A DNA stretch of 64,000 nt, from NCBI RefSeq assembly GCF_009725985.1, contig NZ_RCNR01000005.1, forward strand, positions 62,001 to 126,000, given 5' to 3'. A program made the translations under genes and the position numbers. Every line of letters starts with the position of its first letter. Within the stretch, counting starts at the first letter, position 1. This DNA comes from Zobellia amurskyensis. Its GTDB lineage: Bacteria; Bacteroidota; Bacteroidia; Flavobacteriales; Flavobacteriaceae. The notes beneath the pieces are model-generated. The model had not been told where the DNA came from. It made no database searches and saw only the letters and a list, made by a program, of their open reading frames with translations. Shown piece after piece: positions 1 to 64,000 of the stretch.

Positions 1-1
1 A

Positions 2-424
2 ATCATTAATAAAACCTTAATATCCAAACATGAATGCTATATAACCATACACCAGCATTCTTTAGAAAACCCATATATCTTAGATATAACTAACACTAAT
101 TTTTACGAGACCAATAAACCCATTTATAAACTGCCTATTGGAACTTCATTAAATATTGAAAAAACAAAAGCATTTACAACAGCCGTTAGTGGCTCAACAC
201 ATTCTATTGTATTGGGAAGCGTTTATATTCCCGAACTAAAAGAAATCGTAAAATTTGAGTTTTTCTGGGGAGAGAACCCTACTTATGGCCTTTATGACCA
301 TGACGATAATTACGATATTTACCCACTTGCTCCATGGCAAGAAAAGGCACTACCCTATAAATATTTTTGGGATGGCCATAAAGAATCCCACGATTGGGAA
401 GAATGGAACTCGTTATCCAATTAA
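2..424 (+). CDS. C-terminal part of an unknown protein (gene enters from the left edge)
   Basis: The frame is open from the first full codon at base 2 to a TAA at 422-424, so this is the last 140 residues of a longer gene that starts outside the window. A TTG at 212 could be read as a start, but the uninterrupted upstream frame shows it is internal. The tail is rich in aromatic and acidic residues (YGLYDHDDNYDIYP, then DGHKESHDWEEW) and shows no membrane segment. I do not recognise the family. It is convergent with the RsuA-like gene that ends at 590. Confidence 0.6.
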   Translation: MINKTLISKHECYITIHQHSLENPYILDITNTNFYETNKPIYKLPIGTSLNIEKTKAFTTAVSGSTHSIVLGSVYIPELKEIVKFEFFWGENPTYGLYDHDDNYDIYPLAPWQEKALPYKYFWDGHKESHDWEEWNSLSN

Positions 425-447
425 GCGAGAGTTCTAGAAAAGACAAA

Positions 448-465
448 ACCGATACGAATATCGGT
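448..465 (-). terminator. Hairpin between convergent genes, probable terminator of the minus-strand operon
   Basis: A perfect 7-bp stem (ACCGATA/TATCGGT) closes a CGAA loop. Read on the minus strand the hairpin is followed by a broken T-tract (TTTGTCTTTT), as expected for an intrinsic terminator behind the gene that stops at 590. The plus-strand side has only a short T-run. The rest of 425-589 holds nothing I recognise. Confidence 0.45.
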
Positions 466-589
466 CTTAAGGCTTGTTGCTGCTTACTTAAACAAATAAA
501 CTATGACACAAAGATGTAGCTTTTGTAACTTTCAAAAGTTACCTTAATCTTACTTTATGGTTATCAAATTCAACCTATCTCTCAATTAA

Positions 590-1438
590 TTATTTAATCA
601 TACCCAAATTAACCACCTCTTGCTCCGTTAGGTAACGCCAATGGCCTCTAGGCAAATCCTTCTTGGTAAGACCCGCATAAACTACGCGGTCTAATTTTAC
701 GATTTCGTACCCCAAGGTCTCAAAAATACGTTGCACGATATTTGTTCTGGTACTGAAGATTTCCATACCAATCTGGTTTTTGGGTGCCTTATCTACAAAA
801 CTAACATCTTGCACCTTAATTACCTTTTCATCTACAATGATACCTTCTTGAATTTTTTTCAAGTCGGCACTACGTAAAGGCTTACTTAGCTCAATATGAA
901 ATATCTTTCTTAAACCGTTTTTAGGGCTATTCAAGCGTTTTGTTAAATCACCATCGTTAGTGAACAACAAAAGTCCTGTAGTATCTTTACCTAATTTACC
1001 AACGGGTAAAAGTTCGGTTTTAGTCGCCTTGGAAATTAAGCCCAAAGCAGTACGTCTACCATGCTCATTACGAGCTGCAGTTGTAAAATCTTTAGGTTTA
1101 TTAAGTAAAACGTATTCTTTTTTTATTGGATTCAATAAGCGACCGTCAAACTTAACCTCATCGGTAAGCTTCACCTTGTAGCCCATCTCAATTACAGGTT
1201 TTCCGTTTACGGTAACGCTGCCTGCAGAAATATAAATATCAGCTTCTCTACGTGAACATACACCGGAATTGGCCACATACTTGTTCAAACGAATCAAGTT
1301 AGGGTCTGATGGTTTCTTTGGTTCTTGTTCCGTTTTCTTTCGTACCGGTGAATTGCCACGTGCATAACTCTTCTTGCGGAAAGTACCGCCTTGTCTGCCT
1401 GAAGCTCTCTTATCATTGTTGGAGTCTGATCTGCCCAT
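590..1438 (-). CDS. RsuA/RluB-family pseudouridine synthase homologue with altered active site
   Basis: This 282-residue protein has a basic disordered tail (1-47), an S4 RNA-binding domain (about 48-95, LNKYVANSGVCSRREAD) and an RsuA/RluB-type catalytic fold. Family members convert uridine to pseudouridine in 16S or 23S rRNA through an Asp in the motif GRLD-x-x-T-T-G. Here that motif reads GKLGKDTTG, so the catalytic position (residue 150) is Gly. The conserved Tyr of the following K-x-Y motif is Phe180 (RKIFHIEL). RNA binding looks intact, while catalysis is doubtful unless another residue substitutes. It is the last gene of a tight minus-strand run, 25 bp after the nitrilase. Confidence 0.8.
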   Translation of the reverse strand: MGRSDSNNDKRASGRQGGTFRKKSYARGNSPVRKKTEQEPKKPSDPNLIRLNKYVANSGVCSRREADIYISAGSVTVNGKPVIEMGYKVKLTDEVKFDGRLLNPIKKEYVLLNKPKDFTTAARNEHGRRTALGLISKATKTELLPVGKLGKDTTGLLLFTNDGDLTKRLNSPKNGLRKIFHIELSKPLRSADLKKIQEGIIVDEKVIKVQDVSFVDKAPKNQIGMEIFSTRTNIVQRIFETLGYEIVKLDRVVYAGLTKKDLPRGHWRYLTEQEVVNLGMIK

Positions 1439-1463
1439 ATCTATAATTTATGCAAAGGTAACT

Positions 1464-2414
1464 TTAATCTTTGAACTCTACGGTAGATTGACGCTCCCGA
1501 TTTACGGTAAGCTTCGTTACATCCGGTCTTGAATAGTGCCCAACCGGGTCAAAATTCTGGCGTTCCTCGTAAACCCTGTTAAAATCTAGGTTATGATATA
1601 ACAATCCTTCTTTATCCAGCACAGGTTCTACCAACCATTCGCCATCCGGACCTGCTATACATGACCCACCATTGGCCATAACTTTGGGTGCCTTTTTCAA
1701 AATTTCAGCTAAATGCGGCGTGGTTTCAGGAAAATCACCCCTTTTCATCAATGAAGAAACAGAGATAACAAAACTGCGCGACTCACGTGCTATGAAACGT
1801 GTAATGTCTTTGGTATTATGGTCACTACCCGGCCATACGGCAATATGTAAGTTTTCTCCTTGTCCGTACAAAGCGGTTCGTGGCAAAGGCATCCAATTCT
1901 CCCAGCAGTTGAGTCCACCGACAGTAAAGTTTTTCAGCGGATGCACTTGAAGTCCATTGCCATCACCAGGCGCCCACGTCAGGCGTTCATCATAAGTGGG
2001 TTGCAATTTGCGATGTACCGATTTGATCTCTCCTTTTGCATCAATATAAACCAAGGAACAGTACAAACTATGCCCTCCCCTGTTTTGAGCTCTTTCAATA
2101 ATACCCAAATAGATAGCAATTTTGTTCGTCTTTGCCAATTCACATATCGAGTCCAGTTCCCCTAATTCAATTTGAATAGAATTCCGAGCGTAATGAGCGT
2201 GTAATTCTTTATTGACTTTCGTGTCCCAAGCGGCCCCATCTGTCAATGCTAACCAAAATGGATAACCCGGTAAAAGTGCCTCGCCGAATACTACAAGCTC
2301 CGCTTTTTCATTTGCCGCTTCCTGAATGGTCGCTTCTATTTTTATGAGCGTCGCCCCTTTATCCAACCAAACCGGCGAAATCTGGGCCATGGCAACTTTC
2401 AGTATATTTTCCAT
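1464..2414 (-). CDS. Nitrilase / carbon-nitrogen hydrolase
   Basis: This 316-residue cytoplasmic enzyme belongs to the nitrilase superfamily, which hydrolyses nitriles or amides through a Glu-Lys-Cys triad. All three residues are visible: Glu45 (VVFGEALLPGYP), Lys136 (HRKLQPTYDE) and Cys170 (GLNCWENWMPL). The CWENWMPL context and the length fit branch-1 true nitrilases better than amidases or beta-ureidopropionases. The start codon directly abuts the stop of the UbiA-like gene, so the two are probably co-transcribed. The substrate is unknown, and nothing in the isoprenoid neighbourhood explains a nitrile hydrolase. Confidence 0.85.
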   Translation of the reverse strand: MENILKVAMAQISPVWLDKGATLIKIEATIQEAANEKAELVVFGEALLPGYPFWLALTDGAAWDTKVNKELHAHYARNSIQIELGELDSICELAKTNKIAIYLGIIERAQNRGGHSLYCSLVYIDAKGEIKSVHRKLQPTYDERLTWAPGDGNGLQVHPLKNFTVGGLNCWENWMPLPRTALYGQGENLHIAVWPGSDHNTKDITRFIARESRSFVISVSSLMKRGDFPETTPHLAEILKKAPKVMANGGSCIAGPDGEWLVEPVLDKEGLLYHNLDFNRVYEERQNFDPVGHYSRPDVTKLTVNRERQSTVEFKD

Positions 2415-3320
2415 TTATAAAATCCGATTTAAAACTAAGTCCACATCAATCAAAAGAATACTAAAAACACCAACTATAATAATCAGTTTAAGGATATTAT
2501 GCAACCAGACGTATTCTCTTTTAGATTTTGATTTTATAAGTAAAACTAAAAATAAGATGAGAAGCACAACACAGGCCATAAAGTAGTAGTTCATATACCC
2601 TACATCAAACTTCAGTATCAATAAAAGTGAAGGAATCAATGTTAATAGAATTAAGATTGAAATCAGAATTTTAGAAACTTTACCACCATATAAAATAGGT
2701 ATCGTCTTATAATTCTGAACCAAATCTCCTTTTAAATTTTCTAGGTCCTTGATCATCTCACGTGCTAAGATTAAGAGAAACAAGAACATGGCATGTACAA
2801 AAATTACGTTTTCAAAATTCTTGTAATAAACGAAGACTGCAAAAAAAGGAGCTATAGCAAGAGTTGCGGAAACAAAATTACCGATAAAAGGCAATCGCTT
2901 CAGTTTATGGGAGTAAATCCAAATACCAAAAATATAGGCAGAAAAGAAAAATACCGCCTTAAATGACACATAACTTGCGGCAATAACCGCTAAAAAATTA
3001 AGGATAAAATAAGTGGTTAACTTAAACTGTTGACCAACAAACCGATCGATCATGCTCTTTCTAGGTTTATTGATCAGGTCCTTCTCTGCGTCGTAAAAAT
3101 TATTAATGATATAACCGCTAGCAACTACCAGAGCCGAAGATATTACGATAATGAAAAGATTCACGTCCAAGACCACCTCTCGCACAGGTAGTTGATGTGC
3201 CAAAATATAGATAGACGCTAAATATTGCGCCAAAACAATCATAAGAATATTGTAACCACGCACAACAGAGAACAGACTGAATACCTTTAATAGTAAAAGC
3301 CTATTTTTTCTACTAAGCAT
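2415..3320 (-). CDS. UbiA-family prenyltransferase (geranylgeranylglycerol-phosphate geranylgeranyltransferase-like)
   Basis: An integral membrane prenyltransferase of 301 residues with about eight hydrophobic segments. The first polyprenyl-diphosphate-binding motif NxxxDxxxD is at Asn73, Asp77 and Asp81 (NNFYDAEKD). The second aspartate-rich motif is at 192-199 (DLENLKGD). Homologues in Bacteroidota are commonly annotated after the archaeal lipid enzyme, though I know of no demonstrated product here. It sits 11 bp after mevalonate kinase, so it probably consumes an isoprenyl diphosphate made by the same pathway. A quinone-type aromatic acceptor is the alternative. Confidence 0.75.
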   Translation of the reverse strand: MLSRKNRLLLLKVFSLFSVVRGYNILMIVLAQYLASIYILAHQLPVREVVLDVNLFIIVISSALVVASGYIINNFYDAEKDLINKPRKSMIDRFVGQQFKLTTYFILNFLAVIAASYVSFKAVFFFSAYIFGIWIYSHKLKRLPFIGNFVSATLAIAPFFAVFVYYKNFENVIFVHAMFLFLLILAREMIKDLENLKGDLVQNYKTIPILYGGKVSKILISILILLTLIPSLLLILKFDVGYMNYYFMACVVLLILFLVLLIKSKSKREYVWLHNILKLIIIVGVFSILLIDVDLVLNRIL

Positions 3321-3331
3321 GTAACATGATT

Positions 3332-4270
3332 TTAGAAGTTGTACACCACTTCCAAATTGTAGCCCTTCAATGCTTTTTTAGCTTTATCCAGATCTTCTGC
3401 AAAACCTAGAATATAGCCACCACCACCAGAACCACAAAGTTTTAGGTAGTAATCATTGGTTTCAATACCCTTTTTCCATAAATCATGAAACTTTACAGGT
3501 ATCATAGGCTTAAAGTTGTCAAGCACTACATGAGACAATTGCTTTAAGTTACCAAAAAGTGATTTTACATTTCCGCTTACAAAGTCTTCCACACAGGCAT
3601 CCGTGTGTTTTATAAACTGGTCTTTAAGCATGTTCCGGAAACCCTCTTGCTTCATCTTCTCCATGAAAATCTGAACCATAGGTGCCGTTTCACCTGTAGA
3701 ACCACTATCCAACAAAAATACCGCACCCTTTCCTTCCGGATTTTGAGTGGGTATACTAGTAGATTCTATGTTATCTTTAGAATTGATAAGAATAGGAATA
3801 CTTAAATAACTATTTAACGGATCAAGACCTGAAGATTTCCCATGGAAAAAAGACTCCATTTTACCAAAAATCTCCTTCAACTTCAATAATTTTTCTCGGG
3901 TAAGATTCTCTAGAACCGTAATTTTATCTTGTGCATATTTATCATAAATAGCAGCCACTAACGCGCCACTACTACCTACGCCATATCCCTGTGGGATAGA
4001 ACTGTCAAAGTACATACCACCGTCAACATCTGCTTTTAACGTATCAAAATCAAAAGAGACAAGTTCAGGGCTGTTTTTATGTATTATTTCAAGATAGCCC
4101 ACGTATTCACGAAGACTACTGTTGGATTTTTTGGCAATATCCGAGGGATTCTCATCCGTCTTAAGAGCCCCTTTAAAAAAGTTATAGGGAATGGAGAGTC
4201 CTTTGGAATCTTTAATGATCCCGTATTCTCCAAACAGAAGTATTTTAGAATAAAACAATGGTCCTTTCAT
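3332..4270 (-). CDS. Mevalonate kinase-like GHMP kinase
   Basis: This 312-residue GHMP-superfamily kinase is of the type found in Bacteroidota mevalonate clusters. It should phosphorylate mevalonate with ATP. Visible are the N-terminal KILLFGEYGII segment, the ATP-binding loop PQGYGVGSSGA (93-103) and the C-terminal glycine-rich GHMP motif (CGSGGGGYILGF). It is the first gene of a four-gene minus-strand run (kinase, UbiA, nitrilase, RsuA-like). The decarboxylase of the same pathway is 281 bp upstream on the same strand. Phosphomevalonate kinase and the early HMG-CoA steps are not in the window. Confidence 0.8.
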   Translation of the reverse strand: MKGPLFYSKILLFGEYGIIKDSKGLSIPYNFFKGALKTDENPSDIAKKSNSSLREYVGYLEIIHKNSPELVSFDFDTLKADVDGGMYFDSSIPQGYGVGSSGALVAAIYDKYAQDKITVLENLTREKLLKLKEIFGKMESFFHGKSSGLDPLNSYLSIPILINSKDNIESTSIPTQNPEGKGAVFLLDSGSTGETAPMVQIFMEKMKQEGFRNMLKDQFIKHTDACVEDFVSGNVKSLFGNLKQLSHVVLDNFKPMIPVKFHDLWKKGIETNDYYLKLCGSGGGGYILGFAEDLDKAKKALKGYNLEVVYNF

Positions 4271-4293
4271 TATCCAGTTGATTAGATACAGTG

Positions 4294-4301
4294 CAAAAAT
4301 A
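4294..4301 (-). promoter_or_regulatory. Candidate -7 element of the mevalonate kinase operon
   Basis: On the minus strand the sequence is TATTTTTG, an exact match to the Bacteroidota -7 consensus TAnnTTTG, 24 bases before the ATG at 4270. I see no good -33 TTG at the usual spacing, so the call rests on one element. The rest of 4271-4551 (281 bp) is AT-rich with no ORF, hairpin or riboswitch that I can see. Confidence 0.35.
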
Positions 4302-4551
4302 CGAAATATACCTTTGATGGTAATATAATTCCGTCTCCAACACGATTAACGCTACAATTTTATCTATTAGAACCCATAATTACTGGGGAAATAAGAATTA
4401 AAACATACTATAACCCGTACTTCACACAAACACAATTGATTATCAGCTCTTTTAAAGATAAGCTATATACGTCTTATTTGCCGGTATGGATTAAAACAAT
4501 ATATATTTTACGAAGGTGTAACGACCTATTTCCGGTTTGATTATAAAGTTT

Positions 4552-5637
4552 CTAGTTTATTTTTTCTGCACCGTTTCCTACGTGGTCATGAATAAATTGT
4601 TCGCCTTGACAATATGGGGATAATTCATCTTCAATGAACTTTTGCACTTGGCTTTTTTCATTTTCAGGATAGAGCACATGCACATTTGCTCCTGCATCTA
4701 GAGTAAAGCAAACATGAGTTTTTGATGTCTCTCTAAATTCCCATATTTTATTGATGATTTCAAGCGTATTGGGCTTCATTAAAATAAAATAAGGTTGACT
4801 TGCCATCATCATAGCATGAAGCGTTAGCGCCTCACTTTCAACAATTGATATAAACCCGTCCAAATTGCCTTCTGCAAAAACCGTTTCCAGCTTTGAAAGG
4901 TTTTCATGAGCTTGATTAAATCGCTGTTCCGCAAACGGGTGACCGTGCATGAGGTCATGCCCCACCGTACTGCTCACCTGCTTTTGACCTTTATCGACCA
5001 ACAAGATTGTATCGCAATAATTTTGAAAAATAGAATGTATTTTATGTGGATATTCAATTCCGTATAGATTAGAACTGCCCTCAATTTCAGCGTGTTCTCC
5101 CCATTGCACTATACTACCTTTTATACTACGTGCTGCACTACCCGATCCTAAACGCGCTAAAAATGACGCTTTTTGATTGAAATAATCCTCGGTCATATCA
5201 GGATTTAAGTTGCGCTCTAATTCCATAAGACAAAGTGCTAATGCGCTCATACCGGAAGCCGATGAAGCAATACCGCTACTATGCGGAAAAGAATTAGAGG
5301 TCTCTATTTCAAAATGATACTCTTTTAAAAACGGAAAATATGGGTACACCCGCTCAAAAAAAGTACTGATTTTTGGTTTGAAACTTTCCTCCTTTTTTCC
5401 ATCCAGAGCAATATCAAAAGAAAAAGTAGTATTTGGTTCGTCTAATTTCTTGTAAGAAACAGTAGTTAGCGTAGCACACTTACTTAAAGTAAAACTGATG
5501 GATGGGTTAGCAGGAATCTGATTGGCTTTCTTTCCCCAATATTTGACCAAAGCAATATTACTGGGTGATTTGTAAGTCGTTTTTCCAGATGAAACTGACT
5601 TTATATAGGAGGAAGGAATAAATTCTTTTTCGGTCAT
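4552..5637 (-). CDS. mvaD: Diphosphomevalonate decarboxylase
   Basis: A GHMP-family enzyme that converts mevalonate 5-diphosphate to isopentenyl diphosphate with ATP. The signature NIALVKYWGK is at 27-36, the phosphate-binding loop PHSSGIASSASG at 118-129, and SARSIKG and LDAGANVHVLY follow. The frame extends upstream to an ATG at 5703, but I choose the ATG at 5637 (MTEKEF, 361 residues): the extra 22 residues are unlike the family and would cover the promoter. It is divergent from tspO, 92 bp away. Together with the kinase it shows that this organism uses the mevalonate route. Confidence 0.9.
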   Translation of the reverse strand: MTEKEFIPSSYIKSVSSGKTTYKSPSNIALVKYWGKKANQIPANPSISFTLSKCATLTTVSYKKLDEPNTTFSFDIALDGKKEESFKPKISTFFERVYPYFPFLKEYHFEIETSNSFPHSSGIASSASGMSALALCLMELERNLNPDMTEDYFNQKASFLARLGSGSAARSIKGSIVQWGEHAEIEGSSNLYGIEYPHKIHSIFQNYCDTILLVDKGQKQVSSTVGHDLMHGHPFAEQRFNQAHENLSKLETVFAEGNLDGFISIVESEALTLHAMMMASQPYFILMKPNTLEIINKIWEFRETSKTHVCFTLDAGANVHVLYPENEKSQVQKFIEDELSPYCQGEQFIHDHVGNGAEKIN

Positions 5638-5653
5638 CACGAAATATTTTGTG

Positions 5654-5661
5654 CAAAGATA
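5654..5661 (-). promoter_or_regulatory. Candidate -7 element of mvaD
   Basis: The minus-strand sequence is TATCTTTG, an exact TAnnTTTG match, 17 bases before the chosen mvaD ATG at 5637. This position supports the short start rather than the upstream ATG at 5703. No convincing -33 TTG is present at standard spacing. Confidence 0.4.
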
Positions 5662-5729
5662 GTTTTTACCAAGATTGTGATGGCAGTCAATAGAATAAAT
5701 CACTATTTTAGAGGTAAACGCTTAATACC

Positions 5730-6203
5730 TTGAAAAAGAAAGCCCTTTATATCGCCTACGCTGTAAGTATTTGTTTGGCCATTGGCTTCTTATCTAGTTT
5801 TGCCACTCAAAGTTCCGTAAACGATTGGTTTACAACATTGAACAAACCCAGCTTCAATCCTCCAAATTGGCTGTTTGCCCCCGTATGGACCGTGCTCTAT
5901 ATCATGATGGGCGTAGCCGCCGGTATTGTTTGGGCCAAAGGTTTTTATCACCTGTGGGTACAGACTGCCCTTTACCATTTTGGGTTTCAACTGCTCTTAA
6001 ATGCAGCTTGGAGCATTGTTTTCTTTGGACTGAAGGAACCACTCTTAGCTCTCTTTGTAATTATTACATTGCTCATTGTACTAGCCATCACCATAAAGTG
6101 GTTCAAGGTCGTGAGCAAACCGGCCGCATGGCTATTAGTTCCTTATCTTCTTTGGGTTTGTTTTGCAACTGTACTAAATTACAAGCTTTGGGAATTGAAC
6201 TAA
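5730..6203 (+). CDS. tspO: TspO/MBR family (tryptophan-rich sensory) membrane protein
   Basis: A 157-residue protein with five predicted transmembrane helices. The TspO signature is clear: SVNDWFTTLNKPSFNPPNW followed by FAPVWTVLYIMMGVAAG. Family members bind porphyrins and related tetrapyrroles and influence stress responses. The start is TTG: an in-frame TAA at 5715-5717 rules out any upstream ATG, and TTG followed by KKKALYIAY gives a normal N-terminus. It is divergent from mvaD and convergent with the DUF1697 gene only 8 bp away, so no separate terminator fits between them. Confidence 0.9.
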   Translation: MKKKALYIAYAVSICLAIGFLSSFATQSSVNDWFTTLNKPSFNPPNWLFAPVWTVLYIMMGVAAGIVWAKGFYHLWVQTALYHFGFQLLLNAAWSIVFFGLKEPLLALFVIITLLIVLAITIKWFKVVSKPAAWLLVPYLLWVCFATVLNYKLWELN

Positions 6204-6211
6204 TTTGTGCT

Positions 6212-6751
6212 TCAAGGAGATAATTCAAGTAATTTTATCATGGTATTATAATTTCGGGTAGTAGCCTCAACCTTTAATTTTCTTTCAATAAGGTTGTTGT
6301 TCAGTTTTGCTCTTCCGTATCCTGCCTTACAGAGCAGATACACACAATTATTTGTTATCTCAAAATCTTCATTCGTATAACGTTCAGAACCGAATACCTC
6401 TACAAACTCTTGTTTCGCTGGGTTTTTCAGCAAAACAAAATACACTTGTTTCTGGCCCATTGCATCCAAATCTGTATATGGGTTACCCTCAAATATGTTT
6501 TTAAACTGATTTTTGGTCTTTACTAAAACAGGCACATCAAAACCAAAAGTACTTTTGATATTCTCCGCAATTGAAGCTTCTAAAGTAACTGTACTATCTT
6601 CCTCACTTTGGAAAACCACATTACCACTTTGTATATAGGTTTTTACATTTAAAAAGTCCATCTCCGTTAAAATAGACCGCAACTCCGCCATAGGTACTTT
6701 TTTCTGGCCACTTACATTAATCCCTCTTAAAAGAGCAATATAGGATTTCAT
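6212..6751 (-). CDS. DUF1697 family protein
   Basis: A 179-residue soluble protein with the DUF1697 hallmark N-terminus (YIALLRGINVSGQKKVPMAELR, then YIQSGNVVF). The family is widespread, and its biochemical role is unknown to me. The start is immediately adjacent to the stop of the BaiN-like flavoprotein, so it is probably the last gene of the minus-strand run that begins in the maltose locus. Confidence 0.85.
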   Translation of the reverse strand: MKSYIALLRGINVSGQKKVPMAELRSILTEMDFLNVKTYIQSGNVVFQSEEDSTVTLEASIAENIKSTFGFDVPVLVKTKNQFKNIFEGNPYTDLDAMGQKQVYFVLLKNPAKQEFVEVFGSERYTNEDFEITNNCVYLLCKAGYGRAKLNNNLIERKLKVEATTRNYNTMIKLLELSP

Positions 6752-8035
6752 TTAAAAGCTTTTTGCGACAGCTTGGGCGGCAATAAAACCACCAGTCCAA
6801 GCATTTTGAAAATTGAACCCTCCCGTTATGGCATCTACGTCTATAACCTCACCTGCAAAGTACATACCCGGCAACTTCTTACTCTCGTATGTCTTAAAAT
6901 TAACTTCTTTTAAGTCAATACCTCCAGCGGTTACAAATTCTTCTTTAAAGGTACTTTTGCCATTAATTTTCAGCTCACATTCCGTAAGTTGACGTGCTAA
7001 TTTCTCCAATTGATTCTTGGTAATATCTGCCCATTTATCCGTTTCAGAGATATCTGATGCTCGCACAAGATTGGTCCACAAACGACGAGGCACTTCAACA
7101 GCCTTGGTACGCAATACCGTTTTTTTAGCCTCTATCTCTTTGATTTCAGAAAACAGCCCCATGAGGCCTTCAAAGTTATATTCAGGCAACCAATTAACCC
7201 GAATTTTAAATCGATATTCCATTCCGCTCAACAAACGAGCACCCCATGCGGACAGCTTTAAAATTGCTGGACCACTCAATCCCCAATGGGTAATGAGCAG
7301 CGGACCATCTGAAGTTAAAATAGCCGATTTACCGTTACTACTTTTTAATTTTGTGGTAATTTTTGAAATGTACACTTGGTTTTCAAAAACCTCAACTTGC
7401 GCTAGGGTGCTCACACCCGGTATGCCAGAAATACGCTCATCTTTACAGTTAAACGTAAATAAAGAAGGTACTGCGGGTACAATAGTATGTCCCAAGTTCT
7501 GCAACAGCTTCCATATTTTAGGATTGCTTCCCGTAGCGACCACAACTTTTTTAGATTGATACGTATGTTTAATGGTTGTAATCTGCCAGCCCATTTCAGC
7601 ACCTTCCATTGGAATAGACTCTATTTCCGAGACAGCACTATGCTTTAAAACCTTAATGCCCAAACGGTCGGCTTCGCCTAAAAAACAATCGATAATTGTT
7701 TGAGAAGAATCGGATTCAGGAAACATACGCCCGTCCGGTTCTATTTTTAGGGTTATACCCCTTTCTTCAAAAAAACCGACTGTATCTCCACTACAATAAG
7801 TATGAAAAGGTCCTAAAAGCTCCTTTTCTCCTCTGGGATAGCTTTTTGTCAATTCCCTTGGGTCAAATTCTGCATGGGTTACATTACACCGGCCTCCACC
7901 GGAAACTTTAACTTTCCCCAGAACATCCTTCCCACGTTCTAAAATTGCTATTTTTAAATGAGGCTTTGCTTCAGCAATATGAATTGCCGTGTAAAAACCG
8001 GCTGCACCCCCACCTATAACTATAACATCAAACAT
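6752..8035 (-). CDS. HI0933/BaiN-like NAD(P)/FAD-dependent oxidoreductase
   Basis: A 427-residue flavoprotein of the HI0933 (YhiN/BaiN) family. The dinucleotide-binding motif VIGGGAAG lies at residues 6-13. Family signatures VSGGGRCNVTH, PDGRMFPESDSSQ, THWGLSGPAILKLS and the C-terminal AGEVIDVDAITGGFNFQNAWTGG are all present, and the length is normal. The substrate is not evident. Its ATG overlaps the stop codon of the GDPD gene by one base (TAATG), indicating translational coupling. Confidence 0.88.
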   Translation of the reverse strand: MFDVIVIGGGAAGFYTAIHIAEAKPHLKIAILERGKDVLGKVKVSGGGRCNVTHAEFDPRELTKSYPRGEKELLGPFHTYCSGDTVGFFEERGITLKIEPDGRMFPESDSSQTIIDCFLGEADRLGIKVLKHSAVSEIESIPMEGAEMGWQITTIKHTYQSKKVVVATGSNPKIWKLLQNLGHTIVPAVPSLFTFNCKDERISGIPGVSTLAQVEVFENQVYISKITTKLKSSNGKSAILTSDGPLLITHWGLSGPAILKLSAWGARLLSGMEYRFKIRVNWLPEYNFEGLMGLFSEIKEIEAKKTVLRTKAVEVPRRLWTNLVRASDISETDKWADITKNQLEKLARQLTECELKINGKSTFKEEFVTAGGIDLKEVNFKTYESKKLPGMYFAGEVIDVDAITGGFNFQNAWTGGFIAAQAVAKSF

Positions 8036-8784
8036 TAATTTATGCGTTCAGGATAATTGGTAATGATACCGTCTACGCCAAATCTCTTCATCTGTAGAAT
8101 ATCTTGTGGTTCATTCACCGTCCAAGGATAAATTTTAAATCCGGCCTCTTTTATTTTGAGATTGTTCTCTGCTGTAAGCGATTTAAAACTGGGGTTAATA
8201 GCCTCGGCATTTAACTCTTTGCCAACGGCCAGAGCATCAAGTGGATCTTTACCGATTAATATGGCAATACGAACATTTGAATTTGCTTTGCGCATGGTTC
8301 GCAATTCATCCCATTCAAAACTAGAAATAATAAAATCGTCCAGTTTCCAGTTTCCAGCTTTCACCTCTGCCTCCATCATTTTATTAACATCCGTTGCCGT
8401 GTTCGTTCCTTTCAATTCAATATTTAATTGGGTTTTCCCTCCCATGACATCCAAAATCTCTTGAAGTGTAGGTATTTTATGCCCACCTTCCACGGTCAAA
8501 GCTTTCAACTCGGCCAGGGTATAATCTTCTATTTCTCCCTCTCCATCGGTCAACCGCTCTATGGTATCATCATGGAACACCACAATTTCTCCGCTTTTAA
8601 TCTTAAAAACATCAATTTCTAGCATATCCACACCCATTTCCATAGCCTTTTCAATAGAGGCGATAGTATTTTCGGTTTCATGCCCCATGGCACCACGGTG
8701 GCCAATTATTAACGGTTTATTATTTTCCATACAACTTGACGTGACTAAAACACAAAAGATAGCCAGAATTGATAACTTATTCAT
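8035..8784 (-). CDS. Glycerophosphodiester phosphodiesterase, lipoprotein
   Basis: A 249-residue enzyme of the GDPD TIM-barrel family, which hydrolyses glycerophosphodiesters to glycerol 3-phosphate and an alcohol. Catalytic and metal residues are visible: His29-Arg30 (GHRGAMGHETENT), Glu56 and Asp58 (LEIDVF) and His71 (FHDDTIERLT). The N-terminus is a lipoprotein signal with the lipobox ending at Cys18 (VTSSC), so it should be anchored in the envelope. It lies 6 bp after the GH13 gene; the link to sugar metabolism may only be shared transcription. Confidence 0.88.
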   Translation of the reverse strand: MNKLSILAIFCVLVTSSCMENNKPLIIGHRGAMGHETENTIASIEKAMEMGVDMLEIDVFKIKSGEIVVFHDDTIERLTDGEGEIEDYTLAELKALTVEGGHKIPTLQEILDVMGGKTQLNIELKGTNTATDVNKMMEAEVKAGNWKLDDFIISSFEWDELRTMRKANSNVRIAILIGKDPLDALAVGKELNAEAINPSFKSLTAENNLKIKEAGFKIYPWTVNEPQDILQMKRFGVDGIITNYPERIN

Positions 8785-8790
8785 GATATA

Positions 8791-10569
8791 CTATTTTACA
8801 ACGAAAATAAAGGATTCCAAAGGATTAATATCGATGCGCACCTGAGCGGACCCATTTTCTACTATCAAGGTTTTCTCCACTCCATAAAGTGCATCGGTAA
8901 TGATGTATTCTCCATCTGACAATCCCCATTCATGAACTATGTTTTCTGGAAGCTTCAATTCAAAACCAAACCAATCGTTTGCATCAAAATTGGAGATGAT
9001 AATCAGTTTTTCATTTTGGGACCAGCGCACGTATGAAAGTACATGGTGGTTATAATATTCCGTATGGTCTTTATTGTAAAAATGAATGTCTTGATAGGCT
9101 CCCATTAACGCACAACTATTAATCGTAAACGTCAATAAACGTTGATAAAAATCACGTAATGCCGATTCTTTATCCGATAGTTGACCTCCGTCAAATTTCT
9201 TATTATTCACCCACCGTTGATGGTGTGGCACGCCTATATAATCAAAAATCGAAGTCCGTGTAGGGCTTCCAAAACCAGGGTTTTCAGCAGCGGGCTCCCC
9301 AACTTCTTGCCCAAAATAAATCATGACCGGAGCCGTAGTCATCGTTGCCGACACCACCATTGCGGGTTTACCTTTTTCAGCATCACCAGCAAAATCCGGA
9401 GATGCAATACGCTGCTCATCGTGATTTTCCAAGAAATGTAACAGATGGTGCTCAATATCTTTTGTACCGTTTTTAATTACAGGAATATGGTCTGTCCACC
9501 CATTACCCTGCATAATCCCTTTTAAAGAATCATACATCTCAACCTTATCATAGAGGTAGTCCATTTTGCCCCTAAAAATATAATTTCGGTATTCATTGGG
9601 GTTATAGACTTCGGCCATTAAAAAGGCCTCGGGATTCTTCATTTTTATGTTAGAGTTCATATAACTCCAAAACTCTACCGGCACCATTTCTGCCATATCA
9701 TAACGGAAGCCATCAACACCCATTTCTATCCAATACAGGGCAATATCTTTAAACTTCACCCAAGAATCAGGTACTGACCTTTCATTCCAAAACTCAAAAT
9801 GAGCTTTAAAATCTTTTCCCCCAAAATCATCCGGAAGGATATCAAAATCATACGAACCATCTGGTCTTACACCGTAGTTTATCTTAACTGTTTCATACCA
9901 GTCATTAAAATCGGGCTGGGCCAAACGTGAGCCGTTACCTGTCCATTTTGCTGGATTTTCAACCAATTTATAATCGGATTCATCCCGATCTTCACCGCCT
10001 AAAGGCAAATAGCCGTCACGCCATTCAGGTACTTGAAAAGGAGTACCGGGAATATAATAGAAATTGTTATCACGATGGTACTCAACCGATGTATCATCAG
10101 AAGCACCAAAAGGCTCTTGCCCTTCTGGCGTAGACTTACCTTCATAATTACGCGCCACGTGATTGGGCACAATGTCTATTATGACCTTAAGACCCACCTT
10201 ATGTGTGCGGCTAATTAAATTTTTAAACTCTTGAAGCCTATTTTCTGGGTTCTTCGCCAAGTCTGGATTAACATCATAGTAGTCCTTTACCGCATATGGT
10301 GAGCCTGCCCTACCTTTTACAACATCTGGATCATCATTTGAAATCCCATATTGCGTGTAATCATTAATTACAGCATGGTGTGGCACACCGGTATACCATA
10401 TATGTGTTACACCCAGATTTTTGATTTCTTGCAAAGCCATTTTTGAAAAATCCGAAAACTTCCCAACTCCGTTTTCTTCAATAGTGCCCCAAGGTTTATT
10501 GGTTGTATTTGTATTACCGAACAACCTTGTAAAGACGTGATATACGACCTGCTTTTTATTCTGACCCAT
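8791..10569 (-). CDS. GH13 alpha-amylase-family enzyme, cytoplasmic
   Basis: A 592-residue GH13 protein without a signal peptide, so it acts in the cytoplasm. The conserved regions are DIVPNH (132-137), GFRYD with nucleophile Asp291, AEVYNP with acid/base Glu320, and ENHDEQ with Asp384. Its neighbours (GH65 3 bp away, pgmB, lacI, susCD) point to breakdown of imported maltooligosaccharides or related alpha-glucans. Whether it is an alpha-glucosidase, amylase or transglycosylase cannot be told from the motifs. Confidence 0.88.
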   Translation of the reverse strand: MGQNKKQVVYHVFTRLFGNTNTTNKPWGTIEENGVGKFSDFSKMALQEIKNLGVTHIWYTGVPHHAVINDYTQYGISNDDPDVVKGRAGSPYAVKDYYDVNPDLAKNPENRLQEFKNLISRTHKVGLKVIIDIVPNHVARNYEGKSTPEGQEPFGASDDTSVEYHRDNNFYYIPGTPFQVPEWRDGYLPLGGEDRDESDYKLVENPAKWTGNGSRLAQPDFNDWYETVKINYGVRPDGSYDFDILPDDFGGKDFKAHFEFWNERSVPDSWVKFKDIALYWIEMGVDGFRYDMAEMVPVEFWSYMNSNIKMKNPEAFLMAEVYNPNEYRNYIFRGKMDYLYDKVEMYDSLKGIMQGNGWTDHIPVIKNGTKDIEHHLLHFLENHDEQRIASPDFAGDAEKGKPAMVVSATMTTAPVMIYFGQEVGEPAAENPGFGSPTRTSIFDYIGVPHHQRWVNNKKFDGGQLSDKESALRDFYQRLLTFTINSCALMGAYQDIHFYNKDHTEYYNHHVLSYVRWSQNEKLIIISNFDANDWFGFELKLPENIVHEWGLSDGEYIITDALYGVEKTLIVENGSAQVRIDINPLESFIFVVK

Positions 10570-10572
10570 GTA

Positions 10573-12876
10573 TTAAATGACCTTAGTCTTATTAGGTTCC
10601 AAAACCACTCTCTCTCCTTTTAAGCGAATTGACATATCTTCTTGGCCATTCAATAAAAATTCCGTGCTATCTTTTTTCACGGTTACTTTTAAAATTCTAT
10701 CCCTAAAGTTGATTTTAAATGAATATGCTTCCCATTGTTCCGGTATTTTAGGTTCAAACGAAAGTTTATCATCAACAACTCTCATACCACCAAAACCTTC
10801 AACAATACTCATCCACGTGCCCGCCATAGAGGTAATATGCAACCCTTCTTCAACCTCTCTATTGTAGTCATCCAGATCCAACCTTGAAGTCCTAAGGTAA
10901 AAAGTATACGCCTGTTGCATACGATTCAACTTTGCTGCTTGTATACTGTGTACACATGGCGACAATGAGGATTCATGAACCGTAAAAGGCTCGTAAAAAT
11001 CAAAATGCCTTTCTAGCTCTTTTTCTGAGAAGTGGTCCTCAAAGAAATAGAATCCCTGAAGAACATCTGCTTGTTTAATGTATGGAGAACGAAGAATACG
11101 GTCCCAACTCCATTTTTGATTGATGGGCCTTTGGGTTTTGGGAAGCTCACTAACCGTAACCAGCTGCTTATCAAGAAAACCATCTTGTTGCAAAAAGACG
11201 CCCTTATCTTCTGAATAGGGAAAATACATATTATCTGCAACCTTGGCCCATTGAGTAACTTCAGAATCCGTAAGTTTTGTTTTACCGATGATGCGATTGT
11301 AATCTTCATTATACCCATCATCTACTTTCTGTAGCTGTTCAATAGTAAAATCAATACACCACTTAGCTAAATAGTTCGTATACCAATTATTGTTAACGTT
11401 GTTCTCATACTCGTTGGGACCGGTTACCCCCAGAATCACATATTTGTTTTTAAGTGATGAGAAGTTCGCCCTTTGATGCCAGAAACGAGCAATACCAATA
11501 AGAACCTCAAGACCCATTTCTGGGATATATGAATAGTCTCCCGTAAAACGGTAGTAGTTGTAAATTGCGAAAGCTATAGCTCCGTTACGATGTATTTCTT
11601 CAAAAGTGATTTCCCATTCATTGTGGCACTCCTCTCCATTCATGGTCACCATAGGATAAAGGGCCGCACCGTTAGAAAAGCCCAACTTCTGAGCATTCTC
11701 GATAGCCTTTTCCAGATGATTGTATCTGTATTTCAATAAACTACGAGCAACATTTTGATCTTTGGTCGCCATGTAAAAAGGAATGCAATAGGCTTCAGTA
11801 TCCCAATACGTGCTTCCTCCATACTTTTCTCCTGTAAAACCTTTAGGGCCAATATTTAAGCGAGAATCCTTACCTAAATAGGTTTGATTTAACTGAAAAA
11901 TATTAAACCGGATTCCTTGTTGTGCTTTTACATCGCCATCTATGGTGATGTCACTCATTTCCCATATTTTGGCCCAAGCTTGCTTTTGTTTATCCAACAA
12001 CGCTTTAAATCCTAAATCAAAACCTTTTAGCAGAGCTTTTTTAGAAGCCTCCTTTAATGCAGATGCCATATGATTACGGGAAACCACATAGCCTCCTAAT
12101 TTATGAAGTGCTACAGTCTCTCCTTTTTTAGCAATTTGCATATATTCATGGGCGACACGTAATTCAGAAAGCTGTTCTGTTGGCTTCTGTTCTATGACCT
12201 GCCCATTAAGAAATAACCTGCTTTCCATAAAAGTGCAAGTCTCAAAATGGGTTTTCATAGTATGTGCTTCAATAAAAGCCTGATGGCCCTCTGAAGTAAC
12301 TGAAGTTGTATTCCAAAACTTATCGTCCCAGTTGGAATCCTCATTAGTGATTCCACTATCTAAATAGGGAACGAACTTTATTTCTGCATCACTGCTCTCA
12401 GCCGTAACCTCGTAATTGATTGCCCCAACTTCGTCTAAATCAAGAGATAAAAACCGGGTGACTTTCACCGAAACTTTTGCATCATTTGGTAAAACAGCTG
12501 TAAAAATACGCTGGTACCATCCTTCTTGCATATTTAGTTCCCTAGTGAAATTATCTACTTTTTTACAGGTATTTAAATCCAAAGGTTCTCCATTTATGAA
12601 CACCTCTATTCCGATCCAATTAGGTGCGTTCAGAACTTTGGCAAAATACTCCGGGTACCCATTTTTCCACCATCCTACTCGGGTTTTGTCCGGGTAATAC
12701 ACTCCAGCAATATAGCTCCCTTGAAAAGTTTCACCCGTATACCGCTCTTCAAAATTGGCACGTTGACCCATAGCTCCGTTACCAATACTGAAAATACTTT
12801 CTGATGACTTAACCAATTCTTTATCAAAACCCTCTTCAATTATTGACCAAGGGTCTGCTTTTATATACTCTTGCAT
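10573..12876 (-). CDS. GH65 family phosphorylase (maltose phosphorylase-like)
   Basis: A 767-residue cytoplasmic GH65 enzyme. The catalytic acid is Glu489 in GVTGPNEYENN, at nearly the same number as in the characterised Lactobacillus maltose phosphorylase. The STYWDTEAY motif is at 355-363. Family members phosphorolyse alpha-glucosidic disaccharides and release beta-glucose 1-phosphate. Co-location with a beta-phosphoglucomutase 34 bp upstream supports phosphorolysis over hydrolysis. Linkage specificity (maltose, trehalose, kojibiose or nigerose) is not proven; the GH13 and susCD context favours maltose. Confidence 0.87.
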   Translation of the reverse strand: MQEYIKADPWSIIEEGFDKELVKSSESIFSIGNGAMGQRANFEERYTGETFQGSYIAGVYYPDKTRVGWWKNGYPEYFAKVLNAPNWIGIEVFINGEPLDLNTCKKVDNFTRELNMQEGWYQRIFTAVLPNDAKVSVKVTRFLSLDLDEVGAINYEVTAESSDAEIKFVPYLDSGITNEDSNWDDKFWNTTSVTSEGHQAFIEAHTMKTHFETCTFMESRLFLNGQVIEQKPTEQLSELRVAHEYMQIAKKGETVALHKLGGYVVSRNHMASALKEASKKALLKGFDLGFKALLDKQKQAWAKIWEMSDITIDGDVKAQQGIRFNIFQLNQTYLGKDSRLNIGPKGFTGEKYGGSTYWDTEAYCIPFYMATKDQNVARSLLKYRYNHLEKAIENAQKLGFSNGAALYPMVTMNGEECHNEWEITFEEIHRNGAIAFAIYNYYRFTGDYSYIPEMGLEVLIGIARFWHQRANFSSLKNKYVILGVTGPNEYENNVNNNWYTNYLAKWCIDFTIEQLQKVDDGYNEDYNRIIGKTKLTDSEVTQWAKVADNMYFPYSEDKGVFLQQDGFLDKQLVTVSELPKTQRPINQKWSWDRILRSPYIKQADVLQGFYFFEDHFSEKELERHFDFYEPFTVHESSLSPCVHSIQAAKLNRMQQAYTFYLRTSRLDLDDYNREVEEGLHITSMAGTWMSIVEGFGGMRVVDDKLSFEPKIPEQWEAYSFKINFRDRILKVTVKKDSTEFLLNGQEDMSIRLKGERVVLEPNKTKVI

Positions 12877-12910
12877 TTCGTTTAAAATTTAGGGATGAAA
12901 AAAGATGAAT

Positions 12911-13573
12911 TTACGCCTGAGTTGACATCAAGCCTTCAAGAAAATCAAGGCTCATTTCGGTAAAGTCGTTAAAATTATGATCCGCTTCCGAAAGAACTAG
13001 GGCATCTCCAATGCCCACACTTATCATGTTTGCATTGTTAGCTGCTTGTATGCCTGCCACGGCATCCTCAAAAACAAGACATTTTTCCGGTGCAACATTC
13101 AACTTGCGGGCAGCAATCAAGAATACCTCCGGATCAGGTTTCGCCTTGGTTACATCGTTCCCGTCAACAATCGCGTCAAAATAAGATAAAAGATTTACCT
13201 TTTCCAAAATAGGCCGGGCGTTTTTACTTGCCGATCCCAACGCAATTGGAATATTCTTTTGCTTCAAGAAATTTAAAACTTTAGGTACGTCCGGTAGAAT
13301 TTCCGATGCATCCATTTTCTCTATGTATTCTAGATAGTCTTCATTTTTTTCTACCATCCATCTATCAAAATCTTCTTGGGAAGCAGTAATGCCCCCAATG
13401 TCCAAAAGGATTTCTAAACATCGCTTACGACTTACACCTTTGAACAATTCATTTTGTTCTTTCGTAAATTCAAAACCCAATTCATTGGCCAATTTCTTCC
13501 AAGCTAGGTAATGATACTTTGCGGTGTCCACAATTACGCCGTCCAGGTCAAATATAAATGCTGATGTACTCAT
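12911..13573 (-). CDS. pgmB: Beta-phosphoglucomutase
   Basis: A 220-residue HAD-superfamily enzyme that converts beta-glucose 1-phosphate to glucose 6-phosphate. The nucleophile motif is FIFDLDGVIVDT, with Asp9 and Asp11. The cap residues KYHYLAWKKLA, LGSASKN (motif II), KAKPDPEVF (motif III) and VFEDAVAGIQAA follow. The length matches the family. Its position upstream of a GH65 phosphorylase is the classic pairing, since GH65 makes its substrate. Confidence 0.9.
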   Translation of the reverse strand: MSTSAFIFDLDGVIVDTAKYHYLAWKKLANELGFEFTKEQNELFKGVSRKRCLEILLDIGGITASQEDFDRWMVEKNEDYLEYIEKMDASEILPDVPKVLNFLKQKNIPIALGSASKNARPILEKVNLLSYFDAIVDGNDVTKAKPDPEVFLIAARKLNVAPEKCLVFEDAVAGIQAANNANMISVGIGDALVLSEADHNFNDFTEMSLDFLEGLMSTQA

Positions 13574-13646
13574 GTAATTTAAACTTAGTTAGATTATAAA
13601 TTGGGTTACTCATTAAGAATTATATCCAGCAGCATAAAACCTATAC

Positions 13647-14678
13647 CTATTTATTAATAGTAGAGCCTCTTTCAATAAGAGTTGCTTCTATGATCTCTGT
13701 TCTATAAACTTCCTCTTCATCAAAACCGATTTCGTTTTCAAGTTTTTCTATCAACATCTCAGCGGCCCTCTCTCCCATTCTTTCCCCGTGTTGAGCTACT
13801 GTAGTTAACGTAGGAGTGGAATAACGAGATAGGAGTCCGTCTGTAAAACCAATTACCGAAACATCCTCTGGCACCCTAAGTCCTTTCTTTTGTGTAGCTG
13901 CCATAAAAAGAACGGCAAAAATTTCGTTCACACAAAGCACTCCATCAAAATTTTGATTTTCAACAAAGGTTTCTATATACGATTCCTCAATGCCTTTAAA
14001 CGGTAAAACCAATGTTAGGTCTTTATCATACTCTGCTCCATGATCAAGAAGTGCTCTTTTATAGCCCTCAGCTCTCTTTTCACTAACATTAAAGTAACTT
14101 TCAGTAGTTACCAATGCAATTTTTTTCTTCCCTTCAGCTAGCATTTTCGCAGTTGCGTCGTAGGCAATGCGTTCATCGTTCATTACCACTTTATCACAGT
14201 TGATTTCGTCAATGACACGATCAAACAGAACTAATGGAAAACCTTGTTCCATGACCTCTTTTAAATGGCTAAAATCATTTTTCTGTTGGGTTTCCGCAGA
14301 TACGGACATTATAAAACCGTCAATACTACCATTGGCAAGAAGCTCCATATTAAAAACTTCCTTTTCATAAGACTCATCGGACACGCATACCACCACGTTG
14401 TAACCGTGTTCATTAGCATACTTCTCAATACCCCTAAAAACAGTGGTAAAAAAATGGTGCACAATATCCGGAATTACAACCCCAATATTCTTAGTTTTTC
14501 TATTTTTTAGACTTAAAGCTATTGTATTAGGCCTGTAGTTATACAATTTGGCAAAGGCCTTTACCTTTTGTTTGGTGTCCTTACTTATTTCGTCGCTATC
14601 CTTTAATGCTTTTGAAACCGTAGAGATAGACACCTCTAATTCTCGTGCTATTTGTTTTAAAGTAATCTTTCGCTTCAA
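13647..14678 (-). CDS. LacI-family transcriptional regulator of the maltose/maltodextrin locus
   Basis: A 343-residue LacI/GalR regulator. The N-terminal helix-turn-helix and hinge helix are clear (TLKQIARELEVSISTVSKALKDS, then YNYRPNTIALSLK). The periplasmic-binding-protein-like sensor domain follows (IGVVIPDIVHHFFTTVFRGIE, and FDRVIDEINCDKVVMNDE). It is divergent from susC across 345 bp that hold LacI-like half-sites at 14889-14939, and it heads the minus-strand pgmB-GH65-GH13 run. It probably senses a maltooligosaccharide or phosphorylated sugar. Whether it represses or activates is not shown by sequence. Confidence 0.88.
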   Translation of the reverse strand: MKRKITLKQIARELEVSISTVSKALKDSDEISKDTKQKVKAFAKLYNYRPNTIALSLKNRKTKNIGVVIPDIVHHFFTTVFRGIEKYANEHGYNVVVCVSDESYEKEVFNMELLANGSIDGFIMSVSAETQQKNDFSHLKEVMEQGFPLVLFDRVIDEINCDKVVMNDERIAYDATAKMLAEGKKKIALVTTESYFNVSEKRAEGYKRALLDHGAEYDKDLTLVLPFKGIEESYIETFVENQNFDGVLCVNEIFAVLFMAATQKKGLRVPEDVSVIGFTDGLLSRYSTPTLTTVAQHGERMGERAAEMLIEKLENEIGFDEEEVYRTEIIEATLIERGSTINK

Positions 14679-14803
14679 ACCTTATGACTTTTGAGTAGTG
14701 AAATTAAACTATAATATGAGTAAATGACAGCCTTCCTATTTTTTTAACAACCTTAACATTTACATTGCAAATTTTAGCTATTTTTCTATTAAAAAGAAAA
14801 CTG

Positions 14804-14811
14804 TATATTTG
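14804..14811 (+). promoter_or_regulatory. Weak candidate -7 element for susC
   Basis: TATATTTG is an exact match to the TAnnTTTG consensus, but it lies about 210 bases before the susC ATG and lacks a TTG at -33. If it is used, the LacI-like sites at 14889-14939 would lie in the early transcript, where a bound regulator could block elongation. Confidence 0.25.
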
Positions 14812-14888
14812 AAATCATATACCAATTCCCCGTTTTCAACCTTCACTTATTATTTATTTCATATTTATTCGATATTATAATTACCATA

Positions 14889-14939
14889 ATCGAATTCTAC
14901 GAAAGTTATCAACACGAAACCGTTTTCGTAGTTTTCGAT
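14889..14939. promoter_or_regulatory. LacI-type operator cluster upstream of susC
   Basis: Five CGAA(A)/TTTCG half-sites fall within 51 bp. At 14914-14929 is ACGAAACCGTTTTCGT, a 16-bp near-palindrome (7 of 8 arm pairs) with a central CG, the usual form of LacI-family operators. It is nested in a larger inverted repeat whose 16-nt arms (14889-14904 and 14924-14939) match at 14 positions across a 19-nt spacer. The divergent lacI gene is the obvious candidate to bind here and could control both lacI-pgmB-GH65-GH13 and susCD. Confidence 0.6.
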
Positions 14940-15023
14940 GATGTCAATTCATGGTTTTTAACATCCATTTTGTATACTTTTAACATTATATTACAAATTA
15001 ACTCAACTTAAAATAATTCATTT

Positions 15024-18000
15024 ATGAAGATTATGCTATTAAAAAACCTAGTTATGGTTGCGGCTTTTCTAAGCTTAGGCATAGCACAGGCCCAGGATGT
15101 ATCGGGAACTGTTTCCGACGCCAGCGGTCCTTTGCCAGGAGCAAGTGTTGTTATTAAAGGCACAACCACTGGAGCACAAACGGACTTTGATGGAAACTAC
15201 GCATTGAGCGACGTTCCAGGAGACGCTACATTAGTATTCAGTTACATTGGCTTTGCTTCTCAAGAAGTACCGGTCAATGGCCAATCTACTATTAACGTAA
15301 CTTTACAAGAAGACGCTCAAGCTTTGGACGAAGTGGTTATAATAGGTTATGGTTCAACCACCGTAAAAGATGCTACAGGATCTGTTGCCTCTGTAACCTC
15401 TGAAGACTTTAACAAAGGGGTAATTTCTTCACCTGAACAGTTAATACAAGGTAAAACGGCTGGTGTACAAATTTCTCAAGGAAGTGGAGAGCCTGGTTCT
15501 GGTGTCTCTATCCGTATTAGAGGAACTTCATCTGTACGATCAAACAACAATCCTTTATTTGTTGTAGATGGTGTACCATTGCCATCTGGAGACACTTCTT
15601 CAGAAGGAACCAATATTGGTGTAGGCTCTAGTTCAGCTAGAAACCCATTAAGCTTCTTGAACCCTAACGATATTGAAAGTATGAGTGTATTGAAAGATGC
15701 CTCTGCTACTGCTATCTACGGATCCAGAGGTGCTAACGGTGTTGTTATTATTACAACTAAGAGTGGAAAAGGTGGTGCCGAAGGAGGTACGTGGGAGTTT
15801 TCTTCCGATTTAAGCTTTTCTAAACCAGCTGAAGAATACGATTTACTTAACAGAAGCCAGTTCCTATCTGCCGTAGATGCCTTTGGAGGTTCTGCTACAG
15901 ATTTCGGCAACGATACCGATTGGCAAGGTCTGGTAACACGTAATTCTGCTTCTACAAACAATAATTTGGCCTACTCGCGAAATTATGGATCAGGTAACGT
16001 AAGAGCTACTTTCAATTACGGAAAGCAATTTGGCGTTATTAAAAAATCTTCTCAAGAACGTATTACCGGTCGTTTAAATATCTCTCAAAGATTTTTAGAG
16101 GATAAACTAAAGGTTGACTTTCAAGGAACAATTTCACGTGTAAATGATGAAGCGCCACCATTAAGTGGTAGTGCAGGTTCTACAGGTGACCTTTTGGGAT
16201 CTACCTACTCAGCTAATCCAACTTGGCCCGCTAGTGCAAATTTTAATCCTGGAGATAGAATCAATCCTTTAAATCTATTGAATAGCTGGCAAAGTTTGAA
16301 TAACACTAACCGATATTTAGCAAATATCTCAGCTTCATATGATATAACAGATGATTTAACAGCGAAAGCTACTTTTGGATATGATAAGGCTGAAGCTACA
16401 CGAGAAGCTTCATTAAGCTCTAATTCGTTTAATGTTTCTAGAGGAGCAGCTGGTAACGGTCGTGGCGCATTAAATGATCTTACCAACGAGAACAGACTTT
16501 TTGAACTTACATTGAACTATAAAAAAGAGTTTGAAAATTCAACTTTAGATGTTTTAGGTGGTTTTTCATATCAGGATTTTAATGTAAGAGGAAGAAATAT
16601 AGAAGGTTGGGGATATGCCTCATCTGACTTAAATTCAATGGCCAGAGACTTGTCAGATGCTTCTGACATTTTAGAGTCTAAGATTTCTGGATCATATCAA
16701 CAATATGGATATGCTGGAAATATTAATGACGGCGTTTTTGTAAACAGGTTGTTTCCAACTACAGAGACCGACTTTTTAGGTGACGCATCAATTCCTGTTA
16801 GTTCAATTTTCGCTGATACATTCGATAACACAGATGAGCTGCAATCCTATTTTGCAAGAGTTAACTATACCATAGCTAACAAGTATTTATTTACAGCTAC
16901 GGTAAGAGCAGATGGTTCTTCTAAATTTGGAGACAATAATCAATACGGTATTTTCCCTTCAGGAGCTTTCGCTTGGAAAATTAACGAGGAAGAGTTTATC
17001 GGAGATGCAGTATCTACTTTAAAACTTAGACTTAACTATGGTATTACAGGTAACCAGGACGGTCTTGGTTATGGACGTTTTGTAAGAAGAGAAAGATACT
17101 CTGATGGAAGTATAAACGATGCTGGAGAAATCAATATACCAGGAATTACAACTGTTGAATTTGCCAATCCAGATTTAAAATGGGAAGAAACTACTCAATA
17201 TGGTGTAGGTCTTGACTTTGGTTTTGCCAATGATAGATTGAACGGTAGTATTGATTTTTACCGTAAAGAAACCAAAGATCTTCTTCTAAATATTGAAGCG
17301 GCACAACCATCACCACAACCAACGTTCTTCCAAAATCTTGATGCCCTAGTTCTTAACCAAGGTGTTGAATTTGCTTTGAACTATGATTTTGTGCAAAGTG
17401 AAGACTTTAACTGGTCTGCTGGCTTCAACATTGCTTACAACAAGAATGAAATACAGGATTTTGATGGCGAAATTGCTGCAGGAACCATACGTGGTGCGGG
17501 TCTTTCAAATGCCTTTTCTCAACGTTTAGCTTCAGGACAACCCTTATTTTCTTTCTACTTACGTGAGTTCGTTGGTTTTGACGAAAACGGAAACCCTGTC
17601 CACGAAGGTGGTAACGATAACCAAAAATTTGTTGGTAAAAGTGCTCTTCCTGATTTTACTGGTGGTTTTTCAACTAATTTAAATTATAAAAATTGGGATG
17701 CCTCTTTATACTTTAACGGTCAATTTGGCAATTACATTTACAACAATACCGCTAACGCCTTCTTTACAGGTGGCGCCATTGGCAGCGGAAATAATGTAAC
17801 CCAAGATGTTGTTTCACTTGCTGGTGAAGAAGGACGTTTTGCAGAAGCATCTGTATCTACTAGATTTTTAGAAAAAGGAGATTTCGTAAGACTTCAAAAC
17901 GCTTCTATAGGTTACAATGTACCTCTTTCAGGAGAAGGTTGTTTTGACTCTATGAGATTAAGTTTAAATGCACAAAACTTATTCGTTATTACCGATTATA

Positions 18001-18134
18001 GTGGTCTTGACCCAGAAGTTAGTGTAAGCCCTGCAGGTAATGACCTTCTAAATGGTTTACCTATAGCAGGTATTGATTACAGTTCTTTTCCGAGACCTAG
18101 AACTCTAACTGTCGGAATTAACGTAACTTTTTAA
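15024..18134 (+). CDS. SusC/RagA-family TonB-linked outer-membrane protein
   Basis: A 1036-residue outer-membrane transporter. It has a signal peptide of about 24 residues (ending AQAQ), a carboxypeptidase-regulatory-like domain (about 25-105, SGTVSDASGPLPGASVVIKGT), the plug with LDEVVIIGYG, IRGTSSV and NPLFVVDGVPLP, and a 22-strand-type barrel ending in the aromatic tail VGINVTF. SusC proteins import oligosaccharides in a complex with SusD, powered by TonB. The susD gene follows 10 bp later. The divergent lacI/GH65/GH13 cluster suggests maltooligosaccharides as substrate. Confidence 0.93.
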   Translation: MKIMLLKNLVMVAAFLSLGIAQAQDVSGTVSDASGPLPGASVVIKGTTTGAQTDFDGNYALSDVPGDATLVFSYIGFASQEVPVNGQSTINVTLQEDAQALDEVVIIGYGSTTVKDATGSVASVTSEDFNKGVISSPEQLIQGKTAGVQISQGSGEPGSGVSIRIRGTSSVRSNNNPLFVVDGVPLPSGDTSSEGTNIGVGSSSARNPLSFLNPNDIESMSVLKDASATAIYGSRGANGVVIITTKSGKGGAEGGTWEFSSDLSFSKPAEEYDLLNRSQFLSAVDAFGGSATDFGNDTDWQGLVTRNSASTNNNLAYSRNYGSGNVRATFNYGKQFGVIKKSSQERITGRLNISQRFLEDKLKVDFQGTISRVNDEAPPLSGSAGSTGDLLGSTYSANPTWPASANFNPGDRINPLNLLNSWQSLNNTNRYLANISASYDITDDLTAKATFGYDKAEATREASLSSNSFNVSRGAAGNGRGALNDLTNENRLFELTLNYKKEFENSTLDVLGGFSYQDFNVRGRNIEGWGYASSDLNSMARDLSDASDILESKISGSYQQYGYAGNINDGVFVNRLFPTTETDFLGDASIPVSSIFADTFDNTDELQSYFARVNYTIANKYLFTATVRADGSSKFGDNNQYGIFPSGAFAWKINEEEFIGDAVSTLKLRLNYGITGNQDGLGYGRFVRRERYSDGSINDAGEINIPGITTVEFANPDLKWEETTQYGVGLDFGFANDRLNGSIDFYRKETKDLLLNIEAAQPSPQPTFFQNLDALVLNQGVEFALNYDFVQSEDFNWSAGFNIAYNKNEIQDFDGEIAAGTIRGAGLSNAFSQRLASGQPLFSFYLREFVGFDENGNPVHEGGNDNQKFVGKSALPDFTGGFSTNLNYKNWDASLYFNGQFGNYIYNNTANAFFTGGAIGSGNNVTQDVVSLAGEEGRFAEASVSTRFLEKGDFVRLQNASIGYNVPLSGEGCFDSMRLSLNAQNLFVITDYSGLDPEVSVSPAGNDLLNGLPIAGIDYSSFPRPRTLTVGINVTF

Positions 18135-18144
18135 AAAAACAGAT

Positions 18145-19719
18145 ATGAAATTAAATAAAACTATAAATCGGATATTATTTTCCGTCTTGACCATTGCCAT
18201 GGTCTCTTCGTGTACCGATCTTGAAATTGAAGAAACGGATTCCCTAATTAGCGAAGATACTGGTGCTACAGGATTTACGGGTTTAAGTGACCCGGAGTCC
18301 TCACTTAGCGATCTTTACAACAAAGTTGGAGGAGACTTTCAGGGCCAAGAAAATATGTACGCTCTTTCTGAAGTAGCTACAGATGAATTACTGGTTCCTA
18401 CTAGAGGAACAGACTGGGGCGATAACGGAATTTGGAGACAATTACATACTCACACTTGGACTTCATCTCACCTGTACATAAAAAACTCTTGGAACAATTT
18501 AAACCAGAATATTTTTAGAGCTACAGAAATTATTGAAAGTAATCCGTCTGCCGCTGTTACTGCAGAAGCAAAATTTCTTCGTGCATTCAACATGTTTTTT
18601 GTTGTAGACCTTTTTGGATCTGTTCCTTTTAGAGGTGTAGACGAAGGTCCGGATATCAACCCTTCAGTATTGAACAGATCCGAAGCGTACGATTTCGTAG
18701 TTGCAGATATACTTGATGCACTACCTAATCTACCATCTGTAGCACCTGGTGTTGAAAACACTGGCAAAGCAACTCAAGAGGCTGCTAACTTTTTATTAGC
18801 AAAGCTTTACCTGAACGCATCTGTGTATAAGGGAACAGGTACTTTTGACGCTGCTGATATGCAGAAAGTTATAGATGCTGTAGACGCAATTGAAGCAAAA
18901 GGTTTTGCCATTCAAGAAGGTTATTTTCAAATTTTTGAACCTACGGATGACACCGAGACTATTTGGCATTTAAATAGTGAAGTTGGCGGAAGAATTTGGA
19001 ACACGCTTCACTACAATCAAAATTCACCTGACAATGAAGGTGGTGGATGGAACGGGTTTACTACTCTTTCTGATTTCTACAATAGTTTTGAGGGAGCCGC
19101 AAATACCAACTACGTAGGCGATGGTCAAGAAGAACGAAGAGGTTTCGTTCCTGATGCCACTACAGCAAACAATCAGAACTTAGGTATTGGTTACGGCTTT
19201 TTAATTGGTCAACAATATAACGAAGATGGTACTCCACTTACTAATCGTCAAGGTGCACCTTTAAGTTTCACCAAAGAGATTCCTGCCTTAGTAGGTAATA
19301 CTGAAGTAGAAGGTGTAAGGGTAATTAAATATCACCCATTTGACCCTACTGATGATGAAAACCAAAACAACTCATTCAGAAGACATCAAATTATGTTCCG
19401 CTATGCAGATGCTCATTTAATGAGAGCAGAAGCTATGATGCGCATGGGGAATGATATTACAGGAGTAGTTAATGAACTAAGACAAAAAAGAACTGATACT
19501 CCTGACTTAACATCTGTAAGCGAAGAAGAACTACTTGCTGAAAGAGGAAGAGAATTATTTATAGAATACTGGAGAAGAAATGATTTAGTTAGATTTGGAC
19601 AATTCACTTCTCCTTGGAGTCTTAAAGAAGTTAGTGGAGATGAAAATGCAAACCTATATCCTATACCGGAGACTGCACTTCTTTCCAACCCTAACTTAGT
19701 TCAGAACCCAGGGTACTAG
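18145..19719 (+). CDS. SusD/RagB-family substrate-binding lipoprotein
   Basis: A 524-residue surface lipoprotein with a lipobox ending at Cys23 (AMVSSC). The SusD pattern is present: an alpha-helical TPR-like core (AEAKFLRAFNMFFVVDLFGSVPF), the C-terminal RHQIMFRYADAHLMRAEAMMRMG, and the RGRELFIEYWRRNDLVRFGQF signature. It caps the SusC barrel and binds the glycan. The stop is followed within 30 bp by a strong terminator, so no SusE/SusF or outer-membrane amylase is co-transcribed, unlike the classical starch locus. Confidence 0.93.
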   Translation: MKLNKTINRILFSVLTIAMVSSCTDLEIEETDSLISEDTGATGFTGLSDPESSLSDLYNKVGGDFQGQENMYALSEVATDELLVPTRGTDWGDNGIWRQLHTHTWTSSHLYIKNSWNNLNQNIFRATEIIESNPSAAVTAEAKFLRAFNMFFVVDLFGSVPFRGVDEGPDINPSVLNRSEAYDFVVADILDALPNLPSVAPGVENTGKATQEAANFLLAKLYLNASVYKGTGTFDAADMQKVIDAVDAIEAKGFAIQEGYFQIFEPTDDTETIWHLNSEVGGRIWNTLHYNQNSPDNEGGGWNGFTTLSDFYNSFEGAANTNYVGDGQEERRGFVPDATTANNQNLGIGYGFLIGQQYNEDGTPLTNRQGAPLSFTKEIPALVGNTEVEGVRVIKYHPFDPTDDENQNNSFRRHQIMFRYADAHLMRAEAMMRMGNDITGVVNELRQKRTDTPDLTSVSEEELLAERGRELFIEYWRRNDLVRFGQFTSPWSLKEVSGDENANLYPIPETALLSNPNLVQNPGY

Positions 19720-19744
19720 AAATTATAATTTAAGTGTTTAAAAG

Positions 19745-19774
19745 GCCTTGACTTAATTGTCAGGGCTTTTTTTT
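19745..19774 (+). terminator. Rho-independent terminator after susD
   Basis: An 8-bp stem (GCCTTGAC/GTCAGGGC, one G-T pair) with a 6-nt loop is followed by eight T residues. It ends the susCD transcript. Confidence 0.85.
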
Positions 19775-19875
19775 CGTCCTATTCTTAAGCTTTAACAAAA
19801 ATACATTTAGAGCATATCATGATTATATTATTAAAAAAAGTCAGATGACGCTCTAAACTTTAACACAATCAAATT

Positions 19876-19890
19876 TTGGATATAATCCAA
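19876..19890. promoter_or_regulatory. Palindrome upstream of the translesion polymerase pair, possible operator
   Basis: TTGGAT-ATA-ATCCAA has perfect 6-bp arms. It lies about 170-185 bp upstream of the DnaE-type gene, where a damage-responsive repressor site would be expected. I cannot tie it to a known Bacteroidota LexA box. Confidence 0.3.
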
Positions 19891-19913
19891 ATAAAAGGAT
19901 TTATTCCATAATT

Positions 19914-19942
19914 TAGCTATTCCACTTTTATAAGGATAGCTA
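19914..19942. repeat. Inverted repeat upstream of the polymerase pair
   Basis: Perfect 7-bp arms TAGCTAT (19914-19920) and ATAGCTA (19936-19942) flank a 15-nt spacer. The right arm ends on the A of the ATG of the small ORF at 19942. It could be an operator or an mRNA hairpin that affects initiation. Confidence 0.3.
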
Positions 19943-20070
19943 TGCAAAAGATTAATTTACAATCTACCCCTAATATATTTTTTGCTCCAACAGAAACGAC
20001 TATACATCAGTATATCATTGCGTATGCAAGCATGTCGCTCACCTTAAAATTTAAGCGGCTATGTATTTAA
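19942..20070 (+). CDS. Possible 42-residue small ORF overlapping the DnaE-type gene
   Basis: This ATG-initiated frame encodes 42 residues (MQKINLQSTPNIFFAPTE, then a hydrophobic segment) and ends at a TAA inside the first codons of the polymerase gene, overlapping it by 10 bases. It could be a leader peptide that couples translation, a remnant of a lost upstream gene, or chance. I recognise no family. Confidence 0.2.
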   Translation: MQKINLQSTPNIFFAPTETTIHQYIIAYASMSLTLKFKRLCI

Positions 20071-23033
20071 ACTGCCATACATATTACAGTCTTAGGTACG
20101 GCACGCTCAAAACTGAAGAACTTCTAGCTTTGGCAGTCGAGAATAATTGCAAGATTTTAGCTTTGACGGATATCAATAATACTTCCGCCTGCCTTGATTT
20201 TGTACGTCTAGCACCTAAGTATAACATAAGACCTATTTTAGGAGTTGATTTTAGAAATGGCGCAGAGCAGCAATTTGTCCTCCTTGCTAAAAACAATGAG
20301 GGCTACAAGAACATCAACTCTTACCTGTCCTCTTTTTTACATCAACCGGGTCTAGCCATACCTGAAAGACCAGTTGAAATGGAAAACTGTTACGCGGTTT
20401 ATCCTTTTAAAAAGGGGAAAAATTATACGCTAAAACAAAATGAATATTTAGGAGTCTCCATAAAACAGCTAAGTGGTCTAAAGTTTTCTAAACAAAATAT
20501 TAACAAAGACCGTTTGGTACTGCTCCATACTGTGTCTTTTCAAAACAAAAAGGGTTATAACACCCACCGTCTACTGCGGGCCATTGATAACAACACCTTA
20601 TTGAGCAAGTTGTCCATAAGTGAGCAAGGTCATGAAGAAGAACAATTCCTAACTGCCGAAAAGAAAGAACTTATTCATGTAGATTTTCCTGAATTAATTG
20701 AAAACACATTACAATTACTAGATAATTGCCATATTGAATTCGATTTCTCCGAGACCAAACCGAAAAACCAACATGCTTACTCCAATAATGAAAATCTAGA
20801 TTTCCGTTTTCTTCAGAAATTAACCTATCAAGGCCTGTCTTATCGTTACAAAAATGTAGATGAGAAAACTTATACACGCATATCCAAAGAACTAGATATC
20901 ATTAAAGAAAGAGGGTTTGTTTCTTACTTTTTAATCAACTGGAAAATCTTAAAATATGCTCGTAGCAAAGGGTATTTCTATGTGGGCCGTGGTAGCGGCG
21001 CCAATAGCATAATTGCTTACCTCGTGCGCATAACCGATGTTGACCCAATGGAACTTGACCTTTACTTTGAACGGTTCATTAATATACATCGTAGAAATCC
21101 ACCGGATTTTGATATTGACTTTTCTTGGTCCGATAGAGATGATATTACCCGGTTTATGTTCAAACAGTTTAAGAACACCTCTCTTATAACTGTTTACAAT
21201 ACTTTCAAATTTAAGGCCTCCGTACGTGAACTGGGAAAAGTTTTTGGTCTGCCAAAGTCTGAAATAGACTTACTTACTAGAGGAAAGTTCAACTTTAATC
21301 AACTTGATAATTTATCGCAACTGGTTCTAAAATACAGTCAATATATACAGGGGTTTCCCAATTATTTAGGTATTCATGCCGGAGGCGTTTTAATTCCCGA
21401 AGAACCTATTCATAGTTATTGCGCCACATTTATGCCTCCCAAAGGTTTTGCTACCGCACAAATAGACATGGTTGCTGCTGAAGACATCAGACTGTACAAG
21501 TTTGATATTTTAAGTCAGCGTGGTTTGGGAAAAATAAAAGATGCCGTTGAAATCGTAGAAAGGAACCACCCACACCAAGAGCCTATAGACATTCATAACA
21601 TTAAACGGTTCAAAGAAGACAAACACATTAAGTACTTATTAAAAAACGCCAAGGCCATAGGGTGTTTTTATGTAGAATCTCCAGCCATGCGGATGCTTTT
21701 AAAAAAACTACAGGTAGATGATTATTTGGGCTTGGTAGCAGCCAGTTCGGTAATTAGGCCAGGTGTGGCTAAATCGGGAATGATGCGCGAATACATTTTA
21801 CGATACCGCAACCCCGAACGTAGAAAAGAAGCGCATCCTGTTTTATTAAATATCATGCCCGAAACATTTGGGGTTATGGTCTACCAAGAAGATGTTATTA
21901 AAGTGGCACATCATTTTGGCGGATTAACACTGGGGGAAGCGGATATGCTACGCCGTGGCATGTCCGGTAAGTTTCGTTCGCGCGATGAATTTTCAAAAGT
22001 AAAGCAACAATTTTTTGACAATTGTAAAGCCGATGGCAAACCTGACGCCGTTACGAGTGATATTTGGCGACAAATAGAAAGCTTTGCCGGGTATGCTTTT
22101 GCAAAAGGACATTCCGCTTCATATGCCGTAGAAAGTTACCAGAGCCTATTCTTAAAGGCGTACTACCCCCTAGAATATATGGTAGCAACACTTAACAATG
22201 GTGGTGGGTTCTACAGCCGTGAACTTTACGTTCATGAAGCAAAAATGCACGGAGGTATCATCCAAGCCCCATGCATCAACCAAAGTGAGTATCTGACCAC
22301 TATTATGGGCAATACCATCTACCTTGGATTTGGTTTTCTAAGGAGCCTGGAAACCCAGGCAATAGAAAAAATATGTACAAACAGGAATCGTTATGGTACC
22401 TTCATAAGTCTAGACAATTTTATAGACAGGGTCCCCATCTCAGTAGAACAGCTTGCCATACTTATTAAAATTAATGCATTTCGTTTTACCGGAAAGAATA
22501 AAAAGGAACTTCTCTGGGCCGCCTATTTACAAACCAGCAAAGTCCCAAAGGAAGATTACGTCCCTACCCTTTTTCAACCTAAAAAAATATCTTACAAAAC
22601 CCCTGAGCTAAAAAGTTCAGAATTAGAAAATGCATTTGATGAATATGAGCTATTGGGGTTTCCTTTATGCAGTCCGTTCGATTTGCTAGCTAATCCTAAG
22701 GAAAATACCTTAAGAGCAAACCAATTGCTTCACTATAAAAATCGTGTAGTTACAATTGATGGGTATTTAGTAGCTACAAAAAACACTGCAACTTCAAACG
22801 GAAAATCAATGCATTTTGGAACTTTTCTAGATAGGAAAGGCGATTTTATTGACACCGTTCACTTTCCTCCCATAGCCGCCAAATTCCCTTTTAGGGGAAA
22901 AGGTATTTATTCCATTACAGGAAAAATTACCGAAGAATTTGAATGTGTTACCATTGAGGTCATCAGCATGTACCATCAAGCAATTATTGAAGACCCTAGA
23001 TATTCAGAAAATCCTAAAAACATAATTGCATAA
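20061..23033 (+). CDS. DnaE-type DNA polymerase III alpha subunit, damage-tolerance (DnaE2-like) paralogue
   Basis: A 990-residue C-family polymerase. The palm has VGRGSGANSIIAYL (308-321) and PDFDIDF (348-354, catalytic Asp351 and Asp353). Helix-hairpin-helix regions follow, and a C-terminal OB-fold ends the protein (VVTIDGYLVATKN and GKGIYSITGKI). The N-terminal PHP domain is present but degenerate: His6 remains, while LTDINNT replaces the usual LTDHGN metal-binding motif. It is shorter than replicative DnaE and is fused by a TAATG overlap to a Y-family polymerase gene. This arrangement points to a mutasome-like translesion role rather than bulk replication. Confidence 0.82.
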   Translation: MYLNCHTYYSLRYGTLKTEELLALAVENNCKILALTDINNTSACLDFVRLAPKYNIRPILGVDFRNGAEQQFVLLAKNNEGYKNINSYLSSFLHQPGLAIPERPVEMENCYAVYPFKKGKNYTLKQNEYLGVSIKQLSGLKFSKQNINKDRLVLLHTVSFQNKKGYNTHRLLRAIDNNTLLSKLSISEQGHEEEQFLTAEKKELIHVDFPELIENTLQLLDNCHIEFDFSETKPKNQHAYSNNENLDFRFLQKLTYQGLSYRYKNVDEKTYTRISKELDIIKERGFVSYFLINWKILKYARSKGYFYVGRGSGANSIIAYLVRITDVDPMELDLYFERFINIHRRNPPDFDIDFSWSDRDDITRFMFKQFKNTSLITVYNTFKFKASVRELGKVFGLPKSEIDLLTRGKFNFNQLDNLSQLVLKYSQYIQGFPNYLGIHAGGVLIPEEPIHSYCATFMPPKGFATAQIDMVAAEDIRLYKFDILSQRGLGKIKDAVEIVERNHPHQEPIDIHNIKRFKEDKHIKYLLKNAKAIGCFYVESPAMRMLLKKLQVDDYLGLVAASSVIRPGVAKSGMMREYILRYRNPERRKEAHPVLLNIMPETFGVMVYQEDVIKVAHHFGGLTLGEADMLRRGMSGKFRSRDEFSKVKQQFFDNCKADGKPDAVTSDIWRQIESFAGYAFAKGHSASYAVESYQSLFLKAYYPLEYMVATLNNGGGFYSRELYVHEAKMHGGIIQAPCINQSEYLTTIMGNTIYLGFGFLRSLETQAIEKICTNRNRYGTFISLDNFIDRVPISVEQLAILIKINAFRFTGKNKKELLWAAYLQTSKVPKEDYVPTLFQPKKISYKTPELKSSELENAFDEYELLGFPLCSPFDLLANPKENTLRANQLLHYKNRVVTIDGYLVATKNTATSNGKSMHFGTFLDRKGDFIDTVHFPPIAAKFPFRGKGIYSITGKITEEFECVTIEVISMYHQAIIEDPRYSENPKNIIA

Positions 23034-24250
23034 TGTCTGAGGAAAGAGCTATAGTACATATGGATCTTGATACATTCTTTGTATCGTGCGAACGCTTGCT
23101 GGACAGTCGTCTGAACAAAAAACCTATTTTAATAGGCGGTGTCTCTGACCGAGGCGTAGTAGCCTCATGCAGTTATGAGGCACGGAAGTTTGGGATTCAT
23201 TCAGCAATGCCTATGCGTATGGCCAAGCAATTATGTCCGGAGGCTATTGTGTTAAGGGGCAATGCAGCCACCTATAGTAAATTTTCCAATTTGGTTACCG
23301 ATGTTATTAAAGACAGTGTTCCCCTTTATGAAAAAAGTTCGGTAGATGAATTTTATATAGATTTAACGGGCATGGATAAATTCTTTGGTTGTCACCAAAT
23401 GGCTATTGAATTGAGGGAAAGAATCATGAGCGAAACGGGGCTACCTATTTCCTTTGGACTATCTATAAATAAGACGGTTTCCAAAATTGCTACGGGAGAA
23501 GCCAAACCCAACAACCAGATCAGAATTTTTAAAGGAACCGAAAAACCTTTTTTAGCCCCATTATCCGTTAGAAAAATACCCATGGTTGGTGAAGTTACCT
23601 ATAAATCGTTATGTGACTTGGGGATTAAAAAAATAGTAACCGTTCAGCAAATGCCTATGCAATTAATGCATAAGGTATTGGGTAAAAATGGGTTGTCCAT
23701 CTGGAAGAAGGCCAATGGTATAGATAACAGCCCTGTGGTCCAATACCATGAACGAAAGTCCATTTCTACGGAACGCACCTTTGACAAGGACACAACGGAC
23801 ATGAAAAAACTAAAAAGCATTATCATTGCAATGGCCGAAAATCTAGCTTACCAATTGCGACGGGGCCATAAATTAACTGCCTGCATCACCTTTAAGATAA
23901 GATATTCTGATTTTCAGACCTATACCCAACAACAGCGAATACCTTACAGTTCTTTGGACAGTAGTATCCTACCTGTAGTCTTAAGTCTTTTTGAAAAATT
24001 GTACAATAGACGTCTGCTGGTACGTTTGATCGGGGTTAGGTTTAGTCATTTGGTAGAAGGGGGACATCAAATTAATTTGTTTGAAGACAATGAAAAGCAA
24101 ATCCGTTTAAGCTTGGCCATAGATAAAATGCGAGAACGGTATGGAGACCGTTCCGTTATTAGTGCCGCCGGTATGGAAGCTAAAAGTATTAGCCGATGGA
24201 ACCCGTTTTCCGGAGAACCGCCTCCCCTTTTGCCCAATAGAAGAAGGTAA
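23033..24250 (+). CDS. dinB: Y-family DNA polymerase (Pol IV type)
   Basis: A 405-residue translesion polymerase. Catalytic carboxylates are Asp11 and Asp13 (VHMDLDTFFVSCE) and Asp105-Glu106 (SSVDEFYIDLTGM). The little finger follows KSISTERTF, and a sliding-clamp-binding motif QINLF is visible near residue 345. The ATG shares a base with the stop of the DnaE-type gene, so the two products are made in coordinated amounts. The clamp motif indicates an active, clamp-recruited enzyme. Confidence 0.9.
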   Translation: MSEERAIVHMDLDTFFVSCERLLDSRLNKKPILIGGVSDRGVVASCSYEARKFGIHSAMPMRMAKQLCPEAIVLRGNAATYSKFSNLVTDVIKDSVPLYEKSSVDEFYIDLTGMDKFFGCHQMAIELRERIMSETGLPISFGLSINKTVSKIATGEAKPNNQIRIFKGTEKPFLAPLSVRKIPMVGEVTYKSLCDLGIKKIVTVQQMPMQLMHKVLGKNGLSIWKKANGIDNSPVVQYHERKSISTERTFDKDTTDMKKLKSIIIAMAENLAYQLRRGHKLTACITFKIRYSDFQTYTQQQRIPYSSLDSSILPVVLSLFEKLYNRRLLVRLIGVRFSHLVEGGHQINLFEDNEKQIRLSLAIDKMRERYGDRSVISAAGMEAKSISRWNPFSGEPPPLLPNRRR

Positions 24251-24268
24251 TAGAAATATTCCAAAGAA

Positions 24269-24303
24269 AAAGCCTTGTACAAAATTGAATTGTACAAGGC
24301 TTT
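24269..24303. terminator. Bidirectional terminator between dinB and the symporter gene
   Basis: A perfect 14-bp stem (AAAGCCTTGTACAA and its complement) closes a 7-nt loop. It lies between two convergent stops, with A/T-rich flanks that give T-rich tails in both directions. Confidence 0.85.
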
Positions 24304-24322
24304 AAATTTTATAACCTATTTT

Positions 24323-25975
24323 CTATTTCGCAAAATAGACATATAGTGCCACTACGATAAAACAGATAGCGATACCCACTTGCTTCACATATTTATAAGG
24401 CTCAATAGAGACTTGCTTCGTATACTCCAATTCAAATGGTTTTTCGTTAGGCCACACCTTACCGATAACCAACATAATAGCTGCGTTCAATACGAACAAA
24501 ATAGCCATAACATGAATAAAGTGTGGATAGGCTTCCGCTTTCACCAATGCCAATGCATCAACATCTGTTATACCTGCTGCCGCAGCCTCTTCCAATGCCC
24601 CATCAACGAACATGGGTTGTAAATAAAACTGGCTAAAACAATACAATACAACTCCGGCAATAATACCAATCTTTGCAGCAATAGCAGGAACCCGCTTGGT
24701 AAGATACCCAACAACAATTATTGTAAATATTGGAATTGTATAGATACCGTTCAACTCCTGTAAGTAGGCAAAAAGACTACCTGCATTAGATATCAACGGC
24801 GCAATAAGCATAGCGCCTATTGCCAAAATAACACCAAAAATCTTACCGTATTTCACTACCGTTTGCTCTGTAGCTTCCGGATTAATATGCTGCTTATAAA
24901 CATCAAGTCCAAAAAGAGTAACAGAACTATTCAATACACTATTAAACGAGCTCAAAATTGCTCCAAAAAGTACAGCTACAAAAAAGCCGACCAAATATTT
25001 AGGCAATACGGCATTTACCAATGCTGGGTACGCTTGATCAGGCATTTCCAATCCACCTTGAAAATAATGGAAAGCAATAATACCGGGAAGTACTACGATT
25101 AATGGTCCTAAAATTTTAATAAAAGAAGCTAACAGCAATCCTTTTTGACCCTCGGCCAAGTTTTTCGCTCCTAAAGCTCTTTGTATAATTTGTTGGTTCG
25201 TACCCCAGTAGAACAAGTTAATAAGCATCATACCCGTAAACAAGGTTGAGAATGGCACACTGTTGGTAATCTCACCTGTTGAATCAAACTTCTCAGGGTT
25301 TGCTTGATATAGGACATCCAAACCACCAAAAACACTTCCATCACCAATTGCCATCAATCCAAATACAGGAATCAAAAGACCTCCAATCAGAAGTCCTACT
25401 GCATTTATCGTATCGGAAACGGCAACTGCCTTTAGACCCCCAAAAACAGCATAAATAGACCCGATGATACCAATACCCCAAATACTTAGGTTCAAAGCTG
25501 TACCATCCGAGACTCCTAACATCGTAGGCAAATCGAACATAGTACTAATTGCAAGCGCTCCAGAATATAGAATAGTTGGCAGTAACACCACAACATACCC
25601 TGTAAGAAACAAGATAGACGTTAGTGTTTTTGTAGTTACATCATACCTATCTTTAAGGAATTGGGGAACCGTAGTAATACCCCCTTTTAAATACCTTGGC
25701 AATAAGAAAATAGCAGTAACGACCATAGCAATAGCCGCTAAGGTTTCCCAGGCCATAACCACAATTCCTTCGGTATATGCCTGTCCGTTAAGACCAACAA
25801 TTTGTTCTGTAGAAAGGTTGGTCAATAACAATGACCCGGCAATAACTCCAGCCGTCAGACTCCTTCCTCCTAAAAAATAACCGTCCGAAGAATTTTCATC
25901 GGTTGTTCGTGTTGCAAAATAAGATATTATGGCCACCAAAGCGGTAAAGCCTATAAAGGACAAAATTCCGATCAT
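24323..25975 (-). CDS. Sodium:solute symporter, SglT-like (SLC5/SSS family)
   Basis: A 550-residue inner-membrane transporter with about 14 hydrophobic segments. SSS signatures are present: DGYFLGGRSLTAGVIAGSLL, LTNLSTEQIVGLNGQAY, the YGGLKAV-type loop (VFGGLKAVAVSD) and NLFYWGTNQQIIQRALGAKN. The last closely resembles the Vibrio sodium/galactose symporter, so a sugar is the likely substrate. No inner-membrane sugar carrier lies in the susCD/GH65 cluster, making this a plausible partner although it is 4.3 kb away on the other strand. It is divergent from the FG-GAP operon. Confidence 0.85.
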   Translation of the reverse strand: MIGILSFIGFTALVAIISYFATRTTDENSSDGYFLGGRSLTAGVIAGSLLLTNLSTEQIVGLNGQAYTEGIVVMAWETLAAIAMVVTAIFLLPRYLKGGITTVPQFLKDRYDVTTKTLTSILFLTGYVVVLLPTILYSGALAISTMFDLPTMLGVSDGTALNLSIWGIGIIGSIYAVFGGLKAVAVSDTINAVGLLIGGLLIPVFGLMAIGDGSVFGGLDVLYQANPEKFDSTGEITNSVPFSTLFTGMMLINLFYWGTNQQIIQRALGAKNLAEGQKGLLLASFIKILGPLIVVLPGIIAFHYFQGGLEMPDQAYPALVNAVLPKYLVGFFVAVLFGAILSSFNSVLNSSVTLFGLDVYKQHINPEATEQTVVKYGKIFGVILAIGAMLIAPLISNAGSLFAYLQELNGIYTIPIFTIIVVGYLTKRVPAIAAKIGIIAGVVLYCFSQFYLQPMFVDGALEEAAAAGITDVDALALVKAEAYPHFIHVMAILFVLNAAIMLVIGKVWPNEKPFELEYTKQVSIEPYKYVKQVGIAICFIVVALYVYFAK

Positions 25976-26034
25976 TATAAATTGGTTTGATATTTCGGTT
26001 AAATATATTGGATTATTTACGAAAAACTTAAAGA

Positions 26035-26065
26035 TTGACAGACAATAAATACGAAATCACATTTG
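26035..26065 (+). promoter_or_regulatory. Candidate promoter of the FG-GAP/haloperoxidase operon
   Basis: A TTG at 26035-26037 is followed after 20 bp by CACATTTG (26058-26065), one mismatch from TAnnTTTG. The spacing fits the Bacteroidota -33/-7 arrangement and would give a leader of about 75 nt before the ATG at 26147. It argues against a TTG start at 26063, which lies inside the element. Confidence 0.45.
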
Positions 26066-26146
26066 ACACTAAAAAAGGATGAAATTTCACAGGCCTGTAA
26101 TTTTCTATACCTCTGGGCATTGATTATCTTGCAGACGATTTTAACC

Positions 26147-29100
26147 ATGAAAAAAGTACTGTGTTTAATTTGGGTTGGGGCGCTGTCCTTTTTAATAATT
26201 TCCTGCTCAGAAAAAAAGCAAGAAACCCCTACTCTATTTCAAAAATTAAAAACTTCACATACTGGGATTTCTTTTAAAAACTTACTTAAAAACACGCCTG
26301 ATCTCAACATCCTCAATTACCTTTATTATTATAATGGAGCAGGAGTAGCCGCCGCAGATTTCAACAACGATGGATTTACCGATATCTATTTTACAGCCAA
26401 CGAGGGTGTAGACCATTTATACTTGAACAAAGGCAATTTACAATTCACCGAAATAAGTCAAAAAGCAGGTATTATTAATTCAAACGGCTGGACAACAGGC
26501 GTAACTCACGTAGACATAAACAATGATGGCCTTTTAGATATATATATTTGTAAAGTTGGCAATTACAAACACCTTAAGGGAGCCAATTTACTCTATGTAA
26601 ACCAGGGTAATGACAATGATGGCATTCCTATCTTTACAGAAGAAGCTGCAAAGTACGGACTTGATTTTTCAGGGTTTTCAACCCAAGCTGCTTTTTTTGA
26701 TTATGATTTAGATGGCGATTTGGATTTGTTCCTCCTCAACCATTCCGCTTATCCTAACCGCACTTATGGAAAAGGCGCAAAAAGAAATCAGGTTGATGCC
26801 TATTCCGGTGATCGCCTCTACAGAAATGAACATGGAAAATTTGTTGATGTATCTTCTGAAACTAAGATTTTTCAAGGTGAAATTGGCTATGGATTAGGTA
26901 TTGGCGTAAGCGACATTAACAATGACGGTTTCCCTGATATTTATGTAGGTAATGACTTTTTTGAAAATGATTATCTCTACATCAACCAAAAAGATGGCAC
27001 GTTTGAAGAAATTATCTCTAAAAACGATAGAAAACTTGGTCATACCACTCATTTCTCAATGGGCAATGATTTGGCGGACATCAACAATGATGGACTTACA
27101 GATATTGTTTCCTTAGATATGCTACCCGAAAATCTGGAAACTTATAAAACATCTGGCTTAGAATACCCATATCCTACCTATCAAAATTATCTGCGTAACG
27201 GGTACGCACCCCAGTATATGCAGAACACCTTGCATTTAAACTTGGGCAACAATAACTTTAGTGAAATAGCACATCTAGCAGGGGTTTCAGCCACTGAATG
27301 GTCCTGGGGAGCTCTTCTGGCAGACTACGATAATGACGGGCTTAAAGACCTTTTTGTTTCAAACGGCATCAAAGGAGCTACCAATGATATGGATTTTATC
27401 AACTTCATTGCCAATGACAATATTCAACAACGTATTGAAAAAGGCATGACCAAAGAAGACATGACCTTTATTGATGAAATGCCAAAGAAAAAAGTTCCCA
27501 ACTATTTTTTCAAGAACCAGGGTGATTTAACCTTCAAAAATATGTCCGGTGTATGGTCTGACCAACAGGCTAGTTATAGCAACGGTAGTATTTATGCAGA
27601 CCTAGATAATGATGGGGATTTGGATATTGTGGTAAATAATGTTGACCAGGAAGCTTTTGTCCTTGAAAACAGGAGTGTATCAAGCAGTGACAATCACTTT
27701 CTAAAAATAGACTTTGAGGGCCCTGAAAACAATCTTTTTGGAATTGGCGCAAAGGTTATCGCCTACGGCCACAACTCTCCCATAAGTGCAGAAAATTTTG
27801 TGAGCCGCGGTTATTTATCCGCTGTTCCTCCTGAATTGCATTTGGGCGTAGGTAAAGATTCCGTTTTAGATTCAGTAAAGGTTATATGGCCAGGCGGAAA
27901 ACTTCAAACACTGAAAAAGGTTCGTACCAATCAAAAACTAACCTTTAATATCTCTAAGGCAAACGGTAATTTCTATAAAAATTCGGAGAAACTCACCCCA
28001 TCAATACTAAACAACACTCCTGATTTTCTCGGTTTCTATCATAAAGACAGTCCAACTCTTGAATTCAACCGAAGTCCATTGGTCCCTTTTGCCAATACCA
28101 ATGAAGGACCAAGTGTTTCCGTTGCAGATACTAATGCGGACGGATTAGATGATATTTTCATCAGCGGCGCAAAAGGCCAGGCTTCCGCTTTGTTCGTTCA
28201 GCAACCAGATGGAAGTTTTAAATCACAGCAAACCAACCTTTTTAAAGAAGATGCGATTAACGAAGATGTGTCTCAAGTCTTTTTTGACGCCGATGGTGAT
28301 GGCGACCAAGATTTAATTATTGTTAGTGCCGGAAATGAATTTAAAACGGGCAAAACATTACAACCTCGATTTTACCGAAATCAAAATGGGCAGCTCAAAA
28401 AAGAAGACGAGCAGTTTGCCGGACTCTCTCTTAATGCATCAAAAATAAGCGCTGTAGATTTTGACAATGACGGTGATAAAGATGTTGTGATTACTGCTGA
28501 CCAGATTCCACATGAATTTGGTATCCCCCCTTTGCAATATATCTTTAAAAATGACGGCTCCGGAAGCTTCACAGACGTATCGGAAACTTTTGGAAAAGCA
28601 TTTCAAAAAATAGGCAATGTTAAAGATTTTGTGTGGAAGGATTTGAACGGAAATGGCTTTCAGGACTTAATTGTAGTGGGGCATTGGATGCGCATTACGC
28701 TATTTTATAACGATGGAAAATCATTACAGCTTCAAGACAATTCTACTTTAAAAAATACTAATGGTTGGTGGAACACCATTGTGGCCGATGATTTTGACAA
28801 TGATGGTGATATTGACTTTATTGCTGGAAACTGGGGCCTCAACAGCAAATTCAAAGCCTCTAAATCAGAACCTATTACACTTTACAGTGCAGATTTTGAC
28901 CAAAACGGACTTACAGATCCAATAGTAACCCATTTTCACCAATCTAAAGAAACACCGTTTGCATCAAAAGACGAATTAGCTAAACAACTACCCTATTTAA
29001 ACAAAGAATTTTTATCGTACAAAGACTTTGCCCAAGCCTCCATATCAGACCTCTTCTCAAAAGAGAAATTGACAAAATCCAATCAAAAAAAGGTCTATGA

Positions 29101-29470
29101 ATTGCAAAGTTTATTTTACGAAAACGATGGAGTTGGAAATTTTAATATAAAACAGCTCCCAACTATTGCACAAGCATCTACAATTCATGATATTGCAGTA
29201 GATGACTTTGATAATGACGGGTTTAAAGACCTTTTAATTGTAGGTAACTCAACCGAAATTAGCACGCAATTAGGTAGAATGGATGCTTCGCACGGCATTA
29301 TTTTACGCAACAACCAAAAAGGAAGTTTTGAGTGGTTAAGCAACCAAAGATTCAATATTGAGGGGCCGGCAAGAAGCATTGCCAAAATCAAAGTAAAAAA
29401 CAACCAATTCTATGTCATTGGCATGAACAATGACGTTCCTATTTTCTTATCAAAAAAAAGCAGCAAATAG
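26147..29470 (+). CDS. FG-GAP/VCBS repeat lipoprotein with ASPIC/UnbV domain, paralogue 1
   Basis: An 1107-residue surface or periplasmic lipoprotein (signal MKKVLCLIWVGALSFLIISC). I start at this ATG because it opens a textbook lipoprotein signal; the frame runs back to a TTG at 26063. The body has many calcium-binding propeller motifs such as DFNNDGFTDIY, DINNDGLLDIY and DYDLDGDLDLF. A mid-protein ASPIC/UnbV domain (SRGYLSAVPPELHLGVGK, VIWPGG) and a second FG-GAP series follow (DADGDGDQDLI, DFDNDGDIDFI). Such CRTAC1-like proteins probably mediate adhesion or ligand binding. First of three tandem paralogues. Confidence 0.85.
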   Translation: MKKVLCLIWVGALSFLIISCSEKKQETPTLFQKLKTSHTGISFKNLLKNTPDLNILNYLYYYNGAGVAAADFNNDGFTDIYFTANEGVDHLYLNKGNLQFTEISQKAGIINSNGWTTGVTHVDINNDGLLDIYICKVGNYKHLKGANLLYVNQGNDNDGIPIFTEEAAKYGLDFSGFSTQAAFFDYDLDGDLDLFLLNHSAYPNRTYGKGAKRNQVDAYSGDRLYRNEHGKFVDVSSETKIFQGEIGYGLGIGVSDINNDGFPDIYVGNDFFENDYLYINQKDGTFEEIISKNDRKLGHTTHFSMGNDLADINNDGLTDIVSLDMLPENLETYKTSGLEYPYPTYQNYLRNGYAPQYMQNTLHLNLGNNNFSEIAHLAGVSATEWSWGALLADYDNDGLKDLFVSNGIKGATNDMDFINFIANDNIQQRIEKGMTKEDMTFIDEMPKKKVPNYFFKNQGDLTFKNMSGVWSDQQASYSNGSIYADLDNDGDLDIVVNNVDQEAFVLENRSVSSSDNHFLKIDFEGPENNLFGIGAKVIAYGHNSPISAENFVSRGYLSAVPPELHLGVGKDSVLDSVKVIWPGGKLQTLKKVRTNQKLTFNISKANGNFYKNSEKLTPSILNNTPDFLGFYHKDSPTLEFNRSPLVPFANTNEGPSVSVADTNADGLDDIFISGAKGQASALFVQQPDGSFKSQQTNLFKEDAINEDVSQVFFDADGDGDQDLIIVSAGNEFKTGKTLQPRFYRNQNGQLKKEDEQFAGLSLNASKISAVDFDNDGDKDVVITADQIPHEFGIPPLQYIFKNDGSGSFTDVSETFGKAFQKIGNVKDFVWKDLNGNGFQDLIVVGHWMRITLFYNDGKSLQLQDNSTLKNTNGWWNTIVADDFDNDGDIDFIAGNWGLNSKFKASKSEPITLYSADFDQNGLTDPIVTHFHQSKETPFASKDELAKQLPYLNKEFLSYKDFAQASISDLFSKEKLTKSNQKKVYELQSLFYENDGVGNFNIKQLPTIAQASTIHDIAVDDFDNDGFKDLLIVGNSTEISTQLGRMDASHGIILRNNQKGSFEWLSNQRFNIEGPARSIAKIKVKNNQFYVIGMNNDVPIFLSKKSSK

Positions 29471-29471
29471 T

Positions 29472-32400
29472 ATGCAATTAATAGCCAAAAAAGTTTTCAA
29501 CGGTCCACTTTGGGCATTTACGCTAATGATGGTTCTTATGGCTTCATGCAACCCAGAAACTAAGGAAGAGTCTTCTGAAACACTAAAAAAAGAGACCCTT
29601 TTTAGCATGCTTCCTACAGAGGAAACCGGCATCGATTTTATTAACTCAGTAAAGAATCAAAAGAATTTCAACATATTTAAATACCGTAATTTCTACAACG
29701 GGGGTGGCGTAGCTATCGGAGACATCAATAATGATGGGCTGGCAGACATTTACCTTTCCGCCAATATGGGACCTAATAAACTTTATCTGAACAAAGGCGA
29801 TTTTAAGTTTGAGGATATTTCTATAAAAGCCGGTGTTACAGGCAACAAACCCTGGTCTACGGGAGTTGTTATGGCAGATATTAATGCAGACGGCTTACTG
29901 GACATTTACGTAAGTAACGCTGGAAACATGGAAGGCAACAACCATGATAATGATCTTTATATCAATAATGGAGACCTCACTTTTACGGAAAAAGCAAAAG
30001 AATTCAATCTTGCGGAAACCGGTTTCTCCACACACGCTTCTTTTTTTGATTATGACAAAGACGGAGACCTAGATGCCTACATCTTAAACAATAGCAACAT
30101 ACCCGTTAGCAGTTTGGGCTACGCAGAACAACGCAGCGTTCGGGCACAAGACTGGGAGGGCGTTCCTCATATTTTTAGGGGTGTTGGCGACATGCTTTTA
30201 CGAAACGACAACGGAAAATTTACGGATGTAAGTGAAGATGCGGGCATTTATGGTAGCTTAATTGGATTTGGCCTTGGCGTTATGGTAAGCGATATTAACG
30301 GAGACCTTTGGCCGGACATCTATGTTTCTAACGATTTTTATGAGCGCGATTACCTTTACATCAATCAAAAGGATGGCACTTTTAAAGAAGAAATAAAAGA
30401 GTGGACCTCTCACCTATCGCTGTCGGCAATGGGCATAGACATGGCCGATATTAACAATGATGGTCATGCGGATATTTTTATTACAGATATGCTTCCAGAA
30501 GGCGACCAACGTGTTAAGTCGGTTATGGAGTTTGAAGGCTACAACATCTTTAAACTAAAGCAGAGCAAAGATTTTTATCAGCAATACATTCAAAACACAT
30601 TACAACTTAACAATGGTAACGGTTCATTTTCGGAAGTAGCCTATCATAGCGGCGTAGCAAAAACAGATTGGAGCTGGGCCGGATTATTATTTGATATGGA
30701 CAATGATGGTCTGCGCGATATATTTATCACCAATGGCGTAAACCATGACCTTACCGATCTTGACTTTGTAGATTTCTTTGCCAACGAAATCATTCAAAAA
30801 ATGGCCTTAACGGGAAAGAAAGAATCTATAGATTCCATTATAAACAAAATGCCGGTTGCCCCACAGCCCAACTATGCTTACCGTAACAAAGGAGATATCA
30901 CTTTTGATAATGCGGCAGTAGATTGGGGTTTTGAAATACCCAGCTTATCCAACGGTGCGGCATATGGAGATTTAGATAACGACGGTGACCTTGACTTGGT
31001 CGTGAACAATGTAAACATGCAATCGTTCGTCTATAAAAACAATACTAGTGAAACCACGGATAACCATTATATTAAGCTAAAGTTTGAGGGCCAAGGTCAG
31101 AATCCCTTTGCAGTAGGTGCCAGTATCAAAATGTACTACAAAGACCAAATTGTCTTTCAGGAATTGATTCCCTCACGTGGCTTTCAATCTTCAGTAGATT
31201 ATGTAATGGATATTGGTCTTGGCGAGACCAGTACGGTAGATTCCCTTCGTGTTATTTGGCCCGATGATTATACGCAGAAGTTAGAAAACATTACCGCCGA
31301 TCAACTTTTAACATTAAAACGATCGGACGCCACGGAAAAATATGTTCCGCAAAAACCATCGAACAAAAAAACACTTCTCACCGAAATAAACGAGCCAAGG
31401 TTAGAAGCACACAAAGAAGATACGTATCAAGATTTTGATTACGAGGGGCTTATTTCTAAACTTATATCTCAAGAAGGCCCTGCATTAGCAATAGGCGATG
31501 TAAATAACGATGGCAACGAAGATATCTTTATAGGAGGAGCGGAAGGTCAGTCCGGCACAGTGTATATGCATTCCGGAAACGGGAAGCTCTCAAAAAAAAC
31601 ACTGACATTAGATATTGATTTTGAAGATACTGCCGCTGCATTTTTTGATGCCGATGGTGATGGCGACCAAGACCTGGTCGTAGGAACGGGTGGTAATCGT
31701 ATTAATAAGGAAAACTCATATAAACCCAGATTATACCTTAATGACGGAAGAGGAAATTTCAGCAAAAGTACGGAAGACCTACCTTCGGCCTTTAAAAATA
31801 TTTCGGTCATTTCACCTCAAGATTTTGATAATGATGGAGATATTGACCTTTTTGTTGGCTCCAGAAGTGTGGTGGGCACTTATGGTGTAGACCCAGACCA
31901 TCTGTTTTTAGAGAACCAAGGTGAAGGAAAATTTATTGACGCCACCGAAAGGCTAGCATACGACCTTAAAGATGCCGGCATGATTACGGATGCCGTATGG
32001 GCAGATATAGATGGCGACGACAAGAAAGATTTACTAACCGTATCCGAATGGGGCCGACCTAACATTTATAAAAACTCCGGCAGAAGTCTTAGTCGGCTTT
32101 CTACATCGCTTGACAGCTTGTACGGTTGGTGGAACACCGTAGAAGCCGTAGATCTTGACAACGATGGCGACATGGATTTAGTGTTGGGCAACCAAGGCAC
32201 CAACGTTCCCTATGAAGCCGATAAAGAGCACCCCATGAAACTATGGATTAACGACTATGACAACAACGGTACGCTAGAACAGATTACTACTCGCGGTTTT
32301 GACGGAAAGGATTATCCTATCCACCAGAAAAAAGAACTGACCGGGCAAATCGTGTCCTTAAAAAAGCAAAGTTTAAAAGCTTCCGAATACGCCAAGAAAA

Positions 32401-32831
32401 CCATAGGGGAACTTTTTCCGAAAGAAATTTTTGACCGAAGTATCGTTAAACAAGCTAACACTATGGAATCCGTAATTGCCATTAACGAAGGCGGTGGTAA
32501 ATTCACTATTAAAAAATTACCATCGCGTGTTCAACTATCTTGTGTTTGTGGTATTACTTGTACCGATATTGATAAAGACGGAAATTTAGACCTTATCATG
32601 GCCGGGAACAACTTTGAGTTCAAGCCACAATACTCCCGTTTGGATGCCAGCTACGGCAATGTGCTTTTAGGCGATGGAAACCTGAACTTTAAATGGCAGG
32701 ATTATAACACCAGCGGTTTTTTCATTAAGGACGAGGTAAAACATCTGAAACAGTTTAAAGACAAAAGCGGAAAAATCTTTCTTATTGCTGCCATAAACAA
32801 TAGTACGCCCAAAATTTATGCATTAGACTAG
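29472..32831 (+). CDS. FG-GAP/VCBS repeat lipoprotein with ASPIC/UnbV domain, paralogue 2
   Basis: An 1119-residue paralogue of the preceding gene, beginning one base after its stop. The start is the ATG at 29472, giving a lipoprotein signal that ends LMASC; the frame also extends back into the first gene to 29430. The order of parts is the same: FG-GAP repeats (DINNDGLADIY, DYDKDGDLDAY, DLDNDGDLDLV), the ASPIC/UnbV segment (PSRGFQSSVDYVMDIGLGE, VIWPDD), then more repeats (DADGDGDQDLV, DLDNDGDMDLV) and a C-terminal INNSTPKIYALD. Divergence from its neighbours rules out a very recent duplication. Confidence 0.85.
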   Translation: MQLIAKKVFNGPLWAFTLMMVLMASCNPETKEESSETLKKETLFSMLPTEETGIDFINSVKNQKNFNIFKYRNFYNGGGVAIGDINNDGLADIYLSANMGPNKLYLNKGDFKFEDISIKAGVTGNKPWSTGVVMADINADGLLDIYVSNAGNMEGNNHDNDLYINNGDLTFTEKAKEFNLAETGFSTHASFFDYDKDGDLDAYILNNSNIPVSSLGYAEQRSVRAQDWEGVPHIFRGVGDMLLRNDNGKFTDVSEDAGIYGSLIGFGLGVMVSDINGDLWPDIYVSNDFYERDYLYINQKDGTFKEEIKEWTSHLSLSAMGIDMADINNDGHADIFITDMLPEGDQRVKSVMEFEGYNIFKLKQSKDFYQQYIQNTLQLNNGNGSFSEVAYHSGVAKTDWSWAGLLFDMDNDGLRDIFITNGVNHDLTDLDFVDFFANEIIQKMALTGKKESIDSIINKMPVAPQPNYAYRNKGDITFDNAAVDWGFEIPSLSNGAAYGDLDNDGDLDLVVNNVNMQSFVYKNNTSETTDNHYIKLKFEGQGQNPFAVGASIKMYYKDQIVFQELIPSRGFQSSVDYVMDIGLGETSTVDSLRVIWPDDYTQKLENITADQLLTLKRSDATEKYVPQKPSNKKTLLTEINEPRLEAHKEDTYQDFDYEGLISKLISQEGPALAIGDVNNDGNEDIFIGGAEGQSGTVYMHSGNGKLSKKTLTLDIDFEDTAAAFFDADGDGDQDLVVGTGGNRINKENSYKPRLYLNDGRGNFSKSTEDLPSAFKNISVISPQDFDNDGDIDLFVGSRSVVGTYGVDPDHLFLENQGEGKFIDATERLAYDLKDAGMITDAVWADIDGDDKKDLLTVSEWGRPNIYKNSGRSLSRLSTSLDSLYGWWNTVEAVDLDNDGDMDLVLGNQGTNVPYEADKEHPMKLWINDYDNNGTLEQITTRGFDGKDYPIHQKKELTGQIVSLKKQSLKASEYAKKTIGELFPKEIFDRSIVKQANTMESVIAINEGGGKFTIKKLPSRVQLSCVCGITCTDIDKDGNLDLIMAGNNFEFKPQYSRLDASYGNVLLGDGNLNFKWQDYNTSGFFIKDEVKHLKQFKDKSGKIFLIAAINNSTPKIYALD

Positions 32832-35800
32832 ATGTCGTTATCAAAACTACAATTTCAAAGAAAAAATCTACTACCCGTGCATTTTAAATATACCCATATA
32901 AGTCTTTGCCTTGCCCTCATAATCTTTACTGCTTGCGGCAAGAAACAAGACTTTTTGTTTAGCAACCCTTCTGCCGCGGAAACAGGTATTACATTCAAAA
33001 ATACCCTAACAGAAACGGACGATTTAAATATATTAGACTATCTATATTTTTACAACGGAGGTGGCGTTGCCATTGGTGATATAGATAATGATGGCCTTCC
33101 TGATATTTTCTTTTCAGGGAACCAGGTTAAAAACAAGCTCTATCGCAATAAAGGTAACCTACAATTTGAGGACATCAGTAAAACAGCGGGTATTGAAGGT
33201 AATAGCACTTGGAACACCGGCTCCGTAATGGGCGATGTAAACGGTGATGGCCTTTTAGACATTTACGTATGCGCCGTGGTAGGCATTAACGGATTTAATG
33301 GATATAACGAACTGTTTCTAAACAATGGTGATGGCACCTTTACCGAAAGTGCCGCTAAATACGGCCTTGATTTTGACTCCTATAGTTCCAATGCCGCTTT
33401 TCTTGATTTTGATTTGGATGGTGATTTGGATATTTATCTCTTAAACCATGCCGTACACACCCAAGAATCTTTTGGCAAAGCCGATTTAAGACTGAAACGA
33501 AACTTTCAAACAGGAGACAAACTACTCCGTAATGATGGAGACAAATTTATCGATGTAAGTGAGACCGCTGGAATTTATGGTGGGGTAAACGGCTACGGAT
33601 TAGGATTGGCCGTTTCTGATTTTAACCAAGATGGTTACCCAGATATCTATGTAGGCAATGATTTTCATGAGGACGATTACTATTACTTAAACAATGGAGA
33701 CGGGACCTTCACGGAGAGTTCAAAACAATTTTTTGGGCATACCTCTCGGTTTTCAATGGGTAATGATGTGGCCGATATTAATCATGATGGTTGGCCCGAT
33801 TTAATTTCCCTGGACATGCTCCCTCAGAATGAAAAGGTTTTAAAATCCTCTGAAGGCGATGATAATGTACAGACTCAAAAGTTACGTACGGAACGTTATG
33901 GGTATGGGTACCAGTTCACCCGAAACATGCTGAATGTTAATCAGCAAAACAGCACTTTTCTAGAAACGGCACTCATGAGCGGTGTAGCTGCTACAGATTG
34001 GAGCTGGAGCGCTTTGTTTGGAGATTATGATCAAGATGGTGAGCAAGACCTATTTATATCCAACGGCATCCCCAAAAGACCTAACGATCTTGATTTTATC
34101 AATTTTGTAAGTAGCGAGCAGATTCAAAACAAAATGAACAACACCAAGCTTATGGACCAACAAGCTTTGGACAAAATGCCGAGCGGAAAAATCCACAACT
34201 TTGTATTTAAAGGTTCGCATAACTTAACTTTCAAAGATGAATCAGGGCAATGGATACTTAAAGACACCTTGGTTTCAGGAGCTACAGCCATGGGAGATCT
34301 TGACAATGATGGCGATTTGGATTTGGTGACCAATAACCTAAACGGAACGGCTACTCTGTATATTAACAAAACGGACAGTAAATCAAATTACCTGAAATTA
34401 AAATTTAAAAACATAGGAAAAAATACTTTTGGCCTAGGAACCAAAGTTTTCTCATATACCCAAGGCAAGTTGCAGTATAAGGAGCTCTATACTGTTAGAG
34501 GGTTTCAGGCTTCGTCCGAACCCATGGTTCATTTTGGATACGGAACTACAGAAAAAGTAGACTCTATTCAAGTAGTCTGGCCCAATGGCAGTTACCAAAC
34601 ACTAAAGGATATTGCTACCAATCAGACCATGATTGTGGAACCGGAAAACACAGTCAAGTTCAACTTTGCCAGCTTACTACCTGATGAAAAAATAATTTTT
34701 GAAAAAGAGGAGAACAACCTGGGTATTACTTTTAATCATATTGAGGACAATTACACGGATTTCAATCGTCAAAAATTGATTCCCTATCAGGTTTCGGACC
34801 GTGGTCCCGCAACTGCAATCGGCGATTTAAATGGCGATGGGAAGAACGATATTTTCTTTGGAGGTTCAAAATACATTCCTTCGCAAATCTATATTCAAAA
34901 CGATACAGCATTTGCACCGTTTCATGTGGCACAAATAGCTAAAGATTCTATTAAGGAAGATGTAACCGCTGTAATTGCAGATTTTAATTCGGACGAAAAG
35001 AATGATTTGATTATTGGTACAGGTGGCGCTGATTTTTATAATAAAATGGAACCTTTGCTTGATTCTTACTATACTCAGAATGACTCGGCTTTTATTCCCG
35101 CGCCGTTACCCGAGAATTTTCAGAATACCTCCATTCTAGCCCCCTATGATTTTGATAGCGATGGAGACCTTGATTTGTTCGTTGGAAGCCAAGCCATTTC
35201 AAACGACTTTGGAAAGACACCACAATCAGTTTTACTAACGAACGACAACGGTATTTTCTCTAATAAAAATGAAGAAGCGCTTACCAATTTAGGTATGGTT
35301 ACCGATGCCATTTGGAGCGATTTTAATTCAGATGGCACAAAAGACCTCATCGTTATTGGAGAATGGATATCGCCTACTTTTTTCAAGAATATTAACGGCC
35401 AACTAAATAAGGTTGATGTTATTCAAAAAAACTTAAACGGACTCTGGCAGACCATTGTTCCTTTTGACATTGATAACGATGGTGATACGGATTATTTACT
35501 GGGAAACTGGGGAAGTAACACTAAGTTTAAAGCTTCGGCAGAACACCCTATGAAAATGTATTATGGTGATTTTGACAAGAACAAACAAACCGAAACCATA
35601 ACAACGATTGAAAAAGGAGGCAAATACTATCCCATAGAGAGCTTAGATGGTCTTTCGTCTCAGCTAGTTTCCCTTAAAAAGAAATTCAACACTTACAACT
35701 CCTTTGCTGGCTCTACAATTGAGGACATTCTAGACAAAGAGATTTTAGAAGAAGCCAACATACTGGAAATTCATGAATTACGCTCAGGCTATTTAAAGAA

Positions 35801-37496
35801 CGAAAATGGCAAATTCAATTTTGTTCCTTTTCAAAATGAATTACAGGTGTCACCTATAATTTCTATGTTGTCTTATGATTTTGATGGCGATGGAAAAGAA
35901 GAAGTTTTAGCGGCAGGAAACTATTTTGGTGTTAAACCCTATCACGGTAGATTTGATTCTTTTGGAGGCGCCTTGATTAAAGGTGAAAATAGTGTAATTT
36001 TAAGCGCTAAAATCGGGTTAGACCTTAGCCAAAAATCTGTACGACATTTAAATATCGTAGACCTTAAAGGAGAAAGCTATCTTTTGGTCACTTTGAACAA
36101 CGACAACGCACAAATTTTTAGGCTGAAAAAAAATAAAAGACAAATGAAGAAGATTTTTATCGCATTACTATCGCTTGTTTTTGCGGTTTCATGTAAAGCT
36201 CCACAAAAAGAAGAACCCATAACCATTACCCCTGAAGACCTTAATGCTTCAATAAACCAGGTAACGGATATTATGATTCATGATATATTCTCCCCTCCCG
36301 TAGCCAGTAGAATATTTGCTTATCCAAATGTTGCAGCTTACGAAATTGTAGCAATGGCCAATGACGAATACAAACCCCTAGCCGGGCAATTAAATGGACT
36401 TACGCCAATTCCTGCTCCTGACACTACGCAAACTGTAAACTATGACCTTGCTGCAATCGTTGCGCATATGGAACTCAGCAAAAGACTTATATTTTCGGAA
36501 GACCGAATGGAAGCTTTGCGCGATAGTCTTTACACGATTTGGCAAGAAAAGAACCCTGTTCTGTTTACAAGTTCTAAAGACTACGGTTTACAAGTGGCAG
36601 ACCATATAGCCAAATGGATGAAAGAAGACAATTATGCACAAACGCGGACCATGCCAAAATTTACCGTAGATGCAGATGACGAAACCCGGTGGCAACCTAC
36701 GCCCCCAGCCTATATGGACGGTATTGAACCCCACTGGAACAAAATCAGGCCTTTTGCAATAGACTCTGCGGCACAGTTCAAGCCAATTCCGCCTCCAGCA
36801 TTTTCACTTGAGGAAGATTCACCTTTTTTCAAGGAACTTAAAGAAGTTTATGACATCAGTAATAAAATTACAGAGGAAGGTGATACTTCCGAAGAGATTC
36901 AAATTGCCCAATTTTGGGATTGTAACCCTTATGTTTCGGTTACGCGCGGGCACCTTATGTTCGCTACAAAAAAAATAACACCAGGCGCACACTGGATGGG
37001 TATTGCAAAAATTGCAGCACGTAAAACCAATAGTGACTTCCACCAAGCCTTGTACGCCTACACCAAGGCTTCTGTAGCCATGGCGGATGCTTTTATAAGC
37101 TGTTGGGACGAAAAGTACAGAAGTAATCTTATTCGCCCTGAAACCTTGATAAACCAGCACATAGATGACAGCTGGAAACCGGTACTACAAACACCACCTT
37201 TCCCTGAGTACACAAGTGGCCATAGTGTTGTTTCCGGAGCCGCATCGGTAGCCCTGACCGATGTTTTTGGTGAAAATTTTGCTTTTGATGACGATACCGA
37301 AGTACCCTACGGCCTACCAATCCGTAGTTTTACATCTTTTGAGCAAGCTGCCAATGAAGCTGCAATCAGTAGAATGTACGGAGGTATTCACTACCGGGCG
37401 GCAGTTGAAGTTGGTGTAAAACAAGGTAGAGACCTTGGTAGGTTCGTAGTTGAAAAACTTAACATGAAAAACAACAACGAAACAGCCCAAAACTAA
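32832..37496 (+). CDS. In-frame fusion: FG-GAP/ASPIC-UnbV lipoprotein (paralogue 3) plus vanadium-dependent haloperoxidase
   Basis: A 1554-residue open frame made of two normally separate lipoproteins. Residues 1-1104 repeat the paralogue plan: lipobox FTAC, FG-GAP motifs, ASPIC/UnbV (TVRGFQASSEPMVHFGYG, VVWPNG), more FG-GAP motifs, and a C-terminus aligning with the ends of paralogues 1 and 2 (NNDNAQIFRL). Residue 1105 onward is a complete haloperoxidase with its own lipoprotein signal. The join crosses eight A residues at 36126-36133. One more A would create TAA right there and leave the second ATG 8 nt downstream. I think the native state is two genes, or slippage yields both; a true fusion would carry an internal signal peptide. 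Confidence 0.75.
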   Translation: MSLSKLQFQRKNLLPVHFKYTHISLCLALIIFTACGKKQDFLFSNPSAAETGITFKNTLTETDDLNILDYLYFYNGGGVAIGDIDNDGLPDIFFSGNQVKNKLYRNKGNLQFEDISKTAGIEGNSTWNTGSVMGDVNGDGLLDIYVCAVVGINGFNGYNELFLNNGDGTFTESAAKYGLDFDSYSSNAAFLDFDLDGDLDIYLLNHAVHTQESFGKADLRLKRNFQTGDKLLRNDGDKFIDVSETAGIYGGVNGYGLGLAVSDFNQDGYPDIYVGNDFHEDDYYYLNNGDGTFTESSKQFFGHTSRFSMGNDVADINHDGWPDLISLDMLPQNEKVLKSSEGDDNVQTQKLRTERYGYGYQFTRNMLNVNQQNSTFLETALMSGVAATDWSWSALFGDYDQDGEQDLFISNGIPKRPNDLDFINFVSSEQIQNKMNNTKLMDQQALDKMPSGKIHNFVFKGSHNLTFKDESGQWILKDTLVSGATAMGDLDNDGDLDLVTNNLNGTATLYINKTDSKSNYLKLKFKNIGKNTFGLGTKVFSYTQGKLQYKELYTVRGFQASSEPMVHFGYGTTEKVDSIQVVWPNGSYQTLKDIATNQTMIVEPENTVKFNFASLLPDEKIIFEKEENNLGITFNHIEDNYTDFNRQKLIPYQVSDRGPATAIGDLNGDGKNDIFFGGSKYIPSQIYIQNDTAFAPFHVAQIAKDSIKEDVTAVIADFNSDEKNDLIIGTGGADFYNKMEPLLDSYYTQNDSAFIPAPLPENFQNTSILAPYDFDSDGDLDLFVGSQAISNDFGKTPQSVLLTNDNGIFSNKNEEALTNLGMVTDAIWSDFNSDGTKDLIVIGEWISPTFFKNINGQLNKVDVIQKNLNGLWQTIVPFDIDNDGDTDYLLGNWGSNTKFKASAEHPMKMYYGDFDKNKQTETITTIEKGGKYYPIESLDGLSSQLVSLKKKFNTYNSFAGSTIEDILDKEILEEANILEIHELRSGYLKNENGKFNFVPFQNELQVSPIISMLSYDFDGDGKEEVLAAGNYFGVKPYHGRFDSFGGALIKGENSVILSAKIGLDLSQKSVRHLNIVDLKGESYLLVTLNNDNAQIFRLKKNKRQMKKIFIALLSLVFAVSCKAPQKEEPITITPEDLNASINQVTDIMIHDIFSPPVASRIFAYPNVAAYEIVAMANDEYKPLAGQLNGLTPIPAPDTTQTVNYDLAAIVAHMELSKRLIFSEDRMEALRDSLYTIWQEKNPVLFTSSKDYGLQVADHIAKWMKEDNYAQTRTMPKFTVDADDETRWQPTPPAYMDGIEPHWNKIRPFAIDSAAQFKPIPPPAFSLEEDSPFFKELKEVYDISNKITEEGDTSEEIQIAQFWDCNPYVSVTRGHLMFATKKITPGAHWMGIAKIAARKTNSDFHQALYAYTKASVAMADAFISCWDEKYRSNLIRPETLINQHIDDSWKPVLQTPPFPEYTSGHSVVSGAASVALTDVFGENFAFDDDTEVPYGLPIRSFTSFEQAANEAAISRMYGGIHYRAAVEVGVKQGRDLGRFVVEKLNMKNNNETAQN
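36126..36133 (+). other. A8 homopolymer at the fusion junction (frameshift or slippage site)
   Basis: Eight consecutive A residues follow CTG, and the current reading is CTG AAA AAA AAT AAA. With nine the reading would be CTG AAA AAA AAA TAA, ending paralogue 3 exactly where its siblings end. Such tracts are prone to polymerase slippage, mutation and sequencing error. Confidence 0.7.
36144..37496 (+). CDS. Vanadium-dependent haloperoxidase (iodoperoxidase-like) lipoprotein, as an independent gene
   Basis: Read from its own ATG this is a 450-residue lipoprotein (MKKIFIALLSLVFAVSC) of the PAP2/vanadium haloperoxidase superfamily. All vanadate-binding motifs are exact: K324-x6-R331-P332 (KYRSNLIRP), S358-G359-H360 (PEYTSGH) and S409-R410-x5-H416 (SRMYGGIH). 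Tyr263, Trp321, Asp322 and Phe353 are also present. As I recall, these match in identity and number the active-site residues of Zobellia iodoperoxidase ZgVIPO1, which oxidises iodide with hydrogen peroxide. Iodide specificity is inference. The same sequence is the C-terminal part of the frame starting at 32832. The next gene begins 5 bp after the stop. Confidence 0.8.
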   Translation: MKKIFIALLSLVFAVSCKAPQKEEPITITPEDLNASINQVTDIMIHDIFSPPVASRIFAYPNVAAYEIVAMANDEYKPLAGQLNGLTPIPAPDTTQTVNYDLAAIVAHMELSKRLIFSEDRMEALRDSLYTIWQEKNPVLFTSSKDYGLQVADHIAKWMKEDNYAQTRTMPKFTVDADDETRWQPTPPAYMDGIEPHWNKIRPFAIDSAAQFKPIPPPAFSLEEDSPFFKELKEVYDISNKITEEGDTSEEIQIAQFWDCNPYVSVTRGHLMFATKKITPGAHWMGIAKIAARKTNSDFHQALYAYTKASVAMADAFISCWDEKYRSNLIRPETLINQHIDDSWKPVLQTPPFPEYTSGHSVVSGAASVALTDVFGENFAFDDDTEVPYGLPIRSFTSFEQAANEAAISRMYGGIHYRAAVEVGVKQGRDLGRFVVEKLNMKNNNETAQN

Positions 37497-37501
37497 GCGT
37501 C

Positions 37502-38401
37502 ATGTTCAAAAAAGTAGCGCTAATTGTAACCGCACTATTAGTAGGGGGAGCAATTTGGTATCTTTTTATCATGCCTCAAGATTACATGGTTCGTTTTCAG
37601 ACCAAAGCATTGCCGGGTACAGTGAACCAGATTGTAAAGTTTTGGGCAGGGCAAAAAAGTAATGCTCACTTTGAAGGACAAAACAGCCTATCCGATTTTA
37701 CTAATACACTTATTACAAATGATACAACACTCTCTTTCAATTGGCAAATAGCACCAATGAACGATTCCGTTTCGCAAGTAAAAGTCTATGTCACGGATAA
37801 CGAGAATAGTCTACAAAACAGAATACTAATTCCCTTTACCAGTACCGATTTTGAAAACCGCTCAAAAAGTACGGTAAAGGAGGTTTACTCACTTTTAAAA
37901 AGTCACCTTTCTAATTTTAAGACTACCATTATTGGCGAGGCTATCATTCCTGAGAAATATTGCGCTTGCGTTTCTCTCAAGAGCACACAATTGGAAAAAG
38001 TAAAAGGCATGATGGGTCACTATTCACGTCTCAGTGATTTTATTGCAAAAAATGGTATTAAGCCAGACGGGAGGCCTTTAGTAGAAGTTGTAAAATGGAA
38101 CACCCAAAACGATAGTATTGTCTATAACTTTTGCTTTCCCGTACTAAAAACAGATAGTCTTCCCACAAGCAAGGAGTTTGTTTACAAACAAATTAAGGAA
38201 AGAAAAGCCATCAAAGCCATATACAATGGAAATTACCTGACGTCTGATCGAGCTTGGTACGCACTAGTAGATTACGCCAATAAAAATGAGATTGAAGTTT
38301 CTAAAGAACCTTTTGAAGTTTTTCATACAAACCCAAATATGGGCGGAAACGAACTAGAGTGGAAAGCCGAAATTTTTATACCTATAAAAGCACAGAAATA
38401 G
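37502..38401 (+). CDS. Membrane-anchored protein with a GyrI-like/effector-binding C-terminal half
   Basis: A 299-residue protein with an N-terminal membrane anchor (VALIVTALLVGGAIWYLFI). An SRPBCC-like segment (PGTVNQIVKFWAGQ, about 35-140) leads into a C-terminal half that resembles GyrI-like small-molecule-binding domains (GRPLVEVVKWN, FCFPV, PNMGGNELEWKAEIFIPI). Domain assignment is from pattern only. It begins 5 bp after the haloperoxidase stop and belongs to the same operon. A ligand-sensing or scavenging role at the membrane is possible. Confidence 0.6.
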   Translation: MFKKVALIVTALLVGGAIWYLFIMPQDYMVRFQTKALPGTVNQIVKFWAGQKSNAHFEGQNSLSDFTNTLITNDTTLSFNWQIAPMNDSVSQVKVYVTDNENSLQNRILIPFTSTDFENRSKSTVKEVYSLLKSHLSNFKTTIIGEAIIPEKYCACVSLKSTQLEKVKGMMGHYSRLSDFIAKNGIKPDGRPLVEVVKWNTQNDSIVYNFCFPVLKTDSLPTSKEFVYKQIKERKAIKAIYNGNYLTSDRAWYALVDYANKNEIEVSKEPFEVFHTNPNMGGNELEWKAEIFIPIKAQK

Positions 38402-38439
38402 GAATAGAACTTACCTTTGCATTCATTAAATGTATTACA

Positions 38440-39306
38440 ATGAAAGTAATGGCAACAAGATTTTCGCTTCAAATCATAATTCTTTTTCTTTTCTACAGCT
38501 GTTCTAATCACGGCCAACTAGTCTATGTGACCAAGCTGCCCAAAAGCCTCAAGGAAAATTCCGGAATAGCCACTTATACGAATGATGCGGCTTGGTTCAT
38601 TGAGGATAGCGGTAATGACGATGACATTACAAAAGTGGATTACCAAGGAGAGATCCTAAAGGAATTTAAAGTAAAAAATGCCAAGAACCATGATTGGGAA
38701 GATCTTACCGAGGACAAAAAAGGCAATCTATATATTGGCGATTTTGGAAATAACGATAGTGACCGCAAAAATTTAGTTATTTACAAATTACCCAACCCTG
38801 AATACGAAACCGGAGACCACATTACCGCCGAACATATAACCTTTAAATATCCCGAACAAAAACATTTTCCGGCCAAAAAGAAAGAGCGTTTTTATGACGC
38901 CGAAGCTTTTTTCCACTACAACGACTACCTCTATATTTTCACAAAGAACAGGGCCAATCCGTTTACTGGCGAATCATTAATATATAGGGTTCCGGACGCC
39001 AAAGGAGATTATGATGCGGAATACTTGGGCAAGATAACCACGTGCGACGACTGGGACACTTGTAAGGTTACCTCTGCAGATATATCCCCGGATGGAAAAA
39101 CCGTAGTTCTATTAGGCTCAGGAAAGCTGTGGACCATATCTGAATTTGATTTGGAAAATTTACCTGAAAGCACTCTAAAAGAAACAGATTTAATGGTGCG
39201 CACACAGCTAGAATCAGTAACTTTTATAGATAACTCCACACTTTTACTATCTGACGAGGAAACAAAAAAAGAGGGAAGAAATTTATATAAGTACACACTT
39301 AAATAA
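38440..39306 (+). CDS. Lipoprotein, probable beta-propeller, unknown function
   Basis: A 288-residue lipoprotein (signal MKVMATRFSLQIIILFLFYSC). I place the start at this ATG, or the one three codons later, because the frame from 38359 overlaps the previous gene without adding a sensible signal. The body repeats short strand motifs such as KGNLYIGDFGNND, DYLYIFTKN and DGKTVVLLGSGKLWTIS, as in six- or seven-bladed propellers. Two Cys in TTCDDWDTCK may form a disulphide. It is the last gene of the operon, convergent with the phosphoesterase/barrel gene. Confidence 0.65.
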   Translation: MKVMATRFSLQIIILFLFYSCSNHGQLVYVTKLPKSLKENSGIATYTNDAAWFIEDSGNDDDITKVDYQGEILKEFKVKNAKNHDWEDLTEDKKGNLYIGDFGNNDSDRKNLVIYKLPNPEYETGDHITAEHITFKYPEQKHFPAKKKERFYDAEAFFHYNDYLYIFTKNRANPFTGESLIYRVPDAKGDYDAEYLGKITTCDDWDTCKVTSADISPDGKTVVLLGSGKLWTISEFDLENLPESTLKETDLMVRTQLESVTFIDNSTLLLSDEETKKEGRNLYKYTLK

Positions 39307-39336
39307 ACGGCTACCCTCCACTATTCATTTTTATCG

Positions 39337-42300
39337 CTAGAAACCAAAACCTACACCAAAGGAGAAGCGCAGGCCATCATCACTGTTGAAAAGCGCCAAG
39401 CGTGCCGTGACAATATCTGCTCCATTTAGAAAAAACCCGCCTCCGTAAGAGGTATGCCATTCTTTGGAGTTTTCCATAGGTAGCCAAACCCTTCCATAAT
39501 CAAAGCCACCATAGAACCCCATGGAAAGTGGCAAGAGCTGTGTTTTTATTTCCCTAAGGCTATATCTAATATCTGTATTTTGATAGTATGATTTTTTACC
39601 GGTAAACCTTTGGTTTCTAAAGCCACGCAATCCATCAATACCACCAATACTGGCCGCCTGATAAAATTCATAATCATCACCTATATTAAAATGTGCCTTC
39701 CATTTTGTAGCTAAAACCAATCTACCACTTGGTATCAACTTATAATCAAAAGCAAGACTGGGAATGACATATCCAAAGGCATTTCCGTTTTCAGTGCTTC
39801 TCTTATAACCTGCTGCAAGCGATGTGGACATTCCCATGGTCGGAAATGCGGCATTGTCCGTATTGGCATAAGAATATTCGGCATCAACACCTACAAAATT
39901 ATTTCTAGTCTCTTCTCCATTTGCCTGGTAATAGGTGTTTATAAACCTATCATCACTTTCTTCCACATCAATAGATTCGTATGAAACACCAGTTTTAAAC
40001 TTAGCCCCATATTGACCTCTCCATACCAAAGCCGGTGCAAATTTAAGGGTCTGCAAACGCACGCGGTTGTAATCCATTCCTACATCGTCATCCAAATTCT
40101 CGGTACTATTACCAAAATCAAAGAAATTGATAGCAAAATTAGGACTCGTAAAACGTGCTCCTAAATGTAAATTCCAGTTTTCAAAAATATGGGCAAATTC
40201 ACCACTATACCCTAGTTCAAAACCGCTGGTCGCAAAATAAAATGAAGCATCTACTTTATGTTGTTGGGTAAAAGGGTTTTGTCTAAAACCATTGTACGTA
40301 TAGGTATCACTAACCCCTACCTTAACCCCATCATCCGGATTGTAACCAATGGTAGGTATAATTTGATTTACCGAATTCCGGATTTGCAAGGGCAAGTAGT
40401 TGTTGGTATTATAATCATCCGTAAGCTTAAGCTTTGCTCCACCCAACTCCTCTACGGTGTTCTTCTTCGTTTTATAATCGTAAACAGCTATGTTACCACC
40501 TTGTCCAACTCTGTAAATATCATTATTCTGGCCACCTACCAAACGTACCTTAATAGCACTTCTTTCGTCTCCATTTACCTCAAAAATATCATCATCGTCC
40601 AGACCGTAAACCCAAACTTCTTTGGTACTATCCTTATTGAATACTTTATTAAAAAACAGCTTGTCTTTCTCTCCCTTTATATTCCTATAGACTTTTATCT
40701 CAGTCTCTTTATCATTTAAAATATTCACTTCAAACCAATCATCTTTATCGGTTCCCACAACTACTGCATATTTGTTCAGAACACCATAATAGGTTTGCGC
40801 TGTCTCTTCAATTTTAGAAGCTCGCGCCAATAAAATTTGTTTTATTTCAGTTACCGTTTCATCTCTGACCTCTTTAGGAAAATGGGTAAATGCTTTATCA
40901 ATTACTTCCTCAGTAAGATTCTCCCGAATAAATTTGGCTTGTTCTTCCCACTCTTGGGGAGTTGTTTCCGTCAAAAGTGCCATATCCAACACATAGGTTT
41001 TAGGCGAAGAATTAAAACCTTTTACGTTTCTTATTTCTTCATTAAAGCCCTCCATTAACTTTAGAGCAGGAATAATTCTCGTGGCAAGGTTCATAAAAAA
41101 ACCATCGCCATGTTTTGAATAGACCATATCACGATCTCTAGGCACTGGCTTGTAAAGAACTTTATCATTCTTCTCATCTACAAATTCTGCCCATCGCCAT
41201 TGATCCACATGACGATCCCAATCGCCCATAACCATATCAAAAAGTCGTGCCCTTAAATATAATTCAGAATCTACAGCATATTTCTCGTCGTCCCGCAAAT
41301 CTTCTAGCATGCTGTCCGTACTCTTAAGTTCGTTAGCATAACCAAAGCTTTTTAAATCGCCATGACCATCGCCAGCATGTTCTTCTATCATATACAGTTC
41401 GTCTCCAAAAGATTCATTGAAGTCTTTTAACGCTGGTTGTTTTGGCACATAATAAAGTACGGGGTTGGTATGATACAAATCAACCGCATCAGACAGAACA
41501 GCCGTTGTAAAAGGTCCGTATGGGTGAGATCCCGTGTAAAAATCGAGAAGAAAATTTTCGGTATACGTGTTTTCAAAATCACCCATTACGTATTGCTCCT
41601 GAAAAGCCATGGCCTGTAAATATAGCTCCGCATCTTTACGAAGTGCACGCATTACGAACTCCTTACCCTCTTTATCCCTTAACCGCAACGATTTTGATTG
41701 ATGTCCTCCGCCTTTGTGCAGAGCAACAAGACCGCCCATAAGAGTATCTAAATTTACCGTTGGAGCCTCCACTTTTGTGGCGTAGTATTTCCGATACCGG
41801 TCTCCCCAAAGGAATTTAAAGAAACCACTTCTATCTATCTCATCTTCCGAATAGACCGAAGCCTTTACCGTAGCCGGAAATTTTTCATCATACTTACCTT
41901 TATAAGTAGTTCTGTCTGGAGGTAAGACCTGAGCAGTAAATAAAAATTCCTCATCCTTATTATCATCCACTCCAAAATACCTAACTTGAGAAGAGCCATC
42001 CGTATATACTTCTAAAGTAGCGTAGCCTCTCTGCCCAGTGGAAAACTTACTTCCGTTCAGCAAACGAGTTGCTCCCGTCTTAGCTCCGGACCCACTCACT
42101 ATTTGTGGTGTATTCTCCTCAACAATATACTGCAACGTATGTTCATGTCCTGATGCCAAAATAACTTTTTCCGAATACTGCGCAAAGGTCAACAGGCGTT
42201 TTCTTAGCTCGGTATAACGCTTATTACCCATATCCTCTATTGATGCCCCGGTTGTTCTTCTCAAAACATTTATAAAGCTTCCCAAAATAGGTAACGGCCC

Positions 42301-43062
42301 TATCTTTCCTTTAGGATACAAATGGGTCCTTGCGGAATACTGTCCACCATGTGCGCCATAGCTGAACATAGGGTGATGCATTGCTATTATAGTAGTTCTC
42401 TGTCTGTTGTCCTTGATTTCGTCCTCAAGTTCTAACCAAAATTTATCCCGTGTCTTAATATCACATTTATCGTTAATATCCGGGCGCTTGTCCCAATTGG
42501 TCAAGTACCACTCCGTATCAATAGCAATAACAGTTATATTATCGTTTACCTCAATGGTTTCTATAGGGCAGCCATCTTCAGGAAAAAAGACATCCTTACT
42601 ATCAAGTTTTTCCTGAATGTAATCTTGCTCCCGTTCTAGGCCAACTAACCCCTCCGTATACCAATCATGATTTCCCGGTATAAAAATAGGGTTGCCCTTA
42701 AAGTTTTCTAGAGTTTTCAATTGGGCGTCCAAATCGTTCTTGGCCTTAAGATATGCAGCGGTAGAGTCTTTTGGGTCTGGAAGACCAGCAGGATAAATAT
42801 TATCTCCTAAAAACAGAGCGGTACTATTCTTGTTTGCTCCATCTAATTTATCCTTAAAAATCTTAAGCGCATCGTTCATACCGTTCATGGGAGACAGGCC
42901 TGCATCTCCTATAAGGTAAAACGTATGGGCTACTTCTTTGGTTGTGGGAACATCTTTTTTACCTACTTCACTTGCATATTTGGTTTTGGAGGTTGCACAA
43001 CCCACAAACAATGTCACCAATGCTATTAAAGCAAAATGTTTACCAAATAGAATACTATTCAT
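39337..43062 (-). CDS. Metallophosphoesterase / kinase-like / surface-antigen beta-barrel protein
   Basis: A 1241-residue lipoprotein-type protein (lipobox LFVGC, Cys22) in three parts. Residues 45-360 are a calcineurin-like phosphoesterase with Asp53, GDN (86-88), GNHD (130-133), His229-His230 and GHEH (305-308). Residues 440-700 contain a glycine-rich KGGGHQS, a basic strand VMRALRK, GDWDRH (613-618) and PRDRD (641-645), a pattern reminiscent of HipA/Fam20-like kinases. From about 900 the C-terminus is a BamA/TamA-like barrel ending in FSFGVGFGF. I chose the ATG at 43062 because the extension to 43095 fills the divergent promoter. Confidence 0.75.
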   Translation of the reverse strand: MNSILFGKHFALIALVTLFVGCATSKTKYASEVGKKDVPTTKEVAHTFYLIGDAGLSPMNGMNDALKIFKDKLDGANKNSTALFLGDNIYPAGLPDPKDSTAAYLKAKNDLDAQLKTLENFKGNPIFIPGNHDWYTEGLVGLEREQDYIQEKLDSKDVFFPEDGCPIETIEVNDNITVIAIDTEWYLTNWDKRPDINDKCDIKTRDKFWLELEDEIKDNRQRTTIIAMHHPMFSYGAHGGQYSARTHLYPKGKIGPLPILGSFINVLRRTTGASIEDMGNKRYTELRKRLLTFAQYSEKVILASGHEHTLQYIVEENTPQIVSGSGAKTGATRLLNGSKFSTGQRGYATLEVYTDGSSQVRYFGVDDNKDEEFLFTAQVLPPDRTTYKGKYDEKFPATVKASVYSEDEIDRSGFFKFLWGDRYRKYYATKVEAPTVNLDTLMGGLVALHKGGGHQSKSLRLRDKEGKEFVMRALRKDAELYLQAMAFQEQYVMGDFENTYTENFLLDFYTGSHPYGPFTTAVLSDAVDLYHTNPVLYYVPKQPALKDFNESFGDELYMIEEHAGDGHGDLKSFGYANELKSTDSMLEDLRDDEKYAVDSELYLRARLFDMVMGDWDRHVDQWRWAEFVDEKNDKVLYKPVPRDRDMVYSKHGDGFFMNLATRIIPALKLMEGFNEEIRNVKGFNSSPKTYVLDMALLTETTPQEWEEQAKFIRENLTEEVIDKAFTHFPKEVRDETVTEIKQILLARASKIEETAQTYYGVLNKYAVVVGTDKDDWFEVNILNDKETEIKVYRNIKGEKDKLFFNKVFNKDSTKEVWVYGLDDDDIFEVNGDERSAIKVRLVGGQNNDIYRVGQGGNIAVYDYKTKKNTVEELGGAKLKLTDDYNTNNYLPLQIRNSVNQIIPTIGYNPDDGVKVGVSDTYTYNGFRQNPFTQQHKVDASFYFATSGFELGYSGEFAHIFENWNLHLGARFTSPNFAINFFDFGNSTENLDDDVGMDYNRVRLQTLKFAPALVWRGQYGAKFKTGVSYESIDVEESDDRFINTYYQANGEETRNNFVGVDAEYSYANTDNAAFPTMGMSTSLAAGYKRSTENGNAFGYVIPSLAFDYKLIPSGRLVLATKWKAHFNIGDDYEFYQAASIGGIDGLRGFRNQRFTGKKSYYQNTDIRYSLREIKTQLLPLSMGFYGGFDYGRVWLPMENSKEWHTSYGGGFFLNGADIVTARLALFNSDDGLRFSFGVGFGF

Positions 43063-43101
43063 TCTCAATATTTTGTAATTTGGAACCATAAACAATTTTT
43101 C

Positions 43102-44304
43102 ATGCCGGATTTACTATCGAAAACCGAAGAATTTGCAATCAACCTGCTAGTCAAAGATTTAGATACCAACTATTTGTATCATAACCTCAGGCACACACAG
43201 CGAGTTGTCAAAAGTACTAAAGAATTGCTTGGTTTTTATAACTTAAATGCCATTGATAGTGACGCAATTACACTTGCTGCGTGGCTTCATGATACTGGCT
43301 ATACACGTGGCGTAGAAAATCACGAAGAAAGCAGTTGCATTATAGCCAAGGAATTTCTTACGGATCAAGACTGCAATTTACAAACCATTGAAACGGTCTG
43401 TAGCCTTATCATGGCCACAAAAAAAGGCTATGAACCGCAGAACCTTATGGAAGAGATAATTAGAGATGCGGATGCATCTCACTTGGCGCAATCCAGTTAC
43501 GAGGAAACCTGCGAGATGTTGCGTCAAGAGCTTCAACTATTAGAAATTGCAGAATTTTCACCAAAAGAATGGCGACGCGCCAATATTAAGATGTTCCAGA
43601 CCGAGCATCGTTTTTATACGGAATACGCCATAAAGAACTGGCAAGAAGGAAAGGACGGCAACCTTAGAAAGTTGGTGAAGCGCGATAAAAAGCAAAAAAA
43701 GACACGTAAAAAGGAAGAGCTTAAAATTCAGCTGAAGAACCAAAGTCCGGAAAGAGGTATACAGACCATGTTTCGTGTTACCATGCGTAACCACCTAAAA
43801 TTAAGTGATATTGCAGATACCAAAGCGAACATTCTTCTGTCCGTAAATGCAATTATTATCTCGTTGATGCTGTCCAATCTTATTCCAAAATTAGATAATC
43901 CCTCAAACGACTATCTAGTGATTCCTGCGGGTATTTTTGTGCTATTTAGTGTTGTTTCCATGATTATGTCCGTTATGGCCACACGGCCCAATGTTACTAG
44001 CGGGGAGTTTACCAAGGAAGACGTTAACCAAAAGAAAGTGAACTTATTGTTCTTCGGTAATTTTCATAAAATGAAACTTGAGGATTATGAATGGGCCATT
44101 CAAGAACTGATTAAAGACCAGAAATATGTCTACGATTCCTTAACCAAAGATCTCTACTTTTTAGGCTTGGTATTGGACAGAAAGTATAAACTACTGCGTT
44201 GGACATACACCATCTTTATGATTGGAATGACCCTGTCTGTAATCGCATTTTTTGTAGCACTGAAATTTTACGGACCAGAAAGAATAATAGAGTTGCCGAC
44301 CTAG
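43102..44304 (+). CDS. HD-domain protein with C-terminal Pycsar-effector-like (PycTM/DUF5706) membrane module
   Basis: A 400-residue protein. Residues 1-180 form an HD phosphohydrolase domain: His31 (NLRHTQRV), His63-Asp64 (WLHDTGY), His74 (NHEES) and Asp122/Asp124 (IRDADASH). A basic linker (190-215, KRDKKQKKTRKKEE) leads to the DUF5706-type module: SDIADTKANILLSVNAIIISLML (236 onward) with membrane segments at about 243-262, 272-293 and 365-388. In Pycsar defence such modules are the membrane-disrupting effectors triggered by cyclic pyrimidine nucleotides. No cyclase gene is in this window. The stop overlaps the convergent GAF gene by 4 bases. Confidence 0.78.
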   Translation: MPDLLSKTEEFAINLLVKDLDTNYLYHNLRHTQRVVKSTKELLGFYNLNAIDSDAITLAAWLHDTGYTRGVENHEESSCIIAKEFLTDQDCNLQTIETVCSLIMATKKGYEPQNLMEEIIRDADASHLAQSSYEETCEMLRQELQLLEIAEFSPKEWRRANIKMFQTEHRFYTEYAIKNWQEGKDGNLRKLVKRDKKQKKTRKKEELKIQLKNQSPERGIQTMFRVTMRNHLKLSDIADTKANILLSVNAIIISLMLSNLIPKLDNPSNDYLVIPAGIFVLFSVVSMIMSVMATRPNVTSGEFTKEDVNQKKVNLLFFGNFHKMKLEDYEWAIQELIKDQKYVYDSLTKDLYFLGLVLDRKYKLLRWTYTIFMIGMTLSVIAFFVALKFYGPERIIELPT

Positions 44305-46685
44305 GCCTTCAACTCGCTCATAAGGTCATCGTACGTATAGGTTCTTTCATTATTGTTCTCCTTGGTCTTATAGAGTATGTCCGCCCTTATGGCTTTCAGT
44401 CCGCTAACACCTTGTAAACCTTCGAGCTCAACAATCTCTACCTTTCCGGTAAAGTATCCTTTGGTACGAAGGAAAGTGATATACCTAAGATATTCTAGTT
44501 CGTCTCTTTTCTGCGAATACACAATGACCATTTTACCAGCCTGTGTTAAACGCTCGTTGGTTCCTTTTATATAGGATTTATCAATACGCTTTTTGATTAT
44601 CTCGTAACGGGCATTGTAAGTACCATCTACATCAAAACGTTTCTCGTCCATTCTAAAACGGATAGAAAGTGATGTACTGTACACCAGTATAAGCGAAGCC
44701 ACATCTAAAGGCACTGGAAGTTTAGGCTTTAAGGCGTAATGTGCATTTTCCATTTCACACATGACCTGCAACTGCCACAAGCGAAGATTATTAAGGTAAA
44801 GCATATCAAAATCGCGATCACCTACAATTTCCTCACCAATGTACATATTGTGCTCTACACCATCCGTCTTATACCTTTCAAAGTAATGAGGAAACATGGC
44901 TTGAGCGCTCTTTTGTTTTTTATCGATTAAACCGGCCAACTTCATATTGATCTGCGTGACACTCTCATCGTAATTACGCCTGTGATCATAATATGATTCC
45001 GTACCCATATCAACGGAAGATTCATAGGAAAGAATCAGGTTTTTAAGGTTATCATCAGATTTTTTTAGATGAGAGAAAACAGGATTTATTTCATCCATCA
45101 CAAAATTAAATATAGCCTGCTCACTATTGGTATGTAGACTTTCTTTAATACTGTCCATATGGTTCTCCACCCTAAACATCAACTCTTCATAAATTGGCAA
45201 CTTACTCTTCTGCCAAGCTTCTTCAATCACCTTAATAATTGTAGAAAGCTGAATCATTAAATCGCGCTGAATTGCAATATTTCTGGCCTGAGAAGAATTT
45301 TTTATATCAATTTGCCCATACAAAGGATATACGTCTTTAAAGACAATTTCCTTAAAAGTAGGGTTTCTACCTTCTGTACCATCCTTTACAAAGCGCTTGG
45401 CCTCTTCTTCAAAACGCCAGTATACGGAGTCGTGAACAGATGTACATTCATTTTGAATAACAGCATCGATCAAGTTGCTTTCCTCTGTTTTCGACCTCAA
45501 TACGGCCGATACAATAAAAGGCATTATATCCTCTAGCTTATTGGCATTGACACTATTAAGCGCATTAACCTCATAAGCCACAAGCTCCAAGACACCCAAA
45601 AGCTGTCCTTTTTGTGCGATGGGCGCTAAAATAGCACTCTTAACACCTTGTTCTTTTAAACCATTAAAAAGAGACATTTCGTCAGCAGATTCATAATACC
45701 GATCTACATCGGAAATAGCAAAATAACTATTTTCCTCCAATAGTTTACTGTATGATTTTTTGCATAATGAACTAGTACAGGAAACCGAATCCTTATCTCC
45801 TAAAAGAAAGCTTTCCATGCCATTGGCATACACTTTTTCAAAGCGATTATCTTTGGCGTTATACTCTACAAAACCAGCTTTAATATTAGGCGTATTAAAG
45901 AACGATCTAAAAGTTTCCTGTAAATCGCTCATAAAACTTTCGCTGCTTCGCTTGTCATTGGCGATTAGACTAGATTTTATTTCAGAAATGGAATGTTCTG
46001 CCGTTACATCAAACATATTAGAGATGACAAAACCTTTTGAAATAAAACTATGGGGCGGTATTTTTTCCTTCCACAGGTCTATATTTTCAAAATTATCCAA
46101 CAACTCGTCAACATCTTTTCGGGTAAGTTCCTTTGCTTTATCCGTAGGTAAAATTTCCATAAAATCTGCATTGTACAGAATTCTATAATGGCGCATTACC
46201 CCATTCTTGTCCGGAATATCATAAAAAAACGGTCTTTTAAAATCAAAATTGAAACCGTAATGAAAATTAAGGATTACCGTACACGCCACAATATACATTT
46301 GGTGCTCGGGTAAATTCCGCATTTCTGGCAAGAAGTCTTCACCTCCTGCGTCTTTTAATATTCTTCTAAATCTTTTAGAGGAATTAAAAATGATATTGTT
46401 ATAAGGCAAAGAAGCTGCCTTTATTTCATTGTTGGTCAGAACCTCTGAAAAGATATCCTGCAAAATAATATCAATGACATCTTTATGCTTTTCTAGTAAA
46501 GTAACATCACTAAAACCATCGCGAAGTTCTGGATAGGGTGCCGCTATTTTTAAAATACGCTGCGCCATCTTGGCCGTTGTAACATTGTCACTTTTGGCCA
46601 TGACATCGTATTGCCTCAAAAGCTTATCAAAGCTAATGAGCTGGGTAATTGGTAAATCTCCTTCGTAGTTTTTCTCCATTCTCAT
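44301..46685 (-). CDS. Large GAF-domain protein of unknown function
   Basis: A 794-residue soluble protein. The N-terminal third is alpha-helical and unassigned. A GAF-type sensor domain spans about 245-410 (FFNTPNIKAGFVEYN, SAILAPIAQKGQLLGVLELVAYE). The C-terminal half is mostly helical and ends in a receiver-like fold (KMVIVYSQKRDELEYLRYITFLRTKGYF, ...YTYDDLMSELKA). There is no HTH, kinase or cyclase motif that I can recognise. GAF domains often bind cyclic nucleotides, which makes its convergent overlap with an HD-PycTM gene notable. ATGs at 46685 and 46679 are equally possible starts. Confidence 0.65.
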   Translation of the reverse strand: MRMEKNYEGDLPITQLISFDKLLRQYDVMAKSDNVTTAKMAQRILKIAAPYPELRDGFSDVTLLEKHKDVIDIILQDIFSEVLTNNEIKAASLPYNNIIFNSSKRFRRILKDAGGEDFLPEMRNLPEHQMYIVACTVILNFHYGFNFDFKRPFFYDIPDKNGVMRHYRILYNADFMEILPTDKAKELTRKDVDELLDNFENIDLWKEKIPPHSFISKGFVISNMFDVTAEHSISEIKSSLIANDKRSSESFMSDLQETFRSFFNTPNIKAGFVEYNAKDNRFEKVYANGMESFLLGDKDSVSCTSSLCKKSYSKLLEENSYFAISDVDRYYESADEMSLFNGLKEQGVKSAILAPIAQKGQLLGVLELVAYEVNALNSVNANKLEDIMPFIVSAVLRSKTEESNLIDAVIQNECTSVHDSVYWRFEEEAKRFVKDGTEGRNPTFKEIVFKDVYPLYGQIDIKNSSQARNIAIQRDLMIQLSTIIKVIEEAWQKSKLPIYEELMFRVENHMDSIKESLHTNSEQAIFNFVMDEINPVFSHLKKSDDNLKNLILSYESSVDMGTESYYDHRRNYDESVTQINMKLAGLIDKKQKSAQAMFPHYFERYKTDGVEHNMYIGEEIVGDRDFDMLYLNNLRLWQLQVMCEMENAHYALKPKLPVPLDVASLILVYSTSLSIRFRMDEKRFDVDGTYNARYEIIKKRIDKSYIKGTNERLTQAGKMVIVYSQKRDELEYLRYITFLRTKGYFTGKVEIVELEGLQGVSGLKAIRADILYKTKENNNERTYTYDDLMSELKA

Positions 46686-46779
46686 CCAATCAGTCGTAAA
46701 TACCCTTATAAAGTTACAAAAGAAAATAATGTATTGTTAAAACAAACTTTATGCCTTTCAACGCTTTTTTTAGATATTT

Positions 46780-47697
46780 ATGCAAATTTACGATATGTCG
46801 TCCAATACCCGGTTATCCAGAGCGTACCAAAATGCTAAAACGGTACCTTTTGACGATGAATCGAAGTTTATTCTATTTAGTGACTGCCATAGAGGTGACA
46901 ATAGCTTTGCAGATGACTTTGCAAACAACCGGAACATCTACTTCCACGCCCTAAATTTCTACTATAAAGAAGGGTTTGATTATTGCGAAATAGGTGATGG
47001 TGACGAGCTTTGGGAGAACCGTTTTTTTGAATCTATTTTTGAAGCCCACAAAAATGTATATGGGCTATTGCGAAAGTTTCATTTAAGCCGTAGACTTCAT
47101 ATGATTTGGGGCAATCATGATATGGTCTACAAAGACCCGGAATATGTGAAAAAGAACCTGAGCAGCTACTTTGAGCCCATAGTTGGGGAATCTAAAGAGC
47201 TTTTTGAAGGTATCACTTACCATGAGGGCATTATACTGACGCACCGAAATACCCAACAAGAAATATTTTTGACCCATGGCCATCAGGCAGATTGGTGGAA
47301 CTATACTTTTTGGCGTTGGAGTCGATTTCTTGTTCGTGTACTCTGGAAACCACTACAAGTTTGGGGCATTGCAGACCCTACAAGTCCGGCAAAAAACTAT
47401 AAAGAACTCATTAAAATAGAGCGCCGCATTAAACGATGGATACTCAAAAACAATCTATTGATCACCATTGTAGGCCATACCCACAGACCGCGCTTTCCCG
47501 AGCCTGGCGACATTCCATTTTTTAATGATGGCAGCTGCGTTCACCCACGCAGCATTACCGGTATAGAAATAGAAAACGGAAGCATTTCCCTAATAAAATG
47601 GCAGATATCAACCACGGATGACGGCACCCTTCGTGTGGTGCGTGTCTTATTGGAAGGCCCTCAAAAGTTGACGGATTACCAAAAGGCGAAAGGTTAG
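46780..47697 (+). CDS. Calcineurin-like metallophosphoesterase
   Basis: A 305-residue cytoplasmic phosphoesterase with all dimetal motifs: SDCHRGDN, GDGDELW, WGNHDMVY, LTHGHQAD and VGHTHRPRF. Residues 170-200 (WWNYTFWRWSRFLVRVLWKPL) are amphipathic and Trp-rich, so peripheral membrane contact is possible, as in UDP-diacylglucosamine hydrolases of the same superfamily. The substrate is unknown. An ATG five codons downstream (46795) is an alternative start. It is divergent from the GAF gene, 94 bp away, and heads a run with the lipoprotein gene behind it. Confidence 0.82.
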   Translation: MQIYDMSSNTRLSRAYQNAKTVPFDDESKFILFSDCHRGDNSFADDFANNRNIYFHALNFYYKEGFDYCEIGDGDELWENRFFESIFEAHKNVYGLLRKFHLSRRLHMIWGNHDMVYKDPEYVKKNLSSYFEPIVGESKELFEGITYHEGIILTHRNTQQEIFLTHGHQADWWNYTFWRWSRFLVRVLWKPLQVWGIADPTSPAKNYKELIKIERRIKRWILKNNLLITIVGHTHRPRFPEPGDIPFFNDGSCVHPRSITGIEIENGSISLIKWQISTTDDGTLRVVRVLLEGPQKLTDYQKAKG

Positions 47698-47742
47698 AAG
47701 AATATGTATCTTTACCCTACCATTAACTAATATTTATATTTC

Positions 47743-48393
47743 ATGTTTAAAAGAACACTATCCATTGCCCTTATTGCACTTGTCCTTATCTCTTGCTGGA
47801 AAGACAAAAGTCCGGAAGACCTTATCCGTTTAAAAGATAAATTCAAATCTCAGGTAAACGCTTTTGAGAACAAGAAAGAGACTGCCAACAAAAACGTAAA
47901 CAAAGGTTTAGAATCTTTAAATGCGTTAAAAAGTGCATTGGAAGACACCAAAAACGAAGACAAGGAATTTGCAAAGGTTTATGGCGATTGGGAAAAGGTA
48001 GACCGCCGTGTTCAAAACCTGAACAAAGAGTATGACGATTTAAAAGAAAAGGCTTCCAATCTGTTTACCGCTATGGAAAAACAGACCAATAGCCTGAGTG
48101 ATGAAACCAGCAAAAAAACGCTTTTAAGAGCCATTGAAAAAGCACGCACCAAATATAATGGCACTTTAACGAATACCTCAAAGGCCATTGACAAGCTAAA
48201 ACTCTTACACGGTGATGCCGTAGAGGTTGTAAAAGCTTTGGAAGTTGCTGCCGCCCTTAACTCTTTTGACAACATAAACGACCAGATGAAAAGCATAGAA
48301 GGCCGTGTAGATGGCATTATGCAAGAATTGAACGTGGCTGTTGTAGAAAGCAAAAAACTTTACGAAAAGAAGATTACGGAGTTAGGGGAGTAA
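47743..48393 (+). CDS. Coiled-coil lipoprotein, unknown function
   Basis: A 216-residue lipoprotein with signal MFKRTLSIALIALVLISC. The mature part is almost entirely helical and charged, with long coiled-coil stretches (RLKDKFKSQVNAFENKKETAN, and VDRRVQNLNKEYDDLKEKAS). It resembles periplasmic helical-bundle lipoproteins of the DUF2959 type. It follows the phosphoesterase by 45 bp on the same strand. Confidence 0.7.
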   Translation: MFKRTLSIALIALVLISCWKDKSPEDLIRLKDKFKSQVNAFENKKETANKNVNKGLESLNALKSALEDTKNEDKEFAKVYGDWEKVDRRVQNLNKEYDDLKEKASNLFTAMEKQTNSLSDETSKKTLLRAIEKARTKYNGTLTNTSKAIDKLKLLHGDAVEVVKALEVAAALNSFDNINDQMKSIEGRVDGIMQELNVAVVESKKLYEKKITELGE

Positions 48394-48404
48394 ATATTTA
48401 ATCA

Positions 48405-48435
48405 CATAAGCGAACAAAATTTTAATTCACTTATG
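48405..48435. repeat. 31-bp imperfect palindrome between lipoprotein and M28 genes
   Basis: Arms CATAAG (48405-48410) and CTTATG (48430-48435) pair perfectly, then GAA/TTC, around an AAAATTTT core. It may be a weak terminator for the upstream gene or an operator for the peptidase gene. The rest of 48394-48505 shows nothing else. Confidence 0.35.
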
Positions 48436-48505
48436 AATGAATCAAGAACTAATTAAGTTTTAGCGCTACTCAACTTATTCTATCAGCACACACCAGACAC
48501 TACTC

Positions 48506-50038
48506 ATGAAATCAAAAACTCTTATTACCGCATTCTTTTTTCTGATTTTTGCTACCCACGGGTTTTCTCAGGTATCAGAAGAGGAACTGATGCTGTCAAA
48601 AATCAGGAAAGAAGGGTTTACTAATTCCGAGGCAATGAGTAGGCTAAGCCAGTTAACGGACCTATACGGCCAACGCCTGACCGGTACAAAAGCGTATCTA
48701 AAAGCTGCCAATTGGATTTCTGATGAGATGAAAGAAGTAGGACTTCAAAACGTACATTTTGAAAACTACTGCTCAGATTGCCGTGGCTGGGATATTAAAA
48801 CATTTCATATGGAAATGGTGGCTCCAAACTATATGAACATCTCCGCTTATCCATTGGTGATGTCCAAAAGTACGGATGGCATTGTTTCAGGTTCAATAAT
48901 CAGCATTGAGAGTTTTGCCGATATGAAGAAGGTGAGAAGTGAATTTTCAGGGAAGCTCAAAGGAAAAGTAGTTCTCTTGGGAAAGGAACCCAAAAAGAAA
49001 TCTTTATTGGACACGCTTGAATTCCGACTTTCAGATAACCAACTGAAGCAAATGGAGCAGAAAGTCACTGCAGAAATTAAGACCACTCCACTACCTGAAC
49101 TTTTTGAAAAATGGAAAACTGAAGATAAGTCAGATGAAGCTTTCCTTAAATTTGTAGAAGCAGAAGGCGCTTTGGCCGTGTTAATTACAAGGTCTATGTA
49201 TTTGGGCGTTTTACATCCTGCAGGAACCTATTATTTTAGAGATGGCGATTTAAAACCATTACCCTACTTTACAATTATGCCCGAACATTTTGGCAGGTTG
49301 TACCGCATGATCAAACTAAACACACCACCTACCATACGCCTAAATCTAGAAACCGAATTTTACACCGAACCGGAAAACAATGTAAATATCATTGGAGAAA
49401 TTACGGGTAGTGATGCAAAATTAAAATCCGAAAGCATATTGTTAGGAGCTCATTTTGACTCTTGGCATGCCGGAACGGGAGCAACTGACAATGGCGCCAA
49501 CAGCATTGTTTTAATTGAAGCCTTACGTATTCTTAAACAGATTGGCTACCAACCTAAAAGAACCATTAAAATTGGCCATTGGGGCGGTGAGGAACAAGCA
49601 TTTCTGGGGTCCGCCGCCTATGCAAGAAAACATTTTGGAGCTTTAAACGATAGCCCGAACAAGGAATCTAAAAAAATCAGCGCCTATTTAAATTTGGACA
49701 ATGGAGCTGGGTTAATACGTGGTATTTACCTACAGAACAATGAATTTGCCAGACCTGCTTTTAAAAAAATATTTGAACCAATATCAGACATGAGCACCAA
49801 TGCTATCTCTATTGAAAATAGCCTTTCCACAGATCATGAAACGTTTGATTATTACAACATCCCTTCATTTCAATTCATACAGGATAAGTTAGCGTACAAC
49901 TCCGCTACGCATCATACCAATCTTGACTTTCTGGAATATGTACATGAAGATGACATTATGAAAAACGCAGTAATTTTAGCTTGGACCATCTATTCCCTAG
50001 ATACTATGCCAGCCAAAATTCCTAGGAAATTAGATTAG
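48506..50038 (+). CDS. M28-family metallopeptidase, secreted
   Basis: A 510-residue peptidase with a signal peptide (ending HGFSQ at 22). The dizinc site of M28 aminopeptidases is visible: His316 and Asp318 (LGAHFDSW), Asp328 (GATDNGAN), Glu362-Glu363 (HWGGEEQAFLGS), Asp398 and a late His (SATHHTNLD). An inserted protease-associated-like domain (about 125-295) interrupts the fold, as is common in this family. It probably trims peptides in the periplasm. It is monocistronic in appearance. Confidence 0.87.
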   Translation: MKSKTLITAFFFLIFATHGFSQVSEEELMLSKIRKEGFTNSEAMSRLSQLTDLYGQRLTGTKAYLKAANWISDEMKEVGLQNVHFENYCSDCRGWDIKTFHMEMVAPNYMNISAYPLVMSKSTDGIVSGSIISIESFADMKKVRSEFSGKLKGKVVLLGKEPKKKSLLDTLEFRLSDNQLKQMEQKVTAEIKTTPLPELFEKWKTEDKSDEAFLKFVEAEGALAVLITRSMYLGVLHPAGTYYFRDGDLKPLPYFTIMPEHFGRLYRMIKLNTPPTIRLNLETEFYTEPENNVNIIGEITGSDAKLKSESILLGAHFDSWHAGTGATDNGANSIVLIEALRILKQIGYQPKRTIKIGHWGGEEQAFLGSAAYARKHFGALNDSPNKESKKISAYLNLDNGAGLIRGIYLQNNEFARPAFKKIFEPISDMSTNAISIENSLSTDHETFDYYNIPSFQFIQDKLAYNSATHHTNLDFLEYVHEDDIMKNAVILAWTIYSLDTMPAKIPRKLD

Positions 50039-50133
50039 ACCTAAAGAAGGCGTTGGTATAAAATAAACAGTAGAGTAGTTTAAGGAAACACATCCCTTTG
50101 GTATAATTCTTATTTGATGGCAATTCAACAAAA

Positions 50134-50685
50134 ATGAAAGAATTTAAGAGTGTTGAAATTCAGTTGAAGAACAAAAAGCGGGTTACTATTAGGCAAGCCG
50201 AAATCTCCGATGCTGAAAAACTTCTAAACACCATTAGAACATTAGTGTCACAAAGTGATTATCTCCCAAAACTTACAGAAGAAATAACCCTCTCCATTGA
50301 ACAGGAGGAAGAATGGATAAACTCATTTCTGACCCGTGATAATTCATTGCTTTTGGTTGCAGAGTATGAAAATGAAATTATAGGGAATATAGATTTAATT
50401 GGAAACTGTAGAAAAGCAATGGAACATACCGCCGTAATTGGCATGGGGCTTCTAAAAAATTGGAGAAACAGCGGACTGGGAACAGCATTACTTTCGGCAA
50501 TTATTGATTGGTCCAAAGAAAATCCGATTTTAGAATTGATATGGTTACAGGTTTACACAGAAAACGAATTGGGATTAGGTCTTTACAAGAAAATGGGGTT
50601 TGTTGAAAATGGTATAATTAAAGATTACTTCAAGCACAACAATCGTTATTTTGACAACTTAACTATGACCTTGAAAGTGAAATAA
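50134..50685 (+). CDS. GNAT-family N-acetyltransferase
   Basis: A 183-residue acetyltransferase. The acetyl-CoA-binding region is clear (GMGLLKNWRNSGLGTALLSAI), followed by ELIWLQVYTENELGLGLYKKMGFVENG, typical of the RimI-like subgroup. The substrate is unknown. It lies 5 bp upstream of the DUF1801 gene, so the two are probably co-transcribed. Confidence 0.85.
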   Translation: MKEFKSVEIQLKNKKRVTIRQAEISDAEKLLNTIRTLVSQSDYLPKLTEEITLSIEQEEEWINSFLTRDNSLLLVAEYENEIIGNIDLIGNCRKAMEHTAVIGMGLLKNWRNSGLGTALLSAIIDWSKENPILELIWLQVYTENELGLGLYKKMGFVENGIIKDYFKHNNRYFDNLTMTLKVK

Positions 50686-50690
50686 ACACT

Positions 50691-51119
50691 ATGAATCAAT
50701 TACAGCTTGAAATCAATCCAGAAGTTCAATCGGTCTTTGACAATTACCCTGATTCGGTTCGGGATAAACTGTCTTTTTTAAGAGAATTGATAATTGAGAC
50801 CGCTAGTGAAATAGATGGCTTAACAAACTTAGAGGAAACATTAAAATGGGGAGAGCCTAGTTATTTCGCGAAAAACGGAAGCACCATCCGAATGGACTGG
50901 AAGCCCAAAACACCTACCCAATACGCTATGTATTTTAAATGTACGAGTCGTTTGGTAGAAGTTTTTAAGACCTCCTTTAAAAACCGTTTTGAATTTGAAG
51001 GCAAGAGAGCCATAGTTTTTCAGCTGAACGACAAAGTCCCCACTGAGGAGCTAAAAAGCTGTATAAAGGCGGCATTAACCTATCATAAAGTGAAGCATCT
51101 GCCAACATTGGGGATATAA
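50691..51119 (+). CDS. DUF1801 (YdhG-like) domain protein
   Basis: A 142-residue soluble protein with the DUF1801 pattern: LRELIIETA, then EETLKWGEPSYFAKNGSTIRMDWK and the C-terminal ELKSCIKAALTYHKVKH. The family fold resembles frataxin/YdhG, and its role is unknown. It follows the GNAT gene closely. Confidence 0.8.
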   Translation: MNQLQLEINPEVQSVFDNYPDSVRDKLSFLRELIIETASEIDGLTNLEETLKWGEPSYFAKNGSTIRMDWKPKTPTQYAMYFKCTSRLVEVFKTSFKNRFEFEGKRAIVFQLNDKVPTEELKSCIKAALTYHKVKHLPTLGI

Positions 51120-51210
51120 GCCTAAAACGTTAAGCACAAAACAGCTATAGTACACTATAGTTTAAGGAGTCTATATACAACGTTTTTTAGAGAACAAGAA
51201 AATTGTAAAA

Positions 51211-51726
51211 ATGAACATTGTTGAACATCTAACAAAACAAACAGAAGACGCTTACGAGTGGACAAATAAACTAGTTGAAAGTATTCCCACAGATAAGTGG
51301 GACGAAATTCCTGAAAACCTAGAGACCAATGTAACCTGGCAAATTGGACATTTAACCATGTCTTTTTACTACCATTCCATCATGGTCATCAAAGGCCACC
51401 AAATGGATGTAATACATAAAATCCCACTTCAGGAATATGACAGGTTATTCACGAAAGGAAAACCGCAAGATTCTGTTGGAAAAACTAATCCTTCCGACTT
51501 AATTTCTCACCTAAAACTAGTCCAAGGAAAATCACTGCAAATAATCAAATATTTGGATGACAAAGAATTGACCAATACTCTAAAAGAAACCGAAACTCCG
51601 CATCCTATTGCAAAAACCAAATATGAAGCATTGGATTGGAATATTAAACATACCATGTGGCATTGCGGACAATTAGGAATTTTAAAGCGTATAGTAGATA
51701 AAAGATATGATTTTGGATTAAGATGA
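51211..51726 (+). CDS. DinB-family (YfiT-like) putative metalloprotein
   Basis: A 171-residue four-helix-bundle protein of the DinB/DUF664 superfamily, unrelated to the polymerase of the same name. Metal-ligand histidines are visible in QIGHLTMSFYYHS and HTMWHCGQLG. Members act in thiol transfer (bacillithiol S-transferases) or remain uncharacterised. Confidence 0.78.
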   Translation: MNIVEHLTKQTEDAYEWTNKLVESIPTDKWDEIPENLETNVTWQIGHLTMSFYYHSIMVIKGHQMDVIHKIPLQEYDRLFTKGKPQDSVGKTNPSDLISHLKLVQGKSLQIIKYLDDKELTNTLKETETPHPIAKTKYEALDWNIKHTMWHCGQLGILKRIVDKRYDFGLR

Positions 51727-51760
51727 ACCTAAACAAAAATCTAAATGTTGTAATTAAGTT

Positions 51761-51786
51761 AAAAACATTCCGACCGGAACTTTTTT
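51761..51786. promoter_or_regulatory. Probable TetR operator upstream of tetR
   Basis: A 26-bp imperfect palindrome centred on TTCCG-AC-CGGAA with A5/T6 flanks; 10 of 12 arm positions pair. It lies 16-41 bp before the TetR ATG. Its left half (AAAAACATTC) is identical to the left half of the perfect palindrome at 52416, which suggests one regulator binds both. Confidence 0.6.
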
Positions 51787-51801
51787 AAATACCTTTACCC
51801 A

Positions 51802-52404
51802 ATGCAGCAAGAACTAAAGTCTGAGCTTACCAAGAACCTCATTATTGATAAAGCGTATAAAATGTTTTATGAAAATGGTTTTAAGACGACTAGCATTGGT
51901 GAAATCATGAAAGCCACTACGCTTACAAAAGGTGCTTTTTATCATCATTACAAGAATAAAGAGGAATTAGGATTAGAGGTTATTAGTCTAAAAGTAGAAA
52001 AGAGGGTTCATGATAGCATGATACTACCGCTCTATGAAAAAGGAGACGCCCTTAACATATTGGAAACAACTTTTTTGCATCGTCTAAAATCATTTTCACT
52101 TTATGATAAGCAGCACGGCTGTCCTACCAATAACCTGATTAATGAGATAGGAGATTTTGAGACTACATACCAAATAGCCCTAAAAAAAATCATTGAAAAA
52201 TGGAAGATGGCATTGGTAAGTTTGATTGAGAGAGGTCAAGAAGAAAAATCCATCAATCAAAATGTTTCTGGCCATGCCGTGGCAATATATCTAATAAGTG
52301 CCTTTGAAGGTATTCGCGGCATAAGAAAACTTTATAATGACGACTTAATTCTTGATCAATACATTCAAGGACTTTCTTTATACCTAAAACAATTAGAAGT
52401 ATAA
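51802..52404 (+). CDS. TetR/AcrR-family transcriptional regulator
   Basis: A 200-residue regulator. The N-terminal TetR helix-turn-helix is clear (IIDKAYKMFYENGFKTTSIGEI, then TLTKGAFYHHYKNKEELG). The ligand domain includes the subgroup mark KQHGCPTNNLINEIG, common to TetR proteins near redox or dehydrogenase genes. Related palindromes lie before it and before the downstream haloacid dehalogenase gene, so it probably autoregulates and controls the HAD-SDR pair. Confidence 0.87.
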   Translation: MQQELKSELTKNLIIDKAYKMFYENGFKTTSIGEIMKATTLTKGAFYHHYKNKEELGLEVISLKVEKRVHDSMILPLYEKGDALNILETTFLHRLKSFSLYDKQHGCPTNNLINEIGDFETTYQIALKKIIEKWKMALVSLIERGQEEKSINQNVSGHAVAIYLISAFEGIRGIRKLYNDDLILDQYIQGLSLYLKQLEV

Positions 52405-52415
52405 TTTTTTTACCC

Positions 52416-52441
52416 AAAAACATTCTATATAGAATGTTTTT
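52416..52441. promoter_or_regulatory. Probable TetR operator upstream of the HAD-SDR genes
   Basis: A perfect 26-bp palindrome (half-site AAAAACATTCTAT), 18-44 bp before the HAD ATG. It shares ten identical bases with the site before tetR. Because it is followed by T residues it might also act as a weak AT-rich terminator, but the shared half-site favours an operator. Confidence 0.65.
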
Positions 52442-52459
52442 TCAAATATTACTATAACT

Positions 52460-53260
52460 ATGAAAAAGAACAGAAGGGATTTTATTAAAAAAACAGCTGC
52501 ACTTAGCCTAGCAGGCGCGACCATACCTCAATTTGGCATGGCGGCTAACGAATTAATTAAAGAAGCGAATATGAGTCTAGAAGTTAGACCCAAAGTGTTA
52601 TTTTTTGACGTAAACGAAACCCTACTTGACCTTACAGCTATGAAAGAGAGTGTTGGGGCTATATTAGGAAACCGTAGTGATCTCTTACCTCTATGGTTCA
52701 CTACTATGCTTCAATACTCCTTAGTTACAACAGTAGGGAGACAATACAATGATTTTGGGATTATTGGTGCGGCGGCGCTTCAAATGGTAGCATCCAATAA
52801 TGGCATCAAACTTACCGAAAAACAAACAAGAGAAGCAATTTTAGGCCCTATACGTTCCCTACCTGCTCACCCAGACGTAAAGCCTGCACTTCAACAATTA
52901 AAAGATGCAGGTTATAAATTGGTTTCCTTTACCAATTCATCAAATAAAGGTGTTGAAACTCAATTTACCAATGCAGGTTTACTAGATTATTTCGAAGAAC
53001 GATTGAGCATTGAAGATATGGGTAAATTTAAACCAGATGCCGACGCTTACGCTTGGGCCGCAAGAAAAATGGGCATACAACCTAATGAATGTATGCTAGT
53101 TGCTGCTCATGGCTGGGATATTGCAGGTGCTGTTTGGGCGAACTGGAGAGGAGCATTTGTAAGTAGACCTGGCGCGCAATTGTACCCTTTGGCCCCTAAT
53201 CCAGAAATCAATGAACCCAATTTAACGCCGATTGCAAAGCACTTAATTTCTTTAAAATAA
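52460..53260 (+). CDS. Haloacid dehalogenase type II with a Tat signal
   Basis: A 266-residue HAD-superfamily enzyme of the L-2-haloacid dehalogenase type, which displaces halide from 2-haloacids. HAD motifs are VLFFDVNETLLDL (nucleophile Asp), LVSFTNSSNKG, GKFKPDADAY (Lys) and AAHGWDIAGA. The N-terminus is a twin-arginine signal (NRRDFIKKTAALSLAGATIPQFG), so export of the folded protein is predicted. Dehalogenases of this family are usually cytoplasmic. It is followed 12 bp later by an SDR and preceded by a TetR-type palindrome. Confidence 0.83.
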   Translation: MKKNRRDFIKKTAALSLAGATIPQFGMAANELIKEANMSLEVRPKVLFFDVNETLLDLTAMKESVGAILGNRSDLLPLWFTTMLQYSLVTTVGRQYNDFGIIGAAALQMVASNNGIKLTEKQTREAILGPIRSLPAHPDVKPALQQLKDAGYKLVSFTNSSNKGVETQFTNAGLLDYFEERLSIEDMGKFKPDADAYAWAARKMGIQPNECMLVAAHGWDIAGAVWANWRGAFVSRPGAQLYPLAPNPEINEPNLTPIAKHLISLK

Positions 53261-53272
53261 AATAATTAAACT

Positions 53273-54007
53273 ATGAAACTAGAAAATAAAGTAGTCATTG
53301 TAACAGGAGCCTCAAGGGGAATAGGAAAAGAGATTGCTACCTTATTGGCAAAAAACGGAGCAAAAGTAATAGTCAATCACTCCAATAGTGAAGAAGATGC
53401 GAATAAGACCGTACAAGCCATACTTGAAGACGGAGGTCAGGCCATAGCCGTAAAAGCAGATGTAAGTCAAGAAAGTCAGGTAACCCAGTTATTTGATACC
53501 GCCATTGGAACGTATGGCAAAGTAGATGTTCTTATTAACAATGCCGGTGTCATGATTTCAAAAAAATTGAAAGACAATACACAAGAAGATTTTAGCAAAC
53601 AATTTGATGTTAATGTCAAAGGGATATTCAACACCTTAAAAGAAGCAGACTCAAAGTTGGCAGATGACGGTATTATTATAAATGTATCCTCAAGTACTGT
53701 TAAACTCATGTTTCCTACCTACGCACTTTACTCCGCTTCAAAAGCAGCGGTGGAACAGATGACCCGTGTATTCTCAAAGGAAATAGGAAGAGGTATATCT
53801 GTAAACTGCCTTGCCCCAGGTGCAACGGAGACAGAATTGTTCATGAAAGGAAAATCACAGGAATTTATTGATAAATTGAGTTCCATGAACGCCTTTAACA
53901 GACTAGCTAAACCAATTGATATTGCTCGCGTGGCATTATTTTTGGCAAGTGACGATTCCAAATGGATTTCAGGTCAGGTAATCGGAGCCAATGGTGCATT
54001 GGTTTAA
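53273..54007 (+). CDS. SDR-family oxidoreductase (FabG-like)
   Basis: A 244-residue short-chain dehydrogenase/reductase. The cofactor motif TGASRGIG is at residues 12-19, NNAG follows at about 88, and the catalytic Ser-Tyr-Lys are in INVSSSTV and YALYSASKAAVEQ. An Asn-Ser pair after the second strand (VNHSNSEEDA) suggests NADP(H). It probably shares a transcript with the Tat-HAD gene and may oxidise or reduce a related small molecule. Confidence 0.87.
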   Translation: MKLENKVVIVTGASRGIGKEIATLLAKNGAKVIVNHSNSEEDANKTVQAILEDGGQAIAVKADVSQESQVTQLFDTAIGTYGKVDVLINNAGVMISKKLKDNTQEDFSKQFDVNVKGIFNTLKEADSKLADDGIIINVSSSTVKLMFPTYALYSASKAAVEQMTRVFSKEIGRGISVNCLAPGATETELFMKGKSQEFIDKLSSMNAFNRLAKPIDIARVALFLASDDSKWISGQVIGANGALV

Positions 54008-54101
54008 ATATAAAATTACCCAGCTTAACAAGCAAAACTCGTAATTTTATAGTTCTATTGTAATTTGTAGGGAGAACATTCTTATTAATTATATAACTTA
54101 C

Positions 54102-54133
54102 CGCATCTCACATTTTTGTGGGATGCGTTTTTT
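54102..54133 (+). terminator. Rho-independent terminator after the SDR gene
   Basis: A 10-bp stem (CGCATCTCAC/GTGGGATGCG, one T-G pair) with a 6-nt loop is followed by six T residues. Confidence 0.8.
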
Positions 54134-54168
54134 ACATATGACCGGAACCATTTTCCTAAATTTAGAAT

Positions 54169-55734
54169 ATGACCAGATTTAAGTTCGCATGCCTTTGCTT
54201 AACATTGCTGTTTCTTGGTTACAGCTGCAAAGAAGATAAATCTGGCCCACAAGAAACATCTAGCCTGAATCTACCGGAATTAACCATTTCCGAAATTCAC
54301 ACGGCTTATACAAATCGCGACTATACCAGTAAACAATTGGTAGAAGCTTATTTGCAAAGAATAGAGGATTTTGATGATGCCACAAATGCCATTACTACAA
54401 TTAACCCAGAAGCACTGGCCATTGCCGAACAACTGGACAGTGAATTTCAAAAGACCGGAAGCTTGCGCCCGTTACATGGAATTCCACTCATAGTAAAAGA
54501 CAACATTAACACGGAAGGGCTGCCCACAACAGCTGGTTCGCTTGCCCTAAAGGATTATATAGCACAAGAAGATGCCTTTATTATTAAAAAACTGGTGGAG
54601 GCCGGTGCCATAGTGTTGGCAAAATCAAACATGGCAGAATGGGCTTTTAGTCCCATGCATTCTAAAAGTTCAACAGCGGGTACCACCCGAAACCCTTATA
54701 ATCTGGAATATGTTCCAGCAGGATCAAGCGGAGGAACCGGAGCTTCCATTGCCGCCAACTTCGGCACCATTGGCTTGGGAACAGATACGGGAAACTCTAT
54801 TCGTGGGCCATCATCACACAATGCTTTGGTTGGTTTTAGAACTACATTGGGACTAGTGAGCAGAAGTGCAATCGTACCGTTATATTTAAGAAACGATGTA
54901 GTTGGCCCCATGTGCCGTACCGTAGAAGATGCTACCAAGGTACTGGAAGTTATTGCCGGTTATGATCCTGACGACCAACTAACTGCCCACTCAAAAGGCA
55001 AAATACCCGAGAACTACACGCAGTTTCTAAACAAAGATGCGCTTACAGGTGCAAGAATAGGTGTACTAAGAGAACTTAGCGATGCGGATACAGCCCCAGA
55101 AGTGAAGGCTCTTTTTGAAAAGTCTCTTTCCGAATTGGATTCTTTGGGTGCAACCGTTGTTGACCCTGTAGTCATACCTGATTTTGCAATTTTAAAAGAA
55201 AACCAATGGTGTGCACCATTTCGTGAAGATGTAGAACGTTTTTTGAAAAATTATGTGAAAAATGATTCTTTACAAACCATAGAAGATATTATTGAGGTAG
55301 GAAGCAATTCTGATTTTGCCAGGGAACGCTTATTGAGAAACGCTGCCCATACAGGGAGATGGGAAAACTCGGAAATCCCATGCCTAGGTGCTTATTCCGA
55401 TGTCCGAAGAGTGGCTTTTCGGGAAGCCATAGAACAAGTAATGGATTCTTTGGAATTAGATGCGATTGTCTATCCATCCTGGAACAATCCACCGGCAAGA
55501 ATTGACCATTTTCAAGAAGAATACAAGGGTGACAATAGTCAGATTATCAGCCCACATACCGGCCAACCCGCATTTACGGTTCCTATGGGCTTTACAAGCA
55601 AAAACCTACCCGCAGGCATACAGTTTTTAGGAAGGATGTATGACGAGCCCGTATTAATAGGGTTAACATATGCCTATGAACAAGGCACAAAACACAGAAT
55701 AGCACCCAATCTTAAAAAAGTGACAGCGAAATAA
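54169..55734 (+). CDS. Amidase-signature-family enzyme, lipoprotein
   Basis: A 521-residue amidase with the Ser-Ser-Lys triad: Lys110 (IPLIVKDNINT), cis-Ser186 (AGSSGGTGAS) and nucleophile Ser210 (GTDTGNSIRGPSS). The spacing of 24 between the two serines matches the family. The N-terminus is a lipoprotein signal (LLFLGYSC, Cys20), so the enzyme acts in the envelope. The nucleophile motif has Asn instead of the usual Gly before Ser (TGNSIRG), a mild deviation. The substrate is unknown. Confidence 0.87.
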   Translation: MTRFKFACLCLTLLFLGYSCKEDKSGPQETSSLNLPELTISEIHTAYTNRDYTSKQLVEAYLQRIEDFDDATNAITTINPEALAIAEQLDSEFQKTGSLRPLHGIPLIVKDNINTEGLPTTAGSLALKDYIAQEDAFIIKKLVEAGAIVLAKSNMAEWAFSPMHSKSSTAGTTRNPYNLEYVPAGSSGGTGASIAANFGTIGLGTDTGNSIRGPSSHNALVGFRTTLGLVSRSAIVPLYLRNDVVGPMCRTVEDATKVLEVIAGYDPDDQLTAHSKGKIPENYTQFLNKDALTGARIGVLRELSDADTAPEVKALFEKSLSELDSLGATVVDPVVIPDFAILKENQWCAPFREDVERFLKNYVKNDSLQTIEDIIEVGSNSDFARERLLRNAAHTGRWENSEIPCLGAYSDVRRVAFREAIEQVMDSLELDAIVYPSWNNPPARIDHFQEEYKGDNSQIISPHTGQPAFTVPMGFTSKNLPAGIQFLGRMYDEPVLIGLTYAYEQGTKHRIAPNLKKVTAK

Positions 55735-55833
55735 AAAAATTGAATATTCCCAATATTGTATAATGGTTAAGTTTTTATACGAACTCTAATTTTTCCGTCA
55801 AAGGAAACTACCTTGTCAGCTAATTTTTTTACC

Positions 55834-57648
55834 ATGCACGCATTACAATCCAAAGCCATTACATTTCTTACCGTTTTCTTGTTTACCAATTTTACACTTT
55901 ACAGTCAAGAAAACAGAAAAACATTAATTCATTCGCATAACGATTATCTTCAAAATATACCGTTTTGGAAAGCTTATTCAAATGGACTTGATATTATTGA
56001 AGCCGATGTTTTTCTCAAAAATGGCAAACTGAACATCACTCATACGGAGGCTGAAATTATTGAGGGCAACACATTACAAGTGCTTTACCTAGAACCTTTA
56101 AAATATGCAATTGAAAACCATATAGGAGACCCTACTGGCCTTATGGTAATGCTGGATATAAAGTCCGATGCCGGGCCTACTTTAAAAAAAATACTTTCCG
56201 TACTCAAAAAATATCCTGAAATCACCTCAAGACCTGATTTAAAAATCGTCATTTCTGGACATAGACCCAACCCTGAGACCTATGATTCCTACCCTAACTA
56301 TGTTTATTTTGACCATCAGAAACTAGAAAGTAACTTAGAACCTGATGATTGGAAAAAGGTAGCTTTTATAAGCGTTAATTTTAAAAACTATTCGGAATGG
56401 AACGGCAAAGGTAGACTCACCCAAGAGGATTATAAGAATGTATCCGAAGCTATAAGAAAAGCTCATGACCTCAACAAGCCTTTTCGTTTTTGGGGCACAC
56501 CGGATTCCAATACTGCTTGGAAGGCCTTTTCAGATTTAGGTGTTGATATCATCAATACAGATATGCCCCATAAGACTGCCACTTACTTAAACTCCCTTAA
56601 AAAACGCACCTATAAAAATACATTAAGCTCAGAAGTGTACCGTCCTACTTATGCCACGGACCAAAAAGACACGCTTATTAAAAATGTCATTCTGCTAATT
56701 GGTGATGGTAATGGTCTAAACCAGATTTCATCGGCTGTTTTGGCCAATGGAGGTGAACTTACCCTTTCGCAATTAAAGAGTATCGGTTTTCTAAAAACTC
56801 AATCTTCAGATGATTTTACTACGGATTCGGCCGCGGCTGGTACAGCATTGGCTACAGGCACTAAAACCTACAACAGAGCTATTGGACTCAATCCGGAAAG
56901 GCAACCTATCGAGAACATGCCAGAGTTTTTTTCAAAACATAATTTTGTATCCGGCATCATAACTACCGATCATGTTACGGGAGCAACGCCCGCATCTTTC
57001 TTCGCCCATCAAAAAGACCGTTCCGATACGGAGCTTATTGCTAACGACCTTTTAAAAAGTAACATTTCACTTTTTATAGGAGGAGGAGCTGAAGATTTTT
57101 CATTCGACTGGAAAAAAACCGATTTCACGCTGCTGAACAATATTAGCGAAATAGGTAAAAATCAATCTGACAAAGTAGGTCTTTTTCTTTCCGAAGGTGG
57201 TGTACCTAGTGTACTTGAAGGTCGTGACAATGCGCTTGCCATTGCAACAAAAAATGGTATCGAATTTTTGAATTCCAAGAACAAACCCTTTTTCTTAATG
57301 GTTGAGGCAGCCCAAATTGATAGTAATGGACATTACAACAACGTAGGCGGCATTGTTACCGAAGGCATAGATTTTGATAGGGCCATTACCGAAGCAGTAA
57401 AATTTGCAGACGCATCAGGCAACACTTTGGTGGTCATTACCGCAGACCACGAAACCTCTGGTTTTAGCATTCCACAGGGCAATCTAAAAGAAAGTATAAT
57501 TGAAGGAACTTTTACTACCTTCGACCACACCGCCACTATGGTTCCTATATTTGCTTATGGTCCACAATCGCAGTCTTTCCAAGGAGTTTATGAAAACAGC
57601 GATTTATTTGAAAAGATCAAAAGAGCGCTTAACTTAGAGGGCAACTAA
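55834..57648 (+). CDS. Phosphodiesterase-like / alkaline phosphatase fusion, secreted
   Basis: A 604-residue secreted protein (signal ending TLYSQ). Residues 30-255 form a GDPD/PI-PLC-like barrel of the AIM6 type with HSHND (33-37) and EAD (56-58). Residues 283-604 are a PhoA-type alkaline phosphatase: IGDGNG (Asp291), TDSAAAG with nucleophile Ser332, DSNGH, TADHETSG and FDHTATMVPIFAYG. The fused domains could first cleave a phosphodiester and then release phosphate. I use the ATG at 55834; the upstream TTG at 55813 adds only seven residues. The acyltransferase gene follows by 13 bp. Confidence 0.85.
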   Translation: MHALQSKAITFLTVFLFTNFTLYSQENRKTLIHSHNDYLQNIPFWKAYSNGLDIIEADVFLKNGKLNITHTEAEIIEGNTLQVLYLEPLKYAIENHIGDPTGLMVMLDIKSDAGPTLKKILSVLKKYPEITSRPDLKIVISGHRPNPETYDSYPNYVYFDHQKLESNLEPDDWKKVAFISVNFKNYSEWNGKGRLTQEDYKNVSEAIRKAHDLNKPFRFWGTPDSNTAWKAFSDLGVDIINTDMPHKTATYLNSLKKRTYKNTLSSEVYRPTYATDQKDTLIKNVILLIGDGNGLNQISSAVLANGGELTLSQLKSIGFLKTQSSDDFTTDSAAAGTALATGTKTYNRAIGLNPERQPIENMPEFFSKHNFVSGIITTDHVTGATPASFFAHQKDRSDTELIANDLLKSNISLFIGGGAEDFSFDWKKTDFTLLNNISEIGKNQSDKVGLFLSEGGVPSVLEGRDNALAIATKNGIEFLNSKNKPFFLMVEAAQIDSNGHYNNVGGIVTEGIDFDRAITEAVKFADASGNTLVVITADHETSGFSIPQGNLKESIIEGTFTTFDHTATMVPIFAYGPQSQSFQGVYENSDLFEKIKRALNLEGN

Positions 57649-57661
57649 AATGTAACCGACC

Positions 57662-58765
57662 ATGAAAAGATTCAAAGCACTCGATGTATTTCGGGGATTG
57701 ACCATTTGCCTAATGATCATCGTAAATACGCCTGGAGACTGGAACATGACCTTTTCACCCTTGCTACATGCCAACTGGCATGGCTTTACCCCTACCGATT
57801 TGGTTTTCCCTTCTTTTCTGTTCGCCGTCGGTAACGCCTTTGCCTTTGTAAAGACCAAATGGGCGGACAAACCCTTATCCGAAGTTTTCAAGAAAATAGC
57901 CAAGCGGACTTTAATTATATTTCTCCTAGGATATACTATGTATTGGATTCCCTTTGTTTCTTGGACTGAAACCGGAGATCTAGCAGCAGTTCCTTTTAGT
58001 GAGACAAGAATACTTGGAGTTCTACAACGTATAGCCCTTTGTTACTTCATTGGCGCCATAATGATATACTTTTTAACCAACAAGCAACTGATTATAGCCT
58101 CTGTGTTATTACTATTAAGCTATTGGGGACTATTAGCGGCGTTTGGTGATTACACTCTTGAAGGAAATTTTGCCAGAACCGTAGACCGTCTTATTCTTGG
58201 TGACAGTCACCTGTATATGGGTAACGGCATTCCGTTTGATCCAGAAGGACTTTTAAGCACACTGCCCTCCATTTGTAATGTATTGGTGGGTTATCTTATA
58301 GGTAAGTATATTATTGACGGGGGCATGAACTACGAAAAGCTGGCAAAAATGCTGCTGATGGGTGCCGGCTTATTAGTTATAGCTTATCTGTGGGATCTTG
58401 GTTTTCCTGTAAACAAAAAATTATGGACAAGCTCTTTCGTGGTACTTACCGTAGGTCTTGATATTGTGGTATTGTCAATACTTATCTACACCATTGATTT
58501 TGTAAAGAAACCTGTCAATTACAATTTCTTTGAAGTGTTCGGAAAGAATCCGCTTTTCATCTATCTGTTATCGGAATATGTGGCTATTGGCATGCATTTC
58601 ATTCGGGTTGATGGTGAGCAAAGTCTATTCAACTATGTATACCAAAAAGGGTTTAGCTGGATAGGCCCTTACTTTGGCTCCTTTGCCTTTGCCCTAGTCT
58701 TTATGCTCTTTTGCTGGAGTATTGGTCTTTGGTTAGATAGAAAGAAGATTTATATTAAGGTGTAG
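57662..58765 (+). CDS. HGSNAT-like (DUF1624/DUF5009) membrane acyltransferase
   Basis: A 367-residue protein with about ten transmembrane segments and the signature ALDVFRGLTICLMIIVNTPGDW, followed by HANWHGFTPTDLVFPSFLFAVGNAFAF. The family is related to lysosomal heparan-alpha-glucosaminide N-acetyltransferase and transfers acetyl groups across the membrane to sugars; bacterial substrates are mostly unknown. It is co-directional with the phosphatase fusion and probably in the same transcript. Confidence 0.85.
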   Translation: MKRFKALDVFRGLTICLMIIVNTPGDWNMTFSPLLHANWHGFTPTDLVFPSFLFAVGNAFAFVKTKWADKPLSEVFKKIAKRTLIIFLLGYTMYWIPFVSWTETGDLAAVPFSETRILGVLQRIALCYFIGAIMIYFLTNKQLIIASVLLLLSYWGLLAAFGDYTLEGNFARTVDRLILGDSHLYMGNGIPFDPEGLLSTLPSICNVLVGYLIGKYIIDGGMNYEKLAKMLLMGAGLLVIAYLWDLGFPVNKKLWTSSFVVLTVGLDIVVLSILIYTIDFVKKPVNYNFFEVFGKNPLFIYLLSEYVAIGMHFIRVDGEQSLFNYVYQKGFSWIGPYFGSFAFALVFMLFCWSIGLWLDRKKIYIKV

Positions 58766-58884
58766 ACGCTGTTTACCTGTAGAATACTTACTTCATTATG
58801 AGACCATCAACAGATAACAAAAGTTTAATCACACCGTTGATGCTCTAAAAAACTATTTAAATCACATAAAAACAGGGTATAAAA

Positions 58885-58906
58885 AAACCCCGCTGTTGCG
58901 GGGTTT
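58885..58906 (-). terminator. Rho-independent terminator of the duplicated lipoprotein gene
   Basis: A perfect 9-bp GC-rich stem (AAACCCCGC/GCGGGGTTT) closes a TGTT loop. On the minus strand it is followed by a run of seven T, so it terminates the gene that stops at 58933. It may also stop plus-strand transcripts less efficiently. The rest of 58766-58932 shows nothing. Confidence 0.85.
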
Positions 58907-58932
58907 CCTTTGTATGGTTGAAATCGATTTTC

Positions 58933-61167
58933 TTAGTTGATTCCTACAGTCCAGCCAGCAGCCCAATCAGGCTCACCTGCTTTATTACCTGCACCACTTG
59001 CATCTGCTTCTGTATAGAAGTCAGTGTTCGTTCCAGCGTAATTTGTAGCACTGAAACCAGTAGCAGGGCTAGCAAATTCAATAGTTGTAATTGAAAGTGC
59101 ATCCGAATCAATTCTAGCGTTAGCTTCTGTATCCGTATCTTTTACGTTGATACCTAAATCAACACCTTCTGTGTAGAAGTTCTCAACAGTAAAGCTACCA
59201 CCACCTTCTTTGAAGAAAAGGGCACCTTCACTTACAGGACCTACAACAGTGATATTTTTCAATGTAGTAGTTGTTACAGGAGTAGCATCTCCGTCATCAC
59301 CGTTGTTAGAACCTTCAATACCAGCTTTGGCACCTTCTTTAATGTACCAGTTTGTACCGTTACCTGTCCATCCATCGGCAAAATCTATTGAATCGTCACC
59401 ACTTCCTATAGAAACAAGGTTTACACCATCAACAGCTCCACCAAAGAACTCGATACCGTCATCTCCACCCATGTAAGACTGAACGTTCTCGAATTTAGTA
59501 CCAGAACCCACACCGAATAAAGAAACACCGTTAAACTCTTTATCGTTAGAGAAAGTAGCACCGGTATACTCAACTCTCAAATATGTAATGCTACCTGAAT
59601 TATCGGCAGCGTTAGCACCACCGTAAGTAAGGTCACCTACCTCCGTAGTAACGTCTACACCTTTGTTGGTTGGAGCGTCACCGGCAATAACCAAACCACC
59701 CCAGTCTCCTTGAGCAGGATTTTCAGCACCGGATGTCATAACAACAGGAGCAGTAGCTGTACCGTTAATGTTAATAGTAGCACCTCTTTCAACACCTATA
59801 AAGGCAGCAGTACCACCTGTTGCTGTAATAGTAGTTCCTGCAGGAATTGTAAGCGAACCACCTTCTTTAACAACGAATCCGCTAGTTAAAAGATACTCTA
59901 CGTTAGCGTCCAACTCAACATCACCGGAAATTTCACCAGCAAGGTTCAATTGAGAAGCAGCAGCGCTATTGCTCAAACCTGTAGTCCAACCAGCAGCCCA
60001 GTCAGGAGCAGCAGCACCGTTACCAGCACCTGTAGCCACACCTTCTACATAGAAGTCAGCATTAGTACCTGCGTAATTAGTAGCAGCAAACTCAGCTGGA
60101 GTATCAGCAAATTGAATGTTAGAAATCATTAGATCATCAGCATCAATTCTAGCGTTAGCTTCAGTATCCGTATCTTTTACGTTGATACCTAAGTCAGCAC
60201 CGCTAACAAAGAAGTTTTCAACAGTAAAGTTACCACCACCTTCTTTAAAGAAAAGTGCACCTTCACTTACAGGACCTACAACGGTAATATTTTTCAATGT
60301 AGTAGTTGTTACAGGAGTAGCATTACCATCATCACCATTGTTAGAACCTTCAATACCAGCTTTTGCACCTTCGGCAATGTACCAGTTTGTACCACTTCCT
60401 ATCCAACCATCGGCAAAATCGATTGAATCGTCACCACTTCCTATAGAGACAAGGTTAACACCGTTAACAGCTCCACCGAAAAATTCAATACCATCATCAC
60501 CGCCCATATAAGACTGAACGTTCTCGAATTTAGTACCAGAACCAACACCGAATAAAGAAACACCGTTAAACTCCTTATCGTTAGAGAAAGTAGCACCGGT
60601 ATACTCAACTCTCAAGTATGTAATACTACCAGAGTTATCCGCAGCGTTTGCACCACCGTAAGTAAGGTCACCTACCTCTGTAGTAACGTCTACACCTTTG
60701 TTGGTTGGAGCGTCACCGGCAATAACCAAACCACCCCAGTCTCCTTGGGCAGGACTAGCAGAACCTGAAGTAAGTACTACAGGAGCAGTAGCTGTACCGT
60801 TAATGTTTATTTTTGCACCTCTTTCAACACCTATGAAAGCGGCAGTACCACCTGCGGCTTTAATAGTAGTACCTGCAGGGATAGTTAATGTAGCTCCAGA
60901 CTTAACTATGTAAGCACCTGTAAGGTTATAGGCCGTAGCTGCATCTAATTCTGTATCTTCGGTAATATCGCCTTCTAAGTCTTCAGAAGTTCCAGTTGTA
61001 GAACACGGCTCACAAGAACCACCACAATCAATATCAGTTTCGTCACCGTTCTTTATACCATCACTACAAGTGGGGTCGTTTGTCGGCAAATTGTCATCAT
61101 CGCTACAAGAAACCACAAAGGTCATTGCAGCTAGACTTAGCATTAAAGAGAAAATTGTTTTTTTCAT
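58933..61167 (-). CDS. Lipoprotein with two tandem 333-residue beta-helix-like repeats, TonB-receptor partner
   Basis: A 744-residue lipoprotein (signal ending FVVSC, Cys21). A Cys-rich linker (34-55, CSDGIKNGDETDIDCGG, then CEPC) precedes two units, residues 66-398 and 411-743, aligned without gaps at a constant offset of 345. A central stretch of about 90 residues from DWGGLVIAGDAPTNKG is identical in both. Short Gly/Asp-rich strands (GGDDGIEFFGGAV, SGDDSIDFADGW) suggest a right-handed beta-helix. It lies 50 bp downstream of a TonB-dependent receptor gene and is probably its surface partner; the ligand is unknown. Confidence 0.8.
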   Translation of the reverse strand: MKKTIFSLMLSLAAMTFVVSCSDDDNLPTNDPTCSDGIKNGDETDIDCGGSCEPCSTTGTSEDLEGDITEDTELDAATAYNLTGAYIVKSGATLTIPAGTTIKAAGGTAAFIGVERGAKININGTATAPVVLTSGSASPAQGDWGGLVIAGDAPTNKGVDVTTEVGDLTYGGANAADNSGSITYLRVEYTGATFSNDKEFNGVSLFGVGSGTKFENVQSYMGGDDGIEFFGGAVNGVNLVSIGSGDDSIDFADGWIGSGTNWYIAEGAKAGIEGSNNGDDGNATPVTTTTLKNITVVGPVSEGALFFKEGGGNFTVENFFVSGADLGINVKDTDTEANARIDADDLMISNIQFADTPAEFAATNYAGTNADFYVEGVATGAGNGAAAPDWAAGWTTGLSNSAAASQLNLAGEISGDVELDANVEYLLTSGFVVKEGGSLTIPAGTTITATGGTAAFIGVERGATININGTATAPVVMTSGAENPAQGDWGGLVIAGDAPTNKGVDVTTEVGDLTYGGANAADNSGSITYLRVEYTGATFSNDKEFNGVSLFGVGSGTKFENVQSYMGGDDGIEFFGGAVDGVNLVSIGSGDDSIDFADGWTGNGTNWYIKEGAKAGIEGSNNGDDGDATPVTTTTLKNITVVGPVSEGALFFKEGGGSFTVENFYTEGVDLGINVKDTDTEANARIDSDALSITTIEFASPATGFSATNYAGTNTDFYTEADASGAGNKAGEPDWAAGWTVGIN
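58939..59937 (-). repeat. Unit 2 of the intragenic tandem duplication
   Basis: This 999-bp segment encodes residues 411-743 and is a close DNA-level copy of unit 1, displaced by 1035 bp. Silent and conservative changes dominate, showing selection after duplication. Confidence 0.85.
59974..60972 (-). repeat. Unit 1 of the intragenic tandem duplication
   Basis: This 999-bp segment encodes residues 66-398, the N-terminal copy. It is separated from unit 2 by a 12-residue linker (398-411). The near identity makes the locus prone to recombination that would delete or add units. Confidence 0.85.
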
Positions 61168-61217
61168 TTTCTGAAAATTTAAATAGTTAGGTAATTTATT
61201 ATGGTTAAAACTCGTAT

Positions 61218-64000
61218 TTAGAAGCTGAATGTTAACGTAAGGGATAGATCAGACCCTCTCTTATAAGACAAATCGGTTACAGGACCATCTTCCAAGAATC
61301 CAGGAACTGCCGGGTTTACGGTATCCAATTCTCCTTCTGCATTCTCAGTAACTCTTTCAATAAGTGGGTTCAATAAGTTTTTAGCGCTAATTCCAATTTT
61401 AAAGTGTTCGTTCAATTGCATGGACGAAATGAAATCCAACGTTACAAACCCTTTATCCATCAAATGTCCACGTCCCGTACTACCAAGAGCATAAAGTCTT
61501 TCTGAAAAATAGTTTGCCGCTATGGTAGCATTAAGGTCTTTGTTGTTCTTAAGTTCTTTGTAGAAACTAATATCTCCGTTTACAATAATATCCGATGCAC
61601 CTTGCAGTGGAGCCTCTGTATTGGTAAAAGCTGCTGCCAAACTGGTTTCGTTCGCCACTTTTTCCGATTGTAATTTTTGGTTGGTGTTCAAGTAAGAGAT
61701 GTTACCACCAAGACTTAATCTTTCTTCAAGAAAATCATCGGCAATCTCAATCTCATTTTCAAATAGGTTTACTCTAGCTTCCAATTCCACACCAAAAGCG
61801 GTAGCGCTATCTCCTGTGTTGGCATAACTTAAATCGTTAGCCGCAGAAACCACAAGGAAAGTGTTGATAGGGTTTTCTATATACTTGGCAAATACTCCAA
61901 ACGAAAGAATCTCGCTTGAAGTAGGAAAAAGCTCCCATCTTAAATCAAAATTGTAGTTGGTAGAGTTCTGCAAATCTGGGTTACCGTAAGAATCCTGGGT
62001 AATATCTTCTTGAAACAAGAAAGGTGCTCTTTCTTTAAACTGTGGTAAAGTATAGGTCTTACTTGTTGCAAACCTTAAGTTCTGCTTCTCGTTCAATTCG
62101 TATTTCAGGGCCAAAGAAGGCAGAAACTCAAACGTATCCAATTTACTTGAATCCTCACCAAATGTTGTATTCCAATCAATCTCCTGAGTGATTTGCTCTC
62201 CTCTTAAGCCTGCGAACAAAGTAAGTTTAGGATTGAACTTGTATTCCAAAGTAACGAAAGCCGCATTAATCTGCTGTTCCCCACCAAAGGTCTGTGGATT
62301 TAAAGATCCAGGGATGGAAGCCCCACCTCTAAACGTTCCTATTTGATAAAGCCCTGCACTTAACGGGTTTTGATCAAAATATTGATCAATTTGTCTAATA
62401 TCTACCTCTGGCTGATCATTTGGTCTTAAAAAACGATAGTTGAACTGTGTTGCATCAAAATCTACCGACTTAAATCTACCGTTATAACCAACAGTCAATT
62501 TCCCATCAAAACCTTCGTCTTCATTTTCTTTGAACTTGTAAGTAGCAGAAAGGTTAGCTGCAATTTCCTGCTCATCTAGCTCTTGGAAAAAGCGGTGGTT
62601 TTCAGAAGCGGCAGAAACCAATGCAAATGATTTAGGGCCATCAGGATTGTTGTTCCGTACCGGTAAAACCGTGTTTTGGCGTCTGTCCGGAACCAAGTTT
62701 TTTACGTAGTTATAGGCTCCTCCCCAATTCACATCAATATTCTCGGAAAGATTGTGCTCTCCCAATAACTGATGTACATATAAAGTTGTTCTTTCAAAAG
62801 TGGCACGTTGAATAAATCCACCACCTTCCGGTGCATCATCCTCTCTATCCAAGATTCCAAAAAACTCTTGTTGCTTTTGGCTAGAGTTGTTCAACACCAA
62901 TAGATTGTACTTAATGTTATTGGCATTATTAATTCTATACCCTACGTTACCCATTAATGTAGTGGCCGTAGAATAATCAAAAGTAGTAAAGTCAAAAGCA
63001 GAGTTAGGAAGACCGTTACCTACGTTTGGTTGACCATTGTTAATACCTTCGTTATAGCTGTGCTTGTTACTAAAAGACGCTACACCAAAAATGCTTAATC
63101 TAGATTCATCACCTATAGTATAAGAGTCTCCACCTTTAAGTGAAAAGCTTGAATTAACAGGGGTACCCACAGCTTCCCTATTCCAACTGGTATCAAAAGT
63201 ATCGGAAAATGGATTATTAGGGATATCGGAATTATAGAATCCCGAAAAGTCAGGACCATCGTTCAAATAGAATTGATCAACACCCAAGGCTTCGGTGTTA
63301 CCTCCAACAGAGGCACTCACATCAAAAAAACCATCACCGTTGTAATTTCTTGAAACGATATTAACGTTTGCTCCACCAAAATCTCCATAATTGGCCGCAT
63401 TGTAGGTTTTATCTATTCCAATAGATTCTATAATGCTTGAAGTAAACACACCTAGATCGATGTTCTTTTTTGAAGTATTGTTAGAAGGTAATGGAAGGCC
63501 GTTCAATGTTGTAATATTGAATCTATCTCCTAAACCTCTTACATATACGTTTCCAGAACCTTCTTCTTTAGAAATCCCGGTTACTTTGGTAACGGCAGTA
63601 GCCGCATCACTAACACCTTTACGTGCCAATTCTTGAGCACCAATAGAAGTTTCAAGGGTAATTGCTTTCTTCTGATCAAGTAAAAGAGCCATTTCAGAGT
63701 CTTTTCTTGAAACGGTAGTCACAACTACTTCGCTTAGTTCAAATCCGCCGCCCGCACTCATCGGCACATTTATTGTTGTTACTTTTCCAGCTTCAACAAT
63801 TACATCTGGAATATCTACGGTCTCGTAACCTAAATAACTATAGGATACAACATAAGTTCCTGGCTCAACGCCAGCTATTTCATAAAGTCCATCAAAATCT
63901 GAAGTTGTTCCTGTAGTAGTTCCTTTTATGACTACATTAGCAAATGGAAGGGGATCATCATTCATCTCTTTATCAGTAAGTTTACCGATAATACTCCCGG
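61218..64000 (-). CDS. TonB-dependent outer-membrane receptor with carboxypeptidase-like domain (start beyond the right edge)
   Basis: The frame is open to the window edge and reads GSIIGKLTDKEMNDDPLPFANVVIKGT, so the Met at 63965 is internal and the signal peptide lies outside. After the carboxypeptidase-regulatory domain come the plug (VTTVSRKDSEMALLLDQKKA, VYVRGLGDRFNITTLNG) and a barrel with a C-terminal aromatic tail (DLSLTLTFSF). It is of the general TonB-receptor type rather than SusC, since the SusC plug signature is absent and no SusD follows. The partner is the duplicated lipoprotein 50 bp downstream. At least 927 residues are in the window. Confidence 0.88.
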   Translation of the reverse strand, partial: GSIIGKLTDKEMNDDPLPFANVVIKGTTTGTTSDFDGLYEIAGVEPGTYVVSYSYLGYETVDIPDVIVEAGKVTTINVPMSAGGGFELSEVVVTTVSRKDSEMALLLDQKKAITLETSIGAQELARKGVSDAATAVTKVTGISKEEGSGNVYVRGLGDRFNITTLNGLPLPSNNTSKKNIDLGVFTSSIIESIGIDKTYNAANYGDFGGANVNIVSRNYNGDGFFDVSASVGGNTEALGVDQFYLNDGPDFSGFYNSDIPNNPFSDTFDTSWNREAVGTPVNSSFSLKGGDSYTIGDESRLSIFGVASFSNKHSYNEGINNGQPNVGNGLPNSAFDFTTFDYSTATTLMGNVGYRINNANNIKYNLLVLNNSSQKQQEFFGILDREDDAPEGGGFIQRATFERTTLYVHQLLGEHNLSENIDVNWGGAYNYVKNLVPDRRQNTVLPVRNNNPDGPKSFALVSAASENHRFFQELDEQEIAANLSATYKFKENEDEGFDGKLTVGYNGRFKSVDFDATQFNYRFLRPNDQPEVDIRQIDQYFDQNPLSAGLYQIGTFRGGASIPGSLNPQTFGGEQQINAAFVTLEYKFNPKLTLFAGLRGEQITQEIDWNTTFGEDSSKLDTFEFLPSLALKYELNEKQNLRFATSKTYTLPQFKERAPFLFQEDITQDSYGNPDLQNSTNYNFDLRWELFPTSSEILSFGVFAKYIENPINTFLVVSAANDLSYANTGDSATAFGVELEARVNLFENEIEIADDFLEERLSLGGNISYLNTNQKLQSEKVANETSLAAAFTNTEAPLQGASDIIVNGDISFYKELKNNKDLNATIAANYFSERLYALGSTGRGHLMDKGFVTLDFISSMQLNEHFKIGISAKNLLNPLIERVTENAEGELDTVNPAVPGFLEDGPVTDLSYKRGSDLSLTLTFSF

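Follow-up and report, generated by a model that had tools for sequence, protein, structure and literature searches.

A single gene of Zobellia amurskyensis encodes, in one genuine open reading frame, a lipoprotein signal, a metallophosphoesterase (MPE), a kinase fold, a beta-rich segment, and an Omp85-type barrel (Table 1). The gene lies in a stretch of 64,000 nucleotides of contig NZ_RCNR01000005.1, which is referred to here as the window. According to its structure model, the middle domain is a bilobal atypical-kinase fold and forms a separate family that has fold and layout in common with CotH, HipA, and Fam20. We see an about even chance that the product is an outer-membrane-anchored, periplasm-facing protein of phosphoryl transfer and hydrolysis that belongs to a polyphosphate-linked module.

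Table 1. Features of the gene and its neighbors (positions are those of the window)
Feature	Position	Strand	Basis
Whole gene	39337..43062	(-)	Single open frame; 1241 aa counted from ATG
Signal peptide, lipobox-like VGC at end (Cys22)	42997..43062	(-)	Sequence
MPE domain, residues 45-375 (GDAG, GDNIY, GNHD, MHHP, GHEH)	41938..42930	(-)	PF00149, Foldseek match PDB 3tgh
Kinase-fold domain, residues ~430-765	40768..41775	(-)	Structure comparison of the AlphaFold2 model
Glycine-rich loop region GGLVALHKGGGHQSKSL, residues 443-459	41686..41736	(-)	115-row conservation
Beta3 strand EFVMRALRK (R472, K476), residues 468-476	41635..41661	(-)	115-row conservation
Catalytic-loop-like GDWDRHVDQWRW, residues 613-624 (Asp616)	41191..41226	(-)	Conservation and register
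Metal-site-like PRDRD, residues 641-645	41128..41142	(-)	Conservation and register
Beta-rich segment joining kinase fold to barrel, residues ~766-890	40393..40767	(-)	DSSP, full-length model
16-stranded Omp85-type barrel, residues ~898-1241 (GLRGF motif, 1144-1148)	39340..40371	(-)	NCBIfam, DSSP, Foldseek
HD domain and PycTM membrane domain gene, 400 aa, divergent neighbor	43102..44304	(+)	PF18967 E 9.7e-38, PF01966 E 9.8e-6
SdiA-regulated/Vgb-like beta-propeller, possibly exported, convergent neighbor	38359..39306	(+)	PF24684, PF06977, weak, both under cut-off

Domain architecture and fold

The combination of an MPE, a kinase-like middle, and a BamA-like barrel on one polypeptide, which had been proposed in a sequence-only reading, is borne out by the PF00149 profile, the fold model, and a Foldseek match to BamA. 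The stretch between MPE and barrel comprises about 500 residues, not the approximately 260 of that reading, and consists of the kinase fold and the beta-rich segment. An alternative TTG start is present 33 bases upstream of the ATG. No PDB entry was matched when the full-length sequence was used as query.

The PF00149 match (residues 47-246; E 6e-8) exceeds the Pfam cut-off (33.8 versus 21.5 bits). Among the 139 long frames of the family, the MPE patterns GDxG, GDNxY, GNH[DE], and GHxH each occur in 130-132 and the HHP-type pattern in 64. The barrel has 16 strands in the DSSP list of the full-length model and matches the NCBIfam model Omp85_fam under its cut-off (E 8e-14); in a Foldseek search with the full-length model, BamA ranks first (E 6.7e-10), and TamA is also matched (E 1.5e-8). 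No POTRA domain was found by Pfam at E <= 1 in the whole protein, within which segment 766-890 was searched. A lipobox or a hydrophobic stretch is present at the N-terminus of 151 of the 193 family frames by a crude test, and [GASN]CAT occurs in the first 150 residues of 75/76 close and 35/63 far long frames. The surface-export signal of Bacteroidota is acidic; acidic residues at positions +3 to +6 after the cysteine are absent from 27/27 close and 29/35 far frames in which the pattern caught the signal (27/76 and 35/63 frames, respectively).

The AlphaFold2 model of residues 395-800 (pLDDT 85, pTM 0.83) is kinase-like, and all 50 structure matches listed for it are kinases (Z 9.9-15.2). Type II PI4K ranks first (PDB 9hhm, 4yc4; Z 15.2) but represents eukaryotic lipid kinases with about 10% identity to the domain. 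The relatives named in the sequence-only reading, namely CotH (PDB 5jd9, 5jda; Z 15.0), HipA (Z 11.5), and Fam20 (PDB 4kqa, 5wrs; Fam20A, Z 10.6), are among the best matches, as is CtkA (Z 12.6; PDB entries for HipA and CtkA, 3akk and 4pu5); the best Foldseek match of the kinase-fold model is CtkA (E 7e-4).

Fold and motif layout of the HipA/Fam20/CotH type, as suggested in that reading, hold for the middle domain, but membership in the respective profiles does not. No Pfam or NCBIfam family covers the middle region. At E <= 1, the CotH profile (PF08757) matches 2 of 88 members (best E 0.016) and the HipA profile (PF07804) 3 of 88 (best E 0.16), none of them over the cut-off. A single member matches Fam20C (PF06702) at E 4.8e-4, below the cut-off (20.4 versus 26.8 bits), and is the sole match to this profile at E <= 0.001 among 198 genomes. 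HHalign gave P 0.0018 against the HipA_C and 0.0021 against the CotH alignment, versus P 0.24-0.70 for seven unrelated alignments, and P 0.32 against seven short HipA-like kinases alone; these alignments cover only later parts of the kinase fold, so that the beta3 lysine is not mapped by profile. Weak sequence matches to CtkA (E 0.18) and Fam20 (E 0.033) fall in the same register; chance-level matches to non-kinases had similar E-values.

The catalytic-loop register agrees across the comparisons with CtkA, Fam20, HipA, and CotH. GDWDRHVDQWRW is in register with DTLLGNFDRHNGNW of CtkA and with the HipA and CotH profiles, where it parallels the [ND]-x-D-x-H loop of HipA and CtkA; GDWDRH resembles the GN-x-DRH of Fam20, and PRDRD is in register with the P-x-D-x-D metal motif of CotH. 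The family differs from CotH by its own GDWDRHxDQW motif and by the fusion to MPE and barrel. The site of CotH action is extracytosolic or the spore coat, and the Fam20 members are likewise kinases working outside the cytosol. By contrast, HipA and CtkA are toxin-antitoxin or effector kinases, whereas the window protein appears to be exported and membrane-anchored.

Conservation and distribution of the family

The glycine-rich loop, the basic strand, GDWDRH (residues 613-618), and PRDRD lie where the sequence-only reading had placed them, and its numbering of Asp616 and Asp645 agrees with the computed positions. The conservation check that it had proposed was run on a far set of 115 diverged rows, in which the window protein is counted twice (P and L009), and GDWDRH and PRDRD are kept among these relatives. 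Thus neither outcome that the sequence-only reading had named as refuting, a non-kinase fold or loss of the two motifs in homologues, was observed. Conserved positions include G451 (89%), G452 (90%), G453 (83%), and Q455 (86%) in the glycine-rich loop, D614 (97%), D616 (90%), R617 (95%), and W622 (97%) in the catalytic-loop-like segment, D643 (91%) and D645 (90%) in the putative metal site, and G654 and R747 (100% each). Judged from these alignments, the conservation of the motifs is far above chance. The beta3 strand bears R472 (103/115 rows) and K476 (108/115); the presumed position of the beta3 lysine, which we take to correspond to Lys271 of Fam20C, is an arginine in 103 of the 115 rows. 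In protein-kinase-like proteins, the beta3 lysine pairs with a glutamate, for which E560 (93%) is a candidate. One of the residues D616, D643, and D645 is missing in 17/115 rows, and degenerate members occur among the frames that combine the kinase fold with a barrel.

The kinase-fold domain is widespread in Bacteroidota: it was found in 112 of the 296 genomes sampled, in four builds. Judged by flank length, 139 of the 193 distinct frames are MPE-kinase-barrel proteins. The others comprise 38 kinase-barrel frames, three of which (L062, L092, L113) are truncated or disrupted members of the MPE-fused build, 10 frames with a short tail, including one that ends at a contig edge (L119) and one with a barrel match (L160), and 6 standalone kinase folds. 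Apart from the MPE-fused build, the likely anchors of the domain are a barrel without MPE, a lipoprotein signal, or a single membrane helix. Family members are present in 5 of 72,556 plasmid records, where they are annotated as hypothetical protein in four and not listed as a gene in one, but were not found in phage records. One standalone member weakly resembles PADLOC PDC-M03A models around its catalytic loop, with E 1.9e-4 for the best of them.

Genomic partners

The HD-PycTM gene is a conserved neighbor of the kinase-fold gene. PycTM is present in 71 of 80 family-bearing genomes (picked from 112 by dropping same-genus repeats) versus 7 of 80 that lack the family (taken in list order from 184); frames of at least 380 aa with PycTM were found in 48 and 3 of these genomes, respectively. 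It is located within 10 kb of 54/108 kinase-fold matches. In Pycsar systems, the PycTM effector lies beside a PycC cyclase, whereas in the window HD-PycTM adjoins the kinase-fold gene, and no cyclase was found among the six window neighbors scanned. A class III cyclase is near the kinase-fold gene in 7/80 far loci, one of them weakly PycC-like (E 2.9e-5).

PPK1 lies within 10 kb of 21/108 matches in 18/80 genomes, where about 0.8 pairs would be expected if genomes are taken as 4.2 Mb and contig breaks and relatedness are ignored. In the other 62 genomes with the family no PPK1 was found within 10 kb, and in Z. amurskyensis PPK1 is not linked to the kinase-fold gene. The presence of PPK1 was dropped as a discriminator (75/80 genomes with the family versus 72/80 without); only its position discriminates. 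Many further neighbors are phosphate or nucleotide genes. Some propeller group is present near the kinase-fold gene in 25/80 far loci; the group of the window propeller itself was found in 2/80 far and 74/80 close loci. CotH was rejected as a genomic partner: there are two adjacent cases (G070, G019), but only 2 of the 61 CotH matches considered, a subset of those listed from family-bearing genomes, are within 10 kb, and in a control CotH was within 10 kb of PPK1 in 1/38, a case located inside a kinase-fold locus. Standalone kinase-fold genes share no common partner among the six neighbor proteins scanned.

Proposed phosphate transfer in the envelope and its alternatives

The co-occurrence of HD-PycTM and the occasional adjacency of PPK1 suggest a hitherto undescribed envelope phosphate system. 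The kinase-fold domain would put phosphate on a lipid, glycan, or protein of the envelope near the inner face of the outer membrane, and the MPE would take it off again, so that a single anchored protein would set the phosphorylation state of its substrate. The N-terminal part of Omp85 proteins is expected to be periplasmic, and we infer both outer-membrane anchoring and a periplasm-facing topology. A precedent is PlpD, whose Omp85 barrel is reported to hold an enzyme domain on the periplasmic side (PMC11116518); there it is one patatin-like lipase domain, whereas the window protein has two enzyme-type domains. The arginine at the beta3 position, the missing acidic residue in part of the rows, the scarcity of ATP in the periplasm, and a PPK1 that is mostly unlinked and about as frequent without the family argue against this reading.

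It is possible, although on the unlikely side, that the domain is a pseudokinase that senses a nucleotide, lipid, or polyanion, or that it catalyzes some other transfer, with the MPE as the only phosphate enzyme. The arginine in place of the presumed beta3 lysine allows for a pseudokinase, and the degenerate kinase-barrel members point in the same direction. SelO is a kinase-fold protein with other chemistry, and SidJ is described as another. However, the far MPE-fused rows retain D616 in 62/64 and D643, D645, R472, and K476 in 64/64 each, which exceeds the need of a dead site.

ATP is scarce in the periplasm. A more specific form of the phosphotransfer reading, which is doubtful, makes the domain a periplasmic kinase driven by polyphosphate: PPK1 would produce polyphosphate in the cytosol, and HD-PycTM, at the inner membrane, would control it or pass it on. 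The protein in the outer membrane would then phosphorylate envelope molecules from polyphosphate or a similar polyanion in place of ATP, and the MPE would provide the reverse step. Such a mechanism would account for kinase activity at a site of this kind, for the strict retention of Arg472, Lys476, and further basic residues in MPE-fused proteins, and for the operon shared with PPK1 in part of the phylum.

It is improbable that the barrel exposes the MPE and the kinase fold on the cell surface in a type Vd-like manner, where they would act on outside phosphate compounds. This was the original view of patatin-Omp85 proteins and is an option considered for Metallo-Omp85 by Heinz & Lithgow 2014 (PMC4104836), but the patatin domain of PlpD is reported to have been found only in the periplasm (PMC11116518), and the signals caught mostly lack the acidic residues. 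There is equally little to recommend a BamA-like insertase or secretion pore with merely regulatory enzyme domains, which Heinz & Lithgow (PMC4104836) give as their most cautious interpretation and which agrees with an Omp85 barrel carrying an RGF motif; against it stand the lack of a Pfam-detectable POTRA, the existence of the kinase fold without a barrel (6 standalone and about 8 of the 10 short-tailed frames), and the phosphate and nucleotide genes among the neighbors. A chance resemblance to kinases, for which the lack of a Pfam or NCBIfam family and the modest Foldseek E-values (best 7e-4) could be cited, is hardly credible in view of the uniform structure matches listed and the consistent catalytic-loop register.

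Fusions of MPE and Omp85 have been published as the Omp85 subfamily "Metallo" (Heinz & Lithgow 2014, PMC4104836). Like the window protein, its members carry PF00149 N-terminal to the barrel and no recognized POTRA, while at least one POTRA is the general trait of Omp85 proteins and non-POTRA builds are listed in the same study. The subfamily was described as a metalloprotease-barrel, whereas PF00149 of the window protein is a phosphoesterase domain, with a kinase fold between it and the barrel; the word "kinase" is absent from the main text of that study. Its "noNterm" group, which has a related barrel, may represent the kinase-barrel build. The virulence MPE of Riemerella (Niu 2021) was set aside, since it is probably the 68-kDa, T9SS-dependent MPE in a table of another paper and therefore of a different build. 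Among the papers listed in a survey of mostly open-access literature on Omp85/BamA with MPE, kinase, or PPK, and on Pycsar with PPK, none describes the protein.

The findings add kinase-fold proteins of a large and probably exported family and reinterpret the Metallo subfamily. Together with the co-occurring HD-PycTM and the linked PPK1, they define a testable envelope phosphate module, in which PycTM looks like part of an apparent housekeeping partnership and not solely a defense effector. They also bear on the phosphate donor of kinases outside the cytosol and on the role of polyphosphate in the bacterial envelope.

Predicted kinase fold of the middle domain

The window protein (1241 aa) combines a metallophosphoesterase (MPE) domain (PF00149, residues 47–246) with a C-terminal Omp85 barrel, in line with the BamA-like barrel proposed in the sequence-only reading. 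The motif positions of that reading recur at the same residues, but the gap between MPE and barrel, put at about 260 residues, is longer (about 500). An MPE-Omp85 fusion as such is already known, since a 'Metallo' Omp85 subfamily has been defined, together with 'noNterm', by Heinz & Lithgow 2014 (PMC4104836), who term PF00149 a metalloprotease and in whose main text the word kinase does not appear. The middle of the protein is explained by no family of Pfam or NCBIfam; its closest relative among the matches listed is from Zobellia russellii (94%). No description of the kinase-fold domain, its other builds, or its partner genes was found in the paper listings searched.

An AlphaFold2 model of residues 395–800, based on an alignment of 80 sequences (the others 63–94% identical to that of the window), has a mean pLDDT of 85.2 and a pTM of 0.83. 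Its top match in a Foldseek search of the PDB is Helicobacter pylori CtkA (E 7e-4, probability 1.00); next come COQ8A, PI4K-II, HipT, Rio2, and the Golgi casein kinase (Fam20), and two chains attain E 0.001. Kinases occupy all 50 rows listed by a structural aligner that re-aligns the candidates of Foldseek and is thus not independent of it, including PI4K-II-beta (Z 15.2, 251 residues, 4.0 Å), Bacillus cereus CotH (15.0, 248, 3.9 Å), CtkA (12.6, 226, 4.3 Å), HipA (11.5, 226, 4.8 Å), and Fam20A (10.6, 238, 5.1 Å). The resemblance to HipA, Fam20, and CotH suspected from the sequence is therefore borne out by structure prediction and fold search, and the middle domain almost certainly adopts a kinase fold.

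Sequence comparisons with known kinases are weak one by one but share a consistent register. A profile built from 88 diverse members aligns DmllgDwDRhedqW with DTLLGNFDRHNGNW of CtkA (E 0.18), the second of ten hits that are mostly chance. HHalign yields P values of 0.0018 for a HipA_C and 0.0021 for a CotH alignment (30 loci each), against 0.24–0.70 for seven unrelated control alignments; when the HipA set is divided by length, its 23 long sequences give 0.007 and its seven short ones 0.32. One family member matches Fam20 of Caenorhabditis elegans (E 0.033) and an ABC-transporter binding protein (0.003). Member-by-member scans return 52 Pfam families at E ≤ 1, most surely by chance, among them Fam20C (8e-4, one member), CotH (0.016, two), and HipA_C (0.16, three). 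The sole match of PF06702 at E ≤ 0.001 in 198 genomes is a kinase-fold family member, below the cut-off. Despite the matching fold, the family belongs by profile to none of CotH, HipA, and Fam20.

Conservation, builds, and probable location of the family

Among 115 rows of distant relatives (the window protein counted twice), the conserved residues are K476 (94%), E560 (93%), D609 (98%), D614 (97%), D616 and Q621 (90% each), D643 (91%), and D645 (90%), so that the aspartates of GDWDRH and PRDRD emphasized by the sequence-only reading are indeed retained. D643, D645, R472, and K476 are present in all 64 distant MPE-fused rows (D616 in 62) and, like D616, in all six standalone members; kinase-barrel members are less strict (D616 in 28, D643 in 26, and D645 in 24 of 35). 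One of D616, D643, and D645 is missing in 17 of the 115 rows, and 103 carry Arg at the putative β3 Lys position, assigned by correspondence with Fam20C and PI4K sequences. The odds that the domain is a catalytically active phosphotransferase are about even.

Among the Bacteroidota genomes sampled, 112 of 296 carry the domain, spread over 61 of 139 genera, and this genome has three copies; relatives are encoded by 544 contig stretches, 80 of which were kept. Assigned by flank length, with a few exceptions, 193 distinct frames comprise 139 MPE-kinase-barrel, 38 kinase-barrel, 10 short-tailed, and 6 standalone forms. The MPE patterns GDxG, GDNxY, GNH[DE], and GHxH each occur in 130–132 of the 139 long frames; an HHP-type pattern, in the form used here, occurs in 64. 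In Maribacter litopenaei (L092, 5680–8301), the frame begins within the MPE; its 5' portion seems to be out of frame or lost. Locus L126 has three adjacent short-tailed genes (531, 550, and 586 aa) and L127 two divergent ones (552 and 538 aa); one gene in each locus lacks Asp616.

By a crude test, 111 of the 139 MPE-kinase-barrel, 24 of the 38 kinase-barrel, and all short-tailed (10/10) and standalone (6/6) frames have a lipobox-like site or hydrophobic stretch at the N-terminus. The standalone frames start with basic residues followed by a hydrophobic stretch that resembles an uncleaved inner-membrane anchor. In the kinase-barrel build, 21 of 38 frames lack a lipobox but begin with a hydrophobic stretch that, on visual inspection, is often like a cleavable signal peptide, and six of the ten short-tailed frames have a lipobox. 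[GASN]CAT occurs near the N-terminus of 75/76 close and 35/63 far long frames. Judged by the N-terminal signals of the four builds, the family looks extracytoplasmic.

Both ends of Omp85 barrels are periplasmic. Acidic residues at +3 to +6 past the Cys are absent from 27/27 close and 29/35 far signals caught by the pattern, an absence that speaks against surface export. For placing the domains relative to each other, the full-length model (residues 42–1241; pLDDT 77.8, pTM 0.67) is too poor. The window protein is very probably anchored in the outer membrane with its domains facing the periplasm, where, according to PMC11116518, the enzyme domain of PlpD also remains.

Partner genes

Neighbour clustering places an HD-PycTM group in 112 of 160 loci (78/80 close, 34/80 far); 84 of its 115 members lie upstream and divergent, at a median inter-frame distance of 5 bp. 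The window representative matches the PycTM model of PADLOC with E 7e-20. PycTM is found in 71 of 80 genomes that carry the family versus 7 of 80 that lack it (Fisher P 1.7e-26, relatedness ignored), and frames of at least 380 aa, the length an HD-PycTM would need, in 48 versus 3; shorter frames could represent split partners or genuine Pycsar effectors. Of the 108 kinase-fold matches, 54 (in 53 of the 80 genomes) have PycTM within 10 kb. A functional link between the family and HD-PycTM is highly likely.

Kinase-fold gene and nearby frames in the window
Feature	Position	Strand	Description
Kinase-fold gene	39337-43062	-	lipoprotein signal, MPE, kinase fold, beta-rich segment, Omp85 barrel
HD-PycTM	43102-44304	+	fusion of an HD domain and a PycTM (Pycsar effector) membrane domain; begins 6 bases past upstream TTG start of kinase-fold gene
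794-aa protein	44301-46685	-	no match in Pfam or NCBIfam
1554-aa single frame	32832-37496	+	FG-GAP/ASPIC protein, then PAP2/haloperoxidase-like lipoprotein start from ~36144

Polyphosphate kinase (PPK1) is encoded within 10 kb of 21 of the 108 kinase-fold matches (18/80 genomes, 11 families), with about 0.8 such pairs expected by chance, and within 20 kb in 27/80 genomes. PycTM and PPK1 are at most 6 kb apart in at least 16 genomes; in four (G005, G066, G087, G152), this pair is not near the kinase-fold gene. Genomes with and without the family carry PPK1 about equally often, and in this genome PPK1 is not linked to the kinase-fold gene. A functional link to PPK1 seems somewhat favoured; polyphosphate as putative phosphate donor of the kinase-fold domain is improbable. 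By eye, a second PPK1 copy is commoner with the family (33/80 versus 15/80, the latter all of family f17), and in several genomes it is the shorter copy that adjoins the kinase-fold gene.

Neighbour groups in the 80 far loci, each named from one scanned representative, include an SdiA-regulated/phytase-like propeller (25), PPK1 (17), a GAF-like protein (10), a SixA-like phosphatase (9), PAP2 (8), a histidine kinase (7), and a class III cyclase (7; L131, L137, L168, L170, L173, L180, L194), which in L168 has TPRs and a weak match to PycC models. Recurrent gene orders include HD-PycTM, PPK1, propeller, and then the kinase-fold gene (L148, L182, L184, L186, L187). Members of the group to which the 794-aa protein belongs are conserved near the kinase-fold gene (71 close and 10 far loci); a weak GAF signal comes from one of them. 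The joined 1554-aa frame possibly reflects a frameshift or sequencing error, because L039 and L040 have stops in frame ahead of the PAP2/haloperoxidase-like start and in the window this start is closely preceded by eight consecutive A.

Because HD-PycTM co-occurs with the kinase-fold family, PycTM matches may be miscalled as defence.
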